Positions 1 through 64,000 of a stretch of 64,000 bases of DNA are shown piece after piece. Position numbers and translations under genes: made by a program. Positions within the stretch are counted from its first letter, which is position 1. Each line of letters starts with the position of its first letter. This stretch comes from a virus: positions 33,276 through 97,275 of the IMG/VR virus record IMGVR_UViG_3300044612_000719; one strand, given 5' to 3'. The notes under the pieces were generated by a model, which was given only the letters and a program-made list of their open reading frames with translations, made no database searches and was not told the origin of the DNA.

Positions 1-38
1 TGCTTCCCACCTTCAGTCTTTTTATTAAACGCCACCAT
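1..38 (-). CDS. possible 5' fragment of a further minus-strand gene
   Basis: An ATG reads off the left edge and begins M-V-A-F-N-K-K-T-E-G-G-K. It lies 9 bases beyond the stop of the preceding gene, with a weak AAGGCG purine stretch upstream. The position continues the tail-fibre operon. Only 12 codons are visible, so no function can be proposed and the start itself is uncertain. Confidence 0.3.
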   Translation of the reverse strand, partial: MVAFNKKTEGGK

Positions 39-47
39 GACAGCGCC

Positions 48-395
48 TTAAGCGATTCGGTTAACGTATCCGCTTATCTGAATTGCGTTAGCGGCGGCGG
101 CACAGAAAGCACGAACAACTGTTCCACCAGTCAAAATAAGACCTGGAACAATCAGGTATAGACCATTTTGTGCCTTAACGGTGAATTCAATGTCATCATC
201 TGTTGCCGTTGTTCCACCCCACTGGATGGTCAGCAAGCGGTCTGTTGCGGTGTCATTAACGGCATACAACCAAATCTCATCCAATGCCGTTGCATGGGCT
301 GTGTGGATAAGCGTTCCAGCGGAGGCTGTCGCCACAACCTTGATCTGCCTACCATTTGTTGAACCACTAAGGGTTGTTTTGCTATATGTTGCCAT
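48..395 (-). CDS. small virion-associated protein, beta-rich
   Basis: A 115-residue protein rich in Ala, Thr, Val and Ile, with no signal peptide or membrane segment. Its pattern (a start with TxxxTA, a central 'xLxAVNDTATDRxLTIQWGG', then 'LILTGGTVVRAF') matches two other small proteins in this operon, at 6544-6882 and 11133-11486. The three look like paralogous beta-sandwich structural proteins interspersed among the fibres. Position inside the fibre cluster suggests a fibre or baseplate decoration protein. Exact role unknown. Confidence 0.75.
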   Translation of the reverse strand: MATYSKTTLSGSTNGRQIKVVATASAGTLIHTAHATALDEIWLYAVNDTATDRLLTIQWGGTTATDDDIEFTVKAQNGLYLIVPGLILTGGTVVRAFCAAAANAIQISGYVNRIA

Positions 396-403
396 AATTA
401 CGC

Positions 404-793
404 CTAACTAAATATTCTTTGTGATAATACAATTTGGTCGTCTTCCCAGCCAGTAATCTTTGTTGTTGCAATAGCCGCCGACGCATTAATATCTGCGTTC
501 ACAATCGTACCATCAGCAAGCATAGTGGATGTGATAGTTCCTGTTGGGGCGCTAAAAGTACCTGTAAAAGAAGCATTGTTCGTTGTGGCAAGGCCCGTCA
601 CTATGCCTGTACTGCCGTTTACTGAGATAACACCTGCTTGGTAGGAAAGGCTATTCCAGGCGGTTGAGCCATCACCAATTTTAAGTTTACCTGTGTCGGT
701 TTCACCGCCCAGTTCACCAGCACCAAGAGTGGGGTTAGACGCCGTCCAGTTAGCCGCTGTATCTCTACGAATCAGTATTCGTCTAAATGCCAT
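404..793 (-). CDS. tail fibre protein with Mtd-N-like domain
   Basis: A 129-residue protein. Residues about 5-52 (RRDTAANWT...ELGGETDTGKLKIGDGSTAWNSL) match the short N-terminal domain of phage major tropism determinants and many fibre N-termini (Mtd_N type). It is followed by 'SVNGSTGIVTGL' and 'FTGT' fibre repeats and a 'TKI' repeat. It is a short relative of the 260-residue protein at 2577-3359, with the same N-terminus but a truncated shaft. Likely a receptor-binding or fibre-tip component. The 72 bases before its downstream neighbour hold only that gene's ribosome site and a TATACT hexamer. Confidence 0.82.
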   Translation of the reverse strand: MAFRRILIRRDTAANWTASNPTLGAGELGGETDTGKLKIGDGSTAWNSLSYQAGVISVNGSTGIVTGLATTNNASFTGTFSAPTGTITSTMLADGTIVNADINASAAIATTKITGWEDDQIVLSQRIFS

Positions 794-865
794 TAGTCAT
801 CTCCAGAAGGGTTTTTATCTACCCAAGTATACAAGTTCTTTATCCTGCAATCGCTGTAATTACTA

Positions 866-1210
866 TCAGCCAGCGGGAATTGCGACCCATGCCAGAGTTT
901 CTTCGTCCCAATAGAACTCCCCCTCTGGTCTAGGGTTTGGTGCTTGCCAGTCATGGTTGTCATCTAAAGACCAAGAAGGAAATGGTTGTGGCGCAACAAA
1001 CACATCAGCGTCAGCATCATAAGTGAAACCAATACCTGCGTACTGTTTACGAATGTTGTTGTTGTATGAAGTGCGTTTACAGGTTTGTCCACGTATGTTT
1101 CCATAATGTGTTTCCCAATCGGAAATACCATTTACAACTTCGGTTTCATTGCGACCAGTTATTACTTCTGTAACAATGTTGTTTTCATCTAAAAATGCGT
1201 AATGTGCCAT
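866..1210 (-). CDS. conserved fibre-cluster protein, MAHxAxLxxxNxV family
   Basis: 114 residues starting MAHYAFLDENNIVTEVITG. The order is: an N-terminal beta segment; a 'QTSYNxNxRxxYAGIGxTYD' core (here RTSYNNNIRKQYAGIGFTYD); then 'PFPSWSLDD', a Pro-rich segment and an 'FYWDEE' tail. A paralogue lies at 9771-10139 with the same block order. Proteins of this family are common beside tail fibres in marine and freshwater myoviruses. Their biochemical role is not established. The stop of the upstream fibre gene overlaps its ATG by one base, implying translational coupling. Confidence 0.8.
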   Translation of the reverse strand: MAHYAFLDENNIVTEVITGRNETEVVNGISDWETHYGNIRGQTCKRTSYNNNIRKQYAGIGFTYDADADVFVAPQPFPSWSLDDNHDWQAPNPRPEGEFYWDEETLAWVAIPAG

Positions 1211-2574
1211 TAGAAAGAAACCGTTCCTGTTCCAGCCGTAAATGTGTAAACTCTGTACCCAGCACGGCTTACTGTGCTAACAGAGTATGTTAATCCTGCA
1301 CCAATAGTGTTAATTTGAGGGAATGTACTTGGATATGCAATAATCACTATTCCAGAACCACCAGCACCTCCAATACGAGCCGCACCGCCAGAGCCTCCAG
1401 AACCACCACCACCTCCACCAGTGTTTGCGGACCCAGGATTACCAGCGTTAGCACCAACTCCATTACCACCACCGCCAGCACCACCTGAGCCGCCTGAAGT
1501 AAAACCACCAGCGCCTCCACCACCTGCACGAGTTACCGCAGAACCTGTTATTGATGAAGAGATTCCTGATCCACCGTTGCCGCCTTGGTTCGTTGAAACA
1601 GCGTTGGCACCGCTTCCACCAGCACCTCCTCCGCCGCCTCCTGAACCATAACCACCATTACCACCACCTGTACCGTTGCCTCCAGCATTACCTTGACCAG
1701 CAGTACCAGCACCACCGACCATGCCTTGATAACCTTCACCGCCTCCGCCAGAGCCTCCAGAACCACCATTTCCAATTTCACTACCACCAAATCCACCACC
1801 AGTAGATGAAACACTGCTCAAAACAGAAGAAGAACCCTGTGATTGGGCTGCGCCACCCGCACCTACGGTAATGGTGAATCCACTAGTTGGTATTGCAAAA
1901 CTAGCAGATGTTAAATACCCACCTGCACCACCACCACCGCTAGCATGTCCATTGCCAGCACCACCGCCACCAGCAACCACAAGATATTCAACATTGAATA
2001 CTGTAGTGAATCCAACTCCTGCGGATTGCGAACCAACACCGTAAGCGTTTTTGGGTCGCACGTACACCGTATAACTTGTTCCAGAAGTCAATCCAGTTAG
2101 GTTTTTTGGACTAGACGAAACACCTGCATCAACCCAACTTGTTAAGTAGTAGTCATACCCCGTTATTGCACTACCACCAGCGGTAGTTGAGAAGTTAACG
2201 GTTGCTGTTGTTGCTGTAATACTGCTTACTGACGAAATAGTTGTAGTTCCAGTAGGTGGTCCAAATGTTGTAAATGAAACAGCAGTTGAAGCAGGGCCAG
2301 ACCCAACAATGTTTACAGCCCTCAAGTAGACGCTGTACGCAGTGTTTTGTGCCAAACCGCTAACCGTTACGGGAGAAGTAGCGTCCGCTGGGGATAGGGC
2401 AGTCCATGAAGAGTTGTTAAATGAATACTCATAGTTGGTAATTGCAGCGCCACCGTCGTTTGTTGGTGCAGTAAACGAAATCGCTACGGATGTATCCGTA
2501 GGAATAGCACTTAATGAGGTTGGAGCATTGACTGGTTCTGAAGCGTATGAGTTGGCTACGCCAAGTATTTGCAT
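1210..2574 (-). CDS. tail fibre with two FN3 domains and glycine-rich C-terminus
   Basis: About 454 residues. Two fibronectin type III domains occupy the N-terminal 190 residues ('APTSLSAIPTDTSVAISFTAP' type strands and 'YSVYLRAVN'/'YTVYVRPKN' strands). A roughly 250-residue glycine-rich domain follows, beginning EYLVVAGGGGAG and ending 'SGIVIIAYP'...'FTAGTGTVSF'. The same glycine-rich domain closes the proteins at 3586, 8466 and 10151. It resembles the polyglycine-helix sandwich domains of phage adhesins. I chose the ATG at 2574 over an upstream GTG because it sits 2 bases after the previous stop. Likely an exposed receptor-binding fibre. Confidence 0.85.
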   Translation of the reverse strand: MQILGVANSYASEPVNAPTSLSAIPTDTSVAISFTAPTNDGGAAITNYEYSFNNSSWTALSPADATSPVTVSGLAQNTAYSVYLRAVNIVGSGPASTAVSFTTFGPPTGTTTISSVSSITATTATVNFSTTAGGSAITGYDYYLTSWVDAGVSSSPKNLTGLTSGTSYTVYVRPKNAYGVGSQSAGVGFTTVFNVEYLVVAGGGGAGNGHASGGGGAGGYLTSASFAIPTSGFTITVGAGGAAQSQGSSSVLSSVSSTGGGFGGSEIGNGGSGGSGGGGEGYQGMVGGAGTAGQGNAGGNGTGGGNGGYGSGGGGGGAGGSGANAVSTNQGGNGGSGISSSITGSAVTRAGGGGAGGFTSGGSGGAGGGGNGVGANAGNPGSANTGGGGGGSGGSGGAARIGGAGGSGIVIIAYPSTFPQINTIGAGLTYSVSTVSRAGYRVYTFTAGTGTVSF

Positions 2575-2576
2575 AA

Positions 2577-3359
2577 CTATGCCGCCGTATTGCCGACTAA
2601 AACCCACTCATCAGTACCAATTTTTATCAACGTAGCCGCTGAGTATTGTCCGTTAAGTTTTAACTTAGAACCCTGAGAACGAATGGTTACACCTGCACCT
2701 CCAACAGTTACCTGACCAGCGCCAAGTTGCAGAATGTTCACTTGGTCGCCAATAGTAAAACCAACAACTGCATTAGTGGGTATAGTCAACGTGATTGCCG
2801 AAGCGTTGCTCAATGTAACCAAGTCATGTGCGTCAGTAAGCGCAAGCGTGTACGTAGTTCCAGTTTGAGCATTTAAAGTTAAGCCAGTTAGTTCGGCAGA
2901 ACCAACAGCCCTATCAGCGATCTTTGCTTGAGTGACAGCGTCTGATGCGAGCATTGCATTCGTTACTGTGGAGTTAGGCAATACAACAGTGCCCGTAAAC
3001 GTGGGTGAAGCAAGTGGTGCTTTAGCATCAATCTGTGTTTGGATAGCAGAAGTAACACCATCCACATAACCAATCTCCGTGGATGTGACTGTTCCGATGG
3101 ATGTAGTTGATGGTAAAACTACGGTTCCTGTAAATGTAGGACCAGCGGTTGTGGCAAGACCCGTTACTACACCTGTATTACCGTTCACCGAAGTAACGCC
3201 GCCTTGATAGGCGAGACTGTTCCATGCGGTTGAACCGTTACCAAGTTTAAGTTTGCCTGTGTCGGTTTCCCCACCTAATTCACCAGACGCAAGAGTTGGG
3301 TTAGCCGCAGTCCAAGCCGCTGCCGTGTCCCTACGAATCAATATTCGTCTAACTGTCAT
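2577..3359 (-). CDS. tail fibre with Mtd-N-like domain and repeat shaft
   Basis: 260 residues. The N-terminal Mtd_N-type domain (RRDTAAAWTAANPTL...GNGSTAWNSL) is nearly identical to that of 404-793. It is followed by 'SVNGNTGVVTGL', two 'SPTFTGTVVLP' shaft repeats and a C-terminal beta domain (TGTTYTLALTDAHDLVTL...) seen at the ends of many phage fibres. The ATG overlaps the stop of the 59-residue gene upstream (TAATG). Predicted extracellular, on the virion. The near-identity of its first about 50 residues to the other copy suggests recent duplication or module exchange. Confidence 0.85.
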   Translation of the reverse strand: MTVRRILIRRDTAAAWTAANPTLASGELGGETDTGKLKLGNGSTAWNSLAYQGGVTSVNGNTGVVTGLATTAGPTFTGTVVLPSTTSIGTVTSTEIGYVDGVTSAIQTQIDAKAPLASPTFTGTVVLPNSTVTNAMLASDAVTQAKIADRAVGSAELTGLTLNAQTGTTYTLALTDAHDLVTLSNASAITLTIPTNAVVGFTIGDQVNILQLGAGQVTVGGAGVTIRSQGSKLKLNGQYSAATLIKIGTDEWVLVGNTAA

Positions 3360-3538
3360 TACGCACCACCACCATCGTCTACAAAGGAAAAATTAAGACT
3401 TGAATCGGAAAATCCTCCATCAGACACAGTCTCTGCAAGAACTTTCCATACCCCATCATAATATAGCCAAACCCTTCCACCTGATACGTATTCATCTCCA
3501 GAAGATGGGGAGTTAGGGAAATCAAGTGGTGTAGCCAT
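3359..3538 (-). CDS. 59-residue FPxSP-module fibre protein
   Basis: A short gene read directly from the sequence: MATPLDFPNSPSSGDEYVSG, then VWLYYDGVWKVL and an acidic, Gly-rich tail. It is a free-standing copy of the module FPxSPxxxDxYxxGxxxWxYxGxxWxxL that forms the N-terminus of the fibres at 6884, 7258 and 8466. It may be an adaptor that docks a fibre or a stand-alone fibre cap. The stop overlaps the next ATG. Confidence rests on the module match and perfect coupling. Confidence 0.72.
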   Translation of the reverse strand: MATPLDFPNSPSSGDEYVSGGRVWLYYDGVWKVLAETVSDGGFSDSSLNFSFVDDGGGA

Positions 3539-3585
3539 TATGATTCCATTGTATCTTGGTTATAGATGGTAGTCATTAACTACCT

Positions 3586-4347
3586 TTAGAAATACGCCGT
3601 TATATAAATTGCGCCAGAACCACCAGCACCACCTGCTTGACCACTTGTTCCAGCAGCACCGCCTGCACCACCAGCACCGACTGAATACGAGTAACTAGCG
3701 GATGGTGCTGAAATTATTGCTTCTACATATCCAGCCGCACTACCAGTTCCACCCATGCAAACTCTTGTTGCCCCTGCGCCAGCATTTGTTCCACCAGCAC
3801 CAAATGCTCCTAGAGGAGTTCCTGGTCCAAACGAACCACCAGTGTAAACTTGCCGAGCAGTGTTGTATTGTGCAACGTTGATTCCGCCCGCACCGCCGAA
3901 AACAAAACCAGTTGCAGGCGAGTTAACTGTTCCACTCCCAGGATTACCACAACCCTGCCCAGATGCCAAACCGATTCCACCACCAGTTGCGGTTAACAAT
4001 GATGTGCCAAAGGTTGAAGTACCACCAATGCTTCCAGCGCCTGCGTTTCCTGCACCGTCACCACCGCCAGAACCAGCACCGCCACCACCGCCACCTACCA
4101 TTTGAATCTTCAAATACCTAGCGTTAGATGGGGTTGTATATGTTCCGCTTCCACTTGTGTAAACAGTTAATTGTGGGGTTGGCTCAGGAAAAACAACAGC
4201 CCAAATAGAACTGTTCCAAGCCATGATTCTGTTTGTGTCAGTTTCATAAATAACTTGACCAACAAACGGTGAAGCAGGACGAGTAGACGACGTACACACA
4301 CCAGGCTTAACAATGGACTGTGCGCCAACAACACTACTCAGAGGCAT
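3586..4347 (-). CDS. tail fibre, CTSxTRP module plus glycine-rich domain
   Basis: About 253 residues. The N-terminal module 'KPGVCTSSTRPASPFVGQ' with 'IYETDTNRIMAWNSSIW' is followed by a glycine-rich domain with 'LKIQMVGGGGGG', a Cys pair (GQGCGNPG, TRVCMGG) and a terminal 'SGAIYITAYF' strand. I prefer the ATG at 4347 over a TTG at 4383 because GGAG lies 6 bases upstream of it. It overlaps the previous gene by 14 bases. One of four glycine-rich fibres in this operon. Likely host recognition. Confidence 0.83.
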   Translation of the reverse strand: MPLSSVVGAQSIVKPGVCTSSTRPASPFVGQVIYETDTNRIMAWNSSIWAVVFPEPTPQLTVYTSGSGTYTTPSNARYLKIQMVGGGGGGAGSGGGDGAGNAGAGSIGGTSTFGTSLLTATGGGIGLASGQGCGNPGSGTVNSPATGFVFGGAGGINVAQYNTARQVYTGGSFGPGTPLGAFGAGGTNAGAGATRVCMGGTGSAAGYVEAIISAPSASYSYSVGAGGAGGAAGTSGQAGGAGGSGAIYITAYF

Positions 4348-4519
4348 TAGGACTCCATTCTTCGGCGGTGTTACCTTCAGCAACCCACGCTAGATACTGC
4401 TGGTAGTCAGAGTTAGCAGGGTCGGTAGGGACATGGCTCATAACACCGCCACAAACCATGACTATTGCGTCAGGGTATCCAGCATTAGTGCGCTTAAACC
4501 ATTCAACAATGTTTGTCAT
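4334..4519 (-). CDS. small tail-fibre-associated protein (DPANxDYxxYLAW motif)
   Basis: 61 residues starting MTNIVEWFKR. The C-terminal half contains 'DPANSDYQQYLAWVAEGNT', a motif found in many small phage proteins encoded next to tail fibres, including fibre-assembly proteins. I chose the ATG at 4519 because it overlaps the preceding stop as ATGA; a longer upstream extension would run into the neighbouring fibre gene. Possibly a fibre chaperone or minor virion component. Role inferred from motif and location only. Confidence 0.7.
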   Translation of the reverse strand: MTNIVEWFKRTNAGYPDAIVMVCGGVMSHVPTDPANSDYQQYLAWVAEGNTAEEWSPNASE

Positions 4520-5604
4520 AACTCTATGCTCGCCGTGTATCTGCTCAAAATCATCATTCCATTTACGCCAGTAGTCCCACCAATACCACCAGCGACATAT
4601 TGCCAACCGTCTGTGTTGACATCAATAGATACTGGAGGGGTGATGTTATTTTGTCCAGTTCCGCCAGCATTTGCAATACTTATTTTGCCAGAATTTCCTG
4701 CCGAGTCAAAAACTGTAATTGTTGGTGCGGCTCGCATACTTACTGGGAACTTTGCAAAACTACAGTGAAAGTTTCCGCTGTTGAAAATGTTGTAATAAAG
4801 GGTAGTTGTGTTTTGTTCATAGTAGTACCGTTCGCATTTAGCAAGCGTTGTGCCGTAGTCTTCAAACTCAAATGGTGTAGCAACAGCACCAGCCTCAAGT
4901 TGAATACCAGTAATGTCAAAGGTTCCAGTAGCGTTTGCGGGAAAAGTAACAATAAAAGAAACTGAACTATTAGACGTAATTGTTTTACCCGATACAGAAG
5001 GCATAGTAAAACTCACGGAAAAGCGTTGCCAAGTTGAAGTAAAACTAAAGTTAGTTGAGTTTACCGCAACTGCACTAGAGCCACCTGTCCCAAACTCTTG
5101 ATATGTTTGCCAGTTAACAGTCCTTGATGCGTCTGCTTTCCCGTAAAAACTTAACGTAACCGTTTGACCATTAAGTTTTCGTACATCTTCAATTCTGGAA
5201 AACATACCGTTCGTTGTTGAACCAGAACCAGCAACAGTAAAAGCAACACGCATATAGTTTGAAACATTCAAACCAGTAGGTTGGTCACCAGTAAAAGTCT
5301 GTTGGCTGATTGTTCGTGTTGCACCAGTGCCGTCGTAGTACATGAACCATCTGTCTGCGATAAAGGCTGCGTTAGCAGGGTTGCTGAACGAAGTCCCTCG
5401 TTGCCAAATCTTAAAGTCCCCGTTTACAACCATGTTCCTGCCACCAGCGATAGGAGCCAACACAGTCCACTGTGTACCATCCCACACCGCAGTCTGGTCA
5501 ACATCAGTCATATAAATAACCTGACCATCAAACGGGGCAGACGGGCGGTTGCCTGAAGTACAGACTCCAGGCTTCAAGCCTTGTGTCGTAGCAGAAATCG
5601 TCAT
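4516..5604 (-). CDS. tail fibre with CTSxTRP module and carbohydrate-binding-like domain
   Basis: 362 residues. The N-terminus 'LKPGVCTSGNRPSAPFDGQ' with 'VIYMTDVDQTAVWDGTQW' is the same module as 3586, 5912 and 8466. Residues about 55-235 (NMVVNGDFKIWQRGTSF... to FDITGIQLEAGAVATPFE) form a jelly-roll domain of the type widespread in phage fibres and cyanophage structural proteins, thought to bind carbohydrate. The C-terminal about 110 residues begin CERYYYEQN. Stop and start overlaps on both sides show tight coupling. Probable receptor-binding protein. Confidence 0.85.
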   Translation of the reverse strand: MTISATTQGLKPGVCTSGNRPSAPFDGQVIYMTDVDQTAVWDGTQWTVLAPIAGGRNMVVNGDFKIWQRGTSFSNPANAAFIADRWFMYYDGTGATRTISQQTFTGDQPTGLNVSNYMRVAFTVAGSGSTTNGMFSRIEDVRKLNGQTVTLSFYGKADASRTVNWQTYQEFGTGGSSAVAVNSTNFSFTSTWQRFSVSFTMPSVSGKTITSNSSVSFIVTFPANATGTFDITGIQLEAGAVATPFEFEDYGTTLAKCERYYYEQNTTTLYYNIFNSGNFHCSFAKFPVSMRAAPTITVFDSAGNSGKISIANAGGTGQNNITPPVSIDVNTDGWQYVAGGIGGTTGVNGMMILSRYTASIEL

Positions 5605-5855
5605 TGCTCTAAAAGACTCTCTTGTCTTTCTGCGGCAGATTGGATGTTGGCAGCAAGTACTACAGCGTCACGGTCAGCAGGAATTTCTGTAATAGTAGGG
5701 TCAGCCAACATACGTTGTACCTCTATTTGGAAGATTTCCTCTATCGCTACACGGCAACGCTCTTTTACTGCGTTGTTAATCCAATCCTGTTGGTCAACAG
5801 CAACATATCCAAGCGCTTTATTTTCTGCTTCCGTAAGTGTGATTGTATATTCCAT
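5601..5855 (-). CDS. conserved phage protein in fibre cluster (MEYTxTLTEAENKAL family)
   Basis: 84 residues: MEYTITLTEAENKALGYVAV, then 'DWINNAVKERCRVAIEEIFQ' and 'LADPTITEIPADRDAVVLAA'. It is mostly alpha-helical, soluble and acidic. Closely similar small proteins occur beside tail-fibre genes in many aquatic myoviruses; no function is established. A good ribosome site (AAAGGA, about 5 bases before ATG) marks the start. Its stop overlaps the next fibre's ATG. Confidence 0.8.
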   Translation of the reverse strand: MEYTITLTEAENKALGYVAVDQQDWINNAVKERCRVAIEEIFQIEVQRMLADPTITEIPADRDAVVLAANIQSAAERQESLLEQ

Positions 5856-5864
5856 AAGTTTCCT

Positions 5865-5915
5865 TTATCCGAGTAAAAAAGTAATTACAGGGGTATGCCT
5901 AGTGTAAATCGTCAT
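5865..5915 (-). CDS. possible 16-residue peptide overlapping the fibre stop
   Basis: An ATG at 5915 overlaps the TGA of the upstream fibre gene as ATGA and encodes MTIYTRHTPVITFLLG. Its TAA is followed within 10 bases by the ATG of the MEYT-family gene. The ATGA overlap is how most real genes in this operon are joined, and the peptide is hydrophobic at its end. It could equally be a coupling device with no functional product. Confidence 0.35.
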   Translation of the reverse strand: MTIYTRHTPVITFLLG

Positions 5916-6544
5916 GAAATTAGCGCTCCTCTAAAAAATGTATGCTCATATTGCTGGAAAATTGTTCTTGCTTGACCATCAGACCAAGAAGCAACACCAA
6001 GTGTGTCACCAACATTTAAATAGATATTACTGGCACCAGCAAGAATGTTCCAGGTGTTCCCACCATCAAAAGCAAAAGTACGTTCTCTGCCTCCGTTGTA
6101 TCTAAACCACACCTGAGAAACAAATGCGTTTTGATAAATGCTTGCAGAAAATACGTAGTTTCCAGCCACGGGAGCAGTAAACAAACCAGTGGAAGTATTG
6201 AAATGAGAACCCACGTTGTATGAAGTTGCATTAAATACAACCGTGTTTCCGCCCGTATAACTTAAGTTTCCATTTCTAGTAGCAAGAAATGATGGTTGTG
6301 CGGTAGCAGTCAATACACCAGAAGCAACAGTAGTTGGAAGCGTTACCGTTCCAGTAAAAGTTGGCGATGCTGTGTTTGCCTTGCTTGGTGGGTACTCAAC
6401 CCAAGCAGAACCAGTCCACACCTTTGCCAAAGTGGTATCGGTTTCGTAGATAATCTGACCGACATAAGGTGAACCAGGGCGTGTAGTACTAGTGCATACT
6501 CCTGGCTTTACTGAGCCAATACCGTAGCCTTCAGAAAAAGCCAT
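5912..6544 (-). CDS. tail fibre with C1q-like C-terminal domain
   Basis: 210 residues. The CTSxTRP module (VKPGVCTSTTRPGSPYVGQ... KVWTGSAWV) is followed by an 'SPTFTGTVTLP' shaft repeat. A C-terminal C1q/TNF-like jelly roll starts near residue 80: 'FLATRNGNLSYTGGNTVVFN', 'FNTSTGLFTAPVAGNYVFS', ending 'YEHTFFRGALI'. C1q-like domains form compact trimers, which suits a trimeric fibre tip that binds a ligand. The previous stop overlaps this ATG. Predicted virion-surface receptor binding. Confidence 0.85.
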   Translation of the reverse strand: MAFSEGYGIGSVKPGVCTSTTRPGSPYVGQIIYETDTTLAKVWTGSAWVEYPPSKANTASPTFTGTVTLPTTVASGVLTATAQPSFLATRNGNLSYTGGNTVVFNATSYNVGSHFNTSTGLFTAPVAGNYVFSASIYQNAFVSQVWFRYNGGRERTFAFDGGNTWNILAGASNIYLNVGDTLGVASWSDGQARTIFQQYEHTFFRGALIS

Positions 6545-6882
6545 TAGGCAGTCTGCTTCTCCCAGCCAACGGCTGTAACTGTTACTTTGGCGGCTGTATC
6601 TGATAAACCTTGTAATGTCTCACCAGCCGCTAGAACAATGGCTGTATCCCAGACCATAAGATCGTTTGCGCCAATAGGAAGCGCCGACATGATGCGGTTG
6701 GCGGCTGTAGCCGCTGAACCAATAGCCAATGTCACCGTACGGTCAACGGTATCCGTATTTGCAATGATTATTTGCTTAATGATGTCGGCATAGCCAGTTG
6801 CGGCTGTCACAATTGTGGTCGTAGATGTGCCTAACTGGACTGGACCACCAAGCCGTGCTTCGTTTCTGTCTCCAATTGCCAC
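6544..6882 (-). CDS. small virion-associated protein, beta-rich
   Basis: 112 residues starting from a GTG that has AGGAG about 6 bases upstream. Sequence features 'VTAATGYADIIKQIIIANTD', 'VDRTVTLAIGSAA' and 'LAAGETLQGLSDTAAKVTV' match the pattern of 48-395 and 11133-11486. The family looks like a single beta-sandwich domain used as a fibre-associated structural protein. No catalytic motifs. Role inferred from its repeated placement between fibres. Confidence 0.75.
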   Translation of the reverse strand: MAIGDRNEARLGGPVQLGTSTTTIVTAATGYADIIKQIIIANTDTVDRTVTLAIGSAATAANRIMSALPIGANDLMVWDTAIVLAAGETLQGLSDTAAKVTVTAVGWEKQTA

Positions 6883-6883
6883 G

Positions 6884-7258
6884 TCACGCTCCTATAGTCA
6901 TAGTCATAATTGCACCTTCTGTAGTCGTTGAAAGACCACCAGAAGGAGGGATGATCGCCCATTTTACACCCGAAGTGGTAGACGAGTCAGCGGTCAACAC
7001 ATAGGAGTTAGATGCTCCAGCCGCTAGTTTTTCCGCCGTAATAGCATTTGTAGCAATTTTTGCTGTGGTAACAGAGTCACTAGCAAGTTTGGCATCAGTA
7101 ACGGCAAGTGCGGCTATTTTTGCAGTAGTGACTGCATCAGTGGCAATTGCGGATTCGCCCAAGACGATAACCCATGCTGTGCCGTTATACATCCACGTTG
7201 TTGTTCCAACGGTGTATTGGTCGTTGTTTGACGGGGAGTTAGGGAAATCTATAGCCAT
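6884..7258 (-). CDS. tail fibre with FPxSP module and AVTTAKIA repeats
   Basis: 124 residues. The N-terminal FPxSP module (MAIDFPNSPSNNDQYTVG, then WMYNGTAWVIVLG) leads into a run of five roughly 10-residue repeats of the type 'AVTTAKIAA', 'AVTDAKLAS', 'SVTTAKIAT', typical of triple-stranded beta-helix fibre shafts. It then has a C-terminal 'SSTTSGVKWA' segment that also ends the large fibre at 11488. Likely a short fibre or connector. Confidence 0.82.
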   Translation of the reverse strand: MAIDFPNSPSNNDQYTVGTTTWMYNGTAWVIVLGESAIATDAVTTAKIAALAVTDAKLASDSVTTAKIATNAITAEKLAAGASNSYVLTADSSTTSGVKWAIIPPSGGLSTTTEGAIMTMTIGA

Positions 7259-8466
7259 TATGCCTCCAACGCTTCAATACGGGCAGTTAATTGTTCAATC
7301 ACTGCTTGTTGTTCTTGAACAGTTTTAACTAGCAACCAGGTAATTTCCGTTGCATTAACAGACTTGATGTCTGTAGTTTCTTCATCTTCTGGATTAAGTT
7401 TACCTTCATAGGTGTGAACCGTATCTGGAAGCACCAACTCAATTTCGTTAGCAACAACACCAAGACCTTTGGAACCAGCCTGTAAACCGCCTTTGCCGTT
7501 GTGTTCCCACTCACGAACACGGACCTGCATAAGTTCTGCTGTGCCTTTGTCGTAGTCACGTACATTGTCTTTGAGGCGAATGTCTGATAGTGCTGACCAT
7601 GAACCACCACCAGGTTTACTTGCTGAACCACCAGTATCAAACAAAAAACCGTTTTCTCCACCAGCGGAGTTTGTGCAAGTAAAAGATATGTTCCCACCTT
7701 CGTCAAAACGAATCATCTGTGCTGAAAGACCCGTGTTGGGGCGTGGAAAACTACCTGCTGAATTTATTCTGTTTCTTGATATTCCACACCCAGTCCAAGT
7801 TGCACCTGGTTCACTAACCCACATATGGAAACTTACTTCTCCAGTTGAGTTACCGTTATGCACTGCAGGCAATCTGAGTCTATGTACAATTCCGTGAACA
7901 AAATCTTCTGTTACGTTACCAGAAAATGTTGGTGACTCCAAATTCGCTTTTAAGTTAAGGGCAGTTTGCTGTGCAGTGGAAACTGGTTTTGCTGTATCTG
8001 CCGTGTTGTCCACAGAACCCAAGCCAACCATTGACTTGGTTATTCCAGAAACAGTTCCTGTAAAAGTAGGGTTTGCTACTGGCGCTTTGGCGTTTAACTG
8101 TGTTTGCACCATTGAAGAAACACCAGCAAGATAACTAATTTCTGTTCCAGTCACAGCACCAACGGAAGTTGTAGATGGCAATACTACGTTTCCAGTAAAA
8201 GTTGGCGATGCTGTGTTTGCTGGGGTATACCCAATGTTGGCTACAGCGGCACCAGAAGCAAGTTTGGCGGCTGTCACAGCACCAGAAGCAAGTTTGACTT
8301 CGTGAACTGCGCCAGTAGCAATTTTATCTGTGGTTACTTCACCTGTAGGAATAGTATAAGAGTTAGCCGTAATGAGGTTCCAAGTGGAGCCATTAAAGAT
8401 CCACTTCTTTCCTCCTGATGTGAAGGAGTCGTTTTCGGCTGGTGAGTCGGGAAAGTTAATAGGCAT
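7258..8466 (-). CDS. tail fibre with S74 intramolecular chaperone domain
   Basis: 402 residues. Order: FPxSP module; 'TGAVHEVKLASGAVTAAKLA' repeats; three 'SPTFTGNV' shaft repeats with 'AKAPVANPTF'; a carbohydrate-binding-like section near residues 190-270; and a C-terminal peptidase S74 domain from about residue 288 ('SALSDIRLKDNVRDYDKGT'...'GLGVVANEIE'...'LVKTVQEQQAVIEQLTARIEAL'). S74 domains trimerise the fibre through a coiled coil and then release themselves by cleavage before the Ser-Asp pair, here at S-D-I-R-L-K. The mature fibre should therefore lack the last about 110 residues. Confidence 0.9.
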   Translation of the reverse strand: MPINFPDSPAENDSFTSGGKKWIFNGSTWNLITANSYTIPTGEVTTDKIATGAVHEVKLASGAVTAAKLASGAAVANIGYTPANTASPTFTGNVVLPSTTSVGAVTGTEISYLAGVSSMVQTQLNAKAPVANPTFTGTVSGITKSMVGLGSVDNTADTAKPVSTAQQTALNLKANLESPTFSGNVTEDFVHGIVHRLRLPAVHNGNSTGEVSFHMWVSEPGATWTGCGISRNRINSAGSFPRPNTGLSAQMIRFDEGGNISFTCTNSAGGENGFLFDTGGSASKPGGGSWSALSDIRLKDNVRDYDKGTAELMQVRVREWEHNGKGGLQAGSKGLGVVANEIELVLPDTVHTYEGKLNPEDEETTDIKSVNATEITWLLVKTVQEQQAVIEQLTARIEALEA

Positions 8467-9767
8467 TATGCGATAACCAAACTTCCTGATGCTGTAAATG
8501 TATGGATTGTGTATATTCCTGCTGTGGTTTTTGTTCCACCAGTAATAGTCAGACCTGATGCCGTTGCAGTGTTATAGCGAAGAATAACAACTCCAGAACC
8601 ACCAGCACCTCCTATGCCTGCTACACCGCCAGCGCCAGCGCCACCGCCACCGCCAGTATTTGCTCCGCCTGCACCACCTAATGCTCCATTACCTGAAGCA
8701 CCATTACCGCCGTTTGCAGTTCCACCTGTTCCACCTGTTCCACCTGTGGATGCAGCAGAACCACCACCACCTCCACCACCAGAACCCCCAAAACCACCTG
8801 GAACGGCATTGTAAGTACCTGAACCGCCGCCTCCAGCATAAAAGAAACTTGTTCCAGATACATCATTTCGTAGTCCTACACCGCCATCAATGCGAGTTGC
8901 GTCATACGAGTTGGTTCTAGTTTGTCCTACACCGCCTGCACCACCGCCACCTGCTCCAGATGTGTTTGTTTGACCTGCTCGTGCGCCAACGCTTCCCCCA
9001 GCAAAACCCTGTCCAGATGTTCCTGCACCACCTGCGCCACTGCCAGCGGTGTTATCTCCACCTGCGCCACCACCTGAACCACCAGCAATACCTGTAATGG
9101 TTCCAATGCCTTGCCAAGTTCCACCTCCACCACCACCTAAAGATGTAATAGTGTTAAATACAGAGTTAGCCCCGTTAGTTCCTCTTGCGTCTGATGCCCC
9201 ACCAGCACCACCGCCACCAACAGTTACTGTGTATGTTCCAGCAGAAAGGGATGCAACTGTTTCAATAACACTGCTTCCTCCAGAACCTTCTCCAGACACA
9301 CTAGTTCGTAAGCCACCGCCACCACCGCCACCACCAACGTGTGAACCGCCGCCTCCACCGCCAGCAACGACAAGGTATTCAATAGGGAGCGCAGTAGTGT
9401 GGTTTATACCATTTGACCAAGCAGAACCCAACCAGATTTTCTGTAAGTTAGTGTCAGTTTCAAAAACTGTTTGTCCTGTAAAAGGCGAAGATGGTCTTGT
9501 AGAACTAGTACAAATCGTGACACCACTTAAAGTTGTATGAAGTTTGGCTTGCGTTACAGCGTTAGCGGCAATGTCTGCCTCTACAACGGCTCCAGCCGCA
9601 ATCTTGGCTGTGGTTACTGCATTATTGGCTAATTCAGTTGTGCCAATAGAACCAGCCGCCGCAATAGTACCTGTGATTTCCCAAATCGTTCCTGACCATG
9701 TCCAAGTACGTGCACCTACCGTGTAGGTATCACCAACGCTTGGAGAGGCAGGAAAAGTAAGGGGCAT
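8466..9767 (-). CDS. large glycine-rich tail fibre
   Basis: 433 residues. The FPxSP module (FPASPSVGDTYTVG) is followed by 'AVTTAKIAAGAVVEADIAA' repeats, a CTSxTRP module (TICTSSTRPSSPFTGQ) and then about 300 residues of glycine-rich domain with many GGGG runs, 'EYLVVAGGGGGG', 'TYTVTVGGGGAGG' and 'GSGVVILRYN', closing in 'TFTASGSLVIA'. It contains all three N-terminal module types found separately elsewhere. Glycine-rich domains of this kind in phage adhesins present host-range loops. Probable receptor-binding protein. Confidence 0.85.
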   Translation of the reverse strand: MPLTFPASPSVGDTYTVGARTWTWSGTIWEITGTIAAAGSIGTTELANNAVTTAKIAAGAVVEADIAANAVTQAKLHTTLSGVTICTSSTRPSSPFTGQTVFETDTNLQKIWLGSAWSNGINHTTALPIEYLVVAGGGGGGSHVGGGGGGGGLRTSVSGEGSGGSSVIETVASLSAGTYTVTVGGGGAGGASDARGTNGANSVFNTITSLGGGGGGTWQGIGTITGIAGGSGGGAGGDNTAGSGAGGAGTSGQGFAGGSVGARAGQTNTSGAGGGGAGGVGQTRTNSYDATRIDGGVGLRNDVSGTSFFYAGGGGSGTYNAVPGGFGGSGGGGGGGSAASTGGTGGTGGTANGGNGASGNGALGGAGGANTGGGGGAGAGGVAGIGGAGGSGVVILRYNTATASGLTITGGTKTTAGIYTIHTFTASGSLVIA

Positions 9768-9770
9768 TTA

Positions 9771-10139
9771 CTATTCCGTTGTAATTTCGGCTTCTACCCA
9801 CTCTTGCTCTTCTTCGTCCCATGTGTAGAAACCTTCTGCTGGGCGAGCAATTGGGGCTTCCCATTCAGTGGTTTCTTCATCAAGAGTCCATGATGGGTAA
9901 GGCTTTGGGGCGATGTATGCGTCTAGGGCGGAGTTGTAGGTATACCCAATTCCTGCATAACGGTCACGCATGTTGCCGTTGTAGGAGGTCTGCTTCCATG
10001 TTCCACCGAGCAGATTACGACAGAATTCAGCGCCCACAGCCTCTGACTCGTTGCCCTCTGAGTCTTTGCAATCATCGTTAGATACCACGATTACTCGCAA
10101 TACGATGTTGTCTTCGCCAAGTTCTGCAAAATGTGCCAT
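9771..10139 (-). CDS. conserved fibre-cluster protein, MAHxAxLxxxNxV family
   Basis: 122 residues and paralogue of 866-1210: MAHFAELGEDNIVLRVIVV, a Cys-containing insert (DCKDSEGNES...EFCRNLLGGTW), the shared 'QTSYNGNMRDRYAGIGYTYN' core, 'PYPSWTLDEE' and an acidic 'YTWDEEEQEWVEAE' tail. The family is common in aquatic myoviruses next to fibre genes. Each copy lies immediately downstream of a glycine-rich fibre in transcription order, which suggests a partner or assembly role. That link is inference. Confidence 0.8.
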   Translation of the reverse strand: MAHFAELGEDNIVLRVIVVSNDDCKDSEGNESEAVGAEFCRNLLGGTWKQTSYNGNMRDRYAGIGYTYNSALDAYIAPKPYPSWTLDEETTEWEAPIARPAEGFYTWDEEEQEWVEAEITTE

Positions 10140-10150
10140 TTAAGTTTCTC

Positions 10151-11131
10151 CTAGAAAGTAATACTGCCAGACGCAGTAAAAGTATATATCCGATAACCAC
10201 CTGTTGTTGTTAACGTAGGTGAACCAGTAGTTGCGGATGCTGGGGGAGAAGCATCGGGATAGCGAATAATAACTACACCTGAGCCACCGTTTGCACCATT
10301 TCCCCAACCGTTACCGCCACCTCCACCACCACCTGAACCAGTATTTACTGCTCCTGTTGTTGCGGCAACAGTTTCGGTTACCGTGTTGTTTGTTGCGCCA
10401 GTTCCTCCGCCACCACTACCGCCAGCCGCACCAGCACTGGCATAAGAACCACCACCGCCACCGCCTGCACGAGTTACTGAAGTTCCAGTAATACTGGAAG
10501 CAACTCCACTACCACCTGCTGTTGGAGTGTTGGCACTTGTTCCGTCTACTCCTTGACTCCCTGCACCACCACCACCCGTACCACCATGAGGTGATTGATA
10601 AGTGCCACCAAAGTTACCACCACGGAAACCTTGACCAGTCGCACCAGTTCCTCCGAGATTTCCTGTACCACTACCATTATTTCCAACTCCACCGCCTGAA
10701 CCACCGTTTGCATAAGCGGGTCGTGCAGATTCAAAAGATGCGTAAGCCGCACCACCACCAGTAGAAGTAATAGATGAAAATGAAGAACTTGAACCAGGAG
10801 TTCTGGTTACGGCAGTGCCGCCAGCACCAACTACAACAGTGTAAGTTCCCACAGTGGTATTAAATGTTGCTTCTGCACTAGCACCACCGCCAGATGTAGC
10901 ACCAACCACGTTAGTTCTGTATCCGCCTGCTCCACCACCACCACCAGCAAATCCTGCTGCACCACCACCACCGCCTGCGATAACTAGGTATTCAAGAGTT
11001 GGTGGAATTAAACTAGGCCAGTTATTTGCTCCCTTTTCACGTTGCAGATCGGATGTGGACCAAAAACCAGACGCAGCAGAAGTACTAATAACCTTCTTTG
11101 CCCCAATCAACCCACCATTACCTCTAGCCAT
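10151..11131 (-). CDS. glycine-rich tail fibre
   Basis: 326 residues. A short unique N-terminus (MARGNGGLIGAKKVISTSAA...) leads into the glycine-rich adhesin domain: 'EYLVIAGGGGGAAG', 'TYTVVVGAGGTAVTRTPGSS', 'SSITSTGGGAAY', 'SVTRAGGGGGGS', 'SGVVIIRYPDASP' and the closing strand 'GGYRIYTFTASGSITF'. It is clearly paralogous to 1210, 3586 and 8466. Unlike those it lacks a recognisable N-terminal fibre module, so it may attach differently. Likely host recognition. Confidence 0.84.
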   Translation of the reverse strand: MARGNGGLIGAKKVISTSAASGFWSTSDLQREKGANNWPSLIPPTLEYLVIAGGGGGAAGFAGGGGGAGGYRTNVVGATSGGGASAEATFNTTVGTYTVVVGAGGTAVTRTPGSSSSFSSITSTGGGAAYASFESARPAYANGGSGGGVGNNGSGTGNLGGTGATGQGFRGGNFGGTYQSPHGGTGGGGAGSQGVDGTSANTPTAGGSGVASSITGTSVTRAGGGGGGSYASAGAAGGSGGGGTGATNNTVTETVAATTGAVNTGSGGGGGGGNGWGNGANGGSGVVIIRYPDASPPASATTGSPTLTTTGGYRIYTFTASGSITF

Positions 11132-11132
11132 A

Positions 11133-11486
11133 TTATGAAATCTGTTCGTATGAACAAGTGGCTTCTAGTTTAAGAGTTGTGCTACCAAGCGCTCTAATTG
11201 AATCCCCTTCTTCAAGGTAAATTGCTTTAGATAAAACATCTAGGGTTGCGCCTGGGGGTACGGATACTTGGTAAGCAAGACGATAGGCCGTAGACGAACG
11301 AAATAGGTCAATAGTTACGGTGTACGCAGTAGCGCCATCTACGTTAGCAACATATAAAGCGTTGACCTTGTAGACCATTCCACTGGCTGCTGAGTTTGTA
11401 ACAATTGCGGCTGCTGAAGCCGTGAGTGCAAGAACTGCTGTTTTACCAGTAATCGTTGCTACGTTAACAATATTAGGTGCCGCCAT
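11133..11486 (-). CDS. small virion-associated protein, beta-rich
   Basis: 117 residues, third member of the family at 48 and 6544. It contains 'TGKTAVLALTASAAAIVTNS', 'KVNALYVANVDGATAYTVTI', and 'PPGATLDVLSKAIYLEEGDS'. Pattern and length fit a single beta-sandwich domain. It sits between two large fibres with 1-base gaps. No motif suggests enzymatic activity. Probably a structural component of the fibre or baseplate. Confidence 0.75.
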   Translation of the reverse strand: MAAPNIVNVATITGKTAVLALTASAAAIVTNSAASGMVYKVNALYVANVDGATAYTVTIDLFRSSTAYRLAYQVSVPPGATLDVLSKAIYLEEGDSIRALGSTTLKLEATCSYEQIS

Positions 11487-11487
11487 A

Positions 11488-13407
11488 TTAACCTCCGAAG
11501 ACTATAGCCATGGCAATGGCTTTACCTGTTGAAACTGGGGTGTCCCATTTTAGACCAGTTGCTGTAGATGAATCTACTGTGAGAACTTGTCCAGCCGAGC
11601 CAGCCGTTAGTCCCCCAATTGTGTTATCAGCGGTTCCTACAAGAAGGTCACCTTTAGCGTTAATAGTATTTACAAGAGCGCTAAAAGGTGATGCACCAAC
11701 TTCAATCCAGTTTGTTCCGTAATAAACGTAGGTACCACCCGTGAGGGAGTTAAACCAGATTTGTCCAGAAACAGGGGCGGCTGGGGCAGAATCTTGCACA
11801 CTGGCAGTTACGCCTGATGCACCGATTTCAATCCACTGCGAATCGTAATAAACAAATGTTTGGGCAGTATCGGTGTCAAACCACATACTTCCTTCAAGTG
11901 GTGACGCTGGGGCAGAAGAACTGGACACCATTCGTGCGCCCGTACCAACACCACCGACTTCAATCCAAGATGAGTCATAGTAAACAAAGGTTTTGCCGTT
12001 GGTTGATTGGAACCAAAGTTGACCTGCCAAAGGTGATGCAGGGGCTGTATCAGAAATGGTTGCGCCACCAATAATCGTTTCTGGAACCCATGCTGTGCCA
12101 TTCCACTTCAAGAACTGTCCAGACGATGGTGATGCGGCGCTTACGTCGCCAATATCGTCAAGTGCGTTAATTGTTGGAATTGAATCTGGAACCCAAGCGG
12201 TACCATTCCACTTCAAGAACTGTCCGTTTGATGGGGACGGTACAGAAACATCACCAATATCATCCAATGTGTTGATGGTTGGGATAGTTCCGTTAACCCA
12301 GCGGGTTCCGTCAAACTTTAAGAATTGACCGTTAACTGGGGTAGTAAGAGTGACATCAGAGAGGTCAGTTAAATCCTCTACAAGATCTGGTTCTCCACTT
12401 GCTTGTAGCCAATGGTTATCGTAATAGATGTATGTTTCTAATGTTGCCGAGTTAAACCAAAGGTCGCCCACTTCAGGGGATGCAGGGGCAGTTGCTGAAA
12501 CTTCAAGGCTGGCTCCACCACCTGCTGACGCAGCAGTCCATAGTGAGCCGTTGTATGTAAGAACATCTCCAACATTTGGTGATGGGATGCTTACGTCATG
12601 TAATTCGTCTAGTTCGTATCCGTTTTGTGTAGCAACATAAACAATACCGTTGTTGGTTGCACGGACAACTACACCTATGAATACAAGATGGTCTGGGGCG
12701 GTTGGTTTGGTTTTAGTAAACGCACCGTTTTCTCCAAGCCACAAAATGTCACCAGCGGTATAACCAACAGACAAGTTAATGCCATCAACATAACCACGAG
12801 TAACAACTGGACCATTATTACTTGCTGTAATGTTCGCACCAACAAGACCAATCGTTTTTGACGAGGTGGCATCAGAGTTATTATCTGCTCTTTTTACTGT
12901 GGCATGGTCACCCGTAGCACCAAACAAATAAACAGCGGTGCCTGTAGTAAGCGTTGTCGCTTCAGCGTTACGAACATATGAAACAACAGAAGAATAAGTG
13001 TTTACCCAATTAGTTCCATTATATTCAAGGGTTTGAAACTCTTCTGGGGAAGTAATTACAACATCAGAAAGGTCATCAATAGATCCAACAGTGCTGGCGG
13101 TTCCTGGAACAAACTTGGTTCCGTCAAACTTAAGAACTTGATCGGTTGTTGCACCTGTTGGGTCAATCTCAATGCTGTCTACAAACAGAACAGGTGTTTT
13201 AAAAGTGTCGTCTGTTTGTAGTACATCAGCAGATGCACGATAGAGGTTTACGTCACCAGCAGATGCGCCACCACCCCAAGTAAGACGACCACCCGCTTCA
13301 ACTTTTAAGCGAGAAAATGTATCTTGGTCAACATAGACGGTGACAGCATCAGAACCAGCAGAAGCAAGTTGCTTAACAGTAATAGGTACTGTAAATTTCT
13401 GTGCCAC
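11488..13407 (-). CDS. large tail fibre with tandem LDDIGDV and SAPASP repeats
   Basis: 639 residues, the longest fibre here. It starts at a GTG with GAGG 5 bases upstream. Internal repeats include three or more copies of 'DDIGDVSxPSPSxGQFLKWN' with 'GTAWVPDSI', and four copies of an about 45-residue unit 'SAPASPLxGxxWFDTDTxxT' with 'FVYYDSQWIEIG'. The N-terminal about 60 residues (MAQKFTVPITVKQLASAG...) resemble shaft-attachment regions, and the C-terminus ends 'TGLKWDTPVSTGKAIAMAIV'. Repeat expansion suggests length variation by recombination. Virion adhesin. Confidence 0.85.
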   Translation of the reverse strand: MAQKFTVPITVKQLASAGSDAVTVYVDQDTFSRLKVEAGGRLTWGGGASAGDVNLYRASADVLQTDDTFKTPVLFVDSIEIDPTGATTDQVLKFDGTKFVPGTASTVGSIDDLSDVVITSPEEFQTLEYNGTNWVNTYSSVVSYVRNAEATTLTTGTAVYLFGATGDHATVKRADNNSDATSSKTIGLVGANITASNNGPVVTRGYVDGINLSVGYTAGDILWLGENGAFTKTKPTAPDHLVFIGVVVRATNNGIVYVATQNGYELDELHDVSIPSPNVGDVLTYNGSLWTAASAGGGASLEVSATAPASPEVGDLWFNSATLETYIYYDNHWLQASGEPDLVEDLTDLSDVTLTTPVNGQFLKFDGTRWVNGTIPTINTLDDIGDVSVPSPSNGQFLKWNGTAWVPDSIPTINALDDIGDVSAASPSSGQFLKWNGTAWVPETIIGGATISDTAPASPLAGQLWFQSTNGKTFVYYDSSWIEVGGVGTGARMVSSSSAPASPLEGSMWFDTDTAQTFVYYDSQWIEIGASGVTASVQDSAPAAPVSGQIWFNSLTGGTYVYYGTNWIEVGASPFSALVNTINAKGDLLVGTADNTIGGLTAGSAGQVLTVDSSTATGLKWDTPVSTGKAIAMAIVFGG

Positions 13408-13455
13408 GACCTCAATCGCTTCCTATGTTGTGACCCCTCAAGGTCTATTTAATGA

Positions 13456-14757
13456 TTAACCTACGACAACGATGGTGTAATCGTTAGCGGCAATCGTTCC
13501 ATAGAGTACTACGGAAAGAGTGTTTCCGTTTGAACGGGTCACATCACCAATTACCGTTGCACCAGTTGCTACTTCGTAAATCTGTACGTTTACATCAGTT
13601 GTACCAAAGTTGTGGGTAACTGTGGTGGTTGAAACACCTGTGCTACTTGCGGCACATCCTTGCTTTGCAGTACGAGCCAAAGCAGGGGTACTTGTTGTAC
13701 GTCCAGTTGCTTCAGCGGCTGCTGAGGCGAGGTTTGTGCGGGCACCAGACTCCGTGGATGAACCAGTACCACCGTCTGTAACAGCGACATCTGTACCGTT
13801 CCAAACACCCGTGGTAATCGTACCCAAGGTGGTGATGCTTGCTTGACCAACATAAGTGCTTGCAATGTCTACAGCATCTGCACTAACCGAGATACGATCA
13901 GTAGTACCAATAACATTAAGGGTGTTACCAGTCTTGGTGAGACCGTCACCAGCAAAGATAGAACCAGCAACTGAGAACAAAGCCCATGTGAGACCCGTTA
14001 CACCTACGTTGATGGTTCCGTTAGTTGTGAGAACCCAACCGCTGTCTGCGTTAAGTGTTCCTTCTTCTACGAAGGTAAACGCTCCAGGAGTTACTTCTGC
14101 GTTGGAGTCAAAATCAGTTGCACGAACTGCGGCACCTGAAGCCTGAACAACGTAGATACCGTTCTCTGATGCGGTGCTCTGGTCTTTAACAAGAACACGG
14201 TCACCAGCAACAAGTGTTACGTTGGTGTCAAGGGTGTCACCAGCCTCAAGGTCTGATGCAAGGTTGATTGGCGCAGTTGTTGCGGCACGTACCGAAGCCT
14301 TAACGTCAAGACCTGAACGAGCAGCGTCTACGTAAGACTTAGTTGCGGCATGGTCAGGGTCAGTTGGCGTACCAAACTTTGCTTGACCGTTAGCGTCACG
14401 GAGAACAAGTTTGTTTGCAGTTGCTTCAGAAGTGGCGTCTGCCAACTTTGAGAAGTCTGAGGCTGAGAGGAGACCAGCACTTGCTGAGGTAGCAAGGTTT
14501 GGCGTAATGGTAATGGCACCATTAGATTCGTTGATAGTAAGGGCTGTTGACTGGGAACCAGCGGCGGTTACGCCAGTAATCATCTTGCGCCATGCGGCGG
14601 CAGTTAGGTCATAAACTTTAATTACACCTTCAGTGCTATTAAAGATCATACGACCATCAAATAGACCAGTGTTAGGGTCGGTGCCTACTACTTCAAACGA
14701 ACCGTTAAGCAGTTGGTTCTGATTGAGGTCAATATTAGTTAGAAACTTTTGAGCCAT
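13456..14757 (-). CDS. tail fibre / fibre-attachment protein
   Basis: 433 residues. The N-terminus MAQKFLTNIDLNQNQLLNGS is shared in style with 11488. The central region 'DVKASVRAATTAPINLASD', 'GDRVLVKDQSTASENGIYVV', 'TPGAFTFVEEGTLNADSGWV' is a domain found in many podovirus and myovirus fibres. The C-terminus is a beta domain (VTHNFGTTDVNVQIYEVATG...DYTIVVVG) common at fibre ends. It is the first large fibre downstream of the baseplate-like gene and may join fibres to the tail. Confidence 0.85.
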   Translation of the reverse strand: MAQKFLTNIDLNQNQLLNGSFEVVGTDPNTGLFDGRMIFNSTEGVIKVYDLTAAAWRKMITGVTAAGSQSTALTINESNGAITITPNLATSASAGLLSASDFSKLADATSEATANKLVLRDANGQAKFGTPTDPDHAATKSYVDAARSGLDVKASVRAATTAPINLASDLEAGDTLDTNVTLVAGDRVLVKDQSTASENGIYVVQASGAAVRATDFDSNAEVTPGAFTFVEEGTLNADSGWVLTTNGTINVGVTGLTWALFSVAGSIFAGDGLTKTGNTLNVIGTTDRISVSADAVDIASTYVGQASITTLGTITTGVWNGTDVAVTDGGTGSSTESGARTNLASAAAEATGRTTSTPALARTAKQGCAASSTGVSTTTVTHNFGTTDVNVQIYEVATGATVIGDVTRSNGNTLSVVLYGTIAANDYTIVVVG

Positions 14758-14766
14758 TAAAATTCC

Positions 14767-15198
14767 TTACGTGAGATAGGCAAAGCCTGAGAACGCTGAT
14801 GTAAAGTTTACTACAACTTGTGTGGTACTTAGATAGGTAACTTCTCCAATAACCACTGTTTTAGCGCTATCTACAATGGATACGGAAGGATAACCACCTA
14901 GAGCATGGGTAATAGACCATGAAGTAGAAGCGGTCCCTTGCGTGTGTACATGGCGAACTGACGCTGGATAAACAAGGTTTAGTACTTGGTTTGGGGCAAT
15001 CCCAGTAATACTGGCACTTGCTTCAGAGGCAACAGTTACTGTGCCAATACTGAGGACGTTTGGAGGACCAGCAACACCTGGATCATGAACTTCAATTGTC
15101 TGATCGGCAGGATCCGTGACAGTAGAAACTACCTTCTTCTGTGTTACCGTAACATACTTGTTCGGTTGCTTGGTTACCTCAACGGTTTTGGTGGTCAT
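14767..15198 (-). CDS. fibre protein with C-terminal beta tip domain
   Basis: 143 residues from the ATG at 15198, chosen because it overlaps the upstream stop as ATGA. The N-terminal coil-like and beta region (MTTKTVEVTKQPNKYVTVTQ) precedes a Gly/Pro-rich hinge. The C-terminal domain 'VRHVHTQGTASTSWSITHAL', 'GYPSVSIVDSAKTVVIGEV', 'NFTSAFSGFAYLT' matches a tip domain widely reused in phage fibres (x-x-W-x-I-x-H-x-L-G-x-x-P). Probably a short fibre. Confidence 0.82.
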   Translation of the reverse strand: MTTKTVEVTKQPNKYVTVTQKKVVSTVTDPADQTIEVHDPGVAGPPNVLSIGTVTVASEASASITGIAPNQVLNLVYPASVRHVHTQGTASTSWSITHALGGYPSVSIVDSAKTVVIGEVTYLSTTQVVVNFTSAFSGFAYLT

Positions 15199-15911
15199 GC
15201 GGGCGGTGCGGAGATAGCGGCTTCTACAACAACAGTTCCAGATGCCAAACAATCCCAATCACCAGCCGAGTCCTGAACAAACAAATCAAAGTTGTAACTG
15301 CCCGAAGACACTGTGTTTTTGTCTGAAACATGCATTTCTAGTGTGGCACCCGATGCAGGAGCAAGATAACCACGGCGTTCTGCTGGGAGAGCAATGACAG
15401 TTGATTCCGACGGGGTAGACGAGTACCAACGCAAGTCCAGCACGGTAGTGCCTGCGGTGTCTTTTGCCTGCATGTAGGCGTTCTGAACCGTGAGAATGTC
15501 CCCATCGGCATCTTTCCATGTGAAGGTGCGACGGAAGTCCACACGTTGCTTGAAGCGGATTTCCATTGCCTGTGAGTCCTCCAGTGGTGTGATGTTGTCA
15601 AGAGCCGTTACAACGATTGTACCCCGTGCAACAGGGCGCTGAATGTCGTTAATAGTTGCAAGGACATCGTATTCAAGGTCACCTAAAGGAAGGTCTTGGG
15701 TTTCTTCGGCGCTCAATGAGAGCATTATGCCATTTTCCCTTGTCAAGTCAACAGTAATTTCCTTCTTAGCCAGTCCAGTCGTTTGGATAAATGACCGTGC
15801 TTCAGTAGGTTTTACTTGTCTGTGGGTACGGCGATCCTTGACAATGATCAAGCGCTCCCATGGAAGCCCACGAGTAATGGAGTAATTGACGGTGTGGGCG
15901 CTATTGGTCAT
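15195..15911 (-). CDS. baseplate / BppU-like structural protein
   Basis: 238 residues with two related beta domains. Each starts with an 'RG/RVDFxRxFTWK' type strand and ends in 'LEYDVLATINDIQRPVARGT' or 'SYNFDLFVQDSAGDWDCLASGTVVV' strands. This arrangement resembles the N-terminal domain of BppU-type baseplate proteins and cyanophage structural proteins. It is the first gene of the fibre operon in transcription order, as expected for a protein that anchors the fibres to the baseplate. Function inferred from fold-like pattern and position. Confidence 0.72.
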   Translation of the reverse strand: MTNSAHTVNYSITRGLPWERLIIVKDRRTHRQVKPTEARSFIQTTGLAKKEITVDLTRENGIMLSLSAEETQDLPLGDLEYDVLATINDIQRPVARGTIVVTALDNITPLEDSQAMEIRFKQRVDFRRTFTWKDADGDILTVQNAYMQAKDTAGTTVLDLRWYSSTPSESTVIALPAERRGYLAPASGATLEMHVSDKNTVSSGSYNFDLFVQDSAGDWDCLASGTVVVEAAISAPPA

Positions 15912-15920
15912 GTTCTAAGT

Positions 15921-16094
15921 TTACTCTACGGAATCGTCACCTTTTAGAAGGGCGCCAACAAGGTGGACGACCAGTGAGGCAACTGTAATCCAGATACCCC
16001 ACTTCAACGTCTGACCGCTCAAGGTAATCAGGACCATGCCCGTACCACCCAGAGTCCACGCCAAGGCATGCAGTTCATCAATAAGTTTCTTCAC
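15921..16094 (-). CDS. 57-residue two-helix membrane protein, holin candidate
   Basis: A short gene starting at a GTG (16094) with AGGAG 4-5 bases upstream. The peptide has a charged start (MKKLIDELH), a first hydrophobic segment (LAWTLGGTGMVLITL), a short polar turn (SGQTLKWG), a second segment (IWITVASLVVHLVGALL) and an acidic tail (KGDDSVE). Two helices with a short turn and charged ends fit small class II holins. It could equally be another small membrane protein. It lies just upstream of the baseplate-like gene. Confidence 0.7.
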   Translation of the reverse strand: MKKLIDELHALAWTLGGTGMVLITLSGQTLKWGIWITVASLVVHLVGALLKGDDSVE

Positions 16095-16115
16095 AAGTCT
16101 CCTAGAGAATTAGAT

Positions 16116-18029
16116 TTAAACTATTGATTGACGTCTAGAGACGACTGGTGCAGGCAATATAAATGATACCGTAGTGGCGGCTACCACGACACGACGAGCA
16201 CCCACGGAAATCGTAGAGTCTGTCGGCACGTACTCGTCAAACCCTCCCTCAAAGACGTTAATTTCTTCTTCAAAGGCTTCTTTTACTTCGGTTGGTGCTT
16301 CCAAAAGTGCTTCAACAATGGCGGCGGCTTCTTCTCCCGAGAGTTCCCCAGTATCAATAGAAGCAAACACTTCAGTTGCTTGGTCTCCAGTAATGCTTTC
16401 CAAAACTGCGGCGCTAGTAGCAAGTTGGGTTGCTTGGTCACTAGTTACGTCAGTAGCCAAGATGGTGTCCACAACCTCTTGTACCTGTTCCTCAGTAATA
16501 TTGTCGGATTCCAAAATGTTCAAAACCTCATCTAGAACTTCTGCGGTTATTTCAGTAAGTGTGTCTAGGTTCTCAACCACAGCGTCCACAATCTCTTGAA
16601 CTTGTTCTTCAGAGATATTGTCTGAGTTCAGAGCGTCCACAACTTCGGACAAAACCTCTGTGGTTAACTCTTCAATGTTGGTCAATTCCTCAACTACAGC
16701 CGCTACTTCTTCTTCAGTCAATGGCTCTAAATTTGGCTCTAAATTTGGCTCTGGCTCAGTTGTGATTGTGGGTTCTTCCACGGTAATCTCTGGGGGTGCT
16801 TCAGTTGTTATGGTCTCTGGCTCAGTGGTCTCTGGTTCTGGTTCAGTTGTTGTGGTTGTTTCTTCGGGAAGCGTCTCCTCTGGCATGGGTTCCTCTACTA
16901 CTGTCGTTGTGGTGCCTGTCGGTACTTCTACGATCGGTTCAGGTTCGGGTTCAGGCTCAGGAGCGGGAGGAACTGTAGATGTTGTGGTGGTGCTTGTTGG
17001 GGTCACCGTTGTCGTGGTACTTGTTTCTGGGACTGTTGTGGAAGTTGAAGAAGTAGATGTTGTCGTCGTCTGAGGTACGGTACTTGTTGTGGTCGTGGAT
17101 TCCGTGGTCGGCGTCTGCGGCACTGTTGTTGTGGATGTTGTCGTCGTCGTTGTGGAAGTGGTGGAAGAAGTAGTCGTAGTTGGAGTTGGTTCAACTACGG
17201 TTGCGTCAACACTTGCATAAGGCCCATATATACATGAACCGTTGCCTTCTCCAACACAAGGTGCGTTACCAGCAGAAACTTTAAACCTAACTAAACCATA
17301 CCCAGAAGTGTTTGGAAATTGGTAGGCACCAATCGTGTATGAAGTGTTTTCTGCACGAGTCCATACACCCCAGCCACCAGATTCAACACCTTCAGTCACG
17401 TCAAACCATGTAATTGTGTAAATGTACGGCTCAAGATTGCCTGCGTCAGGTGCATCCCAATCAAGGGTTACACTTCCGTTCTCGTTTGCAACAGCAGTAA
17501 GGTTTTCCACAGCGTTGTAGTACGGCTCAACTGTTGTCGTTGTGGTTGGTGGAATTGTTGTAGTTGTTGTAGTTGTGGTACTTGTCGTTGTAGATGTTGT
17601 AGTGCTGGAAGTAGTCGTAGTGCTAGATGTTGTAGTGGTAGAAGGTGCATTTGATGGGGCAATGTTTACGTCAATCACATAGGAAGTTCCATACCATCGG
17701 TTTGGGTCACCACAACAAACACCTGTTCGCAAACGGTAAGTACCAGAATTTAGATTTATTGAGATGTATGAATCAAGCCCGTATTGCGAGTCGTCATTTT
17801 CAGCAAGAACTTGGTTGTTGGAGTCATAGAGCCAAAGCATTGAGTCAATGCCATACTGTTGTGCGTAGGTACGAACCGTGAATGTCTGAGCCTGACTAAG
17901 AGTAAAGAAGTAATCTTCAGCGCCAGTAGTTGTAAAAGAATCCGCATTTGCGGTAGAAACGCCTACTGGAGAAATCCAAGCAAAGAGCGCTACAGGGAAG
18001 TAGATCCAAAAACCTTTACGAAGCCTCAT
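16116..18029 (-). CDS. secreted Thr-rich protein with PPC and FN3 domains
   Basis: About 637 residues from the ATG at 18029, which has a strong AAGGAGG site. Order: basic signal peptide (MRLRKGFWIYFPVALFAWIS...ANADS); a PPC-like beta domain (GAEDYFFTLSQAQTFTVRTY...GTYRLRTGVCCGDPN); a Thr/Ser linker; an FN3 domain; a long Thr/Pro/Glu-rich linker; an acidic region with repeated 'EEVxxVVEELTNIEELT'-like helical units; and a C-terminal hydrophobic segment with a basic end (SRRQSIV). It resembles actinobacterial exported surface proteins more than phage proteins. Possibly captured from a host, or a fibre or surface-display protein. Unusual for a phage. Confidence 0.8.
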   Translation of the reverse strand: MRLRKGFWIYFPVALFAWISPVGVSTANADSFTTTGAEDYFFTLSQAQTFTVRTYAQQYGIDSMLWLYDSNNQVLAENDDSQYGLDSYISINLNSGTYRLRTGVCCGDPNRWYGTSYVIDVNIAPSNAPSTTTTSSTTTTSSTTTSTTTSTTTTTTTTIPPTTTTTVEPYYNAVENLTAVANENGSVTLDWDAPDAGNLEPYIYTITWFDVTEGVESGGWGVWTRAENTSYTIGAYQFPNTSGYGLVRFKVSAGNAPCVGEGNGSCIYGPYASVDATVVEPTPTTTTSSTTSTTTTTTSTTTVPQTPTTESTTTTSTVPQTTTTSTSSTSTTVPETSTTTTVTPTSTTTTSTVPPAPEPEPEPEPIVEVPTGTTTTVVEEPMPEETLPEETTTTTEPEPETTEPETITTEAPPEITVEEPTITTEPEPNLEPNLEPLTEEEVAAVVEELTNIEELTTEVLSEVVDALNSDNISEEQVQEIVDAVVENLDTLTEITAEVLDEVLNILESDNITEEQVQEVVDTILATDVTSDQATQLATSAAVLESITGDQATEVFASIDTGELSGEEAAAIVEALLEAPTEVKEAFEEEINVFEGGFDEYVPTDSTISVGARRVVVAATTVSFILPAPVVSRRQSIV

Positions 18030-18145
18030 GCCCCTCCTTAGACACGAAAGACGGGCCGCCCGCAGGCAACCCGCCTTCGTTGAGTCTCGGTAATACATTG
18101 TACTACATTTTTAACAATGTACTCGTAGAATAGAATAGAAAACAC

Positions 18146-18289
18146 TTAATATACCCCTTCACAGCAGGCGTCTCTGGACCCGCACTCAGGGCAACGGTAG
18201 TGGGCATGTTCTGGGCGCATACGAGCGCCACACCGAACACACTGCTCGCTACAGTCGGTTACTTGAGGACTTGGAGTTTGACTTCCCAT
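18146..18289 (-). CDS. 47-residue zinc-ribbon peptide
   Basis: A small gene with ATG at 18289 and AGGTG just upstream. The peptide contains C-x-x-C (C17-VR-C20) and C-x-x-C (C34-PE-C37) pairs, a typical treble-clef or zinc-ribbon spacing, with two more Cys at the end (ACCEGVY). It overlaps the next small gene by 31 bases in another frame. The paired cysteines make chance unlikely, but no function is known. Confidence 0.55.
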   Translation of the reverse strand: MGSQTPSPQVTDCSEQCVRCGARMRPEHAHYRCPECGSRDACCEGVY

Positions 18290-18417
18290 GCACCTACCCC
18301 TACAGACCGAATGTTTAATAAAACAGACGACTTGTAGCCATGTGCCTTTGCAAGACGCATTGCTTGATCAATGGCATCCTGCATTCCAGGCGTATGAATC
18401 GGATAGGTCACAATCAC
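18259..18417 (-). CDS. 52-residue unknown protein
   Basis: A GTG-start frame encoding VIVTYPIHTPGMQDAIDQAM, then RLAKAHGYKSSVLLNIRSVG and VGAWEVKLQVLK. It looks like an alpha/beta fold: a strand, an amphipathic helix, then two strands ending in alternating hydrophobics. There is no clear ribosome site. It overlaps the zinc-ribbon gene and ends 18 bases before the divergent methyltransferase gene. It could be a leaderless transcript. Plausible but unproven. Confidence 0.45.
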   Translation of the reverse strand: MIVTYPIHTPGMQDAIDQAMRLAKAHGYKSSVLLNIRSVGVGAWEVKLQVLK

Positions 18418-18420
18418 ATG

Positions 18421-18426
18421 TATAGT
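18421..18426 (+). promoter_or_regulatory. candidate -10 element for a leaderless methyltransferase mRNA
   Basis: TATAGT lies 8 bases before the ATG of the methyltransferase, and no Shine-Dalgarno sequence is present. This is the layout of leaderless actinobacterial transcripts, where transcription starts at or next to the ATG. No convincing -35 was seen. Confidence 0.4.
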
Positions 18427-18434
18427 TTACATCA

Positions 18435-19010
18435 ATGAAACTCCTTAACGCAGGGTGCGGAACCCATTACGCAGACGGTTGGGTAAACACTGACGTTTGG
18501 CAGAACCATGAAACACGACCTGATGTACTTCTTAAACCAAATGAGCCTTACCCATTTGAGGACAACACATTTGACGCTGTATTAATGAGTCACGTGTTGG
18601 AACACATTGCATGGGCAGAAGTGCCTGCGTTCCTTAAAGACATGTCACGTGTGGCTAAACCAGGCGCTCCAATGTTAATTGTGTGTCCTGACGCTTACAA
18701 ATCCATCAAGATGTGGCATGAAGGAAGATTACCGTGGTGGCTAGTTGAGGCGGTGTTGGAGCACCAACATATGAAGCCAGAAGATATCGGTGATAACCCA
18801 TGGTGGGATAACGCACCACATCATTGGAATGCTCATGAGAAGCGTGTAGAAACTTTACTTAGAGATCTTAAATTTGTAGATATAGAAAACATCATCAACG
18901 AAATGCCTAAAGGTGATTCATGGGTGGATAAGTACATACCTGAGTTGACTTGGCATACTATCGGTGTTGACGAATGGCAATTGGCTTTTAGGTTTAAAAA
19001 CATTATTTAA
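18435..19010 (+). CDS. SAM-dependent methyltransferase (class I)
   Basis: 191 residues. Motif I is 'LLNAGCGTHYADGWVNTDVW' (SAM-binding Gly-rich loop), followed by 'FEDNTFDAVLMSHVLEHI' (the D...SHVLEH signature of the Methyltransf_11 family) and 'MSRVAKPGAPMLIVCPD'. The target is not evident; phage relatives act on DNA, RNA, proteins or glycans. It is the only plus-strand gene in the left 26 kb, convergent with the next gene (8-base overlap), and appears to be expressed from its own promoter, possibly leaderless. Confidence 0.85.
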   Translation: MKLLNAGCGTHYADGWVNTDVWQNHETRPDVLLKPNEPYPFEDNTFDAVLMSHVLEHIAWAEVPAFLKDMSRVAKPGAPMLIVCPDAYKSIKMWHEGRLPWWLVEAVLEHQHMKPEDIGDNPWWDNAPHHWNAHEKRVETLLRDLKFVDIENIINEMPKGDSWVDKYIPELTWHTIGVDEWQLAFRFKNII

Positions 19011-19611
19011 TCCAAATACCTATACGTTCTGCCTCTGCACCGTCGTCACTGACAAAAGTGTAACCCTCTGGCATTGGATCTGCTTCGTCAAACCATACGG
19101 GAATCATACAAGTGTTCCCGTAAACAAAATCAGGGTTACCTCTTAAATGCACTTCTATGAGGTTGCCGTCAATAAACTCACAATTTATAGTTTTGTATCT
19201 ATTAACTAAGTGTTTTAAGAAACTAGGTAGCGGGTAAGTCTTATCAACCTTCTCCCAATAAACAAATCTGCTGTATGGATGTTCTGCATGTTTGACACCA
19301 ACTACAGATAACACTGGTTTGCCTAACTCGTAATCAATGCTTAGATGCTCGCCTGTAAAGATCTCACACCAAAACTCACCTGGATGTAGGTGGTTTGTGT
19401 TGTGAATAAGATGCTCAACACGTGCTTTAGTCCCCATGCCATTGATATTCATGACTGGTTTAACGAAATAATCGTTAGGAGTTGGGACTGTTACGCCCGT
19501 GGGACCACACAGGTGTCCAGCACGTCTTGCAACGATTAATTTATCAAAGACCCATAAGTCTTCGTCAGATGTATTCCCAACCCACGCAATAGCGTCTGGG
19601 GATGGGCGCAT
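19003..19611 (-). CDS. conserved phage protein, possibly ATP-grasp-like
   Basis: About 202 residues from the ATG at 19611. Notable conserved-looking stretches are 'DLWVFDKLIVARRAGHLCGP', 'DYFVKPVMNINGMGTKARVE', 'HPGEFWCEIFTGEHLSIDYE' and 'GNPDFVYGNTCMIPVWFDE'. The order Lys-containing strand, Gly-rich loop (NGMGTKA), acidic strand (EFWCEIFTGEHLSIDYE) and late Asn/Asp resembles ATP-grasp ligases, but I cannot confirm it. Proteins of this appearance occur in aquatic myoviruses. The true start could be 15 codons further upstream, inside the next gene. Confidence 0.7.
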   Translation of the reverse strand: MRPSPDAIAWVGNTSDEDLWVFDKLIVARRAGHLCGPTGVTVPTPNDYFVKPVMNINGMGTKARVEHLIHNTNHLHPGEFWCEIFTGEHLSIDYELGKPVLSVVGVKHAEHPYSRFVYWEKVDKTYPLPSFLKHLVNRYKTINCEFIDGNLIEVHLRGNPDFVYGNTCMIPVWFDEADPMPEGYTFVSDDGAEAERIGIWIK

Positions 19612-19612
19612 A

Positions 19613-19894
19613 CTATTCTTCGTCGTCAGGGATTCCGTTGCCGTCTTTGTCCTCACCGTTACGTCCTGTGGAGATCATAAGACCTGCCAACGTACCAGTG
19701 ATAAAAGTTGCAACAGAAGAAAGCACACCAAAGAACATCTTGTCGTTTTCGGCTTGAGCACCAATCGGCTGTGTCACGAATACGAGTGCGTAGAGAATGA
19801 AGCAGGTGGTGATCAACAAAACTGCACCGAGCATGCAACCAATGACAAACTTAAGACGGGCGTCTAGTTCTGCTGGGGTAAGGCGCTTTTTCAT
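19613..19894 (-). CDS. two-helix membrane protein, holin-like
   Basis: 93 residues. A charged N-terminus (MKKRLTPAELDARLK) is followed by one hydrophobic helix (FVIGCMLGAVLLITTCFILYALVFV), a polar loop (TQPIGAQAENDK), a second helix (MFFGVLSSVATFITGTLAGLMIS) and an acidic tail (GEDKDGNGIPDDEE). The topology fits a class II holin or a phage inner-membrane protein. Its ATG overlaps the lipoprotein stop. It is a second holin candidate besides 15921-16094. Confidence 0.7.
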   Translation of the reverse strand: MKKRLTPAELDARLKFVIGCMLGAVLLITTCFILYALVFVTQPIGAQAENDKMFFGVLSSVATFITGTLAGLMISTGRNGEDKDGNGIPDDEE

Positions 19895-20115
19895 GGGGCA
19901 ACTGTCTCCTCGGTAGGAACGGTGTCAATAAATAAAGATCCTGTGAGTGGATCAAATCCGAGCAATACGTCTGGGCATGCTCCGTCTACTTCACATGCTG
20001 GTCTTTGGCATTGTGGGGCTTCCCAGTTTGCAGGATCTTGGCATTCGTAGCGGTAACCGCCGTCGTAACCACAACCCGCAAGCAAAACAGCAGAGATGAA
20101 AAGTAGTTTCTTCAT
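19891..20115 (-). CDS. small lipoprotein
   Basis: 74 residues with a clear lipoprotein signal: MKKLLFISAVLLAGCGYDGG, lipobox LLAG-C. The mature part is Cys-rich (CQDPANWEAPQCQRPACEV...CPD) and ends in a Thr/Val/Pro tail. Similar small lipoproteins ('CGYDGxYRYxCQDPxNW') are known from aquatic phages next to holin-like proteins. A spanin-like or superinfection-exclusion role would fit an envelope lipoprotein, but neither is shown. Confidence 0.75.
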   Translation of the reverse strand: MKKLLFISAVLLAGCGYDGGYRYECQDPANWEAPQCQRPACEVDGACPDVLLGFDPLTGSLFIDTVPTEETVAP

Positions 20116-20132
20116 CTACCGATTATAGATGA

Positions 20133-20330
20133 TTAGACCTTAGAGCGCCTTTTGAAGTCTTGGTGCATGAGGTAACCACGGTGGTCACGGTACTTTTCTT
20201 CATAGGTAGGAGCAACGTGCTCGTCTACAGTGCGCATCAGATGGCGGTGGAAAGAGCGGATAGCAAGAAGAATGGCGGTGGCGATAATAAAAGTAGTCAT
20301 AAGGGGTTTAAGTATAACCGATTTAGTCAT
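20133..20330 (-). CDS. small membrane-anchored protein
   Basis: 65 residues. The ATG at 20330 has GGAGG 8 bases upstream, better than an internal Met. One N-terminal transmembrane segment (LMTTFIIATAILLAIRSF) is followed by a charged, His-rich cytoplasmic region (HRHLMRTVDEHVAPTYEEKYRDHRGYLMHQDFKRR). Part of the envelope-protein group with the lipoprotein and holin-like genes. Function unknown. Confidence 0.65.
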   Translation of the reverse strand: MTKSVILKPLMTTFIIATAILLAIRSFHRHLMRTVDEHVAPTYEEKYRDHRGYLMHQDFKRRSKV

Positions 20331-20333
20331 AAT

Positions 20334-20507
20334 TCATCCTCCATTGGAATAAAAGCCACGACCGACCAGATTAACTGCTGGGGAGAAGTAGACAGGGCGT
20401 AACTGCTCACCGCAGTCTGGACAGTTGATTACTTTTTGTTCGTCATAGATACTGCGGGTTTCTTCATGACGGTGGTCATTCCCGCACTTGTAAGCATATG
20501 TTGGCAT
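20334..20507 (-). CDS. FmdB-type zinc-ribbon protein, 57 residues
   Basis: A short gene beginning MPTYAYKCGNDHRHEETRSI, with C8 and a second pair CPDC at residues 29-32. 'MPTYxYxCxxxHxfE' is the hallmark of the FmdB/CxxC zinc-ribbon family, though here the first knuckle has one Cys and His residues. The tail contains 'FSPAVNLVGRGFYSNGG', also typical of that family. Role unknown; small nucleic-acid-binding or regulatory proteins of this type are common in actinophages. Stop lies 4 bases before the next gene. Confidence 0.72.
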   Translation of the reverse strand: MPTYAYKCGNDHRHEETRSIYDEQKVINCPDCGEQLRPVYFSPAVNLVGRGFYSNGG

Positions 20508-20516
20508 GACAGTAGT

Positions 20517-20972
20517 CTAGCGCTTGTAGCGGGCGCCTTGCTTACCAAGGTTTACACGTCCTAAATTTTCAGATACATCTTCACCAGTATCAAGATCAGT
20601 CATAGATCCTGGGCGAATCTTTAGAGGGTTACCACCACGAAGGTTAGGACCAACAGTTCCTCTAACAAAAGTGTTACGTGTCTTTGCTTTTGTTGGATTT
20701 TCTAGATGTTTTTTAAGTTCCCTAGCGTCTACTGCCATACTGGCGTTTTCTAATGAAATGTTTTTACTGTGCCCAATAAGGAGTCGGGAGTTATCAAGAA
20801 CGCTGTAGATAGGTTCACCTAAGGCTTTAGTAGCAGGGGTGTGCATATGGACGTTGACAGGTGTGCCCCTTAGACCAACCATGGATTCAGGACTGATAAT
20901 GCGAACAGGTGTTCCACGAACAATGTGCTCTTCAGAAAACTGAATGCCATTAAGGTCACGTCTACTAGCCAT
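20517..20972 (-). CDS. unknown protein with N-terminal LxxxQF tag
   Basis: 151 residues starting MASRRDLNGIQFSEEH. The first 12 residues carry the L-N-G-I-Q-F tag shared with six neighbours. The rest is basic and beta-rich with 'IISPESMVGLRGTPVNVHMH' and 'GNPLKIRPGSMTDLDTGEDV'. No catalytic motif recognised. It is the last gene (transcription order) of the tagged cluster; its ATG overlaps the stop of 20972-21814. Confidence 0.7.
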   Translation of the reverse strand: MASRRDLNGIQFSEEHIVRGTPVRIISPESMVGLRGTPVNVHMHTPATKALGEPIYSVLDNSRLLIGHSKNISLENASMAVDARELKKHLENPTKAKTRNTFVRGTVGPNLRGGNPLKIRPGSMTDLDTGEDVSENLGRVNLGKQGARYKR

Positions 20973-21814
20973 TAGTCAATCCCTGGAAGTTTCATTTGCT
21001 CGCCTTGCATGGCAGGGCGCTTTTCACGTTTATTTAATCCAGCAAGTCTATAGGCTGTTTGCCTACCTTCAGCAATTGTTTGAGGTGACAAACGTTCAGC
21101 GTTACTAAAGTCAAGGTGTTCTGGACGATGAGCCATACTCCATTTAGTGTCGTCAGGGCGCATTAGTGTTTGCCTACCTGACTCATTATTTACGGCTCCC
21201 TTAATAACTCCCTTTTCTATTCCTTTACGAGCCAACCTACTGCTGTATTGCGTCATACTTCCAGGGCTGTGAAACTCTGCATCAGGGTGGTCATTCATAG
21301 CGATACCTATAAGGGTAGGTAAAGAACCACGCAATGTAGGGTGCATAAAAGCATTTTCAAATTGAACTTTACGTGGTTTGCTGGTAAACAACTCTGTAGG
21401 TACAGGTATGTCTTTGCGAGTTTCCGCAGGGGCATTGTGGTCTAATGCCGCACGTAGTTTCTTTGTACGCTCAGGATCACGTGTTGCGATCATGTCACTT
21501 GTTGCTTTTTGATTTTTGTCCCACATGTAATGCTGGCTAATGCCAGTGTCTAAAGTCTGTTGGGCGTGTGGGTAACGAGGGTCGTGCGTGTTTGCTTTTA
21601 ATCTTTCCATGTTTTCTGGATCAAAATCAAAGTTAACAATAGTTTCAGCAGGTTCTATTGTTTCCACTGCAATGTGTCCATAAGGTACGTGTGTTGGAGG
21701 TTTTTGACTCAGTTCATCAAACTGGTTACCGTGAACCAACTTATCCCCGACAATAGAATACTTAGTGTTTCTACCACCGTACCAGTGACTATCTTTCTTA
21801 TAAAACTTAGCCAT
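20972..21814 (-). CDS. unknown protein, paralogue of 25000-25659, LPG tail
   Basis: 280 residues. A core near residues 140-215 ('ELFTSKPRKVQFENAFMHPT', 'IAMNDHPDAEFHSPGSMTQY', 'SSRLARKGIEKGVIKG') aligns by eye with 'ELFTHRPEELHVNLMYADK', 'LAKLDHPNAQVVAPDSLSNF', 'SSKLAKNAHERGLLK' of 25000-25659. The start (MAKFYKKDSHWYGG) resembles that protein's MARYFKNPNKGYGDG. The C-terminus MKLPGID matches the LPG tails of two neighbours. No known domain recognised. Confidence 0.72.
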   Translation of the reverse strand: MAKFYKKDSHWYGGRNTKYSIVGDKLVHGNQFDELSQKPPTHVPYGHIAVETIEPAETIVNFDFDPENMERLKANTHDPRYPHAQQTLDTGISQHYMWDKNQKATSDMIATRDPERTKKLRAALDHNAPAETRKDIPVPTELFTSKPRKVQFENAFMHPTLRGSLPTLIGIAMNDHPDAEFHSPGSMTQYSSRLARKGIEKGVIKGAVNNESGRQTLMRPDDTKWSMAHRPEHLDFSNAERLSPQTIAEGRQTAYRLAGLNKREKRPAMQGEQMKLPGID

Positions 21815-23505
21815 TAAACTTCAAAACCTGGTAACTGTAGTTGTTCACTTTTAGAAGCAGTTTTAGCATTAACACGGTCTTGGTAGAATTGACGTGCTTC
21901 CCTACCTGCTGTTCTTAAACTCTTATTTGGGTTGCTATCAATAGCATTACGAACGTGCTCATGGGCGTCGTATAAGTGACCCAACATTAGTTTATTAGCA
22001 AGGTCTCGGGTTGGTCGGGTTTCATCTGCTGTGGAATGACGCATAACTAATTGCTTGCGTGTAGGTGTTTCTCTAAACACTTTAGGATCAGCAACAGCGC
22101 TTGCGTGGGCACGCACTGCCGAGTACACAGCCCTTTCAGTATTAGTAGTCCAACGACGGTGTCCTGTAGTGTATCCAGAACTGGCGTGTAGATCACCTAC
22201 ATCACCAGTTTCAAACATTCTTTGTGAATACTTGTTGTTATCATCTGCACTACCCCATAGATCCCTATGAGCATCAGCAATACCTTCTGATACAGGGTCT
22301 GCCCCACCTTTGTCGTAAATGTCAAAACGATGCTTATTATCCATTTTGTGACCCATCTCATGGATGATGGTAGAGCGAGACACACTTGGATTTGTTTTTG
22401 TCACAATGGTTTTACCACGAACTGTTTTTTCAACAGGGGTTCCCCCAGTTACTTCACTTCGTGTATGCCATGTTTTTTCTGACCACCTGTTTGCACCATA
22501 CCCATATACACCAGCGTATGGTTCTACAGCAACATTTGGGTTTTTCTTTTTAATGTCAGAACCTGTTCCAGAAAATGCATTTATTTGATAACCCTTTTCA
22601 ACAAAGTCTTCTGCTTTAATATTTTGAGCATTTACTTGTTTGTTTCCACCAATCATGTTTGGTGCTTTAGGAATCTTCTTTTCAATTTCTCCGACTGTGT
22701 TGTATCTTGAATAAGAGCGAGTGCCTGGTTTGTCTTTTTGCGTCCATTGACGACCTTCAGGGGTAGTGACAACTGCACCAGCCCTTAATGCATCGTTAAT
22801 TGGCAGGCCCATGCGGTGAGATTGTTCATCACCTAAATCTTTACTTAATTGTTGAATAAACTTAGGATTGTTTATCGGTGTCTTGTCGCCACCTGTTATC
22901 ACTGTACGGGTAGTGTCAGGTTCTTTGGAATAGGTTTTTTCGTAGTTTAATGGTTGACGAATAACATCAATTCTTCCAGAAGTAACCCCTTCAAGACTCG
23001 CTCCTGGGAATGTATTGTCAATGTGCCCTGCATGTCTTACGTCCTCAACAGCCACTGCTAACGCTGGCTGTTTGTTTGCAAACTCTGAATTAATCATGTG
23101 GGTAGACATTTGAGAGGTATCTACGGCGTGGGTGTAGGCATTACGTGAATCTTCGGCAGTTTTCTTGCTCAAAGGTTTTCCAGTCAAATTCCTAGTACGA
23201 GCCACACCAGCATTTTTACGGTAGGTCTCAAGATCAGACATTCCTAGACCTTTTTGAATTGCTTCAATGCGCTTTTCATGAGGGATCAACGGGTCATTGC
23301 GTCTACCCGTACCTGTTTCAGGACTGAACAACATTCCTTGTGCGTTAACAGTTCTTGCTTGAGCACGTGCCGCAATACCTGAAGTTTGTTCTATTTCGTA
23401 CTTATGTTTACCTTCAGCAAAACCATGAGGGTTAAGCAAAGACGCATGAGTCTCACCTTGGTCATCATGCCAGTAGGTGTTTTCAAACTGTCGTCCAAGA
23501 GCCAT
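21814..23505 (-). CDS. putative zinc metallopeptidase (HEMGH), tagged at both ends
   Basis: 563 residues. 'STIIHEMGHKMD' at about 379-389 is a HExxH zinc-binding helix (H382, E383, H386). 'SEGIADAHRD' about 20 residues later offers Glu407 as a third ligand, as in gluzincins. A long N-terminal region of unknown fold precedes it and a helical Arg/His-rich region follows. The N-terminus reads MALGRQFENT, carrying the L-x-x-Q-F tag, and the C-terminus QLQLPGFEV carries the LPG tail. Possibly a protein delivered with the virion that attacks a host or capsid protein. Activity inferred from motif only. Confidence 0.75.
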   Translation of the reverse strand: MALGRQFENTYWHDDQGETHASLLNPHGFAEGKHKYEIEQTSGIAARAQARTVNAQGMLFSPETGTGRRNDPLIPHEKRIEAIQKGLGMSDLETYRKNAGVARTRNLTGKPLSKKTAEDSRNAYTHAVDTSQMSTHMINSEFANKQPALAVAVEDVRHAGHIDNTFPGASLEGVTSGRIDVIRQPLNYEKTYSKEPDTTRTVITGGDKTPINNPKFIQQLSKDLGDEQSHRMGLPINDALRAGAVVTTPEGRQWTQKDKPGTRSYSRYNTVGEIEKKIPKAPNMIGGNKQVNAQNIKAEDFVEKGYQINAFSGTGSDIKKKNPNVAVEPYAGVYGYGANRWSEKTWHTRSEVTGGTPVEKTVRGKTIVTKTNPSVSRSTIIHEMGHKMDNKHRFDIYDKGGADPVSEGIADAHRDLWGSADDNNKYSQRMFETGDVGDLHASSGYTTGHRRWTTNTERAVYSAVRAHASAVADPKVFRETPTRKQLVMRHSTADETRPTRDLANKLMLGHLYDAHEHVRNAIDSNPNKSLRTAGREARQFYQDRVNAKTASKSEQLQLPGFEV

Positions 23506-23514
23506 ACACTTAGT

Positions 23515-24156
23515 TTAGTTGATATGAACGCTTCCCGAGAACGACACACCTTCTAAATTAAAATTCACAAAAGGGTTTAGAGAGTACACAGTGCAACCAA
23601 ACTTTTCTGCTAACCATCGCTTTAGCATGATTAATTGAGTGTTGTACAACTCCCAAGGGTTATCACCAGGGACATAAGCGCCAAAACGATCTCTACCGTT
23701 CAACTTGCCACAGTCGGCACCAACCAACACAATGTGTTTAGCGCCCATGTAGGCGGCTAAGTGCATCGCACCATGAATACTGGAGGCACCAATGACCAAC
23801 CCATCTGTTGGAGCGTCCTTACCATAGGGGTCAAAACTCGCTCCAGGCTGTCCTGTCTCCGTTTCAAACAGCACAACGTTATCGGGAACGTCTCCGACCC
23901 ACTCTTCAGCGTTCCCATGCTGTTTTTTAGGCGTAAAAACGTAATTTGAACACTCTGACATCTCTAATGAGTCGGCGTGATAGTGCGAAAACGTGTAGTA
24001 GTTCAATAAATTAAACGTTTTGCCAACAAAATTGACCCCAACACACACTTTGTCATCAAAAAATGACGGTGTTAAGAAATCTAAAGAGCCACCAGAGCCT
24101 AAAACCCAGACAGTTTCACCTTTGTACAGGTCTTTGAAGGTTTCTAACGCTGGCAT
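23515..24156 (-). CDS. MptE/DUF115-like protein
   Basis: 213 residues. 'GETVWVLGSGGSLDFLTPSF' near the N-terminus and 'GASSIHGAMHLAAYMGAKHI' with 'VLVGADCGKLNGRDRFGAYV' form the bipartite nucleotide-binding pattern of 6-hydroxymethylpterin pyrophosphokinase MptE-like and related sugar-transfer proteins. In phages such genes are often linked to glycan modification. It lacks the tags of its neighbours. A GGCTA/TAGCC hairpin lies directly between an AAAGGGG site and the ATG. Confidence 0.72.
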   Translation of the reverse strand: MPALETFKDLYKGETVWVLGSGGSLDFLTPSFFDDKVCVGVNFVGKTFNLLNYYTFSHYHADSLEMSECSNYVFTPKKQHGNAEEWVGDVPDNVVLFETETGQPGASFDPYGKDAPTDGLVIGASSIHGAMHLAAYMGAKHIVLVGADCGKLNGRDRFGAYVPGDNPWELYNTQLIMLKRWLAEKFGCTVYSLNPFVNFNLEGVSFSGSVHIN

Positions 24157-24197
24157 GGCTAGAGATTAGCCCCTTTCACCGAAAAATTGTACAAAAG

Positions 24198-24578
24198 TTA
24201 GTCTAAATCTTCTTCTGGTTGATAGGAAGTACGGGAATAATATTTGTCTTCAAACTTTGAAGCAATATGTGTGGATGCTGGGTTGATAGTCAAGCCCCAA
24301 TCAACATGTGATTTTGGGTAACGGTTGTACAAGTGCTCCATAAGGCGTTGAGCATGTCCTTGTCCTTCAACATGGCTCTTTAAATAATCTACTTCTATTC
24401 TTGAGGATGGGTCAGAGTGTGGGTCGTTATAATGCTCAAAAGACACACGTGCAAGGTCTAAGCCTTTTTTAGGGTCTGTCAACGTAAGGGAATGCCATCC
24501 TCTTCCACCAGACACGCCCTGTCCTAGTTTTTGATGGACTATTTTAAATTGTCCACCTAAATTCTCGTGTGCCGCCAT
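24198..24578 (-). CDS. GNAT-like acetyltransferase with LxxQF tag
   Basis: 126 residues. The tag MAAHENLGGQF leads into a GNAT-like fold: 'SRIEVDYLKSHVEGQGHAQR' matches motif A (Q-x-x-G-x-[GA] as EGQGHA, acetyl-CoA pyrophosphate loop), followed by 'LMEHLYNRYPKSHVDWGLT' and 'HIASKFEDKYYSRTSY'. The substrate is unknown. It lies in a run of tagged genes joined by one-base overlaps. Acetyltransferases could modify host proteins or neutralise toxins. The fold call is by motif. Confidence 0.7.
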   Translation of the reverse strand: MAAHENLGGQFKIVHQKLGQGVSGGRGWHSLTLTDPKKGLDLARVSFEHYNDPHSDPSSRIEVDYLKSHVEGQGHAQRLMEHLYNRYPKSHVDWGLTINPASTHIASKFEDKYYSRTSYQPEEDLD

Positions 24579-25000
24579 TATCTTTTCCTTGTAGGTGGGG
24601 TAAATACATATGCGTCAATGGATGGGCGTTTATCAATTAAAGCAGCAGCAATACGGTGATGTCCATCTAGAATTTCAGCAGTACCTTTATGCATATATAC
24701 CTGTGGATACTCCAAATGCTCGTATTCTGGGTCTTCTTCCTCACCGTATATGTCTGATTTTCGCTCAGAACCTGCTTTCCTGTAAGCATCTACTGTTCTG
24801 GGATTTAAGTCAGTTTGTTTGTTGCTAAAAAACTTGGTGTTTTGAAGGTCTAGTTGTGTAGTTCCACGTTCTACTGCTTCAGAATAATCTTCTTTAAACA
24901 GTGGTCTACCTTTCATGGGCCAATTTTTGGGAGTAGATGTACCAATACCTACTTTTTTAAGGCTGTCAAACTGACCGCTTAAGTTCTCGTGTGCACCCAT
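24578..25000 (-). CDS. ParB/Srx-like protein with LxxQF tag
   Basis: 140 residues. The tag MGAHENLSGQFDSLKK is followed by a ParB-like core: 'QVYMHKGTAEILDGHHRIAA' with the D-G-H-H-R-I-A-A motif typical of ParB-like nuclease or sulfiredoxin folds (nucleotide-binding Gly-His-x-Arg). It lacks a DNA-binding HTH, so it is not a partition protein. Many actinophages encode such small ParB-like proteins of unknown target. One of two in this cluster; the other is 25659-26036. Confidence 0.72.
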   Translation of the reverse strand: MGAHENLSGQFDSLKKVGIGTSTPKNWPMKGRPLFKEDYSEAVERGTTQLDLQNTKFFSNKQTDLNPRTVDAYRKAGSERKSDIYGEEEDPEYEHLEYPQVYMHKGTAEILDGHHRIAAALIDKRPSIDAYVFTPPTRKR

Positions 25001-25659
25001 TACTTGTCTTCCATACCTGGGAGTTGGGGTTGATCAAACTTAGGTGCAGGCGCCGTTTGTTCTTTTCTAGGACGCAACGTCTCTTTAAGGAACTGTTTAC
25101 CTTTCATGACCTCTGACCGTGTGAGTTCAAACGCATTTACACCTAGTCGGTCAGTTGTGATCCTGTGTACGCTTCCCACCTGACGGGCATACACATCGCC
25201 TTCATTGGGGTCCTCATCGGTTTCCATTTTAGGGTTCTCATAACTAGGCTTCAATAAACCACGTTCATGTGCATTCTTAGCCAGTTTGCTACTAAAGTTA
25301 CTTAAACTGTCTGGTGCCACAACCTGAGCGTTCGGATGGTCTAGTTTGGCTAGTGCCATCACTGTCATCATGTGGGGACGGACACGCTTGTCGGCGTACA
25401 TGAGGTTGACGTGCAGTTCCTCAGGTCGGTGCGTGAACAACTCGGTAGCGTTTTTCCTCATCGGGTGACCATCACTATCAAAGTTAGGGTCTTCTCGGGA
25501 TGGCGTGTGGTACATGCTGGCGTACCCGTAAGGATACTGAGGCTTACCCCCTGCTCTAGCGGTCGCCGCCGCATCGGGGGTGTCATGAATAACACCATAC
25601 GTGGGGTAACTTACGCCGTCACCATAACCTTTGTTCGGGTTTTTGAAGTAGCGAGCCAT
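25000..25659 (-). CDS. unknown protein, paralogue of 20972-21814, LPG tail
   Basis: 219 residues. It shares the 'ELFTxxP' to 'SxxLAKxxxxxGLLK' core with 20972-21814 and ends QPQLPGMEDK. The middle has 'MMTVMALAKLDHPNAQVVAP'. No enzyme motif is evident. The start MARYFKNPNKGYGDG resembles the paralogue's start. Its stop and start overlap neighbours by one base each, so it belongs to the same transcript. The two copies flank the metallopeptidase and acetyltransferase. Confidence 0.72.
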   Translation of the reverse strand: MARYFKNPNKGYGDGVSYPTYGVIHDTPDAAATARAGGKPQYPYGYASMYHTPSREDPNFDSDGHPMRKNATELFTHRPEELHVNLMYADKRVRPHMMTVMALAKLDHPNAQVVAPDSLSNFSSKLAKNAHERGLLKPSYENPKMETDEDPNEGDVYARQVGSVHRITTDRLGVNAFELTRSEVMKGKQFLKETLRPRKEQTAPAPKFDQPQLPGMEDK

Positions 25660-26036
25660 TAGTCTTTATCCCATATTTTACTTACACGGTGCTGTACAGG
25701 GATTTCCATGTTTGGATCAATATCGTGTGCTGTGGCAATACGGTGGTGCCCGTCACTAATCATTTTATGTGGAAACTGTCCGATGTGGGTGATGCTTATA
25801 GGCTCTTCTACACCCGTAGTTTGAATACTTTCACGATCTGCACCTTTTTTCCATACTTTGTATTTGTATGTACTTTTGTCCTCAGACATGGGTTTTAGGT
25901 GCTTCAAGCCCTCAGGGTCAGGGGTTCTGTCCAGATTCAATATAGGCCATGAGTCACCAGCGTGTACATTCATCAGTTCACGGGCAGGCATGAACATTTG
26001 CAATTGTTCGTGGTTGAGGCTCTCGTGTGCCGCCAT
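25659..26036 (-). CDS. ParB-like protein with LxxxQL tag
   Basis: 125 residues. The start MAAHESLNHEQLQMFMPARE resembles ParB-like actinophage proteins that begin '...L-x-x-E-Q-L-x-M-F-M-P-A'. The C-terminal half contains 'GVEEPISITHIGQFPHKMIS' and 'DGHHRIATAHDIDPNMEIPV', the ParB/Srx D-G-H-H-R-I motif. The tag region is the N-terminal end, as in the other members of the cluster. Enzymatic activity is unknown. Confidence 0.74.
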   Translation of the reverse strand: MAAHESLNHEQLQMFMPARELMNVHAGDSWPILNLDRTPDPEGLKHLKPMSEDKSTYKYKVWKKGADRESIQTTGVEEPISITHIGQFPHKMISDGHHRIATAHDIDPNMEIPVQHRVSKIWDKD

Positions 26037-26194
26037 TACTTCTTCTTCCGTTCCTGTTTTTGCTTATTCTTCTCTAGCAGGTACTCAGGGTCACGCTTAG
26101 TAAAGCCTGCGGCTTGATGGATCTCGGAGCGGGGCACAGGCTCACCATCTACCCATACGTAGTCATTGAACTGTTGTCCGTCTAGGCGTGGCAT
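26036..26194 (-). CDS. 52-residue protein with LDGQQF tag
   Basis: A short gene: MPRLDGQQFNDYVWVDGEPV, then PRSEIHQAAGFTKRDPEYLL and a Lys/Arg-rich tail. The L-D-G-Q-Q-F stretch at residues 4-9 fits the cluster tag. Its TAA overlaps the ATG of the ParB-like gene (TAATG). So small a protein with the tag taking up most of its ordered part suggests the tag itself may be a binding element. No known domain. Confidence 0.68.
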   Translation of the reverse strand: MPRLDGQQFNDYVWVDGEPVPRSEIHQAAGFTKRDPEYLLEKNKQKQERKKK

Positions 26195-26211
26195 TTACCT
26201 AGTATAGATGG

Positions 26212-26610
26212 TTACTTACGTGGGGGAAGAGTGTCACCTGTAGATTTAGCCCAAGCGTCGCCTTCTGGGGTGCGCTGGGGGGAATGGCTTGGGATAGGTA
26301 TAACGCCTTTAGAAGCCCTGGCAACGGTTTGAGAATGCTTCAGTGCCGCTGTAGCCAAACCTTTTCTACGATGTTCTGGTGACACTTCAATTTCTAAGAT
26401 TTCAGTAGCAGAATCAGGTCTTTCGGATTTTTCCCACTCCATGAATCCCACACGTCGTCCACCTTGAGGAAGCCCCAAAGCATCAATACTTCGTGATGTG
26501 TCCACGATGTCCGTTCTCCATGTATCTGGAGTGGACTCTGGGAGGTCAGGATTAGAGCCAATAGGGTGCGTTCTGAACTGATAGTTGTTCAGGTTGTTCC
26601 TAGCAGGCAT
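26212..26610 (-). CDS. GNAT acetyltransferase with LxxxQF tag
   Basis: 132 residues. The tag MPARNNLNNYQF is followed by a GNAT core: 'ILEIEVSPEHRRKGLATAAL' contains motif A (R-R-K-G-L-A, the acetyl-CoA loop) and 'SHSPQRTPEGDAWAKSTG' the C-terminal helix. The motif is stronger than in 24198. First gene of the tagged operon, immediately downstream of the strand-switch region, so its promoter should lie near 26.61-26.75 kb. Substrate unknown. Confidence 0.76.
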   Translation of the reverse strand: MPARNNLNNYQFRTHPIGSNPDLPESTPDTWRTDIVDTSRSIDALGLPQGGRRVGFMEWEKSERPDSATEILEIEVSPEHRRKGLATAALKHSQTVARASKGVIPIPSHSPQRTPEGDAWAKSTGDTLPPRK

Positions 26611-26747
26611 GTTTCAAGTATAGGGCTATTTGGGCGAGGTGGGTGGTCCGTCGGATTTTTGAATGGGGCTATTGGGCAGTTGAGCGTTGGGTGGGGCCTC
26701 TGTCCTACCCCCAGCCCCGCCACCACGGCTCGCTTAACCATGGGGGG

Positions 26748-26826
26748 TTATCCACAGCCCGCACCCATACTGGGCATGGCTTTGCTGAGTTATCCACAGG
26801 TACTCCTGTGTACATCCTGTGGATAC
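26748..26826. other. DnaA-box cluster, candidate replication origin
   Basis: Two perfect TTATCCACA boxes (26748-26756, 26790-26798) and one inverted near-match TGTGGATAC (26818-26826) lie within 80 bases. The second and third are arms of a 10-base inverted repeat (TATCCACAGG, 26791-26800; CCTGTGGATA, 26816-26825). Two GTGGAACAT copies follow (26828, 26841). TTATCCACA is the classical DnaA consensus and is close to the actinobacterial form. The site lies exactly where coding strand switches. Origin function is inferred. Confidence 0.6.
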
Positions 26827-26862
26827 CGTGGAACATCGCTGTGGAACATTGAGGGCGAACCC

Positions 26863-26901
26863 ACGTTCGTATGACGTTCGTCACGTGTGACGTTCGTCAC
26901 G
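26863..26901. repeat. iteron-like direct repeats with palindromic core
   Basis: Two perfect 14-base copies of TGACGTTCGTCACG (26872-26885 and 26888-26901) are spaced 16 bases apart, and the ACGTTCGT core occurs a third time at 26863. Each copy has inverted arms (TGACG..CGTCA). A CATTGT/ACAATG inverted pair follows at 26903-26926. They sit next to the DnaA boxes and could be iterons for a replication protein or operators for a repressor controlling the divergent operons. Confidence 0.55.
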
Positions 26902-27690
26902 CCATTGTTACAACTTCATGACAATGTGCCCGAAATGCTTGACAAATGGAAAATGCCCTCAGACGCATCAGGAGCCATTCTCAGAGGAGGAGAGGCGGGT
27001 GCAAGGGGTCAAGGCGGACACAGGTACAAAGTACCCTCAGAGAGCGCCTCGTATGCCTAGGAATGGGGCTATGAGCCTTACGGTGCATGGGTTTGCGGGG
27101 TATGGGTAGGTTGTACACATGCCCCACAAGCCCCCGTATTGCTATCCACTGCACCATCGCTCCATTCCACGTATTGCACGCAACACAGCGCATCCTGAAG
27201 CGTCTCAGAGCATTCTGCAGTGTTCATTGATCAATTGAATTCTCTGCCCATTCCATGCCTTCTCCTGCTTCTCCTGTATCTCCTCCTCCATCCGATGGAT
27301 GGCTGGTCGTTGGGGGCGCCCAATTCCAGCCCTAGATCCGCTCCAGCCCTTACGGGGCTTGGCTCGGAAGATTCTCAGGAATTGTTTGAATTTGGTCGTT
27401 GCTATTCGTACACCCATCCACTAGCCTCCAGTCAGGAGTTGCGTTGCGGTACGGGGCGCAGTCTCCTGAGGTTCCTTGAAAATTGAAGAGCGCCCGAATT
27501 GCTTCGGCAAAAATGCACGCATGCATGTGGCACGTCCCCGAGTCCGCTCGGTCGGCTCGTGCCTTGCAGAGATGGCTTCAACGGATCCATGCATGCCCGC
27601 CACGGGGGAATTGAACAACAGTCCCTCACGGCGCATTACTCAACGGCTCAAACCGTTCGCTGACTTCGGGCACATGGTTCAAATTCCTCA
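26902..27690. other. strand-switch region without convincing genes
   Basis: About 790 bases between the leftward tagged operon and the rightward early operon. Small open frames exist (for example 26918-27109, starting MTMCPKCLTNGKC), but none has a ribosome site, a paralogue or coupling, so I do not call them. I found no tRNA. Segments such as CCCTTACGGGG near 27348 can form short hairpins. It probably holds the promoter of the rightward operon; no clear -35/-10 pair was recognised. Confidence 0.5.
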
Positions 27691-27816
27691 GCGTCACGGG
27701 TCATCTTCGGATGGCTCGTGGCGCTCATAGAGCACTGGGGTTCATCCCCTGACTCCAGTGCTGTATGAGCGCAGAGCGCTCCGCTGGCAACCAGCCAGCG
27801 CAGTCCTGAGGAGGAC
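27691..27816 (+). promoter_or_regulatory. structured leader L0
   Basis: Hairpin A is a 15-base-pair stem (27691-27705 with 27710-27724) capped by a TTCG tetraloop. Hairpin B (27724-27738 with 27755-27769) has 14 of 15 pairs. Hairpin C is CGCTGGC-AACCA-GCCAGCG (27782-27800). Hairpin D, GTCCT-GAGG-AGGAC (27803-27816), contains the Shine-Dalgarno sequence and ends 7 bases before the ATG at 27824. The same A-B-C-D order recurs before later genes. Confidence 0.75.
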
Positions 27817-27823
27817 ACACACC

Positions 27824-28342
27824 ATGAAAGCAACACGACAGCAACTACTCAATCTCGGAGCCAGCATCCTGAGCACTGCCTATGAAGGCGGGTCTTGCGG
27901 AATGGCTTCATGGGCAGTTGCCAATGGCACCTACAAGTGGGGCACGGAGAAGGGCGAAGGCGAATTGCACGGCAACGAGCACTACGCATCAGTCACCGTG
28001 TACGACACCGAAGCGTGCGAGTTGGTGGAAGACGAAGCCGAATTGGCGAAGTTGACCGATGACGATGGCTTCAATGGCTGGGGCGGGTTCTACCGCTTCG
28101 GCAAGCCACTCGTGATCAATGAGTCCATCATTGCTGACTTCATTGAGAAGATCGGCACAGGTGAGTTCAATCAGGACAATGTGCCTGACTACGGTCAACT
28201 GTCAATCAAGCGGGTGAGTGCCCTTGCAGGGTGCTACCTGTTCGGTGAAGACGCCATTGACGAATTTGAGTCCGACAATGACTGCATCGTGTCTGACACC
28301 ATCGTGCAGTTCATCCTGCTCGGTGAGGTCACATACGGCTGA
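27824..28342 (+). CDS. unknown early-operon protein
   Basis: 172 residues starting MKATRQQLLNLGASIL. It is acidic and soluble, with 'YEGGSCGMASWAVANGTYKW', 'DDDGFNGWGGFYRFGKPLVI' and a C-terminal helix-rich part. No recognised domain. I start it at 27824 because the leader hairpin D with GAGGAGG lies just upstream; an earlier in-frame Met lies inside hairpin B. First gene of the rightward operon and the first of nine with a folded leader, suggesting an early role against the host. Confidence 0.8.
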   Translation: MKATRQQLLNLGASILSTAYEGGSCGMASWAVANGTYKWGTEKGEGELHGNEHYASVTVYDTEACELVEDEAELAKLTDDDGFNGWGGFYRFGKPLVINESIIADFIEKIGTGEFNQDNVPDYGQLSIKRVSALAGCYLFGEDAIDEFESDNDCIVSDTIVQFILLGEVTYG

Positions 28343-28348
28343 TCAATC

Positions 28349-28427
28349 CCCCAGCGCCTAGGGCGTGGCTCTTCAATGAGCACTGGGGACTGTGAGCAAC
28401 CGCTCACTACAACGACCTGAGGAGGTC
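28349..28427 (+). promoter_or_regulatory. structured leader L1 (compact three-way junction type)
   Basis: The outer stem CCCCAG/CTGGGG (28349-28354, 28383-28388) encloses CGCC-TAG-GGCG and GCTC-TTCAAT-GAGC. It is followed by ACT, hairpin C GTGAGC-AACC-GCTCAC (28392-28407) and the ribosome-site hairpin GACCT-GAGG-AGGTC (28414-28427). The layout, the junction bases TG and A, and the TTCAAT loop are identical in leader L2, although most stem bases differ. Confidence 0.75.
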
Positions 28428-28433
28428 AACACC

Positions 28434-28841
28434 ATGAACACACTCACCAAACTGTACGAGATTCGTTTCTCGGGAACGGTTGAATGCGATATGGAGCCGA
28501 TCATGCACGACATTGCAGTCGCAATTGATAAGGGCACGCTGGAAGAGAGCGACAAGGCGTTTGCCGAGTTCGTAATGGCTCCACAGCGGATCGTGGTCAA
28601 GCGTCAAGGTAACAACACCTACGCAGTGGATCTGTCCATTGAGGGCGTGATCGCATTCGCCAAAGAGGTTGCCTATCGCAAAGAAAATGCGATTGACATC
28701 CGTACCGAGGAGGGCAGTTATGACCGAAACGGTTACAACTACCACACCAAAGTGATCCGTCAACTTGACACCGCATTGAAGGGCGCCAACAAGGTGCTCG
28801 CCAGTGTCGGTATCGCTCCAGTGACTTCATACTGGAATTGA
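28434..28841 (+). CDS. unknown early-operon protein
   Basis: 135 residues from the ATG at 28434, set by the leader hairpin 6 bases upstream. The start MNTLTKLYEIRFSGTVECDM and 'VVKRQGNNTYAVDLSIEGVI' indicate an alpha/beta protein; the C-terminal part (YDRNGYNYHTKVIRQLDTAL) is helical. No domain recognised. Part of the folded-leader operon, so expression should be individually controlled at translation. Nothing indicates a membrane location. Confidence 0.78.
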   Translation: MNTLTKLYEIRFSGTVECDMEPIMHDIAVAIDKGTLEESDKAFAEFVMAPQRIVVKRQGNNTYAVDLSIEGVIAFAKEVAYRKENAIDIRTEEGSYDRNGYNYHTKVIRQLDTALKGANKVLASVGIAPVTSYWN

Positions 28842-28846
28842 GTGAT

Positions 28847-28941
28847 TGAGTGACCTAGTCACTCACCCCTAGCGCCTCGGGCGTGCCGATTCAATTCGGA
28901 CTAGGGACTGGGCAAATAGCCCTCGGAGCAGAGGAGGCTCC
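28847..28941 (+). promoter_or_regulatory. structured leader L2 (compact three-way junction type)
   Basis: An extra hairpin TGAGTGAC-CTA-GTCACTCA (28847-28865) precedes the junction. The outer stem CCCTAG/CTAGGG (28867-28872, 28901-28906) encloses CGCC-TCG-GGCG and CCGA-TTCAAT-TCGG. Hairpin C is GGGC-AAATA-GCCC (28910-28922). The ribosome-site hairpin is GGAGC...GCTCC (28925-28941) with AGAGGAG in its loop. Compared with L1, stem 2 changes GCTC/GAGC to CCGA/TCGG and keeps pairing, a strong sign of selection for structure. Confidence 0.75.
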
Positions 28942-28946
28942 ATACC

Positions 28947-29483
28947 ATGAAAACATCAGAGATAAAGCAGATAATTGCAAAGGATCCGAACGCTGTGTTT
29001 CGCATTGGCGGACGTGGTCGGTACACGCACTACGGCTCAATCACCAAGATTGAGGAGAAGGTCGTGGACACCTACAGCGCATGGGGTCGTAAGTCAGGCA
29101 CCCGTGTTGATGTGCGATTCACAGTGCGTTACGAGTACTTCACTCGTGGCGTTGAGGCTCAGTTTGGTTACCCCGAGAAGTTGCCTTCAGTGATACTGGA
29201 CGGAAACTCGTGGACTAAGCCACGTGACATTGAATGGCACGTAGCGGACTTCGGTATGACCATTGAGGAGTACGTAGCAAAGACTGATGCTGAAGTGAAG
29301 GCGGATTGGCAAGCCAAGAAGGACGACCAATACGCAAAGCAACAGCAGGTCAATGCGATCATCCGACACATCAGTAGCCCAACGGTTACCGATGCCGAGT
29401 GGAACGAACTCAACGATGATCTAGAGCGACTCAGTGTTCAGACATTGCAATTAATCAATCAGAAGATCGCATCACTTGTGTGA
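28947..29483 (+). CDS. unknown early-operon protein
   Basis: 178 residues: MKTSEIKQIIAKDPNAVFRI, then 'GRGRYTHYGSITKIEEKVVD' and 'WGRKSGTRVDVRFTVRYEYF', with a Lys/Glu-rich C-terminal helical half (EVKADWQAKKDDQYAKQQQ). The N-terminal half resembles small beta-barrel nucleic-acid-binding folds by its alternation of Gly and basic residues, but I cannot name a family. Start set by the ATG after leader L2. Confidence 0.78.
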   Translation: MKTSEIKQIIAKDPNAVFRIGGRGRYTHYGSITKIEEKVVDTYSAWGRKSGTRVDVRFTVRYEYFTRGVEAQFGYPEKLPSVILDGNSWTKPRDIEWHVADFGMTIEEYVAKTDAEVKADWQAKKDDQYAKQQQVNAIIRHISSPTVTDAEWNELNDDLERLSVQTLQLINQKIASLV

Positions 29484-29489
29484 TGTGGT

Positions 29490-29597
29490 CGGGAGCATCA
29501 CGGGTTCGCCCGTGGTGCCCTCACAGTGCATCGGCGTTGTGTCGGTGCATTGTGAGGGCATACAATTGCCCGTTCAACTAACAGACCCGAGGAGGTC
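29490..29597 (+). promoter_or_regulatory. structured leader L3
   Basis: Hairpin A is GCATCACGGG-TTCG-CCCGTGGTGC (29495-29518). Hairpin B has CCCTCACA paired with TGTGAGGG (29518-29525, 29551-29558) and a longer inner stem. An outer stem CGGG/CCCG (29490-29493, 29569-29572) can close both. The ribosome-site hairpin GACC...GGTC (29584-29597) ends 4 bases before the ATG at 29602. Confidence 0.75.
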
Positions 29598-29601
29598 AAC
29601 C

Positions 29602-29856
29602 ATGGATGCAAGTATTCACAAAGTAACTGGGTTTCGGATTGAGAAGTCCGATGACCCACGACTCAAGACAATTGATCTCGTGATTCAATACGAGGATTTG
29701 TCGTTTGTTCGTTCCCAATATGAGAACGGCAGTGAGTCATTCGGTTACGCAAAATTGGAGTCCACGATCACGCTGTTCATCAGTGACACCGTTGACATGG
29801 ACGTGGTGGTGTGGCAAGCAATTGCAAACCTCACTTCCGATCTTGCCAATAGGTGA
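29602..29856 (+). CDS. unknown early-operon protein
   Basis: 84 residues: MDASIHKVTGFRIEKSDDPR, then LKTIDLVIQYEDLSFVRSQY, 'ESTITLFISDTVDMDVVVWQ' and a short C-terminal helix. Alternating hydrophobics suggest a beta-rich soluble protein. No relatives recognised. Start at 29602 is set by leader L3; longer upstream frames would run through the folded leader. Coding density and the leader support a real gene. Confidence 0.75.
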   Translation: MDASIHKVTGFRIEKSDDPRLKTIDLVIQYEDLSFVRSQYENGSESFGYAKLESTITLFISDTVDMDVVVWQAIANLTSDLANR

Positions 29857-29871
29857 GTAATCCGCAGTGGG

Positions 29872-29978
29872 CAGTCATGGCGCAAGCCATGGCGTGCTCG
29901 GAGTGCACTGATCCCCCATCGGTGCATTCCGAGGACGCAAGTCCATTCACATTCCCTAACTGAAACTTGAGGAGGTTT
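29872..29978 (+). promoter_or_regulatory. structured leader L4
   Basis: Hairpin A: CATGGC-GCAA-GCCATG (29876-29891), extendable, with a GNRA tetraloop. Hairpin B: 16 continuous pairs (29897-29912 with 29918-29933) around CCCCC. Hairpin C: GGAC-GCAA-GTCC (29933-29944), also GNRA-capped. Ribosome-site hairpin AAACTT-GAGG-AGGTTT (29963-29978) abuts the ATG at 29980. Confidence 0.78.
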
Positions 29979-29979
29979 T

Positions 29980-30696
29980 ATGGGAGCAATAACACCAAAG
30001 CAACAGGCATTCATTCGCACGATGCTCTTAGAGCGTGCTGTCACACTCGGTCTTGATGAGGCTGGTGTTGACCAGTACCTCGTAGATCAGAACGTGAATG
30101 CATTGTCAACTAAGGATGCTTCGCTCGTCATTGATGCGATCAAGAAGATTGAGATCAAGCGAGTGGGCACCGAGCACCTGCCGAAGGGTGATCGCACCAT
30201 CGTCAACAAGATCGCCAAGCCATGCCAACTGTGCGGACACACCGTGCAGATCGGTCATGGCTGGAGCGTTCAAGTTGCCAGTGGCTGGCAGACATTCCAC
30301 AAGGCTGGTGAGTGTTCAGCCGAGGTCATCGCCAAGCCAGTAGATGAGCAATCGCTCTTCGCTGATGTCAAGGATGGCTTCTATGCGTTGCAGTCAACGG
30401 GCACCAATGATCTCGTGTTCTATGCGATCAAGACCAACAAGGGCTACCACAATGCGAGCCTGAAGGGTCAACGTGGCATGTACATCGTGGTCGGCGGTCA
30501 CGCTGACGAGAAGTTGCGTGGCGAGCGCTTGGTCAATTCAATCAAGCGCATCACGTCACTCAGTGAGGATGAACGCAAGCAAGCAATGACGCTGTACGGT
30601 CAGGAGATCGGGCGCTGTTGTGTGTGCGGTCGTCATCTCACTGATGAAGCAACACGCAAGGCTGGTATCGGCAACGACTGCGCAAGCAGGTTCTAG
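29980..30696 (+). CDS. zinc-finger protein with DUF6011-like C-terminus
   Basis: 238 residues. The N-terminal helical part (MGAITPKQQAFIRTMLLERA) is followed by a first Cys/His set (KPCQLCGHTVQIGHG...FHKAGEC). The end has a second zinc finger, 'IGRCCVCGRHLTDEATRKAG' plus 'IGNDCASRF', typical of DUF6011 in actinobacteria and their phages. The N-terminal 'TPKQxAFIxxML' helix is common in phage proteins fused to this finger. Probably nucleic-acid binding. Confidence 0.82.
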   Translation: MGAITPKQQAFIRTMLLERAVTLGLDEAGVDQYLVDQNVNALSTKDASLVIDAIKKIEIKRVGTEHLPKGDRTIVNKIAKPCQLCGHTVQIGHGWSVQVASGWQTFHKAGECSAEVIAKPVDEQSLFADVKDGFYALQSTGTNDLVFYAIKTNKGYHNASLKGQRGMYIVVGGHADEKLRGERLVNSIKRITSLSEDERKQAMTLYGQEIGRCCVCGRHLTDEATRKAGIGNDCASRF

Positions 30697-30701
30697 GTAG
30701 T

Positions 30702-30807
30702 CACGTCACGGGCACACGCTCGTGGCGTGCTCACATTCCATGGGAGCGATCTCGTGGAGTGTGAGCACGCAAGTGCAATTCACAATTCCAATAGACCTGA
30801 GGAGGTC
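30702..30807 (+). promoter_or_regulatory. structured leader L5
   Basis: Hairpin A: CACGTCACGGGC-ACAC-GCTCGTGGCGTG (30702-30729), 12 pairs. Hairpin B: 17 continuous pairs (30729-30745 with 30750-30766) capped by a GCGA (GNRA) tetraloop. Hairpin C: GCAC-GCAA-GTGC (30765-30776), the covaried counterpart of GGAC-GCAA-GTCC in L4. Ribosome-site hairpin GACCT-GAGG-AGGTC (30794-30807) lies 5 bases before the GTG at 30813. Confidence 0.8.
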
Positions 30808-30812
30808 AGACC

Positions 30813-32342
30813 GTGAGTAATCAATTAGAGCAATTAAATACATTGCTTGGTTCACTGCATCGCATACCACCAGCAATCATTGCTGATCCTGCGTTGCTTG
30901 AATTGAGCAGTGCACATGACGGCGAATGCCCAGTGGAACTCGCTGTTCCGCTGTTCCCATTCCAACGTGCTGGTGTCGCTTATGCATTGAAGCAGAAGCG
31001 AGTGATCATCGGTGACGAGATGGGACTCGGCAAGACACCGAGCGGTATCGCTGTTGCGGTACAGGCAGTCAATGAGAAGCACAAGGTGCTCGTAGTAGTG
31101 CCACCATCGCTTCGCATCAACTGGCTTCGCTCATTCAAGATGTTCGCACCATGGCTCAACGTGGCTGTGGTGACGGGCAACAAGGTGGGCGCTCTGCCGA
31201 AGGAGCCAGTAGTCATCATCGGTGACTCCAACATTGACGCTTGGTCAATCAAGTTGGCTGGCAAGTTCGGTGCGCTCATCGTTGACGAGGCACATCGTGC
31301 CAAGACCGAGAGTGCTGGACGCACCAAGGGCATCTCATTCATTGCGAAGTCAATCCCTGAGGAGGGATACGTCACGCTGTTGAGTGGCACCATCATCGTC
31401 AATCGTCCGAACGAATTGATCAGCCCGCTGAATATTCTCGGCAGGCTTGACCGAGTGTTCGGTGGCAAATCAGCGTTTCGCTTCCGCTACTGCGATCCCA
31501 TTCACAATGGCTGGGGTTACGTGTACAACGGTGCGAGCAACACCACTGAGTTGAACGAGAAGTTGCGAGGCACGTGCTACGTGCGCCGTAACAAGTCGGA
31601 CGTGCTCACCGAGTTGCCTGCCAAGCGCCGTGCACAAGTAGCGACCGAGATCAGCGACAGCGATCTCAGCGCATACATGCACGCCGAGAATGACTTCCGT
31701 GACTTCGTTATCGCCAATGGCGGTGCTGAAGCATGGCAGAAGGCATCCAAGGCTGAGACCATCACACGCCTCAATGCACTGCGCATGTTGCTCGGTGTTG
31801 CGAAGGTGCCATACGTGGTGGATCACGTTGAGCAACTAGTTGCTGAAGGTGAGAAGGTCATCGTGTTCGCACATCACAAGGATGTCATCGCACGCTTGAC
31901 TACAGCACTCACTCCGCATGGCGTGGTGCGTGTCATCGGTGGCATGAGCGATGAAGCCAAGCAAGCATCAGTGGATGCATTTCAGAATGACCCCGAGGTC
32001 AAAGTGTTCATCGGGCAATTCCAATCTGCTGGTGTTGGTCTCACGCTCACAGCGTCATCGCACGTTGTGTTCGCTGAGATCCCATTCACGCCTGCCGAAG
32101 CCACGCAGGCTGAGGATCGTGCGCACCGCATTGGTCAGACGTCAAGCGTTCTCGCTTGGTGGATGATCGGCGTGGGTAATAACCCTGACATCCCGTTGCT
32201 GGACGATCGGATGTGGGCATTGCTCAACAGCAAGCACGAGGTCGTCTCCAGTGTTCTCACTGGACAGGGCGAAGACATGGGAGCCGAGGGTGGAAGCATC
32301 ACTCAGGCACTCATTGAAGCAATTGTCGGCAACGGCATCTGA
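30813..32342 (+). CDS. SNF2-family DNA-dependent ATPase/helicase
   Basis: 509 residues from a GTG set by leader L5. Motif I (Walker A) GDEMGLGKT at 67-75, motif Ia 'KVLVVVPPSLRINW', motif II DEAH at 158-161, motif III 'LLSGTIIVNRP', a C-terminal RecA-like domain with 'KVIVFAHHKDVIARL', 'VFIGQFQSAGVGLTLTASS' and motif VI 'QAEDRAHRIGQ'. It is SMARCAL1/HepA-like, remodelling forked or annealed DNA or protein-DNA complexes. A second, divergent SNF2 protein is encoded at 56517-58064. Base use looks somewhat more GC-rich than in the left half. Confidence 0.93.
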   Translation: MSNQLEQLNTLLGSLHRIPPAIIADPALLELSSAHDGECPVELAVPLFPFQRAGVAYALKQKRVIIGDEMGLGKTPSGIAVAVQAVNEKHKVLVVVPPSLRINWLRSFKMFAPWLNVAVVTGNKVGALPKEPVVIIGDSNIDAWSIKLAGKFGALIVDEAHRAKTESAGRTKGISFIAKSIPEEGYVTLLSGTIIVNRPNELISPLNILGRLDRVFGGKSAFRFRYCDPIHNGWGYVYNGASNTTELNEKLRGTCYVRRNKSDVLTELPAKRRAQVATEISDSDLSAYMHAENDFRDFVIANGGAEAWQKASKAETITRLNALRMLLGVAKVPYVVDHVEQLVAEGEKVIVFAHHKDVIARLTTALTPHGVVRVIGGMSDEAKQASVDAFQNDPEVKVFIGQFQSAGVGLTLTASSHVVFAEIPFTPAEATQAEDRAHRIGQTSSVLAWWMIGVGNNPDIPLLDDRMWALLNSKHEVVSSVLTGQGEDMGAEGGSITQALIEAIVGNGI

Positions 32343-32388
32343 CCACTGGCGCTCGGCGCCTTCATGGTCGGTGCCTGTAGCGACATCC

Positions 32389-32522
32389 GAAGCGTTTAGT
32401 CCTCACTGGACGCTTCACAGTGCATCACGGGCGCAAGCCCGTGGTGTTCTCACACTCCATTGGCATATCGTTGGTGGAGTGTGAGAACATCACCCGATGT
32501 TCAACTAGCCCTTTAAGGAGGG
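32389..32522 (+). promoter_or_regulatory. structured leader L6
   Basis: It is preceded by GAAGC...GCTTC (32389-32416) with an inner GTCC/GGAC. Hairpin A: CATCACGGGC-GCAA-GCCCGTGGTG (32423-32446). Hairpin B: 13 Watson-Crick pairs (32447-32459 with 32475-32487), extendable by wobble pairs. Hairpin C: AACATC-ACCC-GATGTT (32486-32501). The ribosome site AAGGAGGGG can pair as CCCT/AGGG (32509-32522). The 184-base gap after the helicase gene holds only this element. Confidence 0.75.
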
Positions 32523-32526
32523 GATC

Positions 32527-32766
32527 ATGAAAGTAAGTCACGCAATTAAATTATTGAGTGAGATCAATCCTGACGAAGAGATTGCTATCTCTTGGTGGGA
32601 ATCAAACCTGTTCACCATTAGTGACAATAACGAACCACTACCAGCAGACTCAGAACTGTGGCTCAAAGCAGTCTCAGTGTTTGATGCCAACGGTGGTTAT
32701 GACAGTGTCAACCAGTTGGTGTGGGATTACCTCAATTACGACATCAAGCAAGAAGGAGAGTTCTAA
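32527..32766 (+). CDS. small acidic protein, unknown
   Basis: 79 residues: MKVSHAIKLLSEINPDEEIA, then ISWWESNLFTISDNN, ending in DYLNYDIKQEGEF. Proteins starting 'MKVSxAIxxLSxxxPDEEI' occur in many actinophages and bacteria (a short alpha/beta fold of unknown function). Its stop overlaps the next ATG (TAATG), so the two are co-translated under leader L6. Net charge is strongly negative, as in several operon neighbours. Confidence 0.78.
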   Translation: MKVSHAIKLLSEINPDEEIAISWWESNLFTISDNNEPLPADSELWLKAVSVFDANGGYDSVNQLVWDYLNYDIKQEGEF

Positions 32767-33152
32767 TGAGCAACAACGAAACACGACCTACTGAGGGGTC
32801 AATCATCAACTTGGTTGACGTAGAAGGGAATCAATCAAAAATGAAAGTATCGGGAATCGGCACACCAATTGGTGCGTGGGCAATCATCCAATGGAAGGAC
32901 ACGCAACAGGAGGACGAGGTGTACATCTCGTTCGGCACGTGGAATGAGAACGAGTGGGGCGGTGAGTTTGACTCACTGGGCAACCGAGACGATGAGGTCT
33001 TCTTCTACTGCGAAGACGGCGAAGAGGAACTCAAGGCGCTCGTGGGCAGTAGCAACGAAGACTTCGTGGTCTTGTCGTACGACATTGACTACAGCATCCC
33101 ATTGGTACTCGCTGATATGGACGAGCCAGTCTTCGCTGAAGACGGGGAATGA
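32766..33152 (+). CDS. acidic protein, unknown
   Basis: 128 residues from the ATG that overlaps the previous stop. 'GSIINLVDVEGNQSKMKVSG' and 'AWAIIQWKDTQQEDEVYISF' suggest a small beta-barrel. The rest is highly acidic (DDEVFFYCEDGEEELKALVG). DNA-mimic or inhibitor proteins of phages are often this acidic, but nothing more specific supports that. Translated by coupling with 32527-32766. Confidence 0.75.
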   Translation: MSNNETRPTEGSIINLVDVEGNQSKMKVSGIGTPIGAWAIIQWKDTQQEDEVYISFGTWNENEWGGEFDSLGNRDDEVFFYCEDGEEELKALVGSSNEDFVVLSYDIDYSIPLVLADMDEPVFAEDGE

Positions 33153-33269
33153 TCGGGAGCATCACGGGCTACGGCTCGTGGTGCCCTCACAGCACATAAA
33201 TTCTGTTTGTGTGTTGTGAGGGTACAGAGTGCCCGATAAATTAGTTAATCCCTATGACCTGAGGAGGTC
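33152..33269 (+). promoter_or_regulatory. structured leader L7
   Basis: The outer stem ATCGGG/CCCGAT (33152-33157, 33232-33237) closes hairpin A, GCATCACGGGC-TACG-GCTCGTGGTGC (33159-33184, UNCG tetraloop), and hairpin B, 17 continuous pairs (33184-33200 with 33206-33222) around TTCTG. GGGTAC/GTGCCC (hairpin C) competes with the outer stem. Ribosome-site hairpin GACCT-GAGG-AGGTC (33256-33269) lies directly before the ATG at 33272. Confidence 0.8.
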
Positions 33270-33271
33270 TT

Positions 33272-33631
33272 ATGTTAGAGCCAGTAATCACGATGACCGT
33301 TGAGCAATGGGAAGAGCAATACGAACCCTTTGTTAATCACCTAGATGCGGATGCATCATGGGCAACCGATGACGCCAACGGCATCATGTTTGAGACATAC
33401 GGTGCCGAAGTTGATTATGTGTTTGCCCGACCGCTCAACCACACATGGACATATGTGGACGGCGAAGAAGGCACATACATTCTTGCTGGACGCCATCTCG
33501 TAAATCGCATCGGTTACTTCGTAACTGCGGTGCCATGGAAGGATGACTTCAACACCAAGTATGAAATTCAAGTAAGTGCCAATGATGATTATTACCAAAC
33601 AGTGTTAGACCTTGAAGGAGGTAACCAATGA
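33272..33631 (+). CDS. acidic protein, unknown
   Basis: 119 residues: MLEPVITMTVEQWEEQYEPF, with 'FARPLNHTWTYVDGEEGTYI' and 'GYFVTAVPWKDDFNTKYEIQ'. Similar 'MTVEQWxExYxPxxNHLD' proteins are found in phages of Gram-positive hosts, with no function known. Its stop overlaps the next gene's ATG. Likely soluble and folded as alpha/beta. Under leader L7 together with the two following genes. Confidence 0.76.
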   Translation: MLEPVITMTVEQWEEQYEPFVNHLDADASWATDDANGIMFETYGAEVDYVFARPLNHTWTYVDGEEGTYILAGRHLVNRIGYFVTAVPWKDDFNTKYEIQVSANDDYYQTVLDLEGGNQ

Positions 33632-33858
33632 AACAACCAACAACATACATCACCACACTTGCTGTTGAAGTAGGCATGGAAGTAGAACTACTTGTGCAGA
33701 TATCTCCGAAGGAGACATTTGAATACGCAGGCATCGTCTCACACATCAGCGAGACCGAGTTGTCAATGTGGACTACAGACAGTCCGAACGACACCTACGA
33801 GAACGAGCGTGAGATTGACATCCCACTCTCAAAGATCATCTCAGTGGACGTGTTCTGA
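33628..33858 (+). CDS. small beta-rich protein, unknown
   Basis: 76 residues: MKQPTTYITTLAVEVGMEVE, 'LLVQISPKETFEYAGIVSHI', 'DIPLSKIISVDVF'. The alternating pattern looks like a small SH3- or OB-like barrel. ATG overlaps the previous stop (ATGA) and its own TGA overlaps the following ATG, so it is translated only by coupling within the L7 transcript. No family recognised. Confidence 0.72.
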   Translation: MKQPTTYITTLAVEVGMEVELLVQISPKETFEYAGIVSHISETELSMWTTDSPNDTYENEREIDIPLSKIISVDVF

Positions 33859-34109
33859 TGATCCTCGGTGGGTACCCAGTAGTGCGCAGGGACTTGGTGG
33901 AGGCGGATCTTTTGATCCCCTCCGTCAATACCAACGAGTACTACGGGGACGAGCAACTGTCCAAGATGAAGTACATCGGCAGTGTCAATGAGCAGTTTGA
34001 AGATGACGACTCGGGCGCTTACATCAAGTTCTACGCACCTGAAGGTCATGTCGTGTATCTGTACAACATTGACTTAGATTGGATTGAAACATCGTTAAGC
34101 GAGTCCTGA
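33858..34109 (+). CDS. small acidic protein, unknown
   Basis: 83 residues: MILGGYPVVRRDLVEADLLI, 'DEQLSKMKYIGSVNEQFEDD', 'HVVYLYNIDLDWIETSLSES'. It starts one base before the end of the preceding stop (TGATG). Acidic and apparently soluble. Last gene of the L7 group; leader L8 follows within 15 bases. No recognised motif. Confidence 0.72.
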   Translation: MILGGYPVVRRDLVEADLLIPSVNTNEYYGDEQLSKMKYIGSVNEQFEDDDSGAYIKFYAPEGHVVYLYNIDLDWIETSLSES

Positions 34110-34123
34110 GAGGCTCGTACGAA

Positions 34124-34243
34124 GGGTGACATCAGCCTCGGCTGGTGTCATCCCGTGAGCACTCCCCTTGATCCGCCTTGGGGAGTGTTCACGGGGTGAA
34201 GCAACCCTGCAACACCCATCAACAACAATGATCTGAGGAGGTC
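34124..34243 (+). promoter_or_regulatory. structured leader L8
   Basis: Hairpin A: 13 pairs (34124-34136 with 34141-34153) capped by CTCG. Hairpin B: CGTGAGCACTCCCC paired with GGGGAGTGTTCACG (34154-34167, 34180-34193), extendable at its base. Ribosome-site hairpin GATCT-GAGG-AGGTC (34230-34243) is 2 bases before the ATG at 34246. It is the last leader of the series; later genes have ordinary Shine-Dalgarno sites. Confidence 0.75.
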
Positions 34244-34245
34244 AT

Positions 34246-34491
34246 ATGAAGCAATGGAATGTCACACTCTCGCTCCAAACGGGCGTGTATCTAGAAGGAG
34301 TCAATGCAAAGGATCCACTGGCACTGTACGAGGGCGACCTTAGTTACAGCGCTGTGGTCACAGCATTGATTGATCAATTGCAATCAGGTCAAGCAACACT
34401 TGACTGGGTCGTAGAGGAAGTGGAAACACTGGACGGCGTCACCGTATGCCGTGACGATGAAGATCATGTATGGATGGGAGACGTGGTATGA
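34246..34491 (+). CDS. unknown early-operon protein
   Basis: 81 residues: MKQWNVTLSLQTGVYLEGVN, 'LSYSAVVTALIDQLQSGQAT', 'LDGVTVCRDDEDHVWMGDVV'. A short ferredoxin-like alpha/beta pattern (beta-helix-beta) is plausible. Preceded by leader L8. Its TGA overlaps the next ATG. Function unknown. Confidence 0.75.
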   Translation: MKQWNVTLSLQTGVYLEGVNAKDPLALYEGDLSYSAVVTALIDQLQSGQATLDWVVEEVETLDGVTVCRDDEDHVWMGDVV

Positions 34492-34694
34492 GCAAAGGCT
34501 GGGTCTCACAGATCGTCATGCTTCTCGGAGTCACCGAGATGGAAGCCGAGCAGATGGACAAGTACGCCCTTGAAGAAGGACTGTACAACGAGATAGATAG
34601 CAGTGAAGCCACCGTGGCAGAACTCAAAGGGTTCTACACGATGGTCTGCGATGAGTACAGAAGAGCAAACAACATTCAAACAAAGAGCCTTTAG
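34488..34694 (+). CDS. small helical protein, unknown
   Basis: 68 residues from the ATG at 34488 that overlaps the upstream stop (ATGA): MSKGWVSQIVMLLGVTEMEA, EQMDKYALEEGLYNEIDSSE, then a helical end. It looks like a small three-helix bundle. No DNA-binding motif evident. Translation depends on the L8-led gene ahead of it. Confidence 0.7.
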   Translation: MSKGWVSQIVMLLGVTEMEAEQMDKYALEEGLYNEIDSSEATVAELKGFYTMVCDEYRRANNIQTKSL

Positions 34695-34702
34695 GAGGGC
34701 AT

Positions 34703-34837
34703 ATGGATAACGGATTCACCATTCACATAAGCGGTCACGCAATTGATTGCTTTGTGTTTTTTGTAATTGGGATCTCTTGGGGGATCGTACTTACACGAGC
34801 ATTAGACATGTACAGAGACAGAAGGAAGGCAAAGTAA
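34703..34837 (+). CDS. 44-residue single-helix membrane peptide
   Basis: A short gene with TTAGGAGG 5 bases before its ATG. The peptide MDNGFTIHISGHAIDCFVFF continues as VIGISWGIVLTRALDMYRDR and ends RKAK. One transmembrane helix with a basic cytoplasmic tail (positive-inside). Its TAA overlaps the next ATG. Possibly a small membrane effector or exclusion peptide. Confidence 0.65.
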   Translation: MDNGFTIHISGHAIDCFVFFVIGISWGIVLTRALDMYRDRRKAK

Positions 34838-35133
34838 TGGGAAGCATCAATGCACTAGACATGGCAGAAGCCATGGAAGACGGAATGATTGAACTACGAC
34901 AGGCGCTCGCATGGCACCTGCAAAGCAATCACTACCCAGCGGTACCACTTAACATGATTGATCCATGCGTGGTGGCAATTCAATTGGTCACCGAAGGTGA
35001 GCACGACACCAACGTCTCGCTCCCCGATGGGATCTTGTGGAGGGGTCAGCCAGTTGCTCCAGCGTGGGCAGTGGTGGATGCACACCATCTTGAGTCATTC
35101 ATTGACACCAGTGAAGAAGACTGGGGCTTCTAA
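34837..35133 (+). CDS. unknown early-operon protein
   Basis: 98 residues: MGSINALDMAEAMEDGMIEL, 'RQALAWHLQSNHYPAVPLNM', 'EGEHDTNVSLPDGILWRGQP'. ATG overlaps the upstream TAA. The pattern 'LxxAxxWHLxxNHYPxVxxxM' recurs in small phage proteins, with no known role. It is acidic and ends SFIDTSEEDWGF. Stop overlaps the next ATG. Confidence 0.74.
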   Translation: MGSINALDMAEAMEDGMIELRQALAWHLQSNHYPAVPLNMIDPCVVAIQLVTEGEHDTNVSLPDGILWRGQPVAPAWAVVDAHHLESFIDTSEEDWGF

Positions 35134-35282
35134 TGGATGAATTCACACTTCAAGTCACGGTGCGCAAGCGCTCTGACATGGACGAACCAACCAATGCCCC
35201 CGATGCAATACGTCTCGTTGAGGCGCTGTTGACGTTGGGGTCATTCATAGAAATCGTAGAAATTACGGAGGTAAAGCAGTGA
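35133..35282 (+). CDS. 49-residue protein, unknown
   Basis: A short gene, MDEFTLQVTVRKRSDMDEPT, NAPDAIRLVEALLTLGSFIE, IVEITEVKQ. Its start overlaps the preceding stop (TAATG) and its stop overlaps the next GTG (GTGA). The fold is probably beta-helix-beta. The double coupling is the main evidence that it is a gene. Confidence 0.62.
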   Translation: MDEFTLQVTVRKRSDMDEPTNAPDAIRLVEALLTLGSFIEIVEITEVKQ

Positions 35283-35440
35283 ACAACATGAGAGCAGTTG
35301 AGTTAGTCAATCAAATTCAAGACGAACTGGGAATCACAGGGTTTACATGGTTCAAGTACGACCTAGGTCTTGTGCTACCAGCAAAATCACTAGAGGACAT
35401 CTTGTCCGCAATCATCAGACTTAAGGAGAAAGCATCATGA
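35279..35440 (+). CDS. 53-residue protein, unknown
   Basis: A short gene from GTG: MNNMRAVELVNQIQDELGIT, GFTWFKYDLGLVLPAKSLED, ILSAIIRLKEKAS. It starts within the previous stop (GTGA) and ends within the next ATG (ATGA). Amphipathic helices flank a short beta segment. No family recognised. Confidence 0.62.
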   Translation: MNNMRAVELVNQIQDELGITGFTWFKYDLGLVLPAKSLEDILSAIIRLKEKAS

Positions 35441-35721
35441 AGGACTACACAGTCACCAATCGCAGGATCACAGTGGCGTTCTATGTGTATCTTGCGGTGC
35501 TTGTAACAGCATTCGTAGTAATACTGTTCCGAGATTACGCAGAGCGCATGGACTCCTACGTCTGTGACGTCAAGCAACACACCGTGTCATACGGGGAGAG
35601 CCTATGGGAGATCGCTCAGAGCAACTGCTCAGGCAACATAGAGTCCGCCGTTAATGACCTAGTAGAGACCTACGGGTCAACCATCCAAAACGGGCAGGTC
35701 ATTGACCTTCCCACAAAATAA
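35437..35721 (+). CDS. membrane-anchored LysM-like protein
   Basis: 94 residues. A short cytoplasmic start (MKDYTVTNRR) and one transmembrane helix (ITVAFYVYLAVLVTAFVVILF) are followed by an external domain: 'HTVSYGESLWEIAQSNCSGN' then 'AVNDLVETYGSTIQNGQVIDLP', which matches the LysM pattern (x-x-V-x-x-G-[DE]-[ST]-L-W-x-I-A). LysM binds peptidoglycan. It may act in lysis or in cell-wall attachment of the phage during infection. Last of the coupled gene string. Confidence 0.8.
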   Translation: MKDYTVTNRRITVAFYVYLAVLVTAFVVILFRDYAERMDSYVCDVKQHTVSYGESLWEIAQSNCSGNIESAVNDLVETYGSTIQNGQVIDLPTK

Positions 35722-35730
35722 GAACAGAAG

Positions 35731-35757
35731 TTGCAATTCCCGTGCCACGGTGATAAT
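35731..35757 (+). promoter_or_regulatory. candidate promoter with palindromic operator
   Basis: TTGCAA (35731-35736) and GATAAT (35752-35757), with an alternative -10 TAATTT at 17 bases spacing, lie in the 91-base gap before the DUF932 gene. Between them is a perfect inverted repeat CCGTG-C-CACGG (35740-35750), well placed for a repressor or activator. Confidence 0.4.
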
Positions 35758-35812
35758 TTTATTGTCGTAGTACAAAACATCAAATAAACCAAACAACTAA
35801 CAAGGAGACATC

Positions 35813-36835
35813 ATGTCAAGAGAAACCAGCCAGTGGCTCAACCAGAACGTTCTGGTGGGCTTTACATCCAAGCGTGGAAACGCATGGCACTACAAGTCAA
35901 CCGATCAGGGCACCGAGCCAAACCATTACGAGCAGGCAATCCCTGTTGAGGACGTCCGTCGTCGCTTGTTCAACTGGCAAGCAATTGAAGCGCCAGTGTT
36001 CGTGCAGGTTCCACAACTGTCAACGTACAAGTATGTTGAGCAGACCGACCGTAAGGCAATCGTGCGCAGTGACAACAATGCTGTGCTCGGTATGTTCAAA
36101 GACTCATATCAGATCCACCAGTACGACCAGTGGTTGATCGGCACCATCAGCAACATCATTGATGACAGCAACCTTCAGATCGGTTCTGCGGGCTTGCTTC
36201 GCAACGGTGGTGTGGCTTGGGTCAGCATTGAAATGCCTGAGACGGTCACCACCAAGGCAGGTTTTGACATCCGTCCACACTTGCTTGGCACCACGAGCCA
36301 CAACGGCACCATTGCAACCACCTTCAAACGAGTGGTCACTGCGGTGGTCTGCGACAACACGCTCGCTGGAGCGCTCGGTGAGCAGGGATCAGAGTTCAAG
36401 ATCCGTCACAGCAAGTTCAGCAACGGACGCATTCAAGACATCCGTGACGCCCTTGGCATCATTCATGCCATGGCAGATGAAGCAAGCGCAGAGATTGAGC
36501 GCTTGGCATCAATCACAGTTGCTCAGTCCGAATGGGATGCCATCGTGGAGCGCTTGATTCCAGTAAGCCTTGAGTTGGACGCTCGCCCACAAGCGATCAG
36601 CCGTGCTCAGAACAAGCAAGAGTTGGTACGCCACCTCTACAAGCACGACCCACGTGTTGAGCCTTGGGCAGGAACGGGTCTCGGAGTGTTGCAGGCATTC
36701 AATACATGGAGCCAGCACTTCAGTGGCAAAGACGACTCACGTGTGGAGCGCAATGCGTTCAATGCAATCAACGGCAAGACCGATGAGTTTGACCGTCAGG
36801 TTTTGCGCATCATGAATGACGTTGTCTTTGCATGA
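35813..36835 (+). CDS. DUF932 / phage TIGR03299-type protein
   Basis: 340 residues. It begins MSRETSQWLNQNVLVGFTSK, with 'AWHYKSTDQGTEPNHYEQAI' and 'PVEDVRRRLFNWQAIEAPVF', then 'CDNTLAGALGEQGSEFKIRH' and a helical end. This is the layout of DUF932 proteins encoded by many plasmids and phages (a relative of plasmid-conjugation and phage LGT proteins). Biochemical role not established. A ribosome site AAGGAG precedes the ATG; the gap upstream carries a promoter candidate. Confidence 0.85.
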   Translation: MSRETSQWLNQNVLVGFTSKRGNAWHYKSTDQGTEPNHYEQAIPVEDVRRRLFNWQAIEAPVFVQVPQLSTYKYVEQTDRKAIVRSDNNAVLGMFKDSYQIHQYDQWLIGTISNIIDDSNLQIGSAGLLRNGGVAWVSIEMPETVTTKAGFDIRPHLLGTTSHNGTIATTFKRVVTAVVCDNTLAGALGEQGSEFKIRHSKFSNGRIQDIRDALGIIHAMADEASAEIERLASITVAQSEWDAIVERLIPVSLELDARPQAISRAQNKQELVRHLYKHDPRVEPWAGTGLGVLQAFNTWSQHFSGKDDSRVERNAFNAINGKTDEFDRQVLRIMNDVVFA

Positions 36836-37197
36836 ACCGTTGGGATTACTACGATGATGCGGGGGAGTCAAATCCCCCGCTACATTGGGAACTCACAATC
36901 AACAGAGACATCATAGATCCGTTGCCATTCCCCGATAGTGGTGTGTGGCGTGCGCATTCATCGTGTCGTCACGAAGATGTGTCTACCTTCTTTGCTACTG
37001 GCGAAGCGGGTTACACACGAGAAATAAGAAGTAAGCGATTGGAAGCCATTTCAATCTGCAAAGGCTGTCCAGTGTCATTCCAGTGCCTACGCTATGCCGT
37101 CAAGAACGACATGCGCTGGGGCGTGTGGGGTGGCAAGGATATGCAGTCGCTTGAAAAGGTTGAGCGTATTAAGTTACGCAAGATCTTCAATAAGTGA
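36832..37197 (+). CDS. WhiB-like transcription factor
   Basis: 121 residues. The four Fe-S cysteines are C45, C76, C79 and C85 (C...C-x2-C-x5-C), followed by the G-V-W-G-G turn at 97-101 and a basic helix (KVERIKLRKIFNK). WhiB proteins bind sigma factor region 4 and DNA; phage versions can shut off or redirect host transcription. ATG overlaps the upstream stop (ATGA). Its end overlaps the convergent glycosyltransferase gene by 24 bases. Confidence 0.9.
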   Translation: MNRWDYYDDAGESNPPLHWELTINRDIIDPLPFPDSGVWRAHSSCRHEDVSTFFATGEAGYTREIRSKRLEAISICKGCPVSFQCLRYAVKNDMRWGVWGGKDMQSLEKVERIKLRKIFNK

Positions 37198-38238
37198 GTT
37201 GAGGCGGTGTGCTCCGAGGCTGATGTCTCGTGAGCGCACTGCTTCTCTCAAAGCCTCTCCCTCGTCTGCTCGCCTGACTGGATCCCGAAGATCCCTCAGA
37301 TGCTTGAGCCACTGCGATGGTTTACTCGCAGTACGACCAATCCCCCAACTTTTACGCAAGCCCTCGTACGCTGAGAGACCTGAACCAACCCACGGAATGC
37401 CCGAGGCTGAGTACTCCAGCAACTTGATGTCGCTCTTGGCATGGTTGAATGGGGTGTCACGCAATGGTGCGATGCCCACGTCCATGGTCAGCAGTGATGG
37501 GTAAGACTCAGCGTCTACAGCGCCCAGTACGGTGATCTGATCGTCATGCAAACCCAGTTTGCTGGCGACTGATGGTGCTGTTGGGTAATGCCCACTGTGT
37601 TGAAACTTAATTTCGTTATTAGCAATTAAAGGGTTGATGATCCCCTTCATGATCTCTAAGTCACTGGAGCGATGGCTCGTGGCTCCTACCCACCCAACTA
37701 CAGGAATAGAACTATCGGTGTGCGCATGCGGAGTGAACCGTGCAATGTCTACGGTGTTTTCAAGAATGATGATAGGGCAGTGCACAAACGACTTAATGCG
37801 ATCGGCAAGGTACTGCGTTGACACAGTGACCACGTTGCTTGATGCGATTACCTTTTTGTAGTGATCTCGGTTCTCTTTAGGGTTCGTCTTTGGGTGTGAT
37901 GATTTGAAGGCATCATTGGCTGGGTCAAGCCCCCAGTACCAGTCATCCAAGTCATTCACGATCACCTGACCAATGGCACGAGCCTTACCAATGTGCTCCG
38001 CTAACGAGTCGTGCATGAGTCGTTGCATGATAACCATGTCTACTGACTGCAACTCTTCGTACTGGTCACGAATGAGGAACCGATCTTCTTTCCATACCAA
38101 CACACCTGTGATAACTTCATGATTGAGGTGTGGGGTGTACTGACCAAGGCGTGCCCAGCCCGAACCCCCCCAGTGGTGCATGCCATCAGTGGATTTCAGT
38201 GCTGGTAGAAAGTCTCCACTAACAAACCCAACTCTCAC
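37174..38238 (-). CDS. glycosyltransferase, GT-B fold
   Basis: 354 residues from a GTG that overlaps the previous stop. The N-terminal Rossmann domain is followed by 'VTVSTQYLADRIKSFVHCPI', 'LENTVDIARFTPHAHTD', 'VVGWVGATSHRSSDLEIMKG', 'DVGIAPLRDTPFNHAKSDIK' and 'LLEYSASGIPWVGSGLSAYE', matching family 4 (GT1 superfamily) glycosyltransferases: the phosphate-binding loop and a K-x-x-x-Y-x-A-x-G-x-P motif. It might glycosylate DNA, virion protein or a host glycan. No hydroxymethyl-base synthesis gene was seen here. Confidence 0.85.
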   Translation of the reverse strand: MRVGFVSGDFLPALKSTDGMHHWGGSGWARLGQYTPHLNHEVITGVLVWKEDRFLIRDQYEELQSVDMVIMQRLMHDSLAEHIGKARAIGQVIVNDLDDWYWGLDPANDAFKSSHPKTNPKENRDHYKKVIASSNVVTVSTQYLADRIKSFVHCPIIILENTVDIARFTPHAHTDSSIPVVGWVGATSHRSSDLEIMKGIINPLIANNEIKFQHSGHYPTAPSVASKLGLHDDQITVLGAVDAESYPSLLTMDVGIAPLRDTPFNHAKSDIKLLEYSASGIPWVGSGLSAYEGLRKSWGIGRTASKPSQWLKHLRDLRDPVRRADEGEALREAVRSRDISLGAHRLNSLIEDLA

Positions 38239-38372
38239 TTCTTCTCCACCATTTCAACGGTAAGGCTGGTGTGCCTGTCAGGGTTAGTGCATGTTGGTGG
38301 CACCGATGGCTTTACATATACGGTGACGACCTTTCCGCATTGCGGGCATTCGTAATGGCGCTTCTCGCTCAT
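38235..38372 (-). CDS. 45-residue zinc-ribbon peptide
   Basis: A short gene, MSEKRHYECPQCGKVVTVYV, then KPSVPPTCTNPDRHTSLTVE and MVEKK. C9-PQ-C12 and a later Cys/His pair (C28, H34) can form a zinc ribbon. Its ATG overlaps the previous gene's stop, and its TGA overlaps the glycosyltransferase GTG. One of several such microproteins in the window. Confidence 0.68.
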   Translation of the reverse strand: MSEKRHYECPQCGKVVTVYVKPSVPPTCTNPDRHTSLTVEMVEKK

Positions 38373-38578
38373 TGTTGTGCCACCTTCCATGGACGCCACT
38401 CAGCGAGGAATGCTTGGATATCACGCTTGTCCCAAATTGGTGTTGATGCCAAGTTTGCGATCGGTTGTGGAAACTTCTTCTGCTTACGCAGTGCATGGAT
38501 GCGCTGTTTGGTTACTCCAAGTATTACAGCGATCTCGCTAGTGCCTGCTAAGTGTTCGGGTTGTAGTTCGTTTGTCAT
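38369..38578 (-). CDS. excisionase-like helix-turn-helix protein
   Basis: 69 residues: MTNELQPEHLAGTSEIAVIL, 'GVTKQRIHALRKQKKFPQPI', 'STPIWDKRDIQAFLAEWR'. This is the AlpA/Xis (MerR-like winged HTH) pattern: HTH at 12-34, wing with 'W-x-x-x-D-I-x-x-F'. No integrase was found in the window, so it is more likely a transcriptional regulator. ATGA coupling with 38235. Confidence 0.82.
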   Translation of the reverse strand: MTNELQPEHLAGTSEIAVILGVTKQRIHALRKQKKFPQPIANLASTPIWDKRDIQAFLAEWRPWKVAQQ

Positions 38579-38610
38579 GGTTACATCCTACTGTGTTGTG
38601 TACGTTGTTG

Positions 38611-39108
38611 CTACAGGCTCCAGTGTCGCAGTCCGCCATTGTCGTAGAGGTACTTTGCTACGGACAGGTTGCAGTCCACGTTAAATAGACCTGTGATGTC
38701 AGTCCCGCATATGTTCCTCGTGACCGTTCGCCAACTGCTGTTGACCTGTACCAGCCCGAGGTCATGTGATTTATTGCGGTTTAGCGTGGTGTTGTGTGCC
38801 AGAACGTTACAGCGGGACTCACGCCAACTGATATACGAAAACGCAACTACTGGCAAGCCGTACTCACGGAACTTGGCTTCCCATTGCGGGCAACGCTTTG
38901 TTGGATCTTTCGGTACTCCCTTTGGTTTTGGCATTTGTTCAGGTGCCAATTCCTTTGCATTTACTACCTCAAGTGCTACTGCCGTAACAAATGGGGTTAA
39001 TTGAATTGTTGCTACTTCGGACTGTTGATTACTTGGAGCCAGCCCCACCAACAACGATGTGATTGATGTGAATATGACTCCAACGATAACTAACGAGCGA
39101 TCTAACAA
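38611..39108 (-). CDS. lytic transglycosylase (SLT-like), endolysin candidate
   Basis: About 165 residues. The start is uncertain: a TTG at 39108 follows AAGGAG by about 6 bases, while a GTG at 39147 gives 13 more residues but lies inside a terminator stem. The N-terminal hydrophobic segment (LVIVGVIFTSITSLLVGL) is a signal anchor. The catalytic domain has 'VVAFSYISWRESRCNVLAHN' (Glu in W-R-E-S-R-C), 'DLGLVQVNSSWRTVTRNICG' and 'CNLSVAKYLYDNGGLRHWS', the SLT arrangement. It cleaves peptidoglycan in lysis or DNA entry. Confidence 0.85.
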   Translation of the reverse strand: MLDRSLVIVGVIFTSITSLLVGLAPSNQQSEVATIQLTPFVTAVALEVVNAKELAPEQMPKPKGVPKDPTKRCPQWEAKFREYGLPVVAFSYISWRESRCNVLAHNTTLNRNKSHDLGLVQVNSSWRTVTRNICGTDITGLFNVDCNLSVAKYLYDNGGLRHWSL

Positions 39109-39129
39109 TATTCTCTCCTTGATAGGCGG

Positions 39130-39176
39130 ATAAAGCAAAACGCCCACAGGATTCTGTGAAGAACTCTATGGGCGTT
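39130..39176 (-). terminator. factor-independent terminator
   Basis: On the minus strand the stem AACGCCCA...TGGGCGTT (39169-39176 with 39139-39146), extended by an inner CACAG/CTGTG, is followed by TTGCTTTAT. It would end the transcript after the WhiB gene at 39197. Confidence 0.65.
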
Positions 39177-39196
39177 ACCCTTCTAGTTTACAGGTG

Positions 39197-39613
39197 TTAA
39201 GGCTGAATCAACCTGAACTTAAGCATCTCTAAATCGGTCAGTTCCACACCCATTTTAGGAATCTCTTGAATATTTATTTCATTAATCTCTTTTGAGTCAG
39301 CGTCTACACATTCAGTGCAACGACAACCTTGTCTGTAACGAGTCCATGTACCGTGTGCACGAAGTACACTTGCTTTTGGATGTTCAACAGTGAGCGCTGT
39401 TCGCTCCTGTGGTGTGAGTCCGCCCCACAATCCCCACTTCTCTTCAAGCCCATCGTCTAAACATTCTTTCCACACAGGGCACTGACGACATACTGCTCTA
39501 GAAATTACATAGTAATTCTCTGGTACGTCAGTATCTAGTGGTGGGTACCAAAGATCAATGTGACGGTCTTTGCACAAAGCATCAATGCGCCAGTCGTCTT
39601 GATGGTTAGGCAA
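39197..39613 (-). CDS. WhiB-like transcription factor with Cys-rich C-terminus
   Basis: 138 residues. It starts at a TTG with GGAAGAG about 7 bases upstream. Fe-S cysteines are C14, C42, C45 and C51, then the G-L-W-G-G turn (61-65) and 'LTPQERTAL'. The C-terminal extension has 'AHGTWTRYRQGCRCTECVDA', a Cys-containing HGT motif seen in actinophage proteins and possibly a second metal site. It is longer than the WhiB at 36832. Probably controls host or phage promoters. Confidence 0.9.
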   Translation of the reverse strand: MPNHQDDWRIDALCKDRHIDLWYPPLDTDVPENYYVISRAVCRQCPVWKECLDDGLEEKWGLWGGLTPQERTALTVEHPKASVLRAHGTWTRYRQGCRCTECVDADSKEINEINIQEIPKMGVELTDLEMLKFRLIQP

Positions 39614-40048
39614 TTAGAACTCTTCCGATGGAATCTCATCATGCACACGCTTGTCACGAATTGGTCGGATGGTTGCTTCAATCGCAGTGTAGATCGCTGT
39701 ACTCATGCGCTCTACTTGCTCGTTCATCTTCTCAATCTGTCCGAGCAACGTAAGCACTTCACCTGACAGACGCTTGTTCTCTACAGCCAACTGAAGGATG
39801 CTGTCCCAGTTGTCTAGCAAGATCTCTGCCATGGACAACTCAGCCTGAGCAGAGAACTCTTCCAATGTAGGTGTGACCTCTTGTTTGACCAGTTGTGGAA
39901 TCATGCTGAGTGCTTTAGACATGCGCTTACGCTCACGCTCTAACTCTTGTTGCATCGTCCAATGGTTTGCTTCACTGGCACTGTATATGTAGCGGGGATC
40001 TTTTTTAGACATCCACTCATTGTAATAGTCGTGGTTATTGTGCATCAT
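39614..40048 (-). CDS. coiled-coil protein, unknown
   Basis: About 144 residues from Met-Met at 40048, chosen because GAGGG precedes it; a longer reading extends into the next gene. After MMHNNHDYYNEWMSKKDPRY the protein is mainly helical with heptad-like 'QELERERKRMSKALSMIPQL' and 'LLGQIEKMNEQVERMSTAIY' segments. It probably oligomerises through a coiled coil. No function recognised. Confidence 0.7.
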   Translation of the reverse strand: MMHNNHDYYNEWMSKKDPRYIYSASEANHWTMQQELERERKRMSKALSMIPQLVKQEVTPTLEEFSAQAELSMAEILLDNWDSILQLAVENKRLSGEVLTLLGQIEKMNEQVERMSTAIYTAIEATIRPIRDKRVHDEIPSEEF

Positions 40049-40361
40049 GGAGACCCTCTTCTTGGACTTCGCAGTCCCATCCGCAGGCTCCGTAGCCGAT
40101 GGCATCAGTCCAGTGGTCACGCTTTTCAGGTGTCCATGAGAGTCGGGCGATCTTGAGGAGCATCATCATGACAGCAACATCGTGTGGACGAATATGCACT
40201 TCTTGACGGCGGTCAATGATGCGCCGAATGTACGTTGTCCACAGATCCCCTGTGGTGGCAAAGTCATCAATTGGGTCGCCGTAGTCGGCGTCACGAACAC
40301 CGTTTACTAGGTGATCGGCTTCTGCCAAGATGTTGGTACGGTTAGTAGGATTGCTAGTCAT
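40035..40361 (-). CDS. DUF6378-type conserved phage protein
   Basis: 108 residues from the ATG at 40361 with GAGGTG upstream. 'ILAEADHLVNGVRDADYGDP', 'IDDFATTGDLWTTYIRRIID', 'IRPHDVAVMMMLLKIARLSW' and 'RDHWTDAIGYGACGWD' match a family found in many actinophages, sometimes annotated DUF6378 (helical, MazG-like in look). It might act on nucleotides, but no activity is shown. It overlaps the coiled-coil gene by 14 bases. Confidence 0.8.
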   Translation of the reverse strand: MTSNPTNRTNILAEADHLVNGVRDADYGDPIDDFATTGDLWTTYIRRIIDRRQEVHIRPHDVAVMMMLLKIARLSWTPEKRDHWTDAIGYGACGWDCEVQEEGLHDAQ

Positions 40362-40413
40362 GGTGCACCTCGCTGTTATGTTGCGGGAATTATAGAAGTG
40401 CACTTACGGCTTG

Positions 40414-41850
40414 TCAATTGTCTTCAGATAGATCCAAGACATCTGCGTACATAGCGTTGGTTGCTTGTGCGCCCATACCGCCACCTTCAAGCATGCGGTT
40501 GGCTTCTCCAGCCTTAGCACCGAACAAGCGAGACAAAACTCCACTGGATCCTCGGGCTTCCATCTCTAAACGGATGGTGTCACGAGTATCGGATATGTTC
40601 TTGAAGCGATCAATGAGATTAAACAAACGATCCATTTCATGTGACAAGGCTGGGTCAAGACCCTGACCTTCTAGTTCTTCTGCAAAGCGAGCGAACATCA
40701 CACGACCTACTTGCATCTCTAACAAGGCACGCATCGCCGCCTGAAGTTGATCCTTTGTTCGGATTTCAATCGGAAGTTTAAATGCGCATTCTGTGTTTTC
40801 TTGAAATGAAGGACATCTGCTACTCAAATAGCAACTATTGCACTGGCGCAAAGGGTTCGCATTGTAGCGAATTACGTTGATCTTTTCGGGGTCTATTTCT
40901 ATAGATTCCCCTTCATTATCAACGGTTTGCGAGCCAAAGGAGGTGATGGTCTCTACCCCCATTACTGGTAGCAATACACGGTCACTCTCGTGCCTCTTAT
41001 TTGGCACGTTGATAGCAATAGTTGACCCCCCAGGAACCCCTAAAGTAGGGGTATGCGGTATAGGTGCGATAGCAACTATTTCATCATTCTGAGGGTCTGT
41101 GAACTCTAGTTCGTCATCGTCATTCATAGGGTCATAGCCCCCAAAAGTGTGGGTCTCCCATTGTTGCCAAGAGGCAATTGCAAGGTTACCGATTGCGGAT
41201 ACGTTGTCTTCCATTACAGCATCAAAGTCAATCCCAAGTCGGATGATGTCTGCACGATGCTTTCTACGTGACGACTCTTTCTGTTGTGCTGGGTAGCGGC
41301 GCAAGCCGTGACCGTCCCACACTTGTGTCTCTCCGTAGCGGATAGCGCTCGTCCACGATCCTGCAATGACGGTATCCCATTGAATACGTTCAATCAGGTC
41401 AGGCTTAGAGGTAATGCCGACTAACTTGGCGCTCCAGCGCTGTGAGATGGATGAGATACGAGCAATGTTGCGCCCTGTGACCGCTTTGTCGCTAATCGCC
41501 GCACGACCATACTTCTGGCAAAGCCATGCCAGACGCTCCAGATCCTGCTCATCATTCCATAGTGGGTAGTATTTCTCACCCAACCAAACGCCATCGTAAT
41601 CAGGGCGACCAATTACAATATCTATATTATCGGCGTGATCACGTACAAACTGGTCAAAGCGCCCTGTGTCCTCATCGTTCTCGGATGTGTACACAATGAC
41701 CTCGCCTCCTCCGTAGAGGACGCTGAGATCTAGTTCTTTCTTCTTGGGGATCGGAAAGTGGGTCAGGTTGATGGCGTAGCGTTTAACGCCAGCGTCCATG
41801 AGCATCTTGCGATACGTCCCCTTTTCCGCTCCACCAAAGAAGATCTTCAC
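40414..41850 (-). CDS. conserved phage protein with Cys cluster
   Basis: 478 residues from a GTG (41850) that overlaps the previous stop. The N-terminal part (KIFFGGAEKGTYRKMLMDAG, 'NIDIVIGRPDYDGVWLGEKY') looks like an alpha/beta enzyme fold. A Cys cluster occurs at C-x2-C-x5-C near residue 345 (QCNSCYLSSRCPSFQENTEC). The C-terminus is Gly/Ala-rich. Similar proteins are conserved in actinophages. The Cys set may bind zinc or Fe-S. No function assigned. Confidence 0.78.
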   Translation of the reverse strand: MKIFFGGAEKGTYRKMLMDAGVKRYAINLTHFPIPKKKELDLSVLYGGGEVIVYTSENDEDTGRFDQFVRDHADNIDIVIGRPDYDGVWLGEKYYPLWNDEQDLERLAWLCQKYGRAAISDKAVTGRNIARISSISQRWSAKLVGITSKPDLIERIQWDTVIAGSWTSAIRYGETQVWDGHGLRRYPAQQKESSRRKHRADIIRLGIDFDAVMEDNVSAIGNLAIASWQQWETHTFGGYDPMNDDDELEFTDPQNDEIVAIAPIPHTPTLGVPGGSTIAINVPNKRHESDRVLLPVMGVETITSFGSQTVDNEGESIEIDPEKINVIRYNANPLRQCNSCYLSSRCPSFQENTECAFKLPIEIRTKDQLQAAMRALLEMQVGRVMFARFAEELEGQGLDPALSHEMDRLFNLIDRFKNISDTRDTIRLEMEARGSSGVLSRLFGAKAGEANRMLEGGGMGAQATNAMYADVLDLSEDN

Positions 41851-42086
41851 TCTTCGTAGCCAGCCTTGCGCCAAACCGAAGGGCTGTGGTTCTGCTCTAC
41901 GAGCATCGCTTCAAGGTCATCTACGTAAAGACGCAGGATGTGGATGCATGGGTCATCGCCATCGTCCCATGCCATGTCTTCGTCCTCGGTGGATGGTAAA
42001 CCATCGTGTGTTGAGCACACTGGTGGACCAACCCACTTGTTCTCTAATCCCATTTTAAGCCATGAGTCAAAATCCATTTCAGACAT
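41847..42086 (-). CDS. small acidic protein, unknown
   Basis: 79 residues from the ATG at 42086 (AAAGGA about 10 bases upstream): MSEMDFDSWLKMGLENKWVG, then 'STEDEDMAWDDGDDPCIHIL' and a helical end. Starts 'Mx(D/F)FDxWLxxGxxxxWVGPPVCxTHDGxPxT' recur in phages of Actinobacteria. Stop overlaps the next GTG. No function known. Confidence 0.78.
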   Translation of the reverse strand: MSEMDFDSWLKMGLENKWVGPPVCSTHDGLPSTEDEDMAWDDGDDPCIHILRLYVDDLEAMLVEQNHSPSVWRKAGYEE

Positions 42087-42561
42087 CGCCCCAATTCCTT
42101 TCTGCTCTCGCAAGAGCCTGCTTATCAGTTTCTTCCACAATCTCGCCCCATTCCTTTTTGAAACGAGACTCAGACCATTCAGGTCTAACAGTGTGTGGCA
42201 CTGTTACTAGCAGTGTAGGGGTTCCGTTATGGGCTACACGTGCTACGACTTTAGGGTCAACGTCAATGTACCAGTTGATCTTGCCATACACAGCATGTAA
42301 GTTACTAATTCTTTCAACTTTGGCTTCTACAGTGTTTTCAGTAATAAAATCAACTGTTGAGGCTTTGAAGTTCTCACGCTTTAACCAACTAAGCAAGCCC
42401 TCTTGGTTTTCTACGCCGTGCGCAAACACCATCATCCGACCGCTGTATGCGGGGAATAATGTGTTCCACAGTTTCCTGCCTTCCGATGTTGGTTGTCTTG
42501 CTCCAACATCATCACTTACTGGGCTAGGCACCGATAGGACGTCTAGCGACATAATGATCAT
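42079..42561 (-). CDS. conserved phage protein, possibly HAD-like
   Basis: 160 residues: 'LFPAYSGRMMVFAHGVENQE', 'FITENTVEAKVERISNLHAV', 'INWYIDVDPKVVARVAHNGT' and 'LLVTVPHTVRPEWSE'. The order strand-DxD-like (Y-I-D-V-D-P) helix-strand resembles a HAD-type domain, but the first Asp motif is unclear. Conserved in actinophages next to the 42561 gene. Function unknown. Confidence 0.7.
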   Translation of the reverse strand: MIIMSLDVLSVPSPVSDDVGARQPTSEGRKLWNTLFPAYSGRMMVFAHGVENQEGLLSWLKRENFKASTVDFITENTVEAKVERISNLHAVYGKINWYIDVDPKVVARVAHNGTPTLLVTVPHTVRPEWSESRFKKEWGEIVEETDKQALARAERNWGDV

Positions 42562-43025
42562 TAGTCGTAGAGTCCCAATTCAATTCGTTGACGATGCGTG
42601 TAATACTCGGCGGCGGGGCAATACATGCAGAGGTACTGGCGTTTACCTACAGGAACGCCGACCTTGCGACCGATGGTCTTATCATCTGCGCACCAGTCAA
42701 TACAACCTTGCTTAGGGCGGTTATGACGGTTAAAGCACTTGAGTGCATCTACCTTGAGTTCGTCACGAGTGTCACGAATGTAGACATCATTCTCTTCTAA
42801 TTTGCCCTTGACGGCTGTCTCAGCGTCTAGTTTCTTGGCGGTCTCTTCGTCTGTGCGGAAGATGATGGCGTTACAGTCTTGTGGGTTTGGCACCTGTGCG
42901 TTGTGGCGGTCGCAGAGTTCACGCAACTCTTGGTCGTACTCTGCTGGTCCGTCATACGGCTTCATCTTGTACATAACGCCGTGTGTTTTGCATACCAAAA
43001 GACGGTGTGCTTGATCATTAGCCAT
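42561..43025 (-). CDS. conserved Cys-rich phage protein
   Basis: 154 residues: 'RLLVCKTHGVMYKMKPYDGP', 'ELCDRHNAQVPNPQDCNAII', 'CFNRHNRPKQGCIDWCADDK', 'YLCMYCPAAEYYTHRQRIEL'. At least eight Cys, several in C-x2-C or C-x3-C pairs with His, suggest metal binding. Similar proteins are found next to the 42079 gene in other actinophages. Role unknown. Its stop overlaps the next ATG (TAATG). Confidence 0.78.
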   Translation of the reverse strand: MANDQAHRLLVCKTHGVMYKMKPYDGPAEYDQELRELCDRHNAQVPNPQDCNAIIFRTDEETAKKLDAETAVKGKLEENDVYIRDTRDELKVDALKCFNRHNRPKQGCIDWCADDKTIGRKVGVPVGKRQYLCMYCPAAEYYTHRQRIELGLYD

Positions 43026-43069
43026 GTTGTGCTCCTAACTTCGGGCTAGCCGAAGCCTACTACAACTTA

Positions 43070-43333
43070 TTAATCCTTGTACAGAATCTCTGCAGGGTCG
43101 TGTCCTCGGTAACTCATGTCTTCGGCATCTTCCATGTCTGCGTATCCTAAGCGATCTTTAGAGATACTGTCCTCTGGCTCCCAGTTCTTACCTGCAACAT
43201 TTCCTAAATTGGCGTAGTCGTTGTTAAGAACACGTGGGTCGGTTGACATTTCTTGGCGCATGTAATTGCGCATACGGTTTACTTTGTTGAGGTGTGGTTC
43301 ACCTACTGGGTTCATGCGGTGATCGTGTGCCAT
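43070..43333 (-). CDS. small conserved protein, unknown
   Basis: 87 residues: MAHDHRMNPVGEPHLNKVNR, 'RNYMRQEMSTDPRVLNNDYA', 'YADMEDAEDMSYRGHDPAEI'. Low in hydrophobics, polar, probably disordered or a scaffold-binding peptide. It begins the right-hand end of a run of about 14 small, basic or polar genes (43.1-47.8 kb). No function recognised. Confidence 0.68.
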   Translation of the reverse strand: MAHDHRMNPVGEPHLNKVNRMRNYMRQEMSTDPRVLNNDYANLGNVAGKNWEPEDSISKDRLGYADMEDAEDMSYRGHDPAEILYKD

Positions 43334-43335
43334 GA

Positions 43336-43512
43336 TTACTCCGTATCTTCTCTGCCATACAATGGCTTTAATCTCAGTAACCCATTATGACATGATTGAC
43401 ACAAGTGGTTTGTGAGGTGCTCGGGGGTTTCTTGTTCCGTATCGCAGTGCACACACGTGCGCCTGTAATCCTTGTTATTGACCGCAGGATTACCCCGATA
43501 ATCGGGACGCAT
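43336..43512 (-). CDS. 58-residue zinc-finger peptide
   Basis: A short gene, MRPDYRGNPAVNNKDYRRTC, VHCDTEQETPEHLTNHLCQS and CHNGLLRLKPLYGREDTE. C20-VH-C23 and C38-QS-C41 form a classic four-Cys finger, with His residues nearby. It ends 2 bases before the 43070 gene and starts 1 base after the 43514 gene. Likely a small DNA- or RNA-binding protein. Confidence 0.72.
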   Translation of the reverse strand: MRPDYRGNPAVNNKDYRRTCVHCDTEQETPEHLTNHLCQSCHNGLLRLKPLYGREDTE

Positions 43513-43513
43513 G

Positions 43514-43717
43514 TTATTGGTGCAGGTGTGCTTCTGGAGCGTTAGCCAGAGGGGTACGTTCTACGAGACCGTACTGTGGTTGTACTTCCATGGCACGTAC
43601 TGATGCGTCAGTAGGATCAACATCGCCACCACGATCTGGAGTCAGCGACTTGAACTTGCCGTCCTTGGCACCAAGGCGAAGGTCGTTGTTCATTGAGCGA
43701 GTTTCGTTTACAGCCAT
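43514..43717 (-). CDS. small protein, unknown
   Basis: 67 residues: MAVNETRSMNNDLRLGAKDG, KFKSLTPDRGGDVDPTDASV, ending GLVERTPLANAPEAHLHQ. Polar, few hydrophobics, likely extended. Part of the small-protein string. No function recognised. Confidence 0.65.
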   Translation of the reverse strand: MAVNETRSMNNDLRLGAKDGKFKSLTPDRGGDVDPTDASVRAMEVQPQYGLVERTPLANAPEAHLHQ

Positions 43718-43730
43718 AGTATTAATCCTA

Positions 43731-44324
43731 TCACGGTTTCTGGTTATTTAAAGATTCACGGATCCTAGCGATAGCGTCAGCACCCATTGCTCTGCGCTGT
43801 GCACGAGTTTTGGCTGGTTTACTAGCAGAGGGTGCTGTAGAGGCAAGGCGCTCTTCCTTCATTTTCTTAACACCTTCAATAGCCTGTTGCTGTTGTGGGG
43901 TTAACACGGTAGGAGCAGGTGGTTCTAGAGGAACTACTTTACTAATTTTAATAGTAGGACGTTCAAAAGGTACTGGCGCTGGGCGTGGTGTTGGAGGGCT
44001 TACTTCAATTTTTGGGCGGTCAGATACTCCAGCAACAGCAGTTTGCTGTAATGGGGTTAAGTTCTGTACTGGTGTCTTTGAAGCCAAAGGAGACATACGC
44101 AAAGTTGGACGTGGCTTGCCCATTGGACTAGCACCAGGAGGTGGTGGAACCAATGGGGATGTAGGAAGCGTAGGGACAACAGACGCTGGGGCGGGTGGGG
44201 GTGGTGTTGGGGTACTTGTAGTCATGCGTGCGTGGTGCTCTTTAGCCTCTTGCATAGCAGTGACGGCTTGACCAATCGGATGTGCTTTAGCAATTACTTT
44301 AAAAGTGTCTTTAAATGCGCCCAT
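43731..44324 (-). CDS. proline-rich protein with repeated LTPxQQxAxxGV motif
   Basis: 197 residues. A helical start (MGAFKDTFKVIAKAHPIGQA) is followed by a long Pro/Ala/Ser linker, 'LTPLQQTAVAGVSDRPKIEV' and 'LTPQQQQAIEGVKKMKEERL' (an imperfect internal repeat), and a basic C-terminus (KTRAQRRAMGADAIARIRES). Low-complexity linkers with two short helical motifs suggest a flexible tether or internal virion protein. Function unknown. Confidence 0.72.
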   Translation of the reverse strand: MGAFKDTFKVIAKAHPIGQAVTAMQEAKEHHARMTTSTPTPPPPAPASVVPTLPTSPLVPPPPGASPMGKPRPTLRMSPLASKTPVQNLTPLQQTAVAGVSDRPKIEVSPPTPRPAPVPFERPTIKISKVVPLEPPAPTVLTPQQQQAIEGVKKMKEERLASTAPSASKPAKTRAQRRAMGADAIARIRESLNNQKP

Positions 44325-44325
44325 A

Positions 44326-44763
44326 TCAAATAGTTGTGCCTGAAGGTGTCCCCCATGGCGCCCTTCTCATTGACCTACTAGTAGACGCAGTAGTGATTGG
44401 TGCTGAGGGTGTACTAGGTGTTCCTAAAGTAGTAGCAACTGGGGCACCTGTTGGTGCTGGAAGTGCTGTTGGTGACGGAAGCGATGAAGTCCCTGTACTG
44501 GATGGCATTGACAGCCCCCAACTGCGTTCGCTCAATTTAGTCCTATTTCCGTCATTCATACCTGGGGTCATGATGTCGGTGTTGCCCTTGTTCCAGTTTT
44601 GTCTTACACCTGTGCTTGGGGGACGGAATCTAGTCTGTGAGACTCTTGGTCCTTGTTTGAATTGACCACGCATCCACGATGGGGTATTCCAAGCCATACT
44701 GTCCGACCATTGCTGATTAAGGCGTTGGTTTTGAATATTGCCAAGGTAGTCGTTGTCAGCCAT
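44326..44763 (-). CDS. low-complexity protein, unknown
   Basis: 145 residues: MADNDYLGNIQNQRLNQQWS, 'MAWNTPSWMRGQFKQGPRVS', then Thr/Pro/Ser-rich sequence and a basic end (SRSMRRAPWGTPSGTTI). Probably disordered. Starts and stops nearly touch its neighbours. Nothing in it matches a known family. Confidence 0.65.
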   Translation of the reverse strand: MADNDYLGNIQNQRLNQQWSDSMAWNTPSWMRGQFKQGPRVSQTRFRPPSTGVRQNWNKGNTDIMTPGMNDGNRTKLSERSWGLSMPSSTGTSSLPSPTALPAPTGAPVATTLGTPSTPSAPITTASTSRSMRRAPWGTPSGTTI

Positions 44764-44765
44764 AA

Positions 44766-45083
44766 TTACATCCCCAAACTTTGCATTGAGTAGCGACTAG
44801 ATCCTGAGAAGTTGTCTTCCATGAATGTACCATCACGGAACATCACAGGAGCACCTGAAACCCAAGAACGATTAGACGCTGTGTAGCGGTCAATATTTAA
44901 TACGTCCATTATACCCATCGTCTGTTTGGCATACCCTTCACGAGGAGTAAACAATTGTTGTGGGTGAATTGGGCGGATCTGACGAATGGATTCAGGATCA
45001 GAGATAGCCGTCTGCAAAGCCATATCAACAAGCGCCTCAGCGTGAGATCGCCATGGTTTAGCGTTAGGTATCTGTTGAGCCAT
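44766..45083 (-). CDS. small protein, unknown
   Basis: 105 residues: MAQQIPNAKPWRSHAEALVD, 'MALQTAISDPESIRQIRPIH', 'RDGTFMEDNFSGSSRYSMQS'. A helical N-terminal half, polar C-terminal half. Part of the 43-48 kb string of small proteins. The frame is supported by continuous spacing with neighbours and by amino-acid composition; no domain recognised. Confidence 0.68.
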   Translation of the reverse strand: MAQQIPNAKPWRSHAEALVDMALQTAISDPESIRQIRPIHPQQLFTPREGYAKQTMGIMDVLNIDRYTASNRSWVSGAPVMFRDGTFMEDNFSGSSRYSMQSLGM

Positions 45084-45086
45084 AAC

Positions 45087-45497
45087 TTAGTTGTACCAGC
45101 CGTTCCTGTACTTGTCTTCACGGCTTTCACGTTCAGGGTACTTAGGACGTGGCATACCGTGTGGAGGCGCTTCGTCATTGCTGTTCTTCTTAGGCTTGTC
45201 ATCACCAGCGCCACCGAGTTTAGTCTTAGGTTTCTTTGGTGGTTGCTTACCACCTTCTCCTGCCATGGCTTTGTAAATGTTGCGTGGAGACAGGTCGGAA
45301 ATACGTGCTTCTTGACCTGTGTATTCAGGCGTGTTGGGGTCGTCCAAATCTGGGTTTGCTGGACCACCAATAAAGACATCTTTAAAGAGATTAACGCCCT
45401 TTTGCAGACCACCAGACGCAGGGTGGTTACGCATCTTCCACTGATTTAAGTTAACGATGCGTGCTTCGTTACGTGATTCGTCATTACCTCGTGCCAT
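45087..45497 (-). CDS. basic low-complexity protein, unknown
   Basis: 136 residues: MARGNDESRNEARIVNLNQW, 'NPDLDDPNTPEYTGQEARIS' and a Lys/Pro/Gly-rich end (KQPPKKPKTKLGGAGDDKPK... ESREDKYRNGWYN). Starts MARG like its neighbour at 45497. Probably an extended, nucleic-acid-binding or scaffold protein. No function known. Confidence 0.66.
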   Translation of the reverse strand: MARGNDESRNEARIVNLNQWKMRNHPASGGLQKGVNLFKDVFIGGPANPDLDDPNTPEYTGQEARISDLSPRNIYKAMAGEGGKQPPKKPKTKLGGAGDDKPKKNSNDEAPPHGMPRPKYPERESREDKYRNGWYN

Positions 45498-45718
45498 TAT
45501 TTATCCCAATTCTCATCTGTTCTTGCCAATGGGTTTAAACGTCCTGCCCCAGTGACTTTACCACTAGGAGTCAAAAAGCCTTCTGATTTAAGATGAGCCT
45601 CATAGTCAGTTGAATCACCTTGCATGTGCTTAGTGAGAGCAGAATTAAATTTGTTTCTGTAGTCATACAAACCCACTTTGCGAGCAGGATGATGCGCTGT
45701 GTCTTCTCCCCGTGCCAT
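45497..45718 (-). CDS. small protein, unknown
   Basis: 73 residues: MARGEDTAHHPARKVGLYDY, RNKFNSALTKHMQGDSTDYE, ending GAGRLNPLARTDENWDK. The MARG(D/E) start is shared with 45087. TAATG-type overlap with that gene. Function unknown. Confidence 0.65.
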   Translation of the reverse strand: MARGEDTAHHPARKVGLYDYRNKFNSALTKHMQGDSTDYEAHLKSEGFLTPSGKVTGAGRLNPLARTDENWDK

Positions 45719-45720
45719 AA

Positions 45721-45885
45721 CTACTTACCTTTTTTCTTGCTCACGCCTGCTTCGCTCAATGCAATAGCGACAGCCTGCTTCTTAGATGTAACAACTGGTC
45801 CTTTTTTAGAACCAGAATGAAGTTCGCCCTTCTTGTACTCTTTAAGTACTTTGGCTACCTTCTCTGCTTTTTTCTTAGGCGCCAT
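45721..45885 (-). CDS. DUF6496-like small basic protein
   Basis: A 54-residue gene: MAPKKKAEKVAKVLKEYKKG, ELHSGSKKGPVVTSKKQAVA, IALSEAGVSKKKGK. The core 'G-x-L-H-S-G-S-K-x-G-x-x-V-x-x-x-K-Q-A-V-A-I-A-L-S-E-A' is the signature of a small family found in phages and bacteria (DUF6496). Strongly basic ends suggest nucleic-acid binding, but the role is unknown. Confidence 0.8.
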   Translation of the reverse strand: MAPKKKAEKVAKVLKEYKKGELHSGSKKGPVVTSKKQAVAIALSEAGVSKKKGK

Positions 45886-45887
45886 GA

Positions 45888-46202
45888 TTAGTCTTCCGAC
45901 ATTGATGCACCACGGCGAAGTTGCGATTGGTGCTTAGAGGTTGTTGATGAGTACTTATCTTCTGGAATGACCCAACCTTGCGATTGGCTATGAACGCCAA
46001 TAGGAGTAGCGTACGAATGAACGACATAGTCAATGTCACTCAACGCTTTAATTGATGCCCTGCTACCTTCGGACATCTTTCCAAAGTTCAACTGGTCTCC
46101 AGGACCTGTGTGCGTGCGTGCGGAGAGAGCGCCATGGGATACAAAGGCTTCACGGCGACTAATCGGTTCGTATGCGTTGCGAGTACTAATTTTCTTTGCC
46201 AT
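45888..46202 (-). CDS. small protein, unknown
   Basis: 104 residues from the ATG at 46202 (a start 4 codons earlier overlaps the neighbouring stop region): MAKKISTRNAYEPISRREAF, 'ARTHTGPGDQLNFGKMSEGS', 'VIPEDKYSSTTSKHQSQLRR'. Polar. Part of the small-protein string. Its frame is flanked by ATG-overlap neighbours on both sides. Confidence 0.66.
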   Translation of the reverse strand: MAKKISTRNAYEPISRREAFVSHGALSARTHTGPGDQLNFGKMSEGSRASIKALSDIDYVVHSYATPIGVHSQSQGWVIPEDKYSSTTSKHQSQLRRGASMSED

Positions 46203-46204
46203 AA

Positions 46205-46696
46205 CTATCTCCAAGTTGGTGCTAAAGATTTAAGTTGGGAACGGCGTTGAAGGCTCATCTCTGTAGCCTCTTCACGCCTTTGGTCTCGTGAAATACCACG
46301 AGGACCGACTTTACCGTCATTAGTAAGTCGCACTGGCTCTGCACCTGTAGGCGCAAATTTCAAACCTTGTGCTTGATACTCAAGAGCAGTATAAAGATTG
46401 AACTCATCGGGCCATAGGTAATCGCCCGCATTAATGCGTTCACCTTTGTGCACACCACGTGAGTACTGGCGAGCATTCATTCGGCTAAGTGAGCCAATGA
46501 TTTTGTCCTGACGGCGGTTAGCCGACATCGTGCCAAGGTACCCATCTGGGTATTGTGTGTCAGCACCAGTTTGGTAACCCGAAAGCGCTAGGTCTTTAGC
46601 ATTGCGGAATACAGGAGCAGGACCGAATTCAGACTGCGTACTAACACCGTTTTGTGCCGCTGGAGTCATCCACGATGTAAAAGTGTTTTTGCTCAT
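46205..46696 (-). CDS. unknown protein
   Basis: 163 residues: MSKNTFTSWMTPAAQNGVST, 'NAKDLALSGYQTGADTQYPD', 'ALEYQAQGLKFAPTGAEPVR', 'DQRREEATEMSLQRRSQLKS'. Soluble, with no recognised domain. ATG overlaps the stop of the 46693 gene (ATGA). Basic C-terminus. Confidence 0.68.
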   Translation of the reverse strand: MSKNTFTSWMTPAAQNGVSTQSEFGPAPVFRNAKDLALSGYQTGADTQYPDGYLGTMSANRRQDKIIGSLSRMNARQYSRGVHKGERINAGDYLWPDEFNLYTALEYQAQGLKFAPTGAEPVRLTNDGKVGPRGISRDQRREEATEMSLQRRSQLKSLAPTWR

Positions 46697-46860
46697 ATGC
46701 CCGTTTGACCTTGTCCACTCGGTGTAAGCAGACCACCCATTGTACCTCCACCTAGAGGTGAGATTGGGCGCATCGTGTATCGGGCACCCCCACGTTCACC
46801 ACTCATGGATGCAGGAGTCCTACCAATAGTAGGTTTACGAGGCTTCTTCTTAGAAGCCAT
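46693..46860 (-). CDS. 55-residue basic Gly-rich protein
   Basis: A short gene: MASKKKPRKPTIGRTPASMS, GERGGARYTMRPISPLGGGT, MGGLLTPSGQGQTGI. The Lys-rich start resembles those at 45721 and 62453. Coupled by ATGA with 46205. Probably disordered and nucleic-acid binding; function unknown. Confidence 0.65.
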   Translation of the reverse strand: MASKKKPRKPTIGRTPASMSGERGGARYTMRPISPLGGGTMGGLLTPSGQGQTGI

Positions 46861-46866
46861 TAAAAG

Positions 46867-47466
46867 TTATCGCTTCTCGTCCATGATTCGCTTGGTACGC
46901 ACATCCTGTGCGTCTTTTTGCATGGATGGGTTTTTCTTAACTTGTTTAGCGACAGCATCAACCCCACCAGTTTTCATGGTTTTAACTGTTTTTTTGTCAG
47001 CGGTTTCTTGATCACTGCCCATATATTCCATACCACCAGGCTTTAGCCAACTATCGTTTACACGATCATCAGCGGCTTTTGCGGCGTCATATGCCTGACC
47101 TGCCTTTGCGGACTTCGCAATTGTCTTAGGCTTATTGACATTCTTCAAAGCCTTTGCGGTACTCTTGTCTGACTTAGCCTGAGCCTTCCCTGCTGGGGAT
47201 TTTTCGTCAATCCATACCTTGCCACCATCGCCTCTGTCATGCAAGCCGATGTAAACCCTGTTAGTTACCGATGACTTGAAACTTGATGGACCTTCACGGC
47301 GAAGACCAATCTCATTGCGACCTGTTGTCTCGTTGTAACGAGTGTTTTGACCCGTTGAACGAGTTGTTTCTGGTCCAAAAGGAGTTTGAGTAGTGGAGGT
47401 TACACCATGTGGGTCGTCTCCACGACCGTAACTTGCTCCGCCACGAAGTTTGCCAAAAATACCCAT
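46867..47466 (-). CDS. basic protein, unknown
   Basis: 199 residues: MGIFGKLRGGASYGRGDDPH, a Thr/Arg-rich section, 'KSSVTNRVYIGLHDRGDGGK', then a Lys/Ala-rich stretch (SDKSTAKALKNVNKPKTIAK) and a basic end. Long Lys/Ala runs resemble histone-like tails. It could bind phage DNA in the head, by composition only. Confidence 0.66.
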   Translation of the reverse strand: MGIFGKLRGGASYGRGDDPHGVTSTTQTPFGPETTRSTGQNTRYNETTGRNEIGLRREGPSSFKSSVTNRVYIGLHDRGDGGKVWIDEKSPAGKAQAKSDKSTAKALKNVNKPKTIAKSAKAGQAYDAAKAADDRVNDSWLKPGGMEYMGSDQETADKKTVKTMKTGGVDAVAKQVKKNPSMQKDAQDVRTKRIMDEKR

Positions 47467-47468
47467 GA

Positions 47469-47759
47469 TTACCTCACCACTGGTTTGAATGAGATAGCCG
47501 AAATGGCTTCTCCGTTATCTCCAATAATATCATCAAAGCCAATAATGTAAGTGAGGTCAACACCACGTGGGGCAACAAAGCCTCTAGCAATTGCAGCGGC
47601 TTTTGCTGCTTGGTTGACTGCACTTGCACCGATGGCTCGCATCTTTGGCGATTGCCCAGCGTTTACAGCACGGGCAAGAATAGAGCCAACGCTTTGAGGG
47701 TTGCTGGAACCTGAGACTTTAAGGACGTCTTCAATTGCAGAATTAAGTTCTTGCGACAT
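47469..47759 (-). CDS. helical protein, unknown
   Basis: 96 residues: MSQELNSAIEDVLKVSGSSN, 'GSILARAVNAGQSPKMRAIG', 'LTYIIGFDDIIGDNGEAISA'. Ala-rich amphipathic helices followed by a beta segment. A ribosome site (TAGGAG) precedes it. First (in transcription order) of the small-protein string. Function unknown. Confidence 0.68.
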   Translation of the reverse strand: MSQELNSAIEDVLKVSGSSNPQSVGSILARAVNAGQSPKMRAIGASAVNQAAKAAAIARGFVAPRGVDLTYIIGFDDIIGDNGEAISAISFKPVVR

Positions 47760-47804
47760 AGTAATACTCCTAGTGGAACAGTAAGTTTAAATTGTTCCCA
47801 AAGT

Positions 47805-48170
47805 TTAGAAGTACTCTGCTTCTTTCAAGAGTTCTATCAGGTCATCTAGCCTCATCACAGCGTATGACTCACCCAACGCTTTTTCCCCTTTACCTTTCCT
47901 CTTCACAACTAGTGCAGGAACACCATCACCTAAGCGATCTGCCTGCTCTACCGTGTCATTGAGCCAGCCACTGATGTTGAATGACTTGTCGTTCTTGCAC
48001 TGGATTGCAACTTCACGTTCGGTTACACGGCGCACAATGCCATTGATGTCACCTGTGTCTTGTGCTCCAGCAAGGGCTGTTCTACGGGCGTTCTTGAAAC
48101 CTGCGCTAATCAAGTACTCCTTGACCAGAGTTTCAAACGCTGTTCCTTTGGCTTTGTGCTTATTGCCCAT
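47805..48170 (-). CDS. PD-(D/E)XK nuclease, Holliday-junction-resolvase-like
   Basis: 121 residues. 'NKHKAKGTAFETLVKEYLIS' (basic, E in helix 1), 'ALAGAQDTGDINGIV' (catalytic Asp) and 'VAIQCKNDKSFNISGWL' (Q-x-K in place of E-x-K) are arranged as in archaeal-type resolvases and related RecB-like nucleases. It could resolve branched DNA before packaging. It lies beside a winged-helix gene (10-base overlap). Confidence 0.8.
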   Translation of the reverse strand: MGNKHKAKGTAFETLVKEYLISAGFKNARRTALAGAQDTGDINGIVRRVTEREVAIQCKNDKSFNISGWLNDTVEQADRLGDGVPALVVKRKGKGEKALGESYAVMRLDDLIELLKEAEYF

Positions 48171-48567
48171 AACCCAAACTCTCTAAAGCGTCTTTACCTT
48201 TAAAACTAATCTTGTAAACACCTTGTGAACCACCAGCACGGCTTAGTCGTTTTCTAAATGTGTCAGTCAGATACCCCTCTTCTTTAAGGTGTGACACTAA
48301 TACCCACCAACCATGAGCAGTTTGGTCTAATCCTGTGTACTGACCCATTTCATCTGTGGTCATGTCTTTGTGCTCGGCGTATGCACTAAGAATTGTGTGA
48401 TAACGATTACCTTCAATGAGCACTACTTTTTCTTTGTCATCTTTTTTCTTGGTAAATACTTTGGCTTCTTTAAGCAAAGTCGTAAGTCGCTCAATTTCAT
48501 TAGCGGCTTCTACGCAATCTGCTTTCTTAGGAAAGTCAGAACGAAGTCTTTCTAGCAACGTAGGCAT
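48160..48567 (-). CDS. winged-helix protein
   Basis: 135 residues: a helical N-terminal part (MPTLLERLRSDFPKKADCVE...ANEIERLTTLLKEA) then 'MTTDEMGQYTGLDQTAHGWW', 'VLVSHLKEEGYLTDTFRKRL', 'VYKISFKGKDALESLG', a winged-helix pattern with recognition helix and wing. Probably DNA binding or regulatory. Overlaps the nuclease gene at its 3' end. Confidence 0.72.
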   Translation of the reverse strand: MPTLLERLRSDFPKKADCVEAANEIERLTTLLKEAKVFTKKKDDKEKVVLIEGNRYHTILSAYAEHKDMTTDEMGQYTGLDQTAHGWWVLVSHLKEEGYLTDTFRKRLSRAGGSQGVYKISFKGKDALESLGYGQ

Positions 48568-48569
48568 AT

Positions 48570-49361
48570 CTATTCCTTTGTGTATTTAGTGATTACAGGG
48601 TAACCAGTTAACGAGCACATCTCAAGGTCTGGAGAGATGGGGCTGGTGTAACTGCGGACAAGCAAGCGCTGTACCCAACGATCTGTACCGTCATAACGGG
48701 CTTGAAATGGTTTACGACCATGCACAGTGTTGGAGTTGTCAATGATTAAAAGATCTCCAGTAGCCAGTGCTACTTCTTGGGTGTGTTTTTCTACAGCACG
48801 CCCAAACTCTTCTAAAGCATCTTGAGCCGCCGCCGTTGTACCACGCATAACAGATTTGTCGTAGCACATGGTGCCACGCCCGTCTTTAACTCCAAGTATG
48901 GATGTAGTTACAACGGTGTCAGGCTCTCCGTTAGTTCTGAAACTCTCATCAACAGATGTTTCAAATAAAGGCATTGATAAAAGAGCAATACAAACATCGT
49001 CTAACTCAGGCAAGATGTCATGCAACTGCGCATAAGTTGTAAAGGCTTGTGGGTCACCACGCAAGCACAACAACATGATGTAGTCAGGCTTGTACGGATG
49101 GAATGCTGTCTCCGTATGTAGGTCAAGATTGACTTTGGATGACGATGAGATCTGTGAATACTCAGTCTTGGGGTTAGGCACGATGTTCTGAATCAACCTG
49201 CCGTTTTGCTCTTGCTTATAACCAACAGGGATACCGAAGTTCTTTGCGTAATGAAACATAGTGTGACGAGCAACGTGGCACGTATTCTCATCAATATGGG
49301 GTGTAATTGGTGTCGCTGGGATGGGACCAATTGGCAAATCTTTAAACAGGAAGATGGTCAT
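48570..49361 (-). CDS. Fe(II)/2-oxoglutarate-dependent oxygenase, TauD/AsnO-like
   Basis: 263 residues. Metal ligands fit H82-x-E84 (LHTETAFHPYKPDYIMLLCL) and a distal His at 214 (DNSNTVHGRKPF), with Arg232 (DRWVQRLLV) for 2-oxoglutarate. The H-x-E form and the 'GDLLIIDN...VHGR' block match clavaminate-synthase-like amino-acid hydroxylases such as asparagine oxygenase. The substrate in a phage is unknown; it may hydroxylate a free amino acid or a protein. Its TGA is coupled to the replication-region genes upstream. Confidence 0.85.
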   Translation of the reverse strand: MTIFLFKDLPIGPIPATPITPHIDENTCHVARHTMFHYAKNFGIPVGYKQEQNGRLIQNIVPNPKTEYSQISSSSKVNLDLHTETAFHPYKPDYIMLLCLRGDPQAFTTYAQLHDILPELDDVCIALLSMPLFETSVDESFRTNGEPDTVVTTSILGVKDGRGTMCYDKSVMRGTTAAAQDALEEFGRAVEKHTQEVALATGDLLIIDNSNTVHGRKPFQARYDGTDRWVQRLLVRSYTSPISPDLEMCSLTGYPVITKYTKE

Positions 49362-49882
49362 GGGTTGTATCGTGCTTGTCTGCGCTCTTGCGGAGCGATG
49401 CTGATACGGCGACTTAATTCTCGGGACAACACTTGTGCACCACGTTCACAACGCTCAAACACGGCGTCCACCATCTTGCGATATGCACGTGAGTTCAGGT
49501 GCTCTTCTTGTTGTTCAATCACTTCAGGGTCAACGTCTCTGCGTGCTTTAGCCAATGTCACTGTGTCACCTTTAGCGGTATCACTCCACTGACCGATCAA
49601 GCACTTAGCCTCAACGATCCGACAGTTGTTTGCTTGTCGTTCTTCGTTGATCTCTGCTTCAACTAATTCTGCTTTGGCGTATGACACCCATGCCATGAAC
49701 TCTCCGTAGAGAGACATCAGTTCAGCGTCTGATAACTCGTCCAGATACTGGGGTACCTGTGGCATTTCCCCCGCTGGTCGTGGGGGCATCGTGAACCTCT
49801 GATTGAACTTCTCCCTCACTGAGGAGTCGTCCTGTTGAGGTTTCGTTAGTGTCATCGGTTCTGGTCGCAGTATTGTTCGCAT
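49358..49882 (-). CDS. unknown protein overlapping the nuclease gene
   Basis: 174 residues from the ATG at 49882, which has AAGGA about 7 bases upstream. Internal starts at 49855 and 49789 (AGAGG upstream) are alternatives. The conserved-looking part is 'YLDELSDAELMSLYGEFMAW', 'VEAEINEERQANNCRIVEAK' and a helical, Arg-rich end. If the first start is used, about 160 bases are read in two frames, encoding the nuclease's disordered tail in the other. Role unknown. Confidence 0.72.
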   Translation of the reverse strand: MRTILRPEPMTLTKPQQDDSSVREKFNQRFTMPPRPAGEMPQVPQYLDELSDAELMSLYGEFMAWVSYAKAELVEAEINEERQANNCRIVEAKCLIGQWSDTAKGDTVTLAKARRDVDPEVIEQQEEHLNSRAYRKMVDAVFERCERGAQVLSRELSRRISIAPQERRQARYNP

Positions 49883-50750
49883 CGTTTTCCTTCCAGCATG
49901 TGTTTTTGTATGGGCATTGTTTGCATGTTTTATGTTCTGAGTCCGTTACCCACGCTGGACGCATGGGTGGGACTGAAGAATCTAGCGCCCGAACTACGGT
50001 TTCGCAAGCGCTAAGAATTGGGTCAACTAGTTCCTGTTGGAACTGGACTACAAACTCTTTTACTTCTTGAGTGGCTTTCCATTCATAGATAAACACCATG
50101 GTGTCAATGCCTGTGCAGTACATGTACAGCATGGCTTGACGGACGTGGGACTGGAACGGTTGGCGAATGCGCTTCCACATCTCGTCAGGGTTGCCTTCAG
50201 AATCTTTAAATATATCGTAACTCTCAAAACGAATGGTGCCAGCGCCAACACTCTTGATTTCAATGAGAAACGGCTTGTCTTTACCATTGTTGACAATACC
50301 GTCAGCATGACCAAGGATATGAAACTCTTCGTTACGTACTGGTACCTCACGGTAGACGGGATTAGGTGTTCCGCATGACGGGCACTTTTGTGGACTCAAT
50401 CCCACCCATTTGTGACCACAAATATCGCTCTTGCATTGCCACGTACCATGAAGCACACCAGCATCACGGAGCCATCCCTGCCATTTAGCGTGAATCGCAT
50501 GACCTTCTGCGAATACGTTTAAGCGTTGAAATGCAAACTTCTCGTCTGCTTTCTCGTAACCCTTGATGGTGTACCAAGACGAACGAGGGCACCAATCCTT
50601 CTTAGCAATCTCGCTTGGGTGTAGGTGAGCGGTATCCCGTGTGGAAGACAAGCGCTCTTTGATTAACTGAGCCTGCACGATAGGAAGCACCTTACCTTTG
50701 CTGGTGAGTGCCTTCTTGTACTCCTGTAAGTGCCATGGTGTTTCAGTCAT
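49722..50750 (-). CDS. PD-(D/E)XK exonuclease, Cas4/RecB-like with Fe-S cysteines
   Basis: 342 residues. 'HPSEIAKKDWCPRSSWYTIK' (first Cys), a zinc-ribbon insert (CKSDICGHKWVGLSPQKCPS), 'FHILGHADGIVNNGKDKPFL' and 'IEIKSVGAG' (catalytic H, D and E-x-K) followed by 'HKTCKQCPYKNTCW' (three Cys) match a Cas4/AddB-type nuclease with a 4Fe-4S cluster. It probably resects DNA ends for recombination with the RecA at 51075. The last about 55 residues are disordered and lie in the overlap with 49358. Confidence 0.87.
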   Translation of the reverse strand: MTETPWHLQEYKKALTSKGKVLPIVQAQLIKERLSSTRDTAHLHPSEIAKKDWCPRSSWYTIKGYEKADEKFAFQRLNVFAEGHAIHAKWQGWLRDAGVLHGTWQCKSDICGHKWVGLSPQKCPSCGTPNPVYREVPVRNEEFHILGHADGIVNNGKDKPFLIEIKSVGAGTIRFESYDIFKDSEGNPDEMWKRIRQPFQSHVRQAMLYMYCTGIDTMVFIYEWKATQEVKEFVVQFQQELVDPILSACETVVRALDSSVPPMRPAWVTDSEHKTCKQCPYKNTCWKENDANNTATRTDDTNETSTGRLLSEGEVQSEVHDAPTTSGGNATGTPVSGRVIRR

Positions 50751-51078
50751 CGTTTAATCCGCTCATCTCTAGGAAATCATCTTCAGTAAGAACTACGTAC
50801 CTACGGTTACTGAGGTCAAACTGAAGGACAGGAAGACGGTCTTCCAGAATCGCACGTTCAACTAACTCCGTTAGGTCTTTGTGTTTGAGTGTTATCTGTT
50901 TGGTATTGGTGGTGAACTTGTTTTCAATCAAGATATCGGCAGTGCGTACGTCATTCTTACGCAACCAACCTGATCCTGAACCAGCATTACGACTTCCTTT
51001 GTAGGTCTTAGCGCTTCGCTGTTCCTGCTTCTTGGAAGTTTTATTAATGGCTTTGCGGTCGTCACCACCAAGAATCAT
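50743..51078 (-). CDS. PD-(D/E)XK-like conserved phage nuclease
   Basis: 111 residues. Basic start; 'KGSRNAGSGSGWLRKNDVRT', 'ADILIENKFTTNTKQITLKH' (D...E-N-K, catalytic strand), 'RAILEDRLPVLQFDLSNRRY'. This small PD-(D/E)XK type occurs in many actinophages close to RecA and DNA polymerase genes and resembles Holliday-junction resolvases. It overlaps RecA by 4 bases and the Cas4-like nuclease by 8. Confidence 0.82.
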   Translation of the reverse strand: MILGGDDRKAINKTSKKQEQRSAKTYKGSRNAGSGSGWLRKNDVRTADILIENKFTTNTKQITLKHKDLTELVERAILEDRLPVLQFDLSNRRYVVLTEDDFLEMSGLNDD

Positions 51079-52091
51079 TCAAGACCAAACTTTGTAAATA
51101 CTTCTTTAGTGATCTTGTCTCGGAGGTCTGCATCTTCACGAACTGCTTGGAGCACACCGTCTTTGCCTTGCCACTTCTGATCGCCGTACGAGTAGTAAGC
51201 GCCTGCACGAGTAATCAACTCATACGCAATAGCGATGTTAACAACGTCTTTAGTGGTGTCGTAGTCGCCACGGTTGAAGCCTGTGGTGTCTGCAAAGTAG
51301 TAGTCAACTACAGCAACTTGCTGTGGTCGGTATGTCTTGTTCTTCATGGTGCGAGCCTTGATCGTTTGACCAACAGTCTCGTCCTTGGCTTTGATCCACT
51401 CGTCACGCTTTACTTCAACACGGCAGAAGTAATGGAAGTTCTTAGCCTTACCACCTGGGGTAGTGCGGTTGTCTCCCCACATCACACCAATCTTCTCACG
51501 CCACTGGTTAATCATGATGCCTGTGCACTGGCGCTCGTCATGAATCAATGAGCGCTTCTGTGACTTAGAAGACTTGCGGAAGAACTTACCTGTGAGGCGA
51601 GCACCAAGACCAACAGTGAACTCTTCCATCATCTTTTCGGATTCGTCACTTGGTACGAGCGCAGGAAGTGAGTCAATCACGATCATGTCAACAGCACGGT
51701 TGTCCAACGTCTTAATGACGAGGTCATACACCTGTTCCATGATGTTGGATTCAACAACCCACAAGCGATCAAGATCTACGCCAATGCTCTTGGCATAGTC
51801 AGGCACGTACTCTTCAGCCGCAATCCATAGCGCTGTGAACTCTGGGTCAAGTGCTTGGTTAGCCGCAATGGTCTTGTATGCAAGCGCAGTCTTACCTGAA
51901 GACTCTTCACCAATGATTTCACTCCATTGGTTAGCAGGCCAACCTCCACCAAGCATGAGGTCATACGCAAGGATGCCTGTAGTGATACGTGGCATAAGTT
52001 CACGCACCTCACTACCTTTGACGATGGCTCCATCGCCGTACTTCTTGTTCATCGCATTGATGATTGAATTGAGTGACTCGTAATCAGACAT
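51075..52091 (-). CDS. recA: RecA-like recombinase
   Basis: 338 residues. Walker A GEESSGKT at 61-68, 'AVDMIVIDSLPALVPSDE' (Walker B), 'CTGIMINQWREKIGVMWGDN' and 'TTPGGKAKNFHYFCRVEVKR', which match the RecA L1/L2 regions. It catalyses strand exchange for phage recombination-dependent replication and repair. Slightly shorter than bacterial RecA because the C-terminal domain is reduced. Placed with nucleases and polymerase, as in other actinophages. Confidence 0.93.
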   Translation of the reverse strand: MSDYESLNSIINAMNKKYGDGAIVKGSEVRELMPRITTGILAYDLMLGGGWPANQWSEIIGEESSGKTALAYKTIAANQALDPEFTALWIAAEEYVPDYAKSIGVDLDRLWVVESNIMEQVYDLVIKTLDNRAVDMIVIDSLPALVPSDESEKMMEEFTVGLGARLTGKFFRKSSKSQKRSLIHDERQCTGIMINQWREKIGVMWGDNRTTPGGKAKNFHYFCRVEVKRDEWIKAKDETVGQTIKARTMKNKTYRPQQVAVVDYYFADTTGFNRGDYDTTKDVVNIAIAYELITRAGAYYSYGDQKWQGKDGVLQAVREDADLRDKITKEVFTKFGLE

Positions 52092-52478
52092 TTAAACTCC
52101 CCAACTGGATCCTTCGCCTTGTGAAAACCTACCGTTCCAACCACACGAATAACAACGTGGGGCTGGTTGTGCTCCGTTGATCATACTGTTTGATCCACGA
52201 CCTACACGACTAAATACATAAATACTTCCGCATTCTGGACAAGTAGCGTCACCTTCTTTACGAGCGGCTTCACCACCTTTCCATAAGCGCAATGCTTCAC
52301 CCATAGAGATTTGCTCTGTAGGAGCACGACTTGGATCTAACACTTCTTGGTTATGTGAATGCTGTTGCACTGGTTGCGTTGCAGGAAACTGCAATGCAGG
52401 TGTTGTTGGGGGTGTTGTGTAAGTGCGAGCAGGAGTTGGCTTATCTCCTGCAATCTTTTTACTCCACCAGTCACTCAT
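52092..52478 (-). CDS. zinc-ribbon protein, unknown
   Basis: 128 residues. A Pro/Thr-rich N-terminal half is followed by a zinc ribbon, 'GDATCPECGSIYVFSRVGRG' and 'QPAPRCYSCGWNGRFSQGEG' (C-x2-C ... C-x2-C). Similar proteins next to RecA occur in other actinophages. It may bind single-stranded DNA or a replication protein. Its ATG overlaps the stop of 52471. Confidence 0.78.
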   Translation of the reverse strand: MSDWWSKKIAGDKPTPARTYTTPPTTPALQFPATQPVQQHSHNQEVLDPSRAPTEQISMGEALRLWKGGEAARKEGDATCPECGSIYVFSRVGRGSNSMINGAQPAPRCYSCGWNGRFSQGEGSSWGV

Positions 52479-52827
52479 AGTCTTCTTCCTCCAATAGGCT
52501 GTCCAACATTATTAGAATCTTCTCTGACTCTGCAAGTTTGTTTGTCAAAGCCATCCCATAGACAGTTAATACAGCGATTATCTCTTCTTTGGGGGAAACT
52601 AGTTTATCTGTTTTTTCTAGATAGTCAGCAAACCAAATAGCGCCTTCTAAGATTTCGTTATAGGTATCAGTTGCTAAAAGAACACCCCATCTAGACAAGA
52701 TGTCTGCGTGCTCTACTTCTCTTACATCTTCTGATGGTGGTGAAAACCCCATAACCTCGGCGTAGTTCTGCCCTTCAGGGACAGACATCATCAAATAGAA
52801 GTTACGCCGATCAATGTCGGATATCAC
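52471..52827 (-). CDS. helical protein, unknown
   Basis: 118 residues from a GTG that overlaps the polymerase stop (GTGA): MISDIDRRNFYLMMSVPEGQ, 'VEHADILSRWGVLLATDTYN', 'AIWFADYLEKTDKLVSPKEE'. Mostly helical, acidic, ending in 'DSLLEEEDYE'. No function recognised; co-translated with DNA polymerase and thus likely part of replication. Confidence 0.74.
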   Translation of the reverse strand: MISDIDRRNFYLMMSVPEGQNYAEVMGFSPPSEDVREVEHADILSRWGVLLATDTYNEILEGAIWFADYLEKTDKLVSPKEEIIAVLTVYGMALTNKLAESEKILIMLDSLLEEEDYE

Positions 52828-54905
52828 TTAGCGTCCGCCCAGTTATGTGCAACGTTGCACGACACCTTGAGTGGCACCCCGTGCAAGACAACGCCGTCTC
52901 CCATGGCTTCAATAAAACGTGGCATGATGTCCTCCCAAGAGTTCTCTGGTACTGCGGTCACGATTTCGTCATGAACCTGTACCAACATCCTAGTATCAGT
53001 TCCTTGGAGGGCTTTTTCAATGTCAATCATGGCAATCTTGCAGATATCAGCCGCACTTCCCTGAACCACGGCGTTAATAGCCTGTCTCTCGGCTCTGGAG
53101 CGCTTCTCATCGTCTGTGGACTTAATATCGGGCAAACGGCGCCTACGACCTGTAAGGGTCTTTACGTAGCCTTTAGCACGGGCTTGTGAGATGACATGGC
53201 GTTTCCACTGGGTCAACCCTGCAAACTGTTCGTAGTAGCGGTTGATCATGTACTTGGCACGCTCCTCAGGGATCCCTGTAGTGCGAGCCAGTTTCATATA
53301 ACCACCGCCGTATGCAGTCAAGAAGTTCACGCCTTTACCAATCTGGCGCTCCTCACTGGTTACTTCTGAAACATCCTTGCCAAACAACAGAGCCGCCGCA
53401 CCTGCGTGAATGTCAATGTCATTGTTGAAGATGTGGATCAATTCAGGATCTTTGGAGAACATTGCCATTACTCGGAGTTCAATTTGGTCGTAGTCAGCAA
53501 CCATCAGGGTGTATCCCTCAGGAGCAATGAAGAGACTACGGATACTGGACTCACGTGGAATGTTCTGCAAGTTCGGGTTAGAAGCAGACAAGCGACCTGT
53601 TGCGGTTCGGTGCAAGTTGTATGACGGGTGCAGACGACCTTTTGACAACTTAGGCAACAACCCATCAACATACGTTGACTTCAACTTCTGCGTTTCAGAC
53701 CACTGTAGGAGCAATGTCAATGCTGGGTGTTTTGATTCCAAGCGCTTCAAAGACTCTTCGTCTACTGATGGAGCGCCACCTTTTGTTTCTTTAAAGGGCT
53801 TTAATCCCAAACCACCTTCACGCTTCTTGTTAAACAAGAACGCTTGTTTGTGCTTAGTGGAGTCAGGGTTGAAGCCAACAGGTGCGTAGTTGGACAACTC
53901 CAACAGAATGTCACGCATCTTCCCGTCCAATTCCTTACCCAGTCTCTTGAGTTGTTGAGAGTCAACTGGGATGCCTTCGTTCTCCATCTGCATGAGTACA
54001 CGCAGTACGTCAGAGTCTTGTATAACTACTCGCTTCAAGTCGTCTTGGTTTTTAATGGCATTCCATAAGCGCTCGTACAACATCCAGGTCCAGCGAGCAT
54101 CAAGATGTACATAGCGAGCCGCTACGTCAAACGGCACTTCATCAATGATCTTGCCTAACTTGCCTTCTCGGAAGTAAGCGTCATGCTTGCCGTAGTTGTT
54201 TTGAATGAGGTTCTCTAACGAATACGACATCAAGTTTTCATCTAGGGCGTGCTGTAGGAGCATGGTGTCCCTAAACGGTGCAGACGGCATCTCTTCGTAG
54301 TACTTGCTAATTGAACGAGCATCAAACTTTACGTTGTGACCTACTTTGATCAGGTCACTAAAAAACAAGGGCTTCAATGTTTCAAACACAACAGAGCGAG
54401 ACATTTGCTCTGGCGCTGGTGCGTACTCAGCAGGTATGTGATACCGAGCCTTGGCGGTGGACTCTTGACCGCTCTTGAGTACTTTGCGGTAACCCTCAGG
54501 TGGGACAGTGGTACCGTCACCAATCTCTTCAGCCTTTACTACGATGCCACGACTGTGCCCCATAGGGATAGCCCATGAGTGACCTTTAGTAGCAATGCCA
54601 ATCCAAAACACTTCGTTGCGCAAAGGATCTAGCGCAAGCATCTTTCGGTAATCACCTTCTATCTTCTCTCGTGCTTTACGAGTGATGTCAGGAGATGGGT
54701 TCTTTAGTTTGGCGACGTGCGCTTTCCATTCCTTTTCAATGTGTTCAAGAAGGTCGGGATGGCGAGAAAGGATTCCACGGGACTCAATGTCAAACGCAAA
54801 AGCCCCAACGCTTTGGATAATGGAGATGATCTCATGTAACTCTTCGGTGGTAGACACAACATGGGGCGCTTGGCGCCCCATGTCATTGCCTTTACTAGTT
54901 GTCAC
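52824..54905 (-). CDS. polA: family A DNA polymerase with 3'-5' exonuclease
   Basis: 693 residues if a GTG at 54905 is used; ATG at 54881 with AAAGG upstream gives 685. The exonuclease domain has 'AFAFDIESRG' (ExoI) and 'KVGHNVKFDARSISKYY' (ExoII). Polymerase motifs: A 'MVADYDQIELRVMAMFSKD', B 'RQIGKGVNFLTAYGGG', C 'VQVHDEIVTAVP'. There is no 5'-3' exonuclease domain. It is the replicative polymerase of the phage, encoded with primase, helicase and SSB-like genes on one transcript. Confidence 0.95.
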   Translation of the reverse strand: MTTSKGNDMGRQAPHVVSTTEELHEIISIIQSVGAFAFDIESRGILSRHPDLLEHIEKEWKAHVAKLKNPSPDITRKAREKIEGDYRKMLALDPLRNEVFWIGIATKGHSWAIPMGHSRGIVVKAEEIGDGTTVPPEGYRKVLKSGQESTAKARYHIPAEYAPAPEQMSRSVVFETLKPLFFSDLIKVGHNVKFDARSISKYYEEMPSAPFRDTMLLQHALDENLMSYSLENLIQNNYGKHDAYFREGKLGKIIDEVPFDVAARYVHLDARWTWMLYERLWNAIKNQDDLKRVVIQDSDVLRVLMQMENEGIPVDSQQLKRLGKELDGKMRDILLELSNYAPVGFNPDSTKHKQAFLFNKKREGGLGLKPFKETKGGAPSVDEESLKRLESKHPALTLLLQWSETQKLKSTYVDGLLPKLSKGRLHPSYNLHRTATGRLSASNPNLQNIPRESSIRSLFIAPEGYTLMVADYDQIELRVMAMFSKDPELIHIFNNDIDIHAGAAALLFGKDVSEVTSEERQIGKGVNFLTAYGGGYMKLARTTGIPEERAKYMINRYYEQFAGLTQWKRHVISQARAKGYVKTLTGRRRRLPDIKSTDDEKRSRAERQAINAVVQGSAADICKIAMIDIEKALQGTDTRMLVQVHDEIVTAVPENSWEDIMPRFIEAMGDGVVLHGVPLKVSCNVAHNWADAK

Positions 54906-54908
54906 GGC

Positions 54909-55631
54909 TTAGTTGTTAAAGCCGAGTTCTTCTGATGCAATCTGCACCAAGTCACGCTTGGAAGGCACCTGAATGATGTCTTCGGTGTAAGCCGTTTCGG
55001 TAAACTCAGCGAGTTGGGCGCTGGTCAATGGAGTCAAACCCCATTCTTCAAGATCAGCCGCTTTGACCATCTGAAGCAAGGTGGACGATGTTGCGCCCTT
55101 ACCTGTGCGTGAGATAGCCCAGTAGTGCTTATCAAGAGGACCAGTGCGGTCGCTGTTGTGGAAGTTCTTCAACTGGTCAATAACTCGTGGACCAATCTCC
55201 AATGAACGAAGCACTGGGTCTTCACCTTCGGTGAGAAGTGCAACGTTAAAGTTGTGGCGCTTGGATGGGCGGTTGCCTGCCTTGCAGAGTGGGCAATCTT
55301 CACCGATGCAAACGAACGACTTCTGACCAGAACGCTCAAGCCAGTGCTGACCATACGAAGCGTATGGAGCATCGCCAATAAAGCGAATGATCTGAGTGTC
55401 TTCGGACAACTTAAGACGGACTGCGTAGTTACTGTCACCAGTCTTTACGGAGTCAACACCACTCCAACCACTGCGGACAACACGGCGTGCCTTAGGAGCA
55501 TCGTCTTCGTCCAGAGTCACTGCTGGTCGTGGCTTGCGGGTAATTTCTTCATCCCCAGTGGACTGGGCTGGCTTCTTGCGAACAACAGGTTGGAACTCTG
55601 TCTCGTCATCTTCAAAGTCTGTAAATGGCAT
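54909..55631 (-). CDS. single-stranded DNA-binding-like protein
   Basis: 240 residues. A disordered acidic start is followed by 'GDSNYAVRLKLSEDTQIIRF', 'GQKSFVCIGEDCPLCKAGNR' (a C-x5-C-x2-C zinc motif within an OB-like region), 'VALLTEGEDPVLRSLEIGPR' and 'HNSDRTGPLDKHYWAISRTG'. This organisation resembles gp32-type SSBs of phages. It is encoded directly upstream of the polymerase in transcription order. Confidence 0.83.
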   Translation of the reverse strand: MPFTDFEDDETEFQPVVRKKPAQSTGDEEITRKPRPAVTLDEDDAPKARRVVRSGWSGVDSVKTGDSNYAVRLKLSEDTQIIRFIGDAPYASYGQHWLERSGQKSFVCIGEDCPLCKAGNRPSKRHNFNVALLTEGEDPVLRSLEIGPRVIDQLKNFHNSDRTGPLDKHYWAISRTGKGATSSTLLQMVKAADLEEWGLTPLTSAQLAEFTETAYTEDIIQVPSKRDLVQIASEELGFNN

Positions 55632-55649
55632 CGTTTTTTCTTTCTGTGA

Positions 55650-56084
55650 TTATTTTGGATAGTTTTTTGCTGTGTGCTCCGCAAACTTATTCCAGTCTGC
55701 TTCCGCAGTGCCTAGTTTAAATGTTTGCATTGCTTCAAGTAGAAACTCTACCTGAGGTCTGCTGTATAACCTACGTCCTTTTGTAGATTTGTTAGGAATT
55801 TGTACGCCCTTAGGAGTTGGCGTACGGTACGTGGCTTTTGGTATCCAACCACGTGACTCCCACATACGAATCGTTACAGGTCGTCTGTTTACAGCAATTG
55901 CTAACTGACCAATGGTGAACATTTGTATCTCTTCACCATTGATCCGAAAGACTTTGTAGCGAGCGCCGTTAAAGCGATCACTTAAATGTGAATCTTGTTT
56001 CTTAGTTGCTGGACGATTTTTGGGCGCACGAGATCCTGGAAAGTCGGGCAGGTCGCCAAACATGTCAAGTGCTTTATCGCTCAC
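55650..56084 (-). CDS. MerR-like HTH protein
   Basis: 144 residues from a GTG that overlaps the previous stop. 'IQMFTIGQLAIAVNRRPVTI' and 'RMWESRGWIPKATYRTPTPK' form a MerR-type winged HTH (helix-turn-helix at about 55-75), ending 'GRRLYSRPQVEFLLEAMQTF'. It resembles phage proteins that bind DNA in the replication region. Possibly an initiator or regulator. Confidence 0.78.
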   Translation of the reverse strand: MSDKALDMFGDLPDFPGSRAPKNRPATKKQDSHLSDRFNGARYKVFRINGEEIQMFTIGQLAIAVNRRPVTIRMWESRGWIPKATYRTPTPKGVQIPNKSTKGRRLYSRPQVEFLLEAMQTFKLGTAEADWNKFAEHTAKNYPK

Positions 56085-56515
56085 GCTTTAAATGCCCACG
56101 TTTCTTTTTCAACATAGAACGAAGTAACTGTTTCTTCTTGGTCTTTGTTTTCCCATGCAAACTTCACAAGGTTGTCTTCGTCTACAACTTCAACAACTTT
56201 CTTGATGGCGTCCCAATAACCATTGCTACGTGCCCACTGCTCTACAGCAGTAACATCCAATGAACGAGAGATACGGCGCTCACGCTTCAACTCGTACGAG
56301 CCAACCTTCAACCACTGATGACCTTTGTCGTCCGTGTAACCAAAGATGCTGACAGCCTCAGTCAGTTGCTTCTTCATTTCACCTAAGCGCTTTTCAAGAA
56401 TGTCAATAGTCTCTTTGGACTTTTTGAATTCTTCAGCAAGGCGCTCCATGTGCACCTCATCAAAGTTTTCAATGATGGATTTCTCCGCTGGTTTTTCCCT
56501 CTTTACTGTTGCCAT
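56081..56515 (-). CDS. coiled-coil protein, unknown
   Basis: 144 residues: MATVKREKPAEKSIIENFDE, a long coiled-coil (ERLAEEFKKSKETIDILEKR then LGEMKKQLTEAVSIFG), then a beta-rich part 'HQWLKVGSYELKRERRISRS' and 'NLVKFAWENKDQEETVTSFY'. Similar proteins are conserved in actinophage replication modules. Its TGA overlaps the MerR-like GTG. Confidence 0.76.
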   Translation of the reverse strand: MATVKREKPAEKSIIENFDEVHMERLAEEFKKSKETIDILEKRLGEMKKQLTEAVSIFGYTDDKGHQWLKVGSYELKRERRISRSLDVTAVEQWARSNGYWDAIKKVVEVVDEDNLVKFAWENKDQEETVTSFYVEKETWAFKA

Positions 56516-56516
56516 A

Positions 56517-58064
56517 TTAAACCTCCGAGTTGGATATGAAGTCTGAAAGTGTACCGATAGTCAGTTCAAATTTGCCCTGACTGTCATAATTCCCGTCAAT
56601 GAAAGCCTCATTGATGCCACGCTTCTGTTGAAGCATTTCATACTGGCGCTCTTCAATGGAACCCTTCATAACGAATGAAGCCACGGTAACATGGGGGTGT
56701 AACGAAGATAGACGGATGATGCGAGCCTCTCGCTGATCCAGTTTTCCAGCGCTCCATGGCAGGTCATAGGAGATGAGGTAGTTGGCGTTAGGCAAGTCCA
56801 CGCCGTAACCACCAGCGTCTGATGATAGGAACAGGCGGGTATGTGGGTCAGTAGCGAATTGCTGTTTGGCGCCGTCCCTCTCTTCAGCGGTCATGCCTCC
56901 CATAAACAGCACGCTGTTAGTTAAAGGGCGCATAGCCTCTTGAATCAATCGTAAGTTCTGTTTAAAGAATGAGAAGAGAACAACCTTACTGTCGGGGTCG
57001 CCTGACAGGATGTCTGAGACGTACTCCAAGACAGATGCCAACTTTGGCGACTTAGCGTTCTCAGGGAGCCACCCAGCCTTGATGATCTTGTCCGCATACT
57101 GACTGCCATCGGTACCACGTGACTCACGGAACTTACGTGCCGAGTCGTAGACAAGGGCTGGGTTATCACACAGCATGCGCAAGATAGTTAAGCGGGACAT
57201 GATTTGACCTTGCGCTTCACCACCCCCGTCACCTCCGTTGTAGTGCGACCACAAGTCAAAACCACGACCATGAGTAGCAATTGCATTGTTAATTTCTTTA
57301 ATGAGATCTTTAGCAATGGTTTGGTATGCAACAGAACCAGCGTTATCAAACGACACAGGTATTACCTGATGTATAACTTTTGGCAGTTGGTCGGCAATAT
57401 CTGCTCGGGTCTTACGAACCATGGACTCAGTAAGGCTGTCCTGTAGTTGCTTTAGGTTGCGATAGCGCATTGGCTTGCCGTAGTGGTCACGAACAATGAA
57501 CGTGCGGTCAAAGATGTCAAAGCGACCTAGCACGCTCTTATCAACAAACTCCATAATTGAAAACAGTTCTTCTGGCTTGTTCTCAATAGGCTGACCCGTT
57601 AATGCAAAGCGGTAGTGACATTTAGAGCCAAGACGCTTAAGCAACTTAGAGCGCTTTGCTCTAGGTGATTTGATAATAGTTGCTTCGTCTATGACCATGG
57701 CGTCACAACTAAGCGCTAGAAACTCTTTCTCATCTTTGACCAGCATCTCAGGGTTAACAATGACATAACGACAACGCAGAGCACTACGCCATAGTGGTGA
57801 TCGGGCATTTTTAGAGCCATCAATCACAATTGCTTTTGAGTTAGTGAACTTCTTAATTTCACGAAGCCACTGAAACTTAAGTGAGGACGGAACGATTACA
57901 GCAACACGATCAATCTCTCCATCATCAAACAAGCGTTCAATGGCGGCAAGTGTGGTCGGTGTTTTACCAGCGCCCATCACCATGGCAAGCATCATCTGTC
58001 CACGATCCACCATGCGTTCCATGGCTTCCTGTTGGAACGGATACAAGGTGCCATTAAAGGTCAT
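56517..58064 (-). CDS. SNF2-like DNA helicase
   Basis: 515 residues from the ATG overlapping the primase stop (ATGA). Walker A GAGKT at 31-35 (AMVMGAGKTPTTLAAIERL), 'VIVPSSLKFQWLREIKKFTN', motif II 'MVIDEATIIK' (DEAT), motif III 'ALTGQPIENKPEELF', C-terminal 'KVVLFSFFKQNLRLI', 'TRLFLSSDAGGYGVDLPNAN' and 'LDQREARIIRLSS' (motif VI). It differs from the DEAH SNF2 at 30813. Acts on DNA within the replication module. Confidence 0.92.
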   Translation of the reverse strand: MTFNGTLYPFQQEAMERMVDRGQMMLAMVMGAGKTPTTLAAIERLFDDGEIDRVAVIVPSSLKFQWLREIKKFTNSKAIVIDGSKNARSPLWRSALRCRYVIVNPEMLVKDEKEFLALSCDAMVIDEATIIKSPRAKRSKLLKRLGSKCHYRFALTGQPIENKPEELFSIMEFVDKSVLGRFDIFDRTFIVRDHYGKPMRYRNLKQLQDSLTESMVRKTRADIADQLPKVIHQVIPVSFDNAGSVAYQTIAKDLIKEINNAIATHGRGFDLWSHYNGGDGGGEAQGQIMSRLTILRMLCDNPALVYDSARKFRESRGTDGSQYADKIIKAGWLPENAKSPKLASVLEYVSDILSGDPDSKVVLFSFFKQNLRLIQEAMRPLTNSVLFMGGMTAEERDGAKQQFATDPHTRLFLSSDAGGYGVDLPNANYLISYDLPWSAGKLDQREARIIRLSSLHPHVTVASFVMKGSIEERQYEMLQQKRGINEAFIDGNYDSQGKFELTIGTLSDFISNSEV

Positions 58065-58990
58065 TGCATCCACCAGGGTACAACAGAGGCAGTGGTAACG
58101 GCGTGATTGACTTGTTCATCAGTCATGTCACCAATGTCTTTGGCGTCAGTCTTGTCGTAGTTCAAGAAGAAGATACCGTCACGGAACCGTGGAAGGTTCT
58201 TTAGCAAGAACTTTGCAGATTCAATACCTGCTTTGTCGTTGTCCATCGCAATGATTACTCGTTCTGCAACGTCTGTAACTAGTTGCATCTGCTCTTTGCT
58301 GACATGCGCACCGAACGTGGCGAGGGCTTGTATTCCCCCGAATGATGAAGCGAACCTCACCACGTCCAGTGGTGACTCAACAAGGACTGCTGTCCTTGAT
58401 TGAAACCGCTCAATCCCAAACAGTGTGTGGCTCTTCTTCACGCCTGTTGGGTTGTTGTTGAAATAGTTGTAACCCTTTTCCTGCCATCCCATGAGTTCTC
58501 CAAACGGAGACACAATAGGAATAACCCATGCTTTCTTAAGCACGTTCCATTTAATACCATGTGCAAGAGCAACATCGGCGTCAAGGTGGCGCTGTACGAG
58601 TTCTCGGTGAGGTACTAAAGAGAAACGGCTGTACGAGACCCAATCAACGTCTGGCTGAAACTCAACACGTTCTGGTGCTGTTAAACGATTGATACCTGTT
58701 TCAATGAGCAACTGGTTAACTGCTGACACGCTATCAGGGTTACCTGTTAACTCCGATACAAGACCAGCGAGTGTTCCACGAGCACCGCATGAGTGGCAGA
58801 TCCATAAACCGCTCTCTGCATTCATAGACCATGAAGGTGACCCATCTGCACGACCTGTTCGCTTCTCATGAACAGGACAGCATCCCGAAATCTCACGACC
58901 GTTTGTTCGGCGTACATCTACGCCAAGTTCTAAAAGGACGCTTGCTAGATCAGTAGTACCAGTTGTCGGTGTCGCCGTCTTCATTTTCAT
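58061..58990 (-). CDS. DNA primase, zinc-finger plus Toprim
   Basis: 309 residues. The CHC2 zinc finger (C38, H41, C65, C68: CCPVH...WICHSCG) is followed by the Toprim domain 'TAVLVESPLDVVRFASSFGG' (catalytic Glu) and 'RVIIAMDNDKAGIESAKF' (DxD). It is shorter than bacterial DnaG and lacks the C-terminal helicase-binding part. ATG has GGAGG upstream. The first 41 bases overlap the end of the helicase gene in another frame. Confidence 0.92.
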   Translation of the reverse strand: MKMKTATPTTGTTDLASVLLELGVDVRRTNGREISGCCPVHEKRTGRADGSPSWSMNAESGLWICHSCGARGTLAGLVSELTGNPDSVSAVNQLLIETGINRLTAPERVEFQPDVDWVSYSRFSLVPHRELVQRHLDADVALAHGIKWNVLKKAWVIPIVSPFGELMGWQEKGYNYFNNNPTGVKKSHTLFGIERFQSRTAVLVESPLDVVRFASSFGGIQALATFGAHVSKEQMQLVTDVAERVIIAMDNDKAGIESAKFLLKNLPRFRDGIFFLNYDKTDAKDIGDMTDEQVNHAVTTASVVPWWMQ

Positions 58991-60206
58991 CTACCTCCGT
59001 AAAGTTCATGTTTTCCCAATCCCATTTGATCCTGACCTCACCCTTAGGTGATGACCGTGACAAGATAACCCGAATGATTGCTTGGTTATCAATATCAGGA
59101 TCTGATTCCACACCGAGCACAAGGTCTGAGTCCTGTGCAAATGATGATGTGTAACCAATTGCTTCCGCCGTAATTTGTCGTGACTTCTTGTTACCAAGTT
59201 TCCACGACAACACCTGTGTAGTCCCGATGATAGGGATATCAAAGCGCTGTGCCAACCTCTTAAGCGAGCGTGTGATATTTGTCAATGCTTGTGGTGAACC
59301 TTTAGGTTCCCCTTGTTCATCGTCCATGAGATACACACCGTCAACAATGAGTAGACGTGGTCGGTGCTGTTGCACCTTTCCAGCGAGCGCACTTACTGTT
59401 GTCAATGAGTGAGTATCTTCAGTCATGATGAATGGGTGCATGTTCTTGCGAAGTTTTAATGCTTTGCCGATGCGCTCCATGTCTTGAGCCGTCAAGTCAC
59501 CTCGGATGATTCGTGTATGTGGGACACCTGAAATGATGGCGTCGTAACGAGCCGCTTGCTCTTCAATACTCATTTCAAACGAAACATACATTGGCGTGAT
59601 GCCGTGGTTGTGAGCCGCATCAGCCATGATCAAGGTCATTAATGATTTACCCTTTTTTGCTTCACCAACGAACGTAACCAACTGCTGAGGCCGAAGACCA
59701 GCAGTGATCCGATCAAGACCAAGGAAGCCTGTCGGAATGCCACGAAGACCGTTCGGGGTGTTACGCATTTCTTCATACTTTGATAACCGTCCTTCCCATG
59801 ATTCCATGAGGTCAATGTCTCGTAAGCGTGCAACCTCTACTGAGGCTTTCTGCAAACCTTCAGAGAGTTTGTTAAAGGCTTCTTCTGTTTCGTTGCTGTT
59901 AAGTGCTGGTAGTGCAGAGGTGATTGCGGTAACTAAGTGCTGGTGCTTGTAAGCAACGTAGATCTCGTCAACAAGAGCCTGGAACGGTTCGTTCTCAGCA
60001 TTGAGCAAACGGATGTCTGCGTATTGTTGTTTGAAGACACGTGCGGTTGGAACCACGCTGTACTCACGCCAGTAATCAAGAACCCATAACCAAATGTCGG
60101 ACCACTCACCACTGAAGTGGTCTGGGCGTAATCCTGCGTCAATGACTTCGCTAAGTTCAGCGGTTTGGATTACCTTGCTGATTAGGAGATGTTCAGTTGA
60201 TGCCAT
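58950..60206 (-). CDS. dnaB: DnaB-like replicative helicase
   Basis: 418 residues from the ATG at 60206 (TAATG with the previous stop). The N-terminal helical domain is followed by the RecA-like core: 'QLVTFVGEAKKGKSLMTLIM' (Walker A), 'GITPMYVSFEMSIEEQAARY', 'RPRLLIVDGVYLMDD' (Walker B), 'FDIPIIGTTQVLSWKLG', 'FAQDSDLVLGVESDPDIDNQ'. It unwinds the fork with the primase and loader encoded alongside. Acidic tail (DENEDGDTDNWYY). Confidence 0.93.
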   Translation of the reverse strand: MASTEHLLISKVIQTAELSEVIDAGLRPDHFSGEWSDIWLWVLDYWREYSVVPTARVFKQQYADIRLLNAENEPFQALVDEIYVAYKHQHLVTAITSALPALNSNETEEAFNKLSEGLQKASVEVARLRDIDLMESWEGRLSKYEEMRNTPNGLRGIPTGFLGLDRITAGLRPQQLVTFVGEAKKGKSLMTLIMADAAHNHGITPMYVSFEMSIEEQAARYDAIISGVPHTRIIRGDLTAQDMERIGKALKLRKNMHPFIMTEDTHSLTTVSALAGKVQQHRPRLLIVDGVYLMDDEQGEPKGSPQALTNITRSLKRLAQRFDIPIIGTTQVLSWKLGNKKSRQITAEAIGYTSSFAQDSDLVLGVESDPDIDNQAIIRVILSRSSPKGEVRIKWDWENMNFTEVDENEDGDTDNWYY

Positions 60207-60646
60207 TAGAAAACCCAAGCGCTTGTAGGAGATGAAACTGTTGCACGAATACCAAGTATTGAGGCTTGTTCTTGGTGCGGGACGAAGATTGTACGGACTG
60301 AGCGCTTGAAACGCAAGTCGTATTCAAGATCATTTACGGTCTTGTAGTAAAAAACTGGCAATGACATACTTTTACGTTGTAGCCAGTTGTCTACCGCATC
60401 AACAGCATCTTCCGAAAGAAACGTGTAAACCTCGGCGCCAATACCCAAACGATGAGTTGTGTCATACAAAGACTTCAATGGAAGGTCGTTAGGCTTCCAT
60501 AACTTTAAGACACGTTCCCAATTGTTGCGTGCTTGATACAAGGCACTTCCAATTCCTTTAACACCATCTGGAGGTGTTGCAAGCAAGTCTTCAAAGATGA
60601 CTCCGTAGCCAACATCTTCGTATGATTGAATGTCGTTACCAAGCAT
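60206..60646 (-). CDS. conserved replication-region protein, unknown
   Basis: 146 residues: MLGNDIQSYEDVGYGVIFED, 'RVLKLWKPNDLPLKSLYDTT', 'DAVDNWLQRKSMSLPVFYYK', 'RFKRSVRTIFVPHQEQASIL', 'GIRATVSSPTSAWVF'. Alpha/beta with a HAD-like look (E-V-Y-T-F-L... R-T-I-F-V-P) but no clear catalytic Asp. Located between the helicase and its loader, with one-base overlaps. Confidence 0.78.
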   Translation of the reverse strand: MLGNDIQSYEDVGYGVIFEDLLATPPDGVKGIGSALYQARNNWERVLKLWKPNDLPLKSLYDTTHRLGIGAEVYTFLSEDAVDAVDNWLQRKSMSLPVFYYKTVNDLEYDLRFKRSVRTIFVPHQEQASILGIRATVSSPTSAWVF

Positions 60647-61278
60647 CAGTCTTTAGTCCTGTAATCCTCACCAGTGATACCAAGCATAAAGCATGACTGC
60701 TTGATGATTGAGTACACCCGTGGGCTGTAGAGGACTGACAGTTTGTCTGGGTTGATCTCTGTTGTGTAAATCGTAGGAAGTTGCATTTCATAGCGAGACT
60801 CAATCATGTTTGACACAGTCTTTGCCATGTACTCAGTTAAGCGGTCTGAGTTCAAGTTGTCAATCACGACAATGTCATAAACACGGCGCATGTACTTAAG
60901 CAAGTTTGGATCGCCGTACATCTCAGGCAACTCACCATCGTTGTTACGTGAGTCGTGAACCATTTCAGTGAAGATGTCATATGACAAGAACAACCCACTG
61001 AGTTCGTTGTTGGTCACTACTTCACGCAATGCGGCTACTGCCATGTGTGTTTTACCAAGACCTGTTTTGCCATGGATGTACAAACCCATGCCATCTTCCA
61101 TGCGCTTGTCAATGCTCTTTGACCACTTTTCAATAGCGGTCTTAAATTGATCGGAACCGTGATCAATGTCGTAGTTGTTGAATGTGCAACTCTTATAACG
61201 AGGTGGTACACGCAAGTTCTTTAAACGTTCGTCAACTGGACGGTTGCGCCAGTACTTATTACTCTTCCATTCGCTCAT
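60646..61278 (-). CDS. DnaC-like helicase loader (AAA+)
   Basis: 210 residues. 'GLYIHGKTGLGKTHMAVAAL' (Walker A at about 70-77), 'MRRVYDIVVIDNLNSDRLTE' (Walker B), 'TVSNMIESRYEMQLPTIYTT' (sensor I) and 'YSPRVYSIIKQSCFMLGITG' (Arg finger and sensor II region). It fits DnaC/DnaI-type loaders that place DnaB on DNA. With DnaA boxes at 26.75 kb, host DnaA plus this loader would be a plausible initiation route. Confidence 0.9.
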   Translation of the reverse strand: MSEWKSNKYWRNRPVDERLKNLRVPPRYKSCTFNNYDIDHGSDQFKTAIEKWSKSIDKRMEDGMGLYIHGKTGLGKTHMAVAALREVVTNNELSGLFLSYDIFTEMVHDSRNNDGELPEMYGDPNLLKYMRRVYDIVVIDNLNSDRLTEYMAKTVSNMIESRYEMQLPTIYTTEINPDKLSVLYSPRVYSIIKQSCFMLGITGEDYRTKD

Positions 61279-61448
61279 TTGTCATCCGTTTTGTAAGGGG
61301 AAGTAGATGATACCGCACAGCGGTGGTCTAAGAAGGTAACTGGATCTAAAAAATACAGATCACAGCAAATGCAATGTATGAACGATTTACTCTTCTGTAA
61401 GTCGTTGGTCAATTGATATTGAAGTTGGCTGATCGTCTTCTTTGACAT
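61275..61448 (-). CDS. small zinc-finger protein
   Basis: 57 residues from the ATG at 61448 with AAAGGAGATGC directly upstream: MSKKTISQLQYQLTNDLQKS. 'KSFIHCICCDLYFLDPVTFL' and 'DHRC' provide C-x2-C...H-x2-C for a C2HC zinc finger. It overlaps the 3' end of 61387-61788 by about 60 bases in another frame and the loader by 4. Probable accessory replication factor. Confidence 0.7.
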   Translation of the reverse strand: MSKKTISQLQYQLTNDLQKSKSFIHCICCDLYFLDPVTFLDHRCAVSSTSPYKTDDK

Positions 61449-61788
61449 GCATCTCCTTTGCATATTTGTCTAAGTTTGCTAAGAACGCCCTCCACGGCGC
61501 TACGTCTACTGGCAGTGCCCTTCGTGAGATGTCCTTAACGAACGCCAAGATCATGCCACGGATTTGTTCATTTGAAAACCCCTTATCGGAAAGTTTCTTA
61601 AAACCTTTCATTAGGGCGGGTCCATTTACTGGGGCGGTGATTCTCTCCAGCGTTTCGGCAGGCAAATTGTCACGGAAGAAGTAAACCAAACTTCCTCGGG
61701 AGTCTTGTTTCTTCTGTTTAGGAGCAACTTCTTTTTTGTCAAGGTCTTCGCCTAAACCGATTCCCCAGTCGTCAGATTGATTTTTCAT
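61387..61788 (-). CDS. replication-region protein, unknown
   Basis: 133 residues: MKNQSDDWGIGLGEDLDKKE, 'GSLVYFFRDNLPAETLERIT', 'FSNEQIRGMILAFVKDISRR', 'PWRAFLANLDKYAKEMHVKE'. Helical, with a lysine-rich linker. Located between an initiator-like gene and the loader. Conserved-looking but not recognised; may help load the replisome. Confidence 0.76.
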   Translation of the reverse strand: MKNQSDDWGIGLGEDLDKKEVAPKQKKQDSRGSLVYFFRDNLPAETLERITAPVNGPALMKGFKKLSDKGFSNEQIRGMILAFVKDISRRALPVDVAPWRAFLANLDKYAKEMHVKEDDQPTSISIDQRLTEE

Positions 61789-62257
61789 CCATCAACCTCT
61801 GATCTACATTTGTTGAATTTTTCCCCTTCTTGATTTTATTACTCTTGTTAGTTACTCTTGATTGGGTGTCACCCGTGACACTACTAGTGGTGTCTCCCGT
61901 GACACTACCTAGTGTCTCCACAGTCACTACTAGGGGTGACTCGTGTGTCACTAGTGGGTTGTTAAAGTTGACGTAGTAGCGGTTCGTCAAGTTCTTGTTG
62001 TTGCGGGTCACACGGTGTTGCTTGACAATCAAACCAATCTCTTCCAGACGCTTCATAGATCGGATCACCGTACGGCGGTCACACCCCAACTGGTCAGCAA
62101 TGTGCTGGTACGAGGTTGTCAACTCTTGGGTGTCAGGGTGCAGGTACTGGAGCATGTGGTTCAGCACGGCATGCGAGATGTAGTCCGTAGCGATGTATGG
62201 GAGCACCCATCTTGGGACAGGTAGAAAGGGTCCACTCAACTTATTGTTTCTTGCCAT
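61772..62257 (-). CDS. winged-helix replication initiator-like protein
   Basis: 161 residues from the ATG at 62257, which has CCTGAGGAG upstream, the same purine block found in the early-operon leaders. A start at 62290 has a weak site. 'VPRWVLPYIATDYISHAVLN', 'LTTSYQHIADQLGCDRRTVI', 'RSMKRLEEIGLIVKQHRVTR' is a winged HTH like those of helix-turn-helix initiator and RepA-like proteins. Thr/Ser/Val-rich C-terminus. First gene of the replication operon. Confidence 0.83.
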   Translation of the reverse strand: MARNNKLSGPFLPVPRWVLPYIATDYISHAVLNHMLQYLHPDTQELTTSYQHIADQLGCDRRTVIRSMKRLEEIGLIVKQHRVTRNNKNLTNRYYVNFNNPLVTHESPLVVTVETLGSVTGDTTSSVTGDTQSRVTNKSNKIKKGKNSTNVDQRLMDEKSI

Positions 62258-62310
62258 AACGCTCCTCAGGTTGTTATCTAGGGTCGCCATGCTACACTCT
62301 CGCCAGCGCT

Positions 62311-62436
62311 TTTAGCACTTTCCTGATCGGGTGCTAAAGTGTTTAGAGTGTTGGGAGGAGGGCGACCTCCTCAGGACGACAGAGCGGGGGCTTTCCCTCC
62401 TTTCTCCCCCGCCCGTGTTTATGGCTCTCCTCCCAA
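62311..62436. promoter_or_regulatory. divergent structured regulatory region
   Basis: Contains a TTTAGCAC/GTGCTAAA palindrome (62311-62318, 62331-62338); GAGGAGG-GCGA-CCTCCTC (62355-62372); an alternative long-range stem TTGGGAGGAG/CTCCTCCCAA (62351-62360, 62427-62436); and GCGGGGG/CCCCCGC (62384-62390, 62406-62412). The minus strand carries GTCCTGAGGAGGTC (62364-62377), identical in form to the leader ribosome-site hairpins but with no start codon near it. It lies between divergent operons, so it should hold promoters and operators for both. Confidence 0.6.
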
Positions 62437-62452
62437 CCGCTAAACTTGTTTG

Positions 62453-62617
62453 ATGGCATCTAAAAAAGAAGTATGGGATAAACCCAATCCAAAGAAGAAA
62501 TCAGAGAAGTTGACACCTGATCAAAAGTCAGAAGCAAAGGCTCGTGCTAAAGCCGCTGGTCGTCCGTACCCAAACCTTGTTGACAACATGGCTGTCAGTA
62601 AGAAAGGTAAGAAGTAA
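62453..62617 (+). CDS. small basic protein with AAGRPYPNLVDN motif
   Basis: 54 residues: MASKKEVWDKPNPKKKSEKL, TPDQKSEAKARAKAAGRPYP, NLVDNMAVSKKGKK. The 'AKARAKAAGRPYPNLVDNM' core is shared with small hypothetical proteins of phages and bacteria. Highly basic, probably nucleic-acid binding. No clear Shine-Dalgarno; its TAA overlaps the next ATG. Starts the rightward operon after the divergent region. Confidence 0.76.
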   Translation: MASKKEVWDKPNPKKKSEKLTPDQKSEAKARAKAAGRPYPNLVDNMAVSKKGKK

Positions 62618-62892
62618 TGGCAAAGTCAGAAGCGTGGCAACGTAAAGAAGGTAAGAACGAAAAGGGTGGGCTTAACGAAAAAGGCCGTAAGTCCTACGAG
62701 AAGGCTAACCCTGGTTCAGATCTTAAGCCACCTGTAAAGAAAGAACAAGCCGCTAAGTCTAAGAAGTCTGCGGCTCGCCGTGAGTCCTTTTGTGCCCGCA
62801 TGGAAGGCATGAAGAAGAAAAACACATCGTCAAAGACGGCTAATGATCCAGATAGCCGTATCAATAAATCACTAAGAGCATGGGATTGCTAA
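62617..62892 (+). CDS. DUF6321-like basic protein
   Basis: 91 residues: MAKSEAWQRKEGKNEKGGLN, EKGRKSYEKANPGSDLKPPV, 'ESFCARMEGMKKKNTSSKTA', 'RINKSLRAWDC'. The 'AWxRxEGKNxxGGLNxKGRxSY' start and 'RxSFxARMxGM...SLRAW' end match a small family found in phages (DUF6321), probably associated with DNA or the head. ATG overlaps the previous stop and its stop overlaps the next ATG. Confidence 0.82.
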   Translation: MAKSEAWQRKEGKNEKGGLNEKGRKSYEKANPGSDLKPPVKKEQAAKSKKSAARRESFCARMEGMKKKNTSSKTANDPDSRINKSLRAWDC

Positions 62893-63326
62893 TGAAGAAA
62901 CTTGTTGATTCGTTAAAGGTTGCATTGGCAGATGCAGTGACTATGTACTTCGTTGCACATGGGTACCACTGGAACGTAGAAGGTCAAGACTTCAGCCAGT
63001 ACCACGCATTGTTTGCTGAGATCTACGAAGATGTCTACAGCAGTATTGACCCATTGGCAGAGAGCATCCGCAAGATGGATGAGTACGCTCCATTTACGTT
63101 GAGTAAGTTCACAGAACTACGCACAGTGGAAGCCAAAGAAGTTAAGCCAGAACCACAGGCAATGGCTAAAGCACTATTGAAAGTAAATGATGGAGTACTA
63201 GAGACTCTTGTCAAAGCCTTCCATGCCGCCAATGACGCTGACGAACAGGGTATTGCTAACCTACTCGCAGAGCGCATTGACATGCATGAAAAGTGGCGTT
63301 GGCAGTTAAAGGCGTCAACTAAATAG
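62892..63326 (+). CDS. Dps/ferritin-like protein
   Basis: 144 residues from the ATG in TAATG (62892). 'LADAVTMYFVAHGYHWNVEG', 'DFSQYHALFAEIYEDVYSSI' and 'DPLAESIRKMDEYAPFTLSK' match Dps: the H-x-x-H-W-N-V ferroxidase motif (here H-G-Y-H-W-N-V) and D/E of the second helix. It would bind iron and possibly DNA and protect phage or host DNA from oxidative damage. Its end overlaps the convergent 63319 gene by 8 bases. Confidence 0.87.
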   Translation: MKKLVDSLKVALADAVTMYFVAHGYHWNVEGQDFSQYHALFAEIYEDVYSSIDPLAESIRKMDEYAPFTLSKFTELRTVEAKEVKPEPQAMAKALLKVNDGVLETLVKAFHAANDADEQGIANLLAERIDMHEKWRWQLKASTK

Positions 63327-64000
63327 TTGCACCGAAGCCAAACAACTGTTTGACTTCTTCCACGTTTGCAGGACGGCTCATAATCACTCCACTAGGGAAT
63401 GTTGCCGTAAGCATGCAGGTGTCATAAGAGTTAGTAACTGCTCGGTCGTTTTGAGCACTACTTACAACATGAAATGTACCTAGGTCAATTGGTGGGAGTA
63501 TATCTACTTCTTCCACTTCGTTATCTTCAATGATTGGTTCAGGCATCGGCGTGTCATTGAGTATTGCATCAACGATCTGCTCTTTGGTCATGGTTGTACC
63601 TACGTGGATCCCTTGAGACTTGGCTGTCTTTCGTAGGACCCCGATGGACATTGACAACATCTCAGAACGACTGAACGGTTCAATCTCAACTTCTTCAGTT
63701 GGTATTGGGGCAGGTTTATCTTCTGGAGTGATGTCTACAACAATTGGTACAAGTCCGTTTGTCAAGTCCAAGATAGGCACGCCAGCGTCAGCGGCATCAA
63801 AACAGATCTCTTCCATCTCGGGTATCAACGTGTCATCCCAAAGAAGCAAAAGGGTTCCATTAGTCTTGGACAGGTACTTAACAATGTCTCGTGCTGGATT
63901 TGCGTCTAAGCGCTCAACGGAAGATTTCTCAATAAACTCCCCAGGGGCGGTCCCATTGTGGGTGAGCATAAAATCAACTTCCATGTCAATCAACCAGTTG
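63319..64000 (-). CDS. conserved phage protein, runs off the right edge
   Basis: At least 224 residues. 'AAVPGEFIEKSSVERLDANP'-like region (APGEFIEKSSVERLDANPAR), 'KTNGTLLLLWDDTLIPEMEE' and a SAP-like helical region 'LRKTAKSQGIHVGTTMTKEQ' are visible. The frame is open to the window edge (N-W-L-I-D before the first Met), so the true start may lie outside; an internal ATG at 63984 is also possible. Similar proteins occur in actinophages. Function unknown. Confidence 0.72.
   Translation of the reverse strand, partial: NWLIDMEVDFMLTHNGTAPGEFIEKSSVERLDANPARDIVKYLSKTNGTLLLLWDDTLIPEMEEICFDAADAGVPILDLTNGLVPIVVDITPEDKPAPIPTEEVEIEPFSRSEMLSMSIGVLRKTAKSQGIHVGTTMTKEQIVDAILNDTPMPEPIIEDNEVEEVDILPPIDLGTFHVVSSAQNDRAVTNSYDTCMLTATFPSGVIMSRPANVEEVKQLFGFGATI

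Follow-up and report, generated by a model that had tools for sequence, protein, structure and literature searches.

Interchangeable folded RNA leaders, candidate transcript-processing modules, at the gene boundaries of an uncultured phage's early operon

In the early operon of phage T7, repeated intergenic hairpins serve as RNase III sites, at which the polycistronic transcript is cut into gene units. The put sites of phage HK022, two adjacent hairpins a few bases apart at the start of the early transcript, act on RNA polymerase about once per operon. For clustered hammerhead ribozymes of phages, the proposed role is to divide phage RNA into mRNAs of operon or gene length; three of these arrays show cleavage in vitro (Perreault et al. 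2011, PMC3088659). In cluster K mycobacteriophages, a 13-base start-associated motif (SAS), GGGATAGGAGCCC, in which AGGAG lies between complementary ends, is found 3–7 bases before the start codon; SAS precedes many of the non-structural genes in such a phage, and about half have an inverted repeat upstream. The ESAS elements are imperfect 17-bp inverted repeats, in which changes do not preserve RNA pairing (Pope et al. 2011, PMC3203893).

The operon described here, from an uncultured phage, opens nearly every gene group with a folded element of one of two types. Within the window (the 64,000-nucleotide stretch analysed), nine leaders (L0–L8), all on the + strand, each lie directly upstream of a Shine-Dalgarno site and start codon, and sit immediately after stop codons. 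The initial annotation had proposed a single family of nine, one per cistron group, with hairpins A, B, C and Shine-Dalgarno hairpin D always in that order. The nine folded leaders are borne out by position, strand and stability, and the sequence has the tetraloops and C stems that the annotation listed (GGAC-GCAA-GTCC in L4, GCAC-GCAA-GTGC in L5); the common order holds for L0 and L3–L8 (seven leaders, type 1), but not for L1 and L2 (type 2), where a three-way junction is followed by C and D. Instead of one family, the window has two folds with no relation to each other, and relatives add the hammerhead ribozyme as a third. Fold stability against dinucleotide shuffles gave z = −8.7 (L0), −3.5 (L1), −2.2 (L2), −5.6 (L3), −5.7 (L4), −7.4 (L5), −7.0 (L6), −7.5 (L7) and −6.3 (L8), whereas 18 control windows between 34.6 and 40 kb averaged −0.4 (−1.7 to +1.0). 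Across the whole 97-kb record, a covariance model of A and B found L0 and L3–L7 only, plus one chance-level match, its minus-strand matches being weaker and corresponding to the same palindromic elements; the type 2 model matched exactly L1 and L2. As annotated, the leaders end at 34.24 kb, and gene starts past 34.25 kb have ordinary ribosome sites.

The view that no described phage operon has so many structured leaders overlooks the RNase III sites of T7, as well as the hammerhead clusters that flank phage genes (PMC3088659) and SAS/ESAS (PMC3203893), although each differs from this locus. Unlike the T7 sites, the leaders are interchangeable with ribozymes and share a Shine-Dalgarno hairpin, and there is no long duplex in type 2; unlike put, they stand before every gene group, beside the ribosome site. 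They do not qualify as SAS or ESAS, having CCUGAGGAGG between covarying arms in place of GGGATAGGAGCCC, and RNA pairing, which is not kept in ESAS, is strongly kept here. The closest likeness is to the clustered hammerheads of phages and prophages, since in close relatives the corresponding slots hold type II hammerheads; the difference is that this phage has two folds of another kind, neither of them in Rfam 15, joined to a Shine-Dalgarno hairpin.

Type 1 begins the operon with L0 (27685–27816), comprising A at 27691–27724 (UUCG loop), B at 27721–27772, the C region, and D at 27803–27816. An L0-type leader is also first in relatives, though the gene behind it differs. The 5′ CCTCAG of L0 (27686–27691) can alternatively pair with CTGAGG of D, which would mask the Shine-Dalgarno site over long range. 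L3 (29495–29597) has A at 29495–29518 (UUCG), B at 29518–29558, C at 29556–29571 and D at 29584–29597, and L4 (29874–29977), before a DUF6011 gene, has A at 29874–29893 (GCAA), B at 29897–29933, C at 29933–29944 and D at 29964–29977. L5 (30704–30807; A 30704–30727, B 30727–30768, C 30765–30776, D 30794–30807) precedes an SNF2-type helicase gene, while L6 (32422–32523; A 32422–32447 with a GCAA loop, B 32446–32488, C 32485–32502, D 32509–32523) marks a slot occupied in relatives by three unrelated gene families. In L7 (33159–33269; A 33159–33184 with a UACG loop, B 33184–33222, C 33220–33234, D 33256–33269) a 5′ ATCGGG can alternatively pair with CCCGAT 3′ of C. L8 (34124–34244; A 34124–34154, B 34154–34194, C 34194–34207, D 34229–34244), a diverged type 1 and invariably the last leader in relatives, retains the AUCA/UGGU motif but is not matched by the A+B model, R1.

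Pairing in type 1 is kept across 82 distinct sequences from related viral contigs. The seed alignment has 99.2% of cells paired, with double changes in 12 of 24 pairs, and in 77 distinct cores six pairs covary significantly against a tree-aware null (a re-implementation of R-scape's null model), all within the proposed structure; pair 13:14 is also significant, and is omitted from the listing as too close. Covariation stands well above this background, and the initial annotation is upheld in that pairing is preserved while sequence differs. The A loops are GNRA or UNCG in 70 of 82, tetraloops interchanging freely, and over the helices G-U outnumbers A-C by 316 to 7. As all significant covariation falls in proposed pairs and G-U far exceeds A-C, it is the RNA of the + strand that is under selection. 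One alternative with precedent is that the leaders are inverted repeats only incidentally and serve as operators or promoters for a DNA-binding protein, cluster K ESAS repeats having been read that way (PMC3203893). The G-U/A-C strand asymmetry rules this out as the main function, and the tetraloop swaps, the restriction to one strand and the lack of promoters above chance likewise leave it scarcely credible. An additional closing helix, P1, between a 5′ GGG and the 3′ arm of C looks real in L7 and L4, and is not claimed, because cognate arms gain nothing over non-cognate ones in pairing (10.95 versus 10.76, sd 0.33); had it held, it would have brought type 1 nearer to the hammerhead fold.

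Type 2 is represented by L1 (28349–28427; three-way junction 28349–28388, C 28392–28407, D 28414–28427) and L2 (28867–28941; junction 28867–28906, C 28910–28922, D 28925–28941). Both follow the pattern CCC-N3 [C-N3 UNR N3-G] UG [N3-4 UUCAAU N3-4] A N3-GGG-AC, then C and D, which was found in 42 distinct sequences from related viral contigs, against one match in 1.9 Mb of shuffled sequence. All are fully paired (100%), with 84 double-change cells versus 24 ± 4 in shuffles, and the unpaired UUCAAU, UG, A and AC are invariant or nearly so across the 42 copies. No helix of the junction exceeds 6 bp. In cellular genomes, a scan of 257 billion bases gave eight exact matches to the pattern, about as many as estimated for chance, and the one inspected (L197) lacks the closing helix. 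Neither type had a match in 50,697 phage records (blastn with L3 and L1).

Each leader shares its 3′ part, consisting of a small hairpin, an A-rich linker (46–54% A, 7–10% G) and D, with the other types. All nine end in a covarying D, whose outer pairs are complementary in 94% and 86% of cases versus 70% and 47% expected; in L2 the stem differs and AGAGGAGG is unchanged. Almost every led start has D. That this hairpin is shared shows translation control to be part of the design, so cutting may be only half of the function. It has been suggested that one regulator or processing enzyme acts on all nine leaders, and translational control by a single RNA-binding protein would suit the common, covarying D, or the conserved pairs of A (a U-G in 73 of 82, within RUCA/UGGY) and B (CUC/GAG and CA/UG). 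This is improbable, as types 1 and 2 and the hammerhead have no common recognition site except D, in a second group of phages type 2 elements and hammerheads go with plain Shine-Dalgarno sites that lack D, and no candidate regulator was found. The regulator half of the suggestion fails on the unrelated folds and their interchange at the same gene, whereas the processing half is close to the best explanation; if one regulator served all types, its site would have to be the 3′ module, possibly D.

A gene does not fix the type of its leader: in nine gene families the type varies from phage to phage. One of these, family 15, is preceded by type 2 in contig L006 and by a variant of type 1 in L022 (proteins 94% identical), and by hammerheads in L024 and L205 (proteins 57–59% identical). 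The orthologue of the L2-led gene is headed by type 1 in three related contigs (L017, L018, L027), the L4 gene by type 2 in L169, and the helicase gene behind L5 by type 2 in L039, where type 1, type 2 and hammerhead all occur in one operon. In two relatives this operon contains 7–8 hammerheads, and behind every one of them stands the same Shine-Dalgarno hairpin. The type II hammerhead core (CUGANGA, GAAA and UH joined by three helices) is found in L024, L039, L173-type contigs and L205, and is intact in all 13 distinct hammerheads; pattern matches in L202 and L203 are chance. Rfam Hammerhead_II gave E-values of 3.6e-7 to 2e-4 in six related records, with scores under the curated cut-off and perfect cores. 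The window's leaders lack this core, and RF02276 had no match in the window's record. The 3′ product of a hammerhead would open with stem I, then a CUGAYG-AGU-CRUCAG hairpin, the linker and D, the same layout as B, C, linker and D. The L3-led gene resembles a hammerhead-led gene at the N-terminus, but hhalign did not support their homology. No relative was found with the same genes behind unfolded leaders; the relatives' leaders are folded.

With the position in the operon fixed (L0 first, L8 last) while the genes behind change, the leaders could be short homologous blocks serving early-gene exchange between phages. Recombination requires identity rather than pairing, whereas the compensatory changes and G-U wobbles point to selection on an RNA fold, making this very unlikely as their function; gene exchange via leaders may be a by-product.

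A stronger rival, if still an unlikely one, is that the leaders insulate without cutting, the 5′ fold shielding the ribosome site from upstream coding RNA and terminating ribosomes, and the A-rich linker being kept single-stranded as a standby site beside D. Any compact fold would then suffice, the hammerhead included. Linker composition, the near-universal D, the interchangeability of types and the placement directly behind stop codons would all be expected. This does not explain why all 13 hammerheads keep intact catalytic cores, nor why UUCAAU, UG and A are invariant in type 2. Nor does it account for L3, L4 and L7 leaders being 90–100% identical between relatives, compared with 56–73% at neighbouring third codon positions: for L3, 93–100% in L006, L010, L020 and L023 against 71–76%, and for L4, 97–100% in L006, L010 and L020 against 56–61% (a comparison leaving out contig L163, where start registration is wrong). 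L5 is just 65–72% identical to its relatives, yet its pairing is preserved. In L173, L178 and L193, moreover, a sigma-70-like promoter follows the type 2 element, which is not directly next to a start codon.

On balance, the leaders appear to be swappable RNA-processing modules, which would cut the operon RNA at gene boundaries and leave hairpin-capped cistrons. Cutting is the likeliest common function because relatives have hammerheads in the same operon, each with the same Shine-Dalgarno hairpin. The 5′ part would be the cutting domain, formed by A and B in type 1, by the three-way junction in type 2, or by a type II hammerhead in sister phages; the 3′ part would keep a constant layout of stable small hairpin C, short A-rich linker, and D holding the Shine-Dalgarno sequence. 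The long transcript would be cut just past each stop codon, giving an upstream message ending in a tetraloop hairpin, and a downstream message opening with one or two stable hairpins before an insulated, mildly gated ribosome site.

The cutter would differ by type. Hammerheads would cut themselves. Type 1 lacks a conserved single-stranded core, and its most likely cutter would be an RNase III-like host enzyme acting on double strands. In type 1 the B (15–20 bp) and A (9–14 bp) helices are adjacent, and a classical RNase III duplex spans about two helical turns uninterrupted; B is short for such a site, which counts against the cutting model, as do the absence of a hammerhead from this phage itself and the sub-threshold Rfam scores in its relatives. 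The conserved U-G in A suggests recognition finer than plain double-strand cutting. Type 2, with about a dozen invariant unpaired bases, may be cut by itself or by another factor; such a conserved unpaired core is one feature looked for in a self-cleaving ribozyme. Judging from sequence, it is conceivable, if doubtful, that type 2 (possibly type 1 also) is an undescribed class of self-cleaving ribozyme replacing hammerheads before phage genes, in which case RNA alone would cut whole early operons.

A further hairpin (34092–34122, + strand) on the 5′ side of L8 spans the upstream stop codon. It contains AGUCCUGAGAGGCU, an exact match to the PyrR-binding-loop consensus, ARUCCNGNGAGGYU. It scores 41 bits against Rfam RF00515 (gathering score 54), with the bulge present, and is kept in at least nine related contigs; no phosphoribosyltransferase-family protein is encoded in the records tested. 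At gathering score, Rfam 15 had no match in the window or 23 related loci, and at loose thresholds the leader region gave only this PyrR-like match and miRNA noise. Promoter- or terminator-like sites in the leaders did not exceed chance.

These leaders add two structured RNA families from outside Rfam, whose natural variants are numerous enough for their structure to be studied directly. The swapping of ribozymes and uncatalogued elements before the same gene is a natural replacement experiment. It allows a direct test of the long-standing idea that ribozyme clusters in phages divide polycistronic RNA gene by gene, and the locus is a promising place to seek a new self-cleaving ribozyme. The module of cutting fold, hairpin, A-rich linker and gated ribosome site would be a natural counterpart of the ribozyme insulators of synthetic biology.

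In the right part (33,276–97,275) of this 97,275-base uncultured virus record, a plus-strand operon carries nine intergenic RNA leaders (L0–L8) between 27.69 and 34.24 kb of the window, each with a Shine-Dalgarno site and start codon at its end. The initial annotation of nine folded leaders is borne out, with all nine folding more stably than dinucleotide-shuffled versions (z from -2.2 to -8.7; control windows approximately zero), and no promoter- or terminator-like signals above chance were found within them. Upstream of L0, ~1.1 kb without a convincing gene (26611–27690) separates divergent gene blocks and is the likely location of the operon promoter. A WhiB-like regulator encoded at 36832–37194 (PHROG 472 and others) suggests an actinobacterial host.

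The accompanying proposal, that the nine form a single family of hairpins in the order A-B-C-D, holds for L0 and L3–L8 (type 1), whereas L1 and L2 have a different fold (type 2). Type 1 consists of hairpin A (9–14 bp), 0–3 bases, hairpin B (15–20 bp), a small hairpin C that begins inside the final bases of B, a linker, and hairpin D, which holds the Shine-Dalgarno sequence. Type 2 is a three-way junction in the order P1 (6 bp), P2 (4 bp with a three-base loop), UG, P3 (3–4 bp with the loop UUCAAU), A and P1', followed by AC, hairpin C, a linker and D. Across the whole record, covariance models of type 1 (R1) and type 2 (R2) match L0 plus L3–L7 and L1 plus L2, respectively, with no further plus-strand matches beyond one at chance level; L8, which retains the AUCA/UGGU signature, is a diverged type 1.

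Related viral contigs yielded distinct elements of both types, 82 of type 1 and 42 of type 2, these and later counts being of distinct sequences or gene starts in partly overlapping loci, many of which share records, and not of independent events. Hairpin A of type 1 is closed by GNRA (50/82) or UNCG (20/82) loops. In the type 1 seed, 99.2% of helix cells are paired, and 12 of the 24 pairs show double changes; in type 2 all helix cells are paired, and double changes occupy 84 cells where shuffles give 24 ± 4. When the R-scape null was re-implemented, with Fitch substitutions re-dealt along a FastTree tree of 77 type 1 cores, six covarying pairs reached E ≤ 0.05, all inside the structure; pair 13:14 is additional to these, and was left out as too close. 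An inverted repeat selected in DNA would be expected to show no preference between G-U and A-C, whereas type 1 helices contain 316 G-U and seven A-C; judged from these patterns, selection acts on the RNA. At L3, L4 and L7 the leaders are 90–100% identical to those of three relatives (L006, L010, L020), and the genes behind them are 56–73% identical at third codon positions, the one exception being the gene behind L7 in L020, itself 94% identical. At L5, leader identity falls to 65–72% with pairing intact, which, with the position of the covarying pairs, upholds the earlier contention that sequences differ while pairing is kept.

Both types share the 3' module. The centre of D is CCUGAGGAGG, and its outer arms covary, with A-U, G-C and U-A at one pair and G-C, U-A and A-U at the next (complementary in 94% and 86%, against 70% and 47% expected). 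With leader types assigned through model matches and regular expressions, D was found at 177 of 181 gene starts with a leader, versus half of those lacking one. C stems reach at least 4 bp in 81/81 type 1 leaders examined, and the C–D linker is 46–54% A and 7–10% G. In L0-type leaders, a 5' CCTCAG (27685–27693) is complementary to CTGAGG of D (27803–27816), as also in the distant relatives L024, L039 and L205; these leaders could alternate between hairpin D and a long-range pairing that hides the ribosome site.

In the more distant relatives L024 and G013 (covering L205, L204 and L028), the L0 leader heads the series; it is followed by seven and eight type II hammerheads, respectively, each with the same D hairpin behind it, and then by a type 1 leader before the helicase gene. 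The complete core (CUGAYGA, GAAA, UC) is present in 13/13 distinct hammerheads listed; in six related records, E values from the Rfam Hammerhead_II model range from 3.6e-7 to 2e-4, with scores below the curated cut-off, and the window's record has no match. All three 5' domains occur together in one operon in L039. In a second phage group (L173, L174, L177, L178, L183, L193), type 2 and hammerheads lie directly after stop codons, without D. In L193 (3367–3470), L173 and L178, type 2 precedes a sigma-70-like promoter (TTGACA, 17 bases, TATTAC), with no start codon directly behind it, as though the element were the 3' terminus of the preceding transcript unit.

No fixed association exists between leader type and gene. 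Three unrelated genes follow L6 in different phages; L0 is always first, with differing genes behind it; and nine gene families have more than one leader type across different phages, the types again being assigned through model matches and regular expressions. The cleanest case of interchange before one gene is family 15, with type 2 in L006 and a type 1 variant in L022 (proteins 94% identical), and hammerheads in L024 and L205 (57–59% identical to the former two). A further leader, before a DUF6011 gene in hammerhead-bearing relatives (L024:5930, L025:2266, L028:1410), consists of two long hairpins and is neither type 1, type 2 nor hammerhead.

The L8-type leader is last, preceding either gene family 10 or gene family 8, depending on the phage, and carries an extra PyrR-like hairpin. 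In the window this lies on the 5' side of L8 (34092–34122), spanning the upstream stop codon; it scores 41 bits against RF00515, below the gathering score of 54, and exactly matches the PyrR-binding-loop consensus. At least nine relatives keep the hairpin at this last leader, the flanking stem having changed. No phosphoribosyltransferase-family protein is encoded in the records tested, so any PyrR acting on it would be the host's.

An Rfam search, called for in the initial annotation, showed that neither fold has a family in Rfam 15; blastn of L3 and of type 2 against 50,697 phage records gave no match, and across 84,980 cellular species the exact type 2 pattern had hits at about chance level only. 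The nearest described pattern by position is the SAS/ESAS of cluster K mycobacteriophages, for which RNA pairing was unsupported according to its authors (PMC3203893). Perreault et al. (PMC3088659) showed in vitro cutting by three arrays of clustered phage hammerheads, and proposed that such clusters divide transcripts into mRNAs the length of an operon or a gene.

Self-cleavage is the only biochemical activity known for any of the three interchangeable 5' domains. On the simplest reading, all of them would cut at gene boundaries, with D adding a ribosome gate or insulator. Hammerhead cleavage would leave a downstream RNA beginning with stem I, then a hairpin, CUGAYG-AGU-CRUCAG, formed from core bases and the conserved CAG tail, the linker and D; this predicted product has the same layout as B, C, linker and D of type 1. 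Since type 1 lacks a conserved unpaired core, cutting by a double-strand RNase is likelier there, while type 2, with its set of invariant unpaired bases, is a candidate ribozyme and could represent a new class. The window's operon would join the phage operons processed by ribozyme or RNase.

Follow-up and report, generated by a model that had tools for sequence, protein, structure and literature searches.

A conserved structured RNA on the plus strand of related phage genomes, a candidate antisense silencer of their early ribosome-site leaders

Introduction

Small RNAs of the B11/6C type are distributed beyond the mycobacteria in other actinobacteria, and we take the family to be RF01066. Phage T4 shuts off many early messages at their translation initiation sites through its RegA protein, and the CsrB and RsmZ sponges carry hairpins with ribosome-site-like loops. 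According to PMC10470900, B11/6C sRNA represses by base-pairing to ribosome binding sites through a pair of unpaired, C-rich loops, and for one target either loop was enough. The SAS and ESAS motifs are found in cluster K mycobacteriophages (PMC3203893, available in part) and in cluster EF Microbacterium phages (PMC7302621, likewise), and the portions available of these two papers propose no antisense RNA for them. Pope et al. named an RNA or a protein, of the host or of the phage, as a possible SAS partner and left the matter open, and noted without explanation in 2011 that four K1 phages have a single reverse SAS copy with no obvious tie to a gene start (PMC3203893). The role of SAS-type leaders was still called unknown in 2024 (PMC11373665). 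Among the titles and abstracts listed by our literature search, which covered mainly openly available papers, there was no description of an anti-SAS RNA.

The locus described here lies in a window of 64,000 nt, bases 33276-97275 of a 97,275-base IMG/VR virus record. Like SAS and ESAS, its early leaders are repeated, over-conserved ribosome-site motifs with symmetric ends that stand before a set of genes, but their motif is CCTGAGGAGG with covarying arms rather than GGGATAGGAGCCC or GGGAAAGGACCCC. The candidate RNA resembles mycobacterial B11/6C in being small and structured with two C-rich unpaired loops, although here the pairing with ribosome sites is a prediction. B11/6C is host-encoded and directs strings of C at G-rich host targets, whereas this RNA would be phage-encoded, its loops are of mixed sequence, and one of them is the complement of a leader that recurs in the phage's own genome. 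A shut-off of early phage messages at initiation sites would also recall RegA, with the difference that RegA is a protein and the agent proposed here an RNA.

Locus and homologs

The features of the locus are collected in Table 1. GAGGAGG has a local partner, CCTCCTC, only 4 nt away, and is also part of a 14-nt arm whose partner arm includes CTCCTCC. With the distant arm included the predicted minimum energy is −43.4 kcal/mol, and without it −33.0 kcal/mol; in all ten distinct sequences among the homologs (below) the long-range fold has the lower energy, and all ten form the local hairpin once the distant arm is left out. The two mutually exclusive pairings noticed in the sequence-only reading are therefore both present in the DNA and both predicted as folds. 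That reading had also reported a leader-like motif without a start codon on the minus strand, and this too holds: GTCCTGAGGAGGTC lies at 62364-62377 with no mismatch. SAS-type leaders stand a few bp before a start codon, whereas behind this motif the first ATG on the minus strand is more than 70 nt downstream. At up to three mismatches GTCCTGAGGAGGTC has 11 matches in the window against 4.6 expected, a number reached in none of 100 shuffles.

Table 1. Positions in the window of the conserved element, neighboring features and predicted target leaders
Feature	Position	Strand	Remarks
Inverted repeat TTTAGCAC-N12-GTGCTAAA	62311..62338		Spans putative -35 and -10; counterparts in homologs seen by eye
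-35-like TTAGCA	62312-62317	+	Seen in the window
Putative -10 TAAAGT of the RNA	62335..62340	+	TANNGT 8-10 nt before P1 in 20/20 loci
Conserved structured RNA (P1, anti-leader segment, P2 hairpin)	62350..62437	+	5′ end probably a few nt upstream
P1 5′ arm GTTGGGAGGAGGGC	62350..62363	+	Partner 62424-62437; contains GAGGAGG (62355-62361), alternative partner 62366-62372
Anti-leader segment L3, ACCTCCTCAGG	62365..62375	+	Identical in 20/20 loci; exact complement of early-leader core CCTGAGGAGGT
P2 hairpin	62384..62412	+	Stem 62384-62390/62406-62412; loop L2 62391-62405, CTTTCCCTCCTTTCT
P1 3′ arm GCTCTCCTCCCAAC	62424..62437	+	Includes CTCCTCC (62427-62433); absent from L009
Putative second -10 TAAACT	62441..62446	+	Downstream of P1; would yield a nearly leaderless mRNA in the window
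Downstream 54-aa gene (phrog_34011)	62453..62617	+	No Shine-Dalgarno ahead, by eye; next gene differs in some relatives
Divergent replication-initiator-like gene	61772..62257	-	Probable true start 62257
Ribosome site CCTGAGGAG of the divergent initiator-like gene	62262..62270	-	Also complementary to L3
Early leader hairpin GTCCTGAGGAGGAC	27803..27816	+	Predicted target
Early leader hairpin GACCTGAGGAGGTC	28414..28427	+	Predicted target
Early leader hairpin GACCCGAGGAGGTC	29584..29597	+	Predicted target
Early leader hairpin AAACTTGAGGAGGTTT	29963..29978	+	Predicted target
Early leader hairpin GACCTGAGGAGGTC	30794..30807	+	Predicted target; ahead of SNF2-type helicase gene
Early leader hairpin GACCTGAGGAGGTC	33256..33269	+	Predicted target
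Early leader hairpin GATCTGAGGAGGTC	34230..34243	+	Predicted target

The divergent gene, used as query, gave 80 loci, of which L001-L016 have the element upstream. A search of viral contigs with a loop pattern gave 17 stretches: 12 in contigs already found, three that added loci with the element (L083, L097 and L098), and two unrelated matches (L086 and L092) that were excluded; a second loop pattern gave 15 stretches, all within the first 17. The element is thus found in the window and 19 further viral contigs, 20 loci that comprise 15 distinct sequences over 162 nt and that come from related phages, so that they are not independent. Five loci (L018-L022) have a related initiator gene with no element upstream, and L017 was not counted among these because its contig is cut off only 44 nt upstream of the gene. 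Every one of the 20 records with the element has exactly one antisense copy of CCTGAGGAGG. In L009 (5775-5936) a deletion, natural or from assembly, takes away the 3′ arm of P1 together with the -10-like box behind it, and spares both anti-Shine-Dalgarno loops.

A combined loop pattern had no match in cellular genome contigs, and among the matches listed by blastn of the element against annotated phages there were only short ones with E of at least 2. A model (R1) built from the seven joined rows described below scores the window at 76.8 bits on the plus strand and 24.4 bits on the minus strand; run over 35 sources (704,518 bases) it recovered the window copy along with those already known from L116 (G016) and L002, and its other matches were opposite-strand shadows or had E of at least 0.3, including five stretches of G021. 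Rfam gave no match over the window at gathering score, and at E up to 10 over 62200-62560 it gave three matches at chance level, none of them 6C/B11. By analogy, the plus-strand RNA is best read as working like the host B11/6C, yet not as a member of that family, since it has no Rfam match.

The start of the divergent gene is probably 62257, with CCTGAGGAG ahead of it, and not the ATG at 62290, which overlaps a -10-like TAGCAT. CCTGAGGAG stands before this gene in 20/20 loci with the element and in 0/5 of the relatives seen without it, a distribution that kinship could also explain. Two further observations were made nearby: tandem-like repeats around CCCGTGACACTAC are visible by eye near the end of the initiator-like gene (61865-61965), and a ferritin-like gene (PF00210) lies at 62880-63326, whose DNA matches genes annotated as structural or virion protein in some cyanophage records.

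Structure and strand

Setting aside L009, which has no P1 3′ arm, 19 of the 20 loci (10 distinct rows) have 14 pairs in P1 and 7 in P2. The resulting 210 pair cells comprise 199 Watson-Crick pairs and 11 that are G.U when read as plus-strand RNA, with no A.C and no mismatch. The wobbles lie in seven columns and every one is G.U on the plus strand, which has a chance of 1 in 128 if the two sides are equally likely in each column. For the covariation count seven of the ten rows were joined with their variable stretches removed; all 147 cells are paired, 10 of the 21 pairs have changed on both sides, and none of 500 shuffles was as good on either measure. Covariation is 0.458 against 0.256 in the shuffles (0/500 as high), and slid versions of the alignment give at most two two-sided pair changes. 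The loop sequence ACCUCCUCAGG, the exact complement of the early-leader core, is invariant in 20/20 loci, and the other loop, L2, reads UUU[CA]CCUCCUUUC in the 10 distinct sequences; CCUCC occurs in both L2 and L3 in all ten. L2 presumably resembles the 3′ tail of 16S rRNA and would then be a second anti-Shine-Dalgarno loop. On this comparison of homologs, a conserved structured RNA encoded on the plus strand is very probably real.

The earlier suggestion of a switch-like structure tied to the early leaders stands insofar as the element is structured, has two exclusive folds and is linked to the leaders, but its proposal of a regulator target site or a relic of a leader is not supported. A relic or chance copy, to which the exact minus-strand motif without a start codon would point, is contradicted by the presence of two covarying helices and two invariant or nearly invariant loops in diverged phages, and we give it hardly any credence. 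Hardly better placed, and very improbable, is a DNA element such as a replication origin or an operator of divergent promoters: the element does adjoin the replication-initiator-like gene, and an inverted repeat spans the putative promoter, but wobble-type exchanges confined to one strand are not expected from DNA symmetry. That inverted repeat is a possible operator in its own right, and an operator adjoining the RNA is compatible with the reading preferred below.

Folding by itself does not favor the plus strand. The plus-strand fold of the region has z −3.8 (1/200 shuffles as low) and the minus-strand fold z −5.3 (0/200), with similar energies, and the minus strand combines a leader copy with a strong ribosome site and no start codon. 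A functional minus-strand RNA, a sponge with the Shine-Dalgarno motifs CCUGAGGAGG and AGAAAGGAGG that titrates ribosomes or a leader-binding protein, would be the case in which the locus resembles CsrB and RsmZ. It is improbable because the pairs that are not Watson-Crick would all be A.C on that strand (11/11 cells, seven columns) and because the conserved -10-like box beside the element reads on the plus strand. The wobble pattern places the RNA on the plus strand, and the leader-like minus-strand motif is therefore best read as the complement of the leaders, antisense to them, rather than as a further copy.

The -35-like hexamer is found in 15 loci and is absent from the L011-L015 group. 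A second box, TA[AC]A[AC]T, lies ahead of the plus-strand gene in 19/20 loci, those that have the P1 3′ arm, and by eye no intrinsic terminator was seen behind P1. The plus-strand RNA could be a separate sRNA or else form the leader of the small plus operon. An unlikely explanation is that it acts only in cis, as a 5′ leader or attenuator of that operon (the 54-aa gene and its followers), its likeness to the leaders being a by-product of C-rich arms; the position of the element directly ahead of the operon, the two exclusive folds and a discrete 3′ end not having been seen would all suit this. Yet the next gene varies among relatives (by eye) while the RNA is kept, a second -10-like box lies behind P1, and the invariant part is the 11-nt leader complement and not the region by the start codon. 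A small protein was also considered, as a plus frame is open in the window, and was dropped because, by eye, homologs differ in length by amounts that break the triplet frame and L011 lacks a start there.

Predicted targets

GACCTGAGGAGGTC and its variants lie a few nt ahead of start codons between 27.8 and 34.3 kb, and as in SAS-type leaders a conserved ribosome-site motif is repeated before several genes. Compared over five genomes, that of the window and those of four relatives (in a table that also includes two or three non-leader matches), the leader arms differ (GAC/GTC, TAC/GTA, GC/GC, GAAT/GTTC, with U.G at one pair) while the core CTGAGGAGG is constant; because the arms compensate and the core stays, these leaders are best described as ribosome-site hairpins. 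By eye, further long hairpins precede several early leaders (intergenic, 28340-34210) much as ESAS precedes SAS, for example CACGGGTTCGCCCGTG followed by CCCTCACAGTGCAT...ATGCATTGTGAGGG at about 29495-29565.

Duplexes of L3 were scored against the start regions of 169, 165, 177 and 99 roughly called genes in G000, G002, G014 and G016 (the window's own genome and three relatives), and the best 5, 10, 10 and 8, respectively, all belong to leader genes. These duplexes lie at roughly −20 to −27 kcal/mol, whereas pairing with the 16S tail gives −11 to −13. L3 outscores that tail by a margin above 3 kcal/mol at many other starts too (45/169, 59/165, 57/177 and 34/99 of those called, leaders included), so that the argument for specificity lies in the highest ranks. 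In a nested cofold, which cannot form a contact inside P1, the leaders had no advantage (ranks 15-88 of 115); scoring with opening energies was added for this reason. Once the opening of both partners is charged for, the window's leader genes, seven in all, take ranks 1-6 and 8 of 115, with scores of −6.8 to −12.1 kcal/mol against an all-gene median of +3.1.

These rankings bear on another reading, in which the RNA mimics the 16S 3′ tail and blocks translation broadly, host messages included, rather than the early leaders specifically. The presumed match of L2 to that tail speaks for a general blocker, as do the conservation of L2 with few extended complements in the five genomes scanned and the many called starts at which L3 outscores the tail. 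We nevertheless regard it as unlikely, since the complement in L3 reaches beyond what pairs with the 16S tail and, in four genomes, the best scores fall on leader genes. A specific antisense role of L2 against phage genes was rejected because of the same scarcity of extended complements. In the opening-cost ranking four of the six best-scoring L2 genes are in the early region, and L2 might, on this model, cover the remainder of the early set. The genes at 32527, 32766, 34488 and 34837 are early-region genes with top scores for L2 and have no GAGGAGG hairpin.

The leaders also occur apart from the RNA. The leader core occurs 14 times in G021 (94.9 kb), in 13 cases ahead of a start codon, yet no antisense copy is present there, nor in six further leader-bearing records of 6.5-31.9 kb. 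The leaders can therefore work independently of the RNA, whose role would then be one of extra control.

Comparison with cluster K mycobacteriophages

The reverse SAS copies of the K1 phages offer a parallel. We sampled 17 cluster K phages: three of the four K1 phages plus Pixie, 12 chosen to span identity from 150 records with a homologous region, and ZoeJ. Gaps of 385, 432 and 422 nt that contain no gene hold the reverse copy in the three K1 phages; read on the plus strand, its ten bases, CCUCCUAUCC, make up the apical loop of a hairpin predicted there. The reversed core GGGATAGGAG occurs once, always in the same region, in 7/17 phages, while forward copies number 11-19 in all 17; the orphan reverse core is absent from 10/17 phages that have SAS leaders. 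The tally is seven because the reverse copy of ZoeJ is an ordinary SAS directly before a leftward gene. The region has no annotated gene in six of the seven phages and a hypothetical gene across it in Validus, and a gene is annotated across it also in many of the 150 homologous records.

With 32-nt flanks the ten bases form the predicted loop in 7/7 phages, with a mean unpaired probability of 0.94-0.99, and over three flank lengths they are at least 0.90 unpaired in 20 of 21 folds. The exception is Niklas with 60-nt flanks, and in this phage the anti-SAS bases are not the loop in two of four fold windows. The 119 cells of the stem comprise 102 Watson-Crick pairs, 14 G.U on the plus strand, one on the minus strand and two mismatches. 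In the seven phages with the exact loop the duplex with SAS is moderately better than with shuffles (1 to 9 of 60 as good), and the cluster K case therefore rests on the exact 10-nt match and its position in a loop and not on energy. The pyrimidine-rich loops UUCUCCCUUCC of three K6 phages, considered as an altered anti-SAS, were rejected, their duplexes being no better than with shuffled SAS (15, 29 and 32 of 60 as good). Other loops with no anti-SAS complement occupy the counterpart region of L122, L127, L128, L131, L132 and L133 (cluster K), which have 13-18 forward SAS cores. No antisense site was found in the cluster EF phage AnnaSerena.

In Adephagia the reverse copy lies between genes 92 and 93, in the gap 58447-58878, and late transcription is reported to start in that same gap and run to gene 35 (PMC11373665). 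All 14 forward SAS of this phage (at up to one mismatch) lie within 29,744-58,161, before genes 36 to 92, and hence none is in the late unit. By analogy, the orphan hairpins of cluster K support the reading of the RNA as directed against leaders.

Discussion

As in trans-acting sRNAs, a conserved RNA secondary structure is combined with a conserved antisense segment that matches several targets in the same genome. The computation shows the structure, its strand bias, the conservation of the loops, their complementarity to the leaders and the target ranking. In our best reading, to which we give a probability of roughly 0.55, the element encodes a phage anti-Shine-Dalgarno RNA that silences the phage's own early leaders; for its transcription, timing, repression and order of folding we infer the following course.

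The RNA, about 90-100 nt long and transcribed on the plus strand, would have a promoter of its own, located between the replication operon and the small divergent operon. Early on, the RNA would block itself through the local GAGGAGG/CCUCCUC hairpin, a fold that P1 would displace once its 3′ arm has been made, and the finished 14-bp helix would display the two anti-Shine-Dalgarno segments. One of them, ACCUCCUCAGG, is the exact complement of the leader-hairpin core CCUGAGGAGGU, and its contact with the leader could begin loop to loop at the GAGG loop and zip to a duplex of 10-14 bp. Such a duplex would cover the ribosome site and shut down the early gene set together, and the neighboring replication-initiator gene would perhaps be damped too. 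The second loop, CUUUCCCUCCUUUCU, may pair with other Shine-Dalgarno sequences.

Taken with cluster K, this leads to a broader proposal that we make tentatively and would back at somewhat less than even odds: an RNA against a repeated ribosome-site tag on non-late genes may have evolved at least twice independently, each time with a different transcription unit as its source (in cluster K it is apparently the leader of the late transcript), so that the late programme would stop translation of the tagged set. The reverse SAS noted in 2011 would then be such an RNA.

The finding provides a concrete candidate for the partner of SAS-type leaders, with a named loop, that can be tested in Adephagia and M. 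smegmatis. If the reading is true, a single RNA shuts down a whole set of genes, and the extra conserved bases of the leaders would be explained by their pairing with that RNA.
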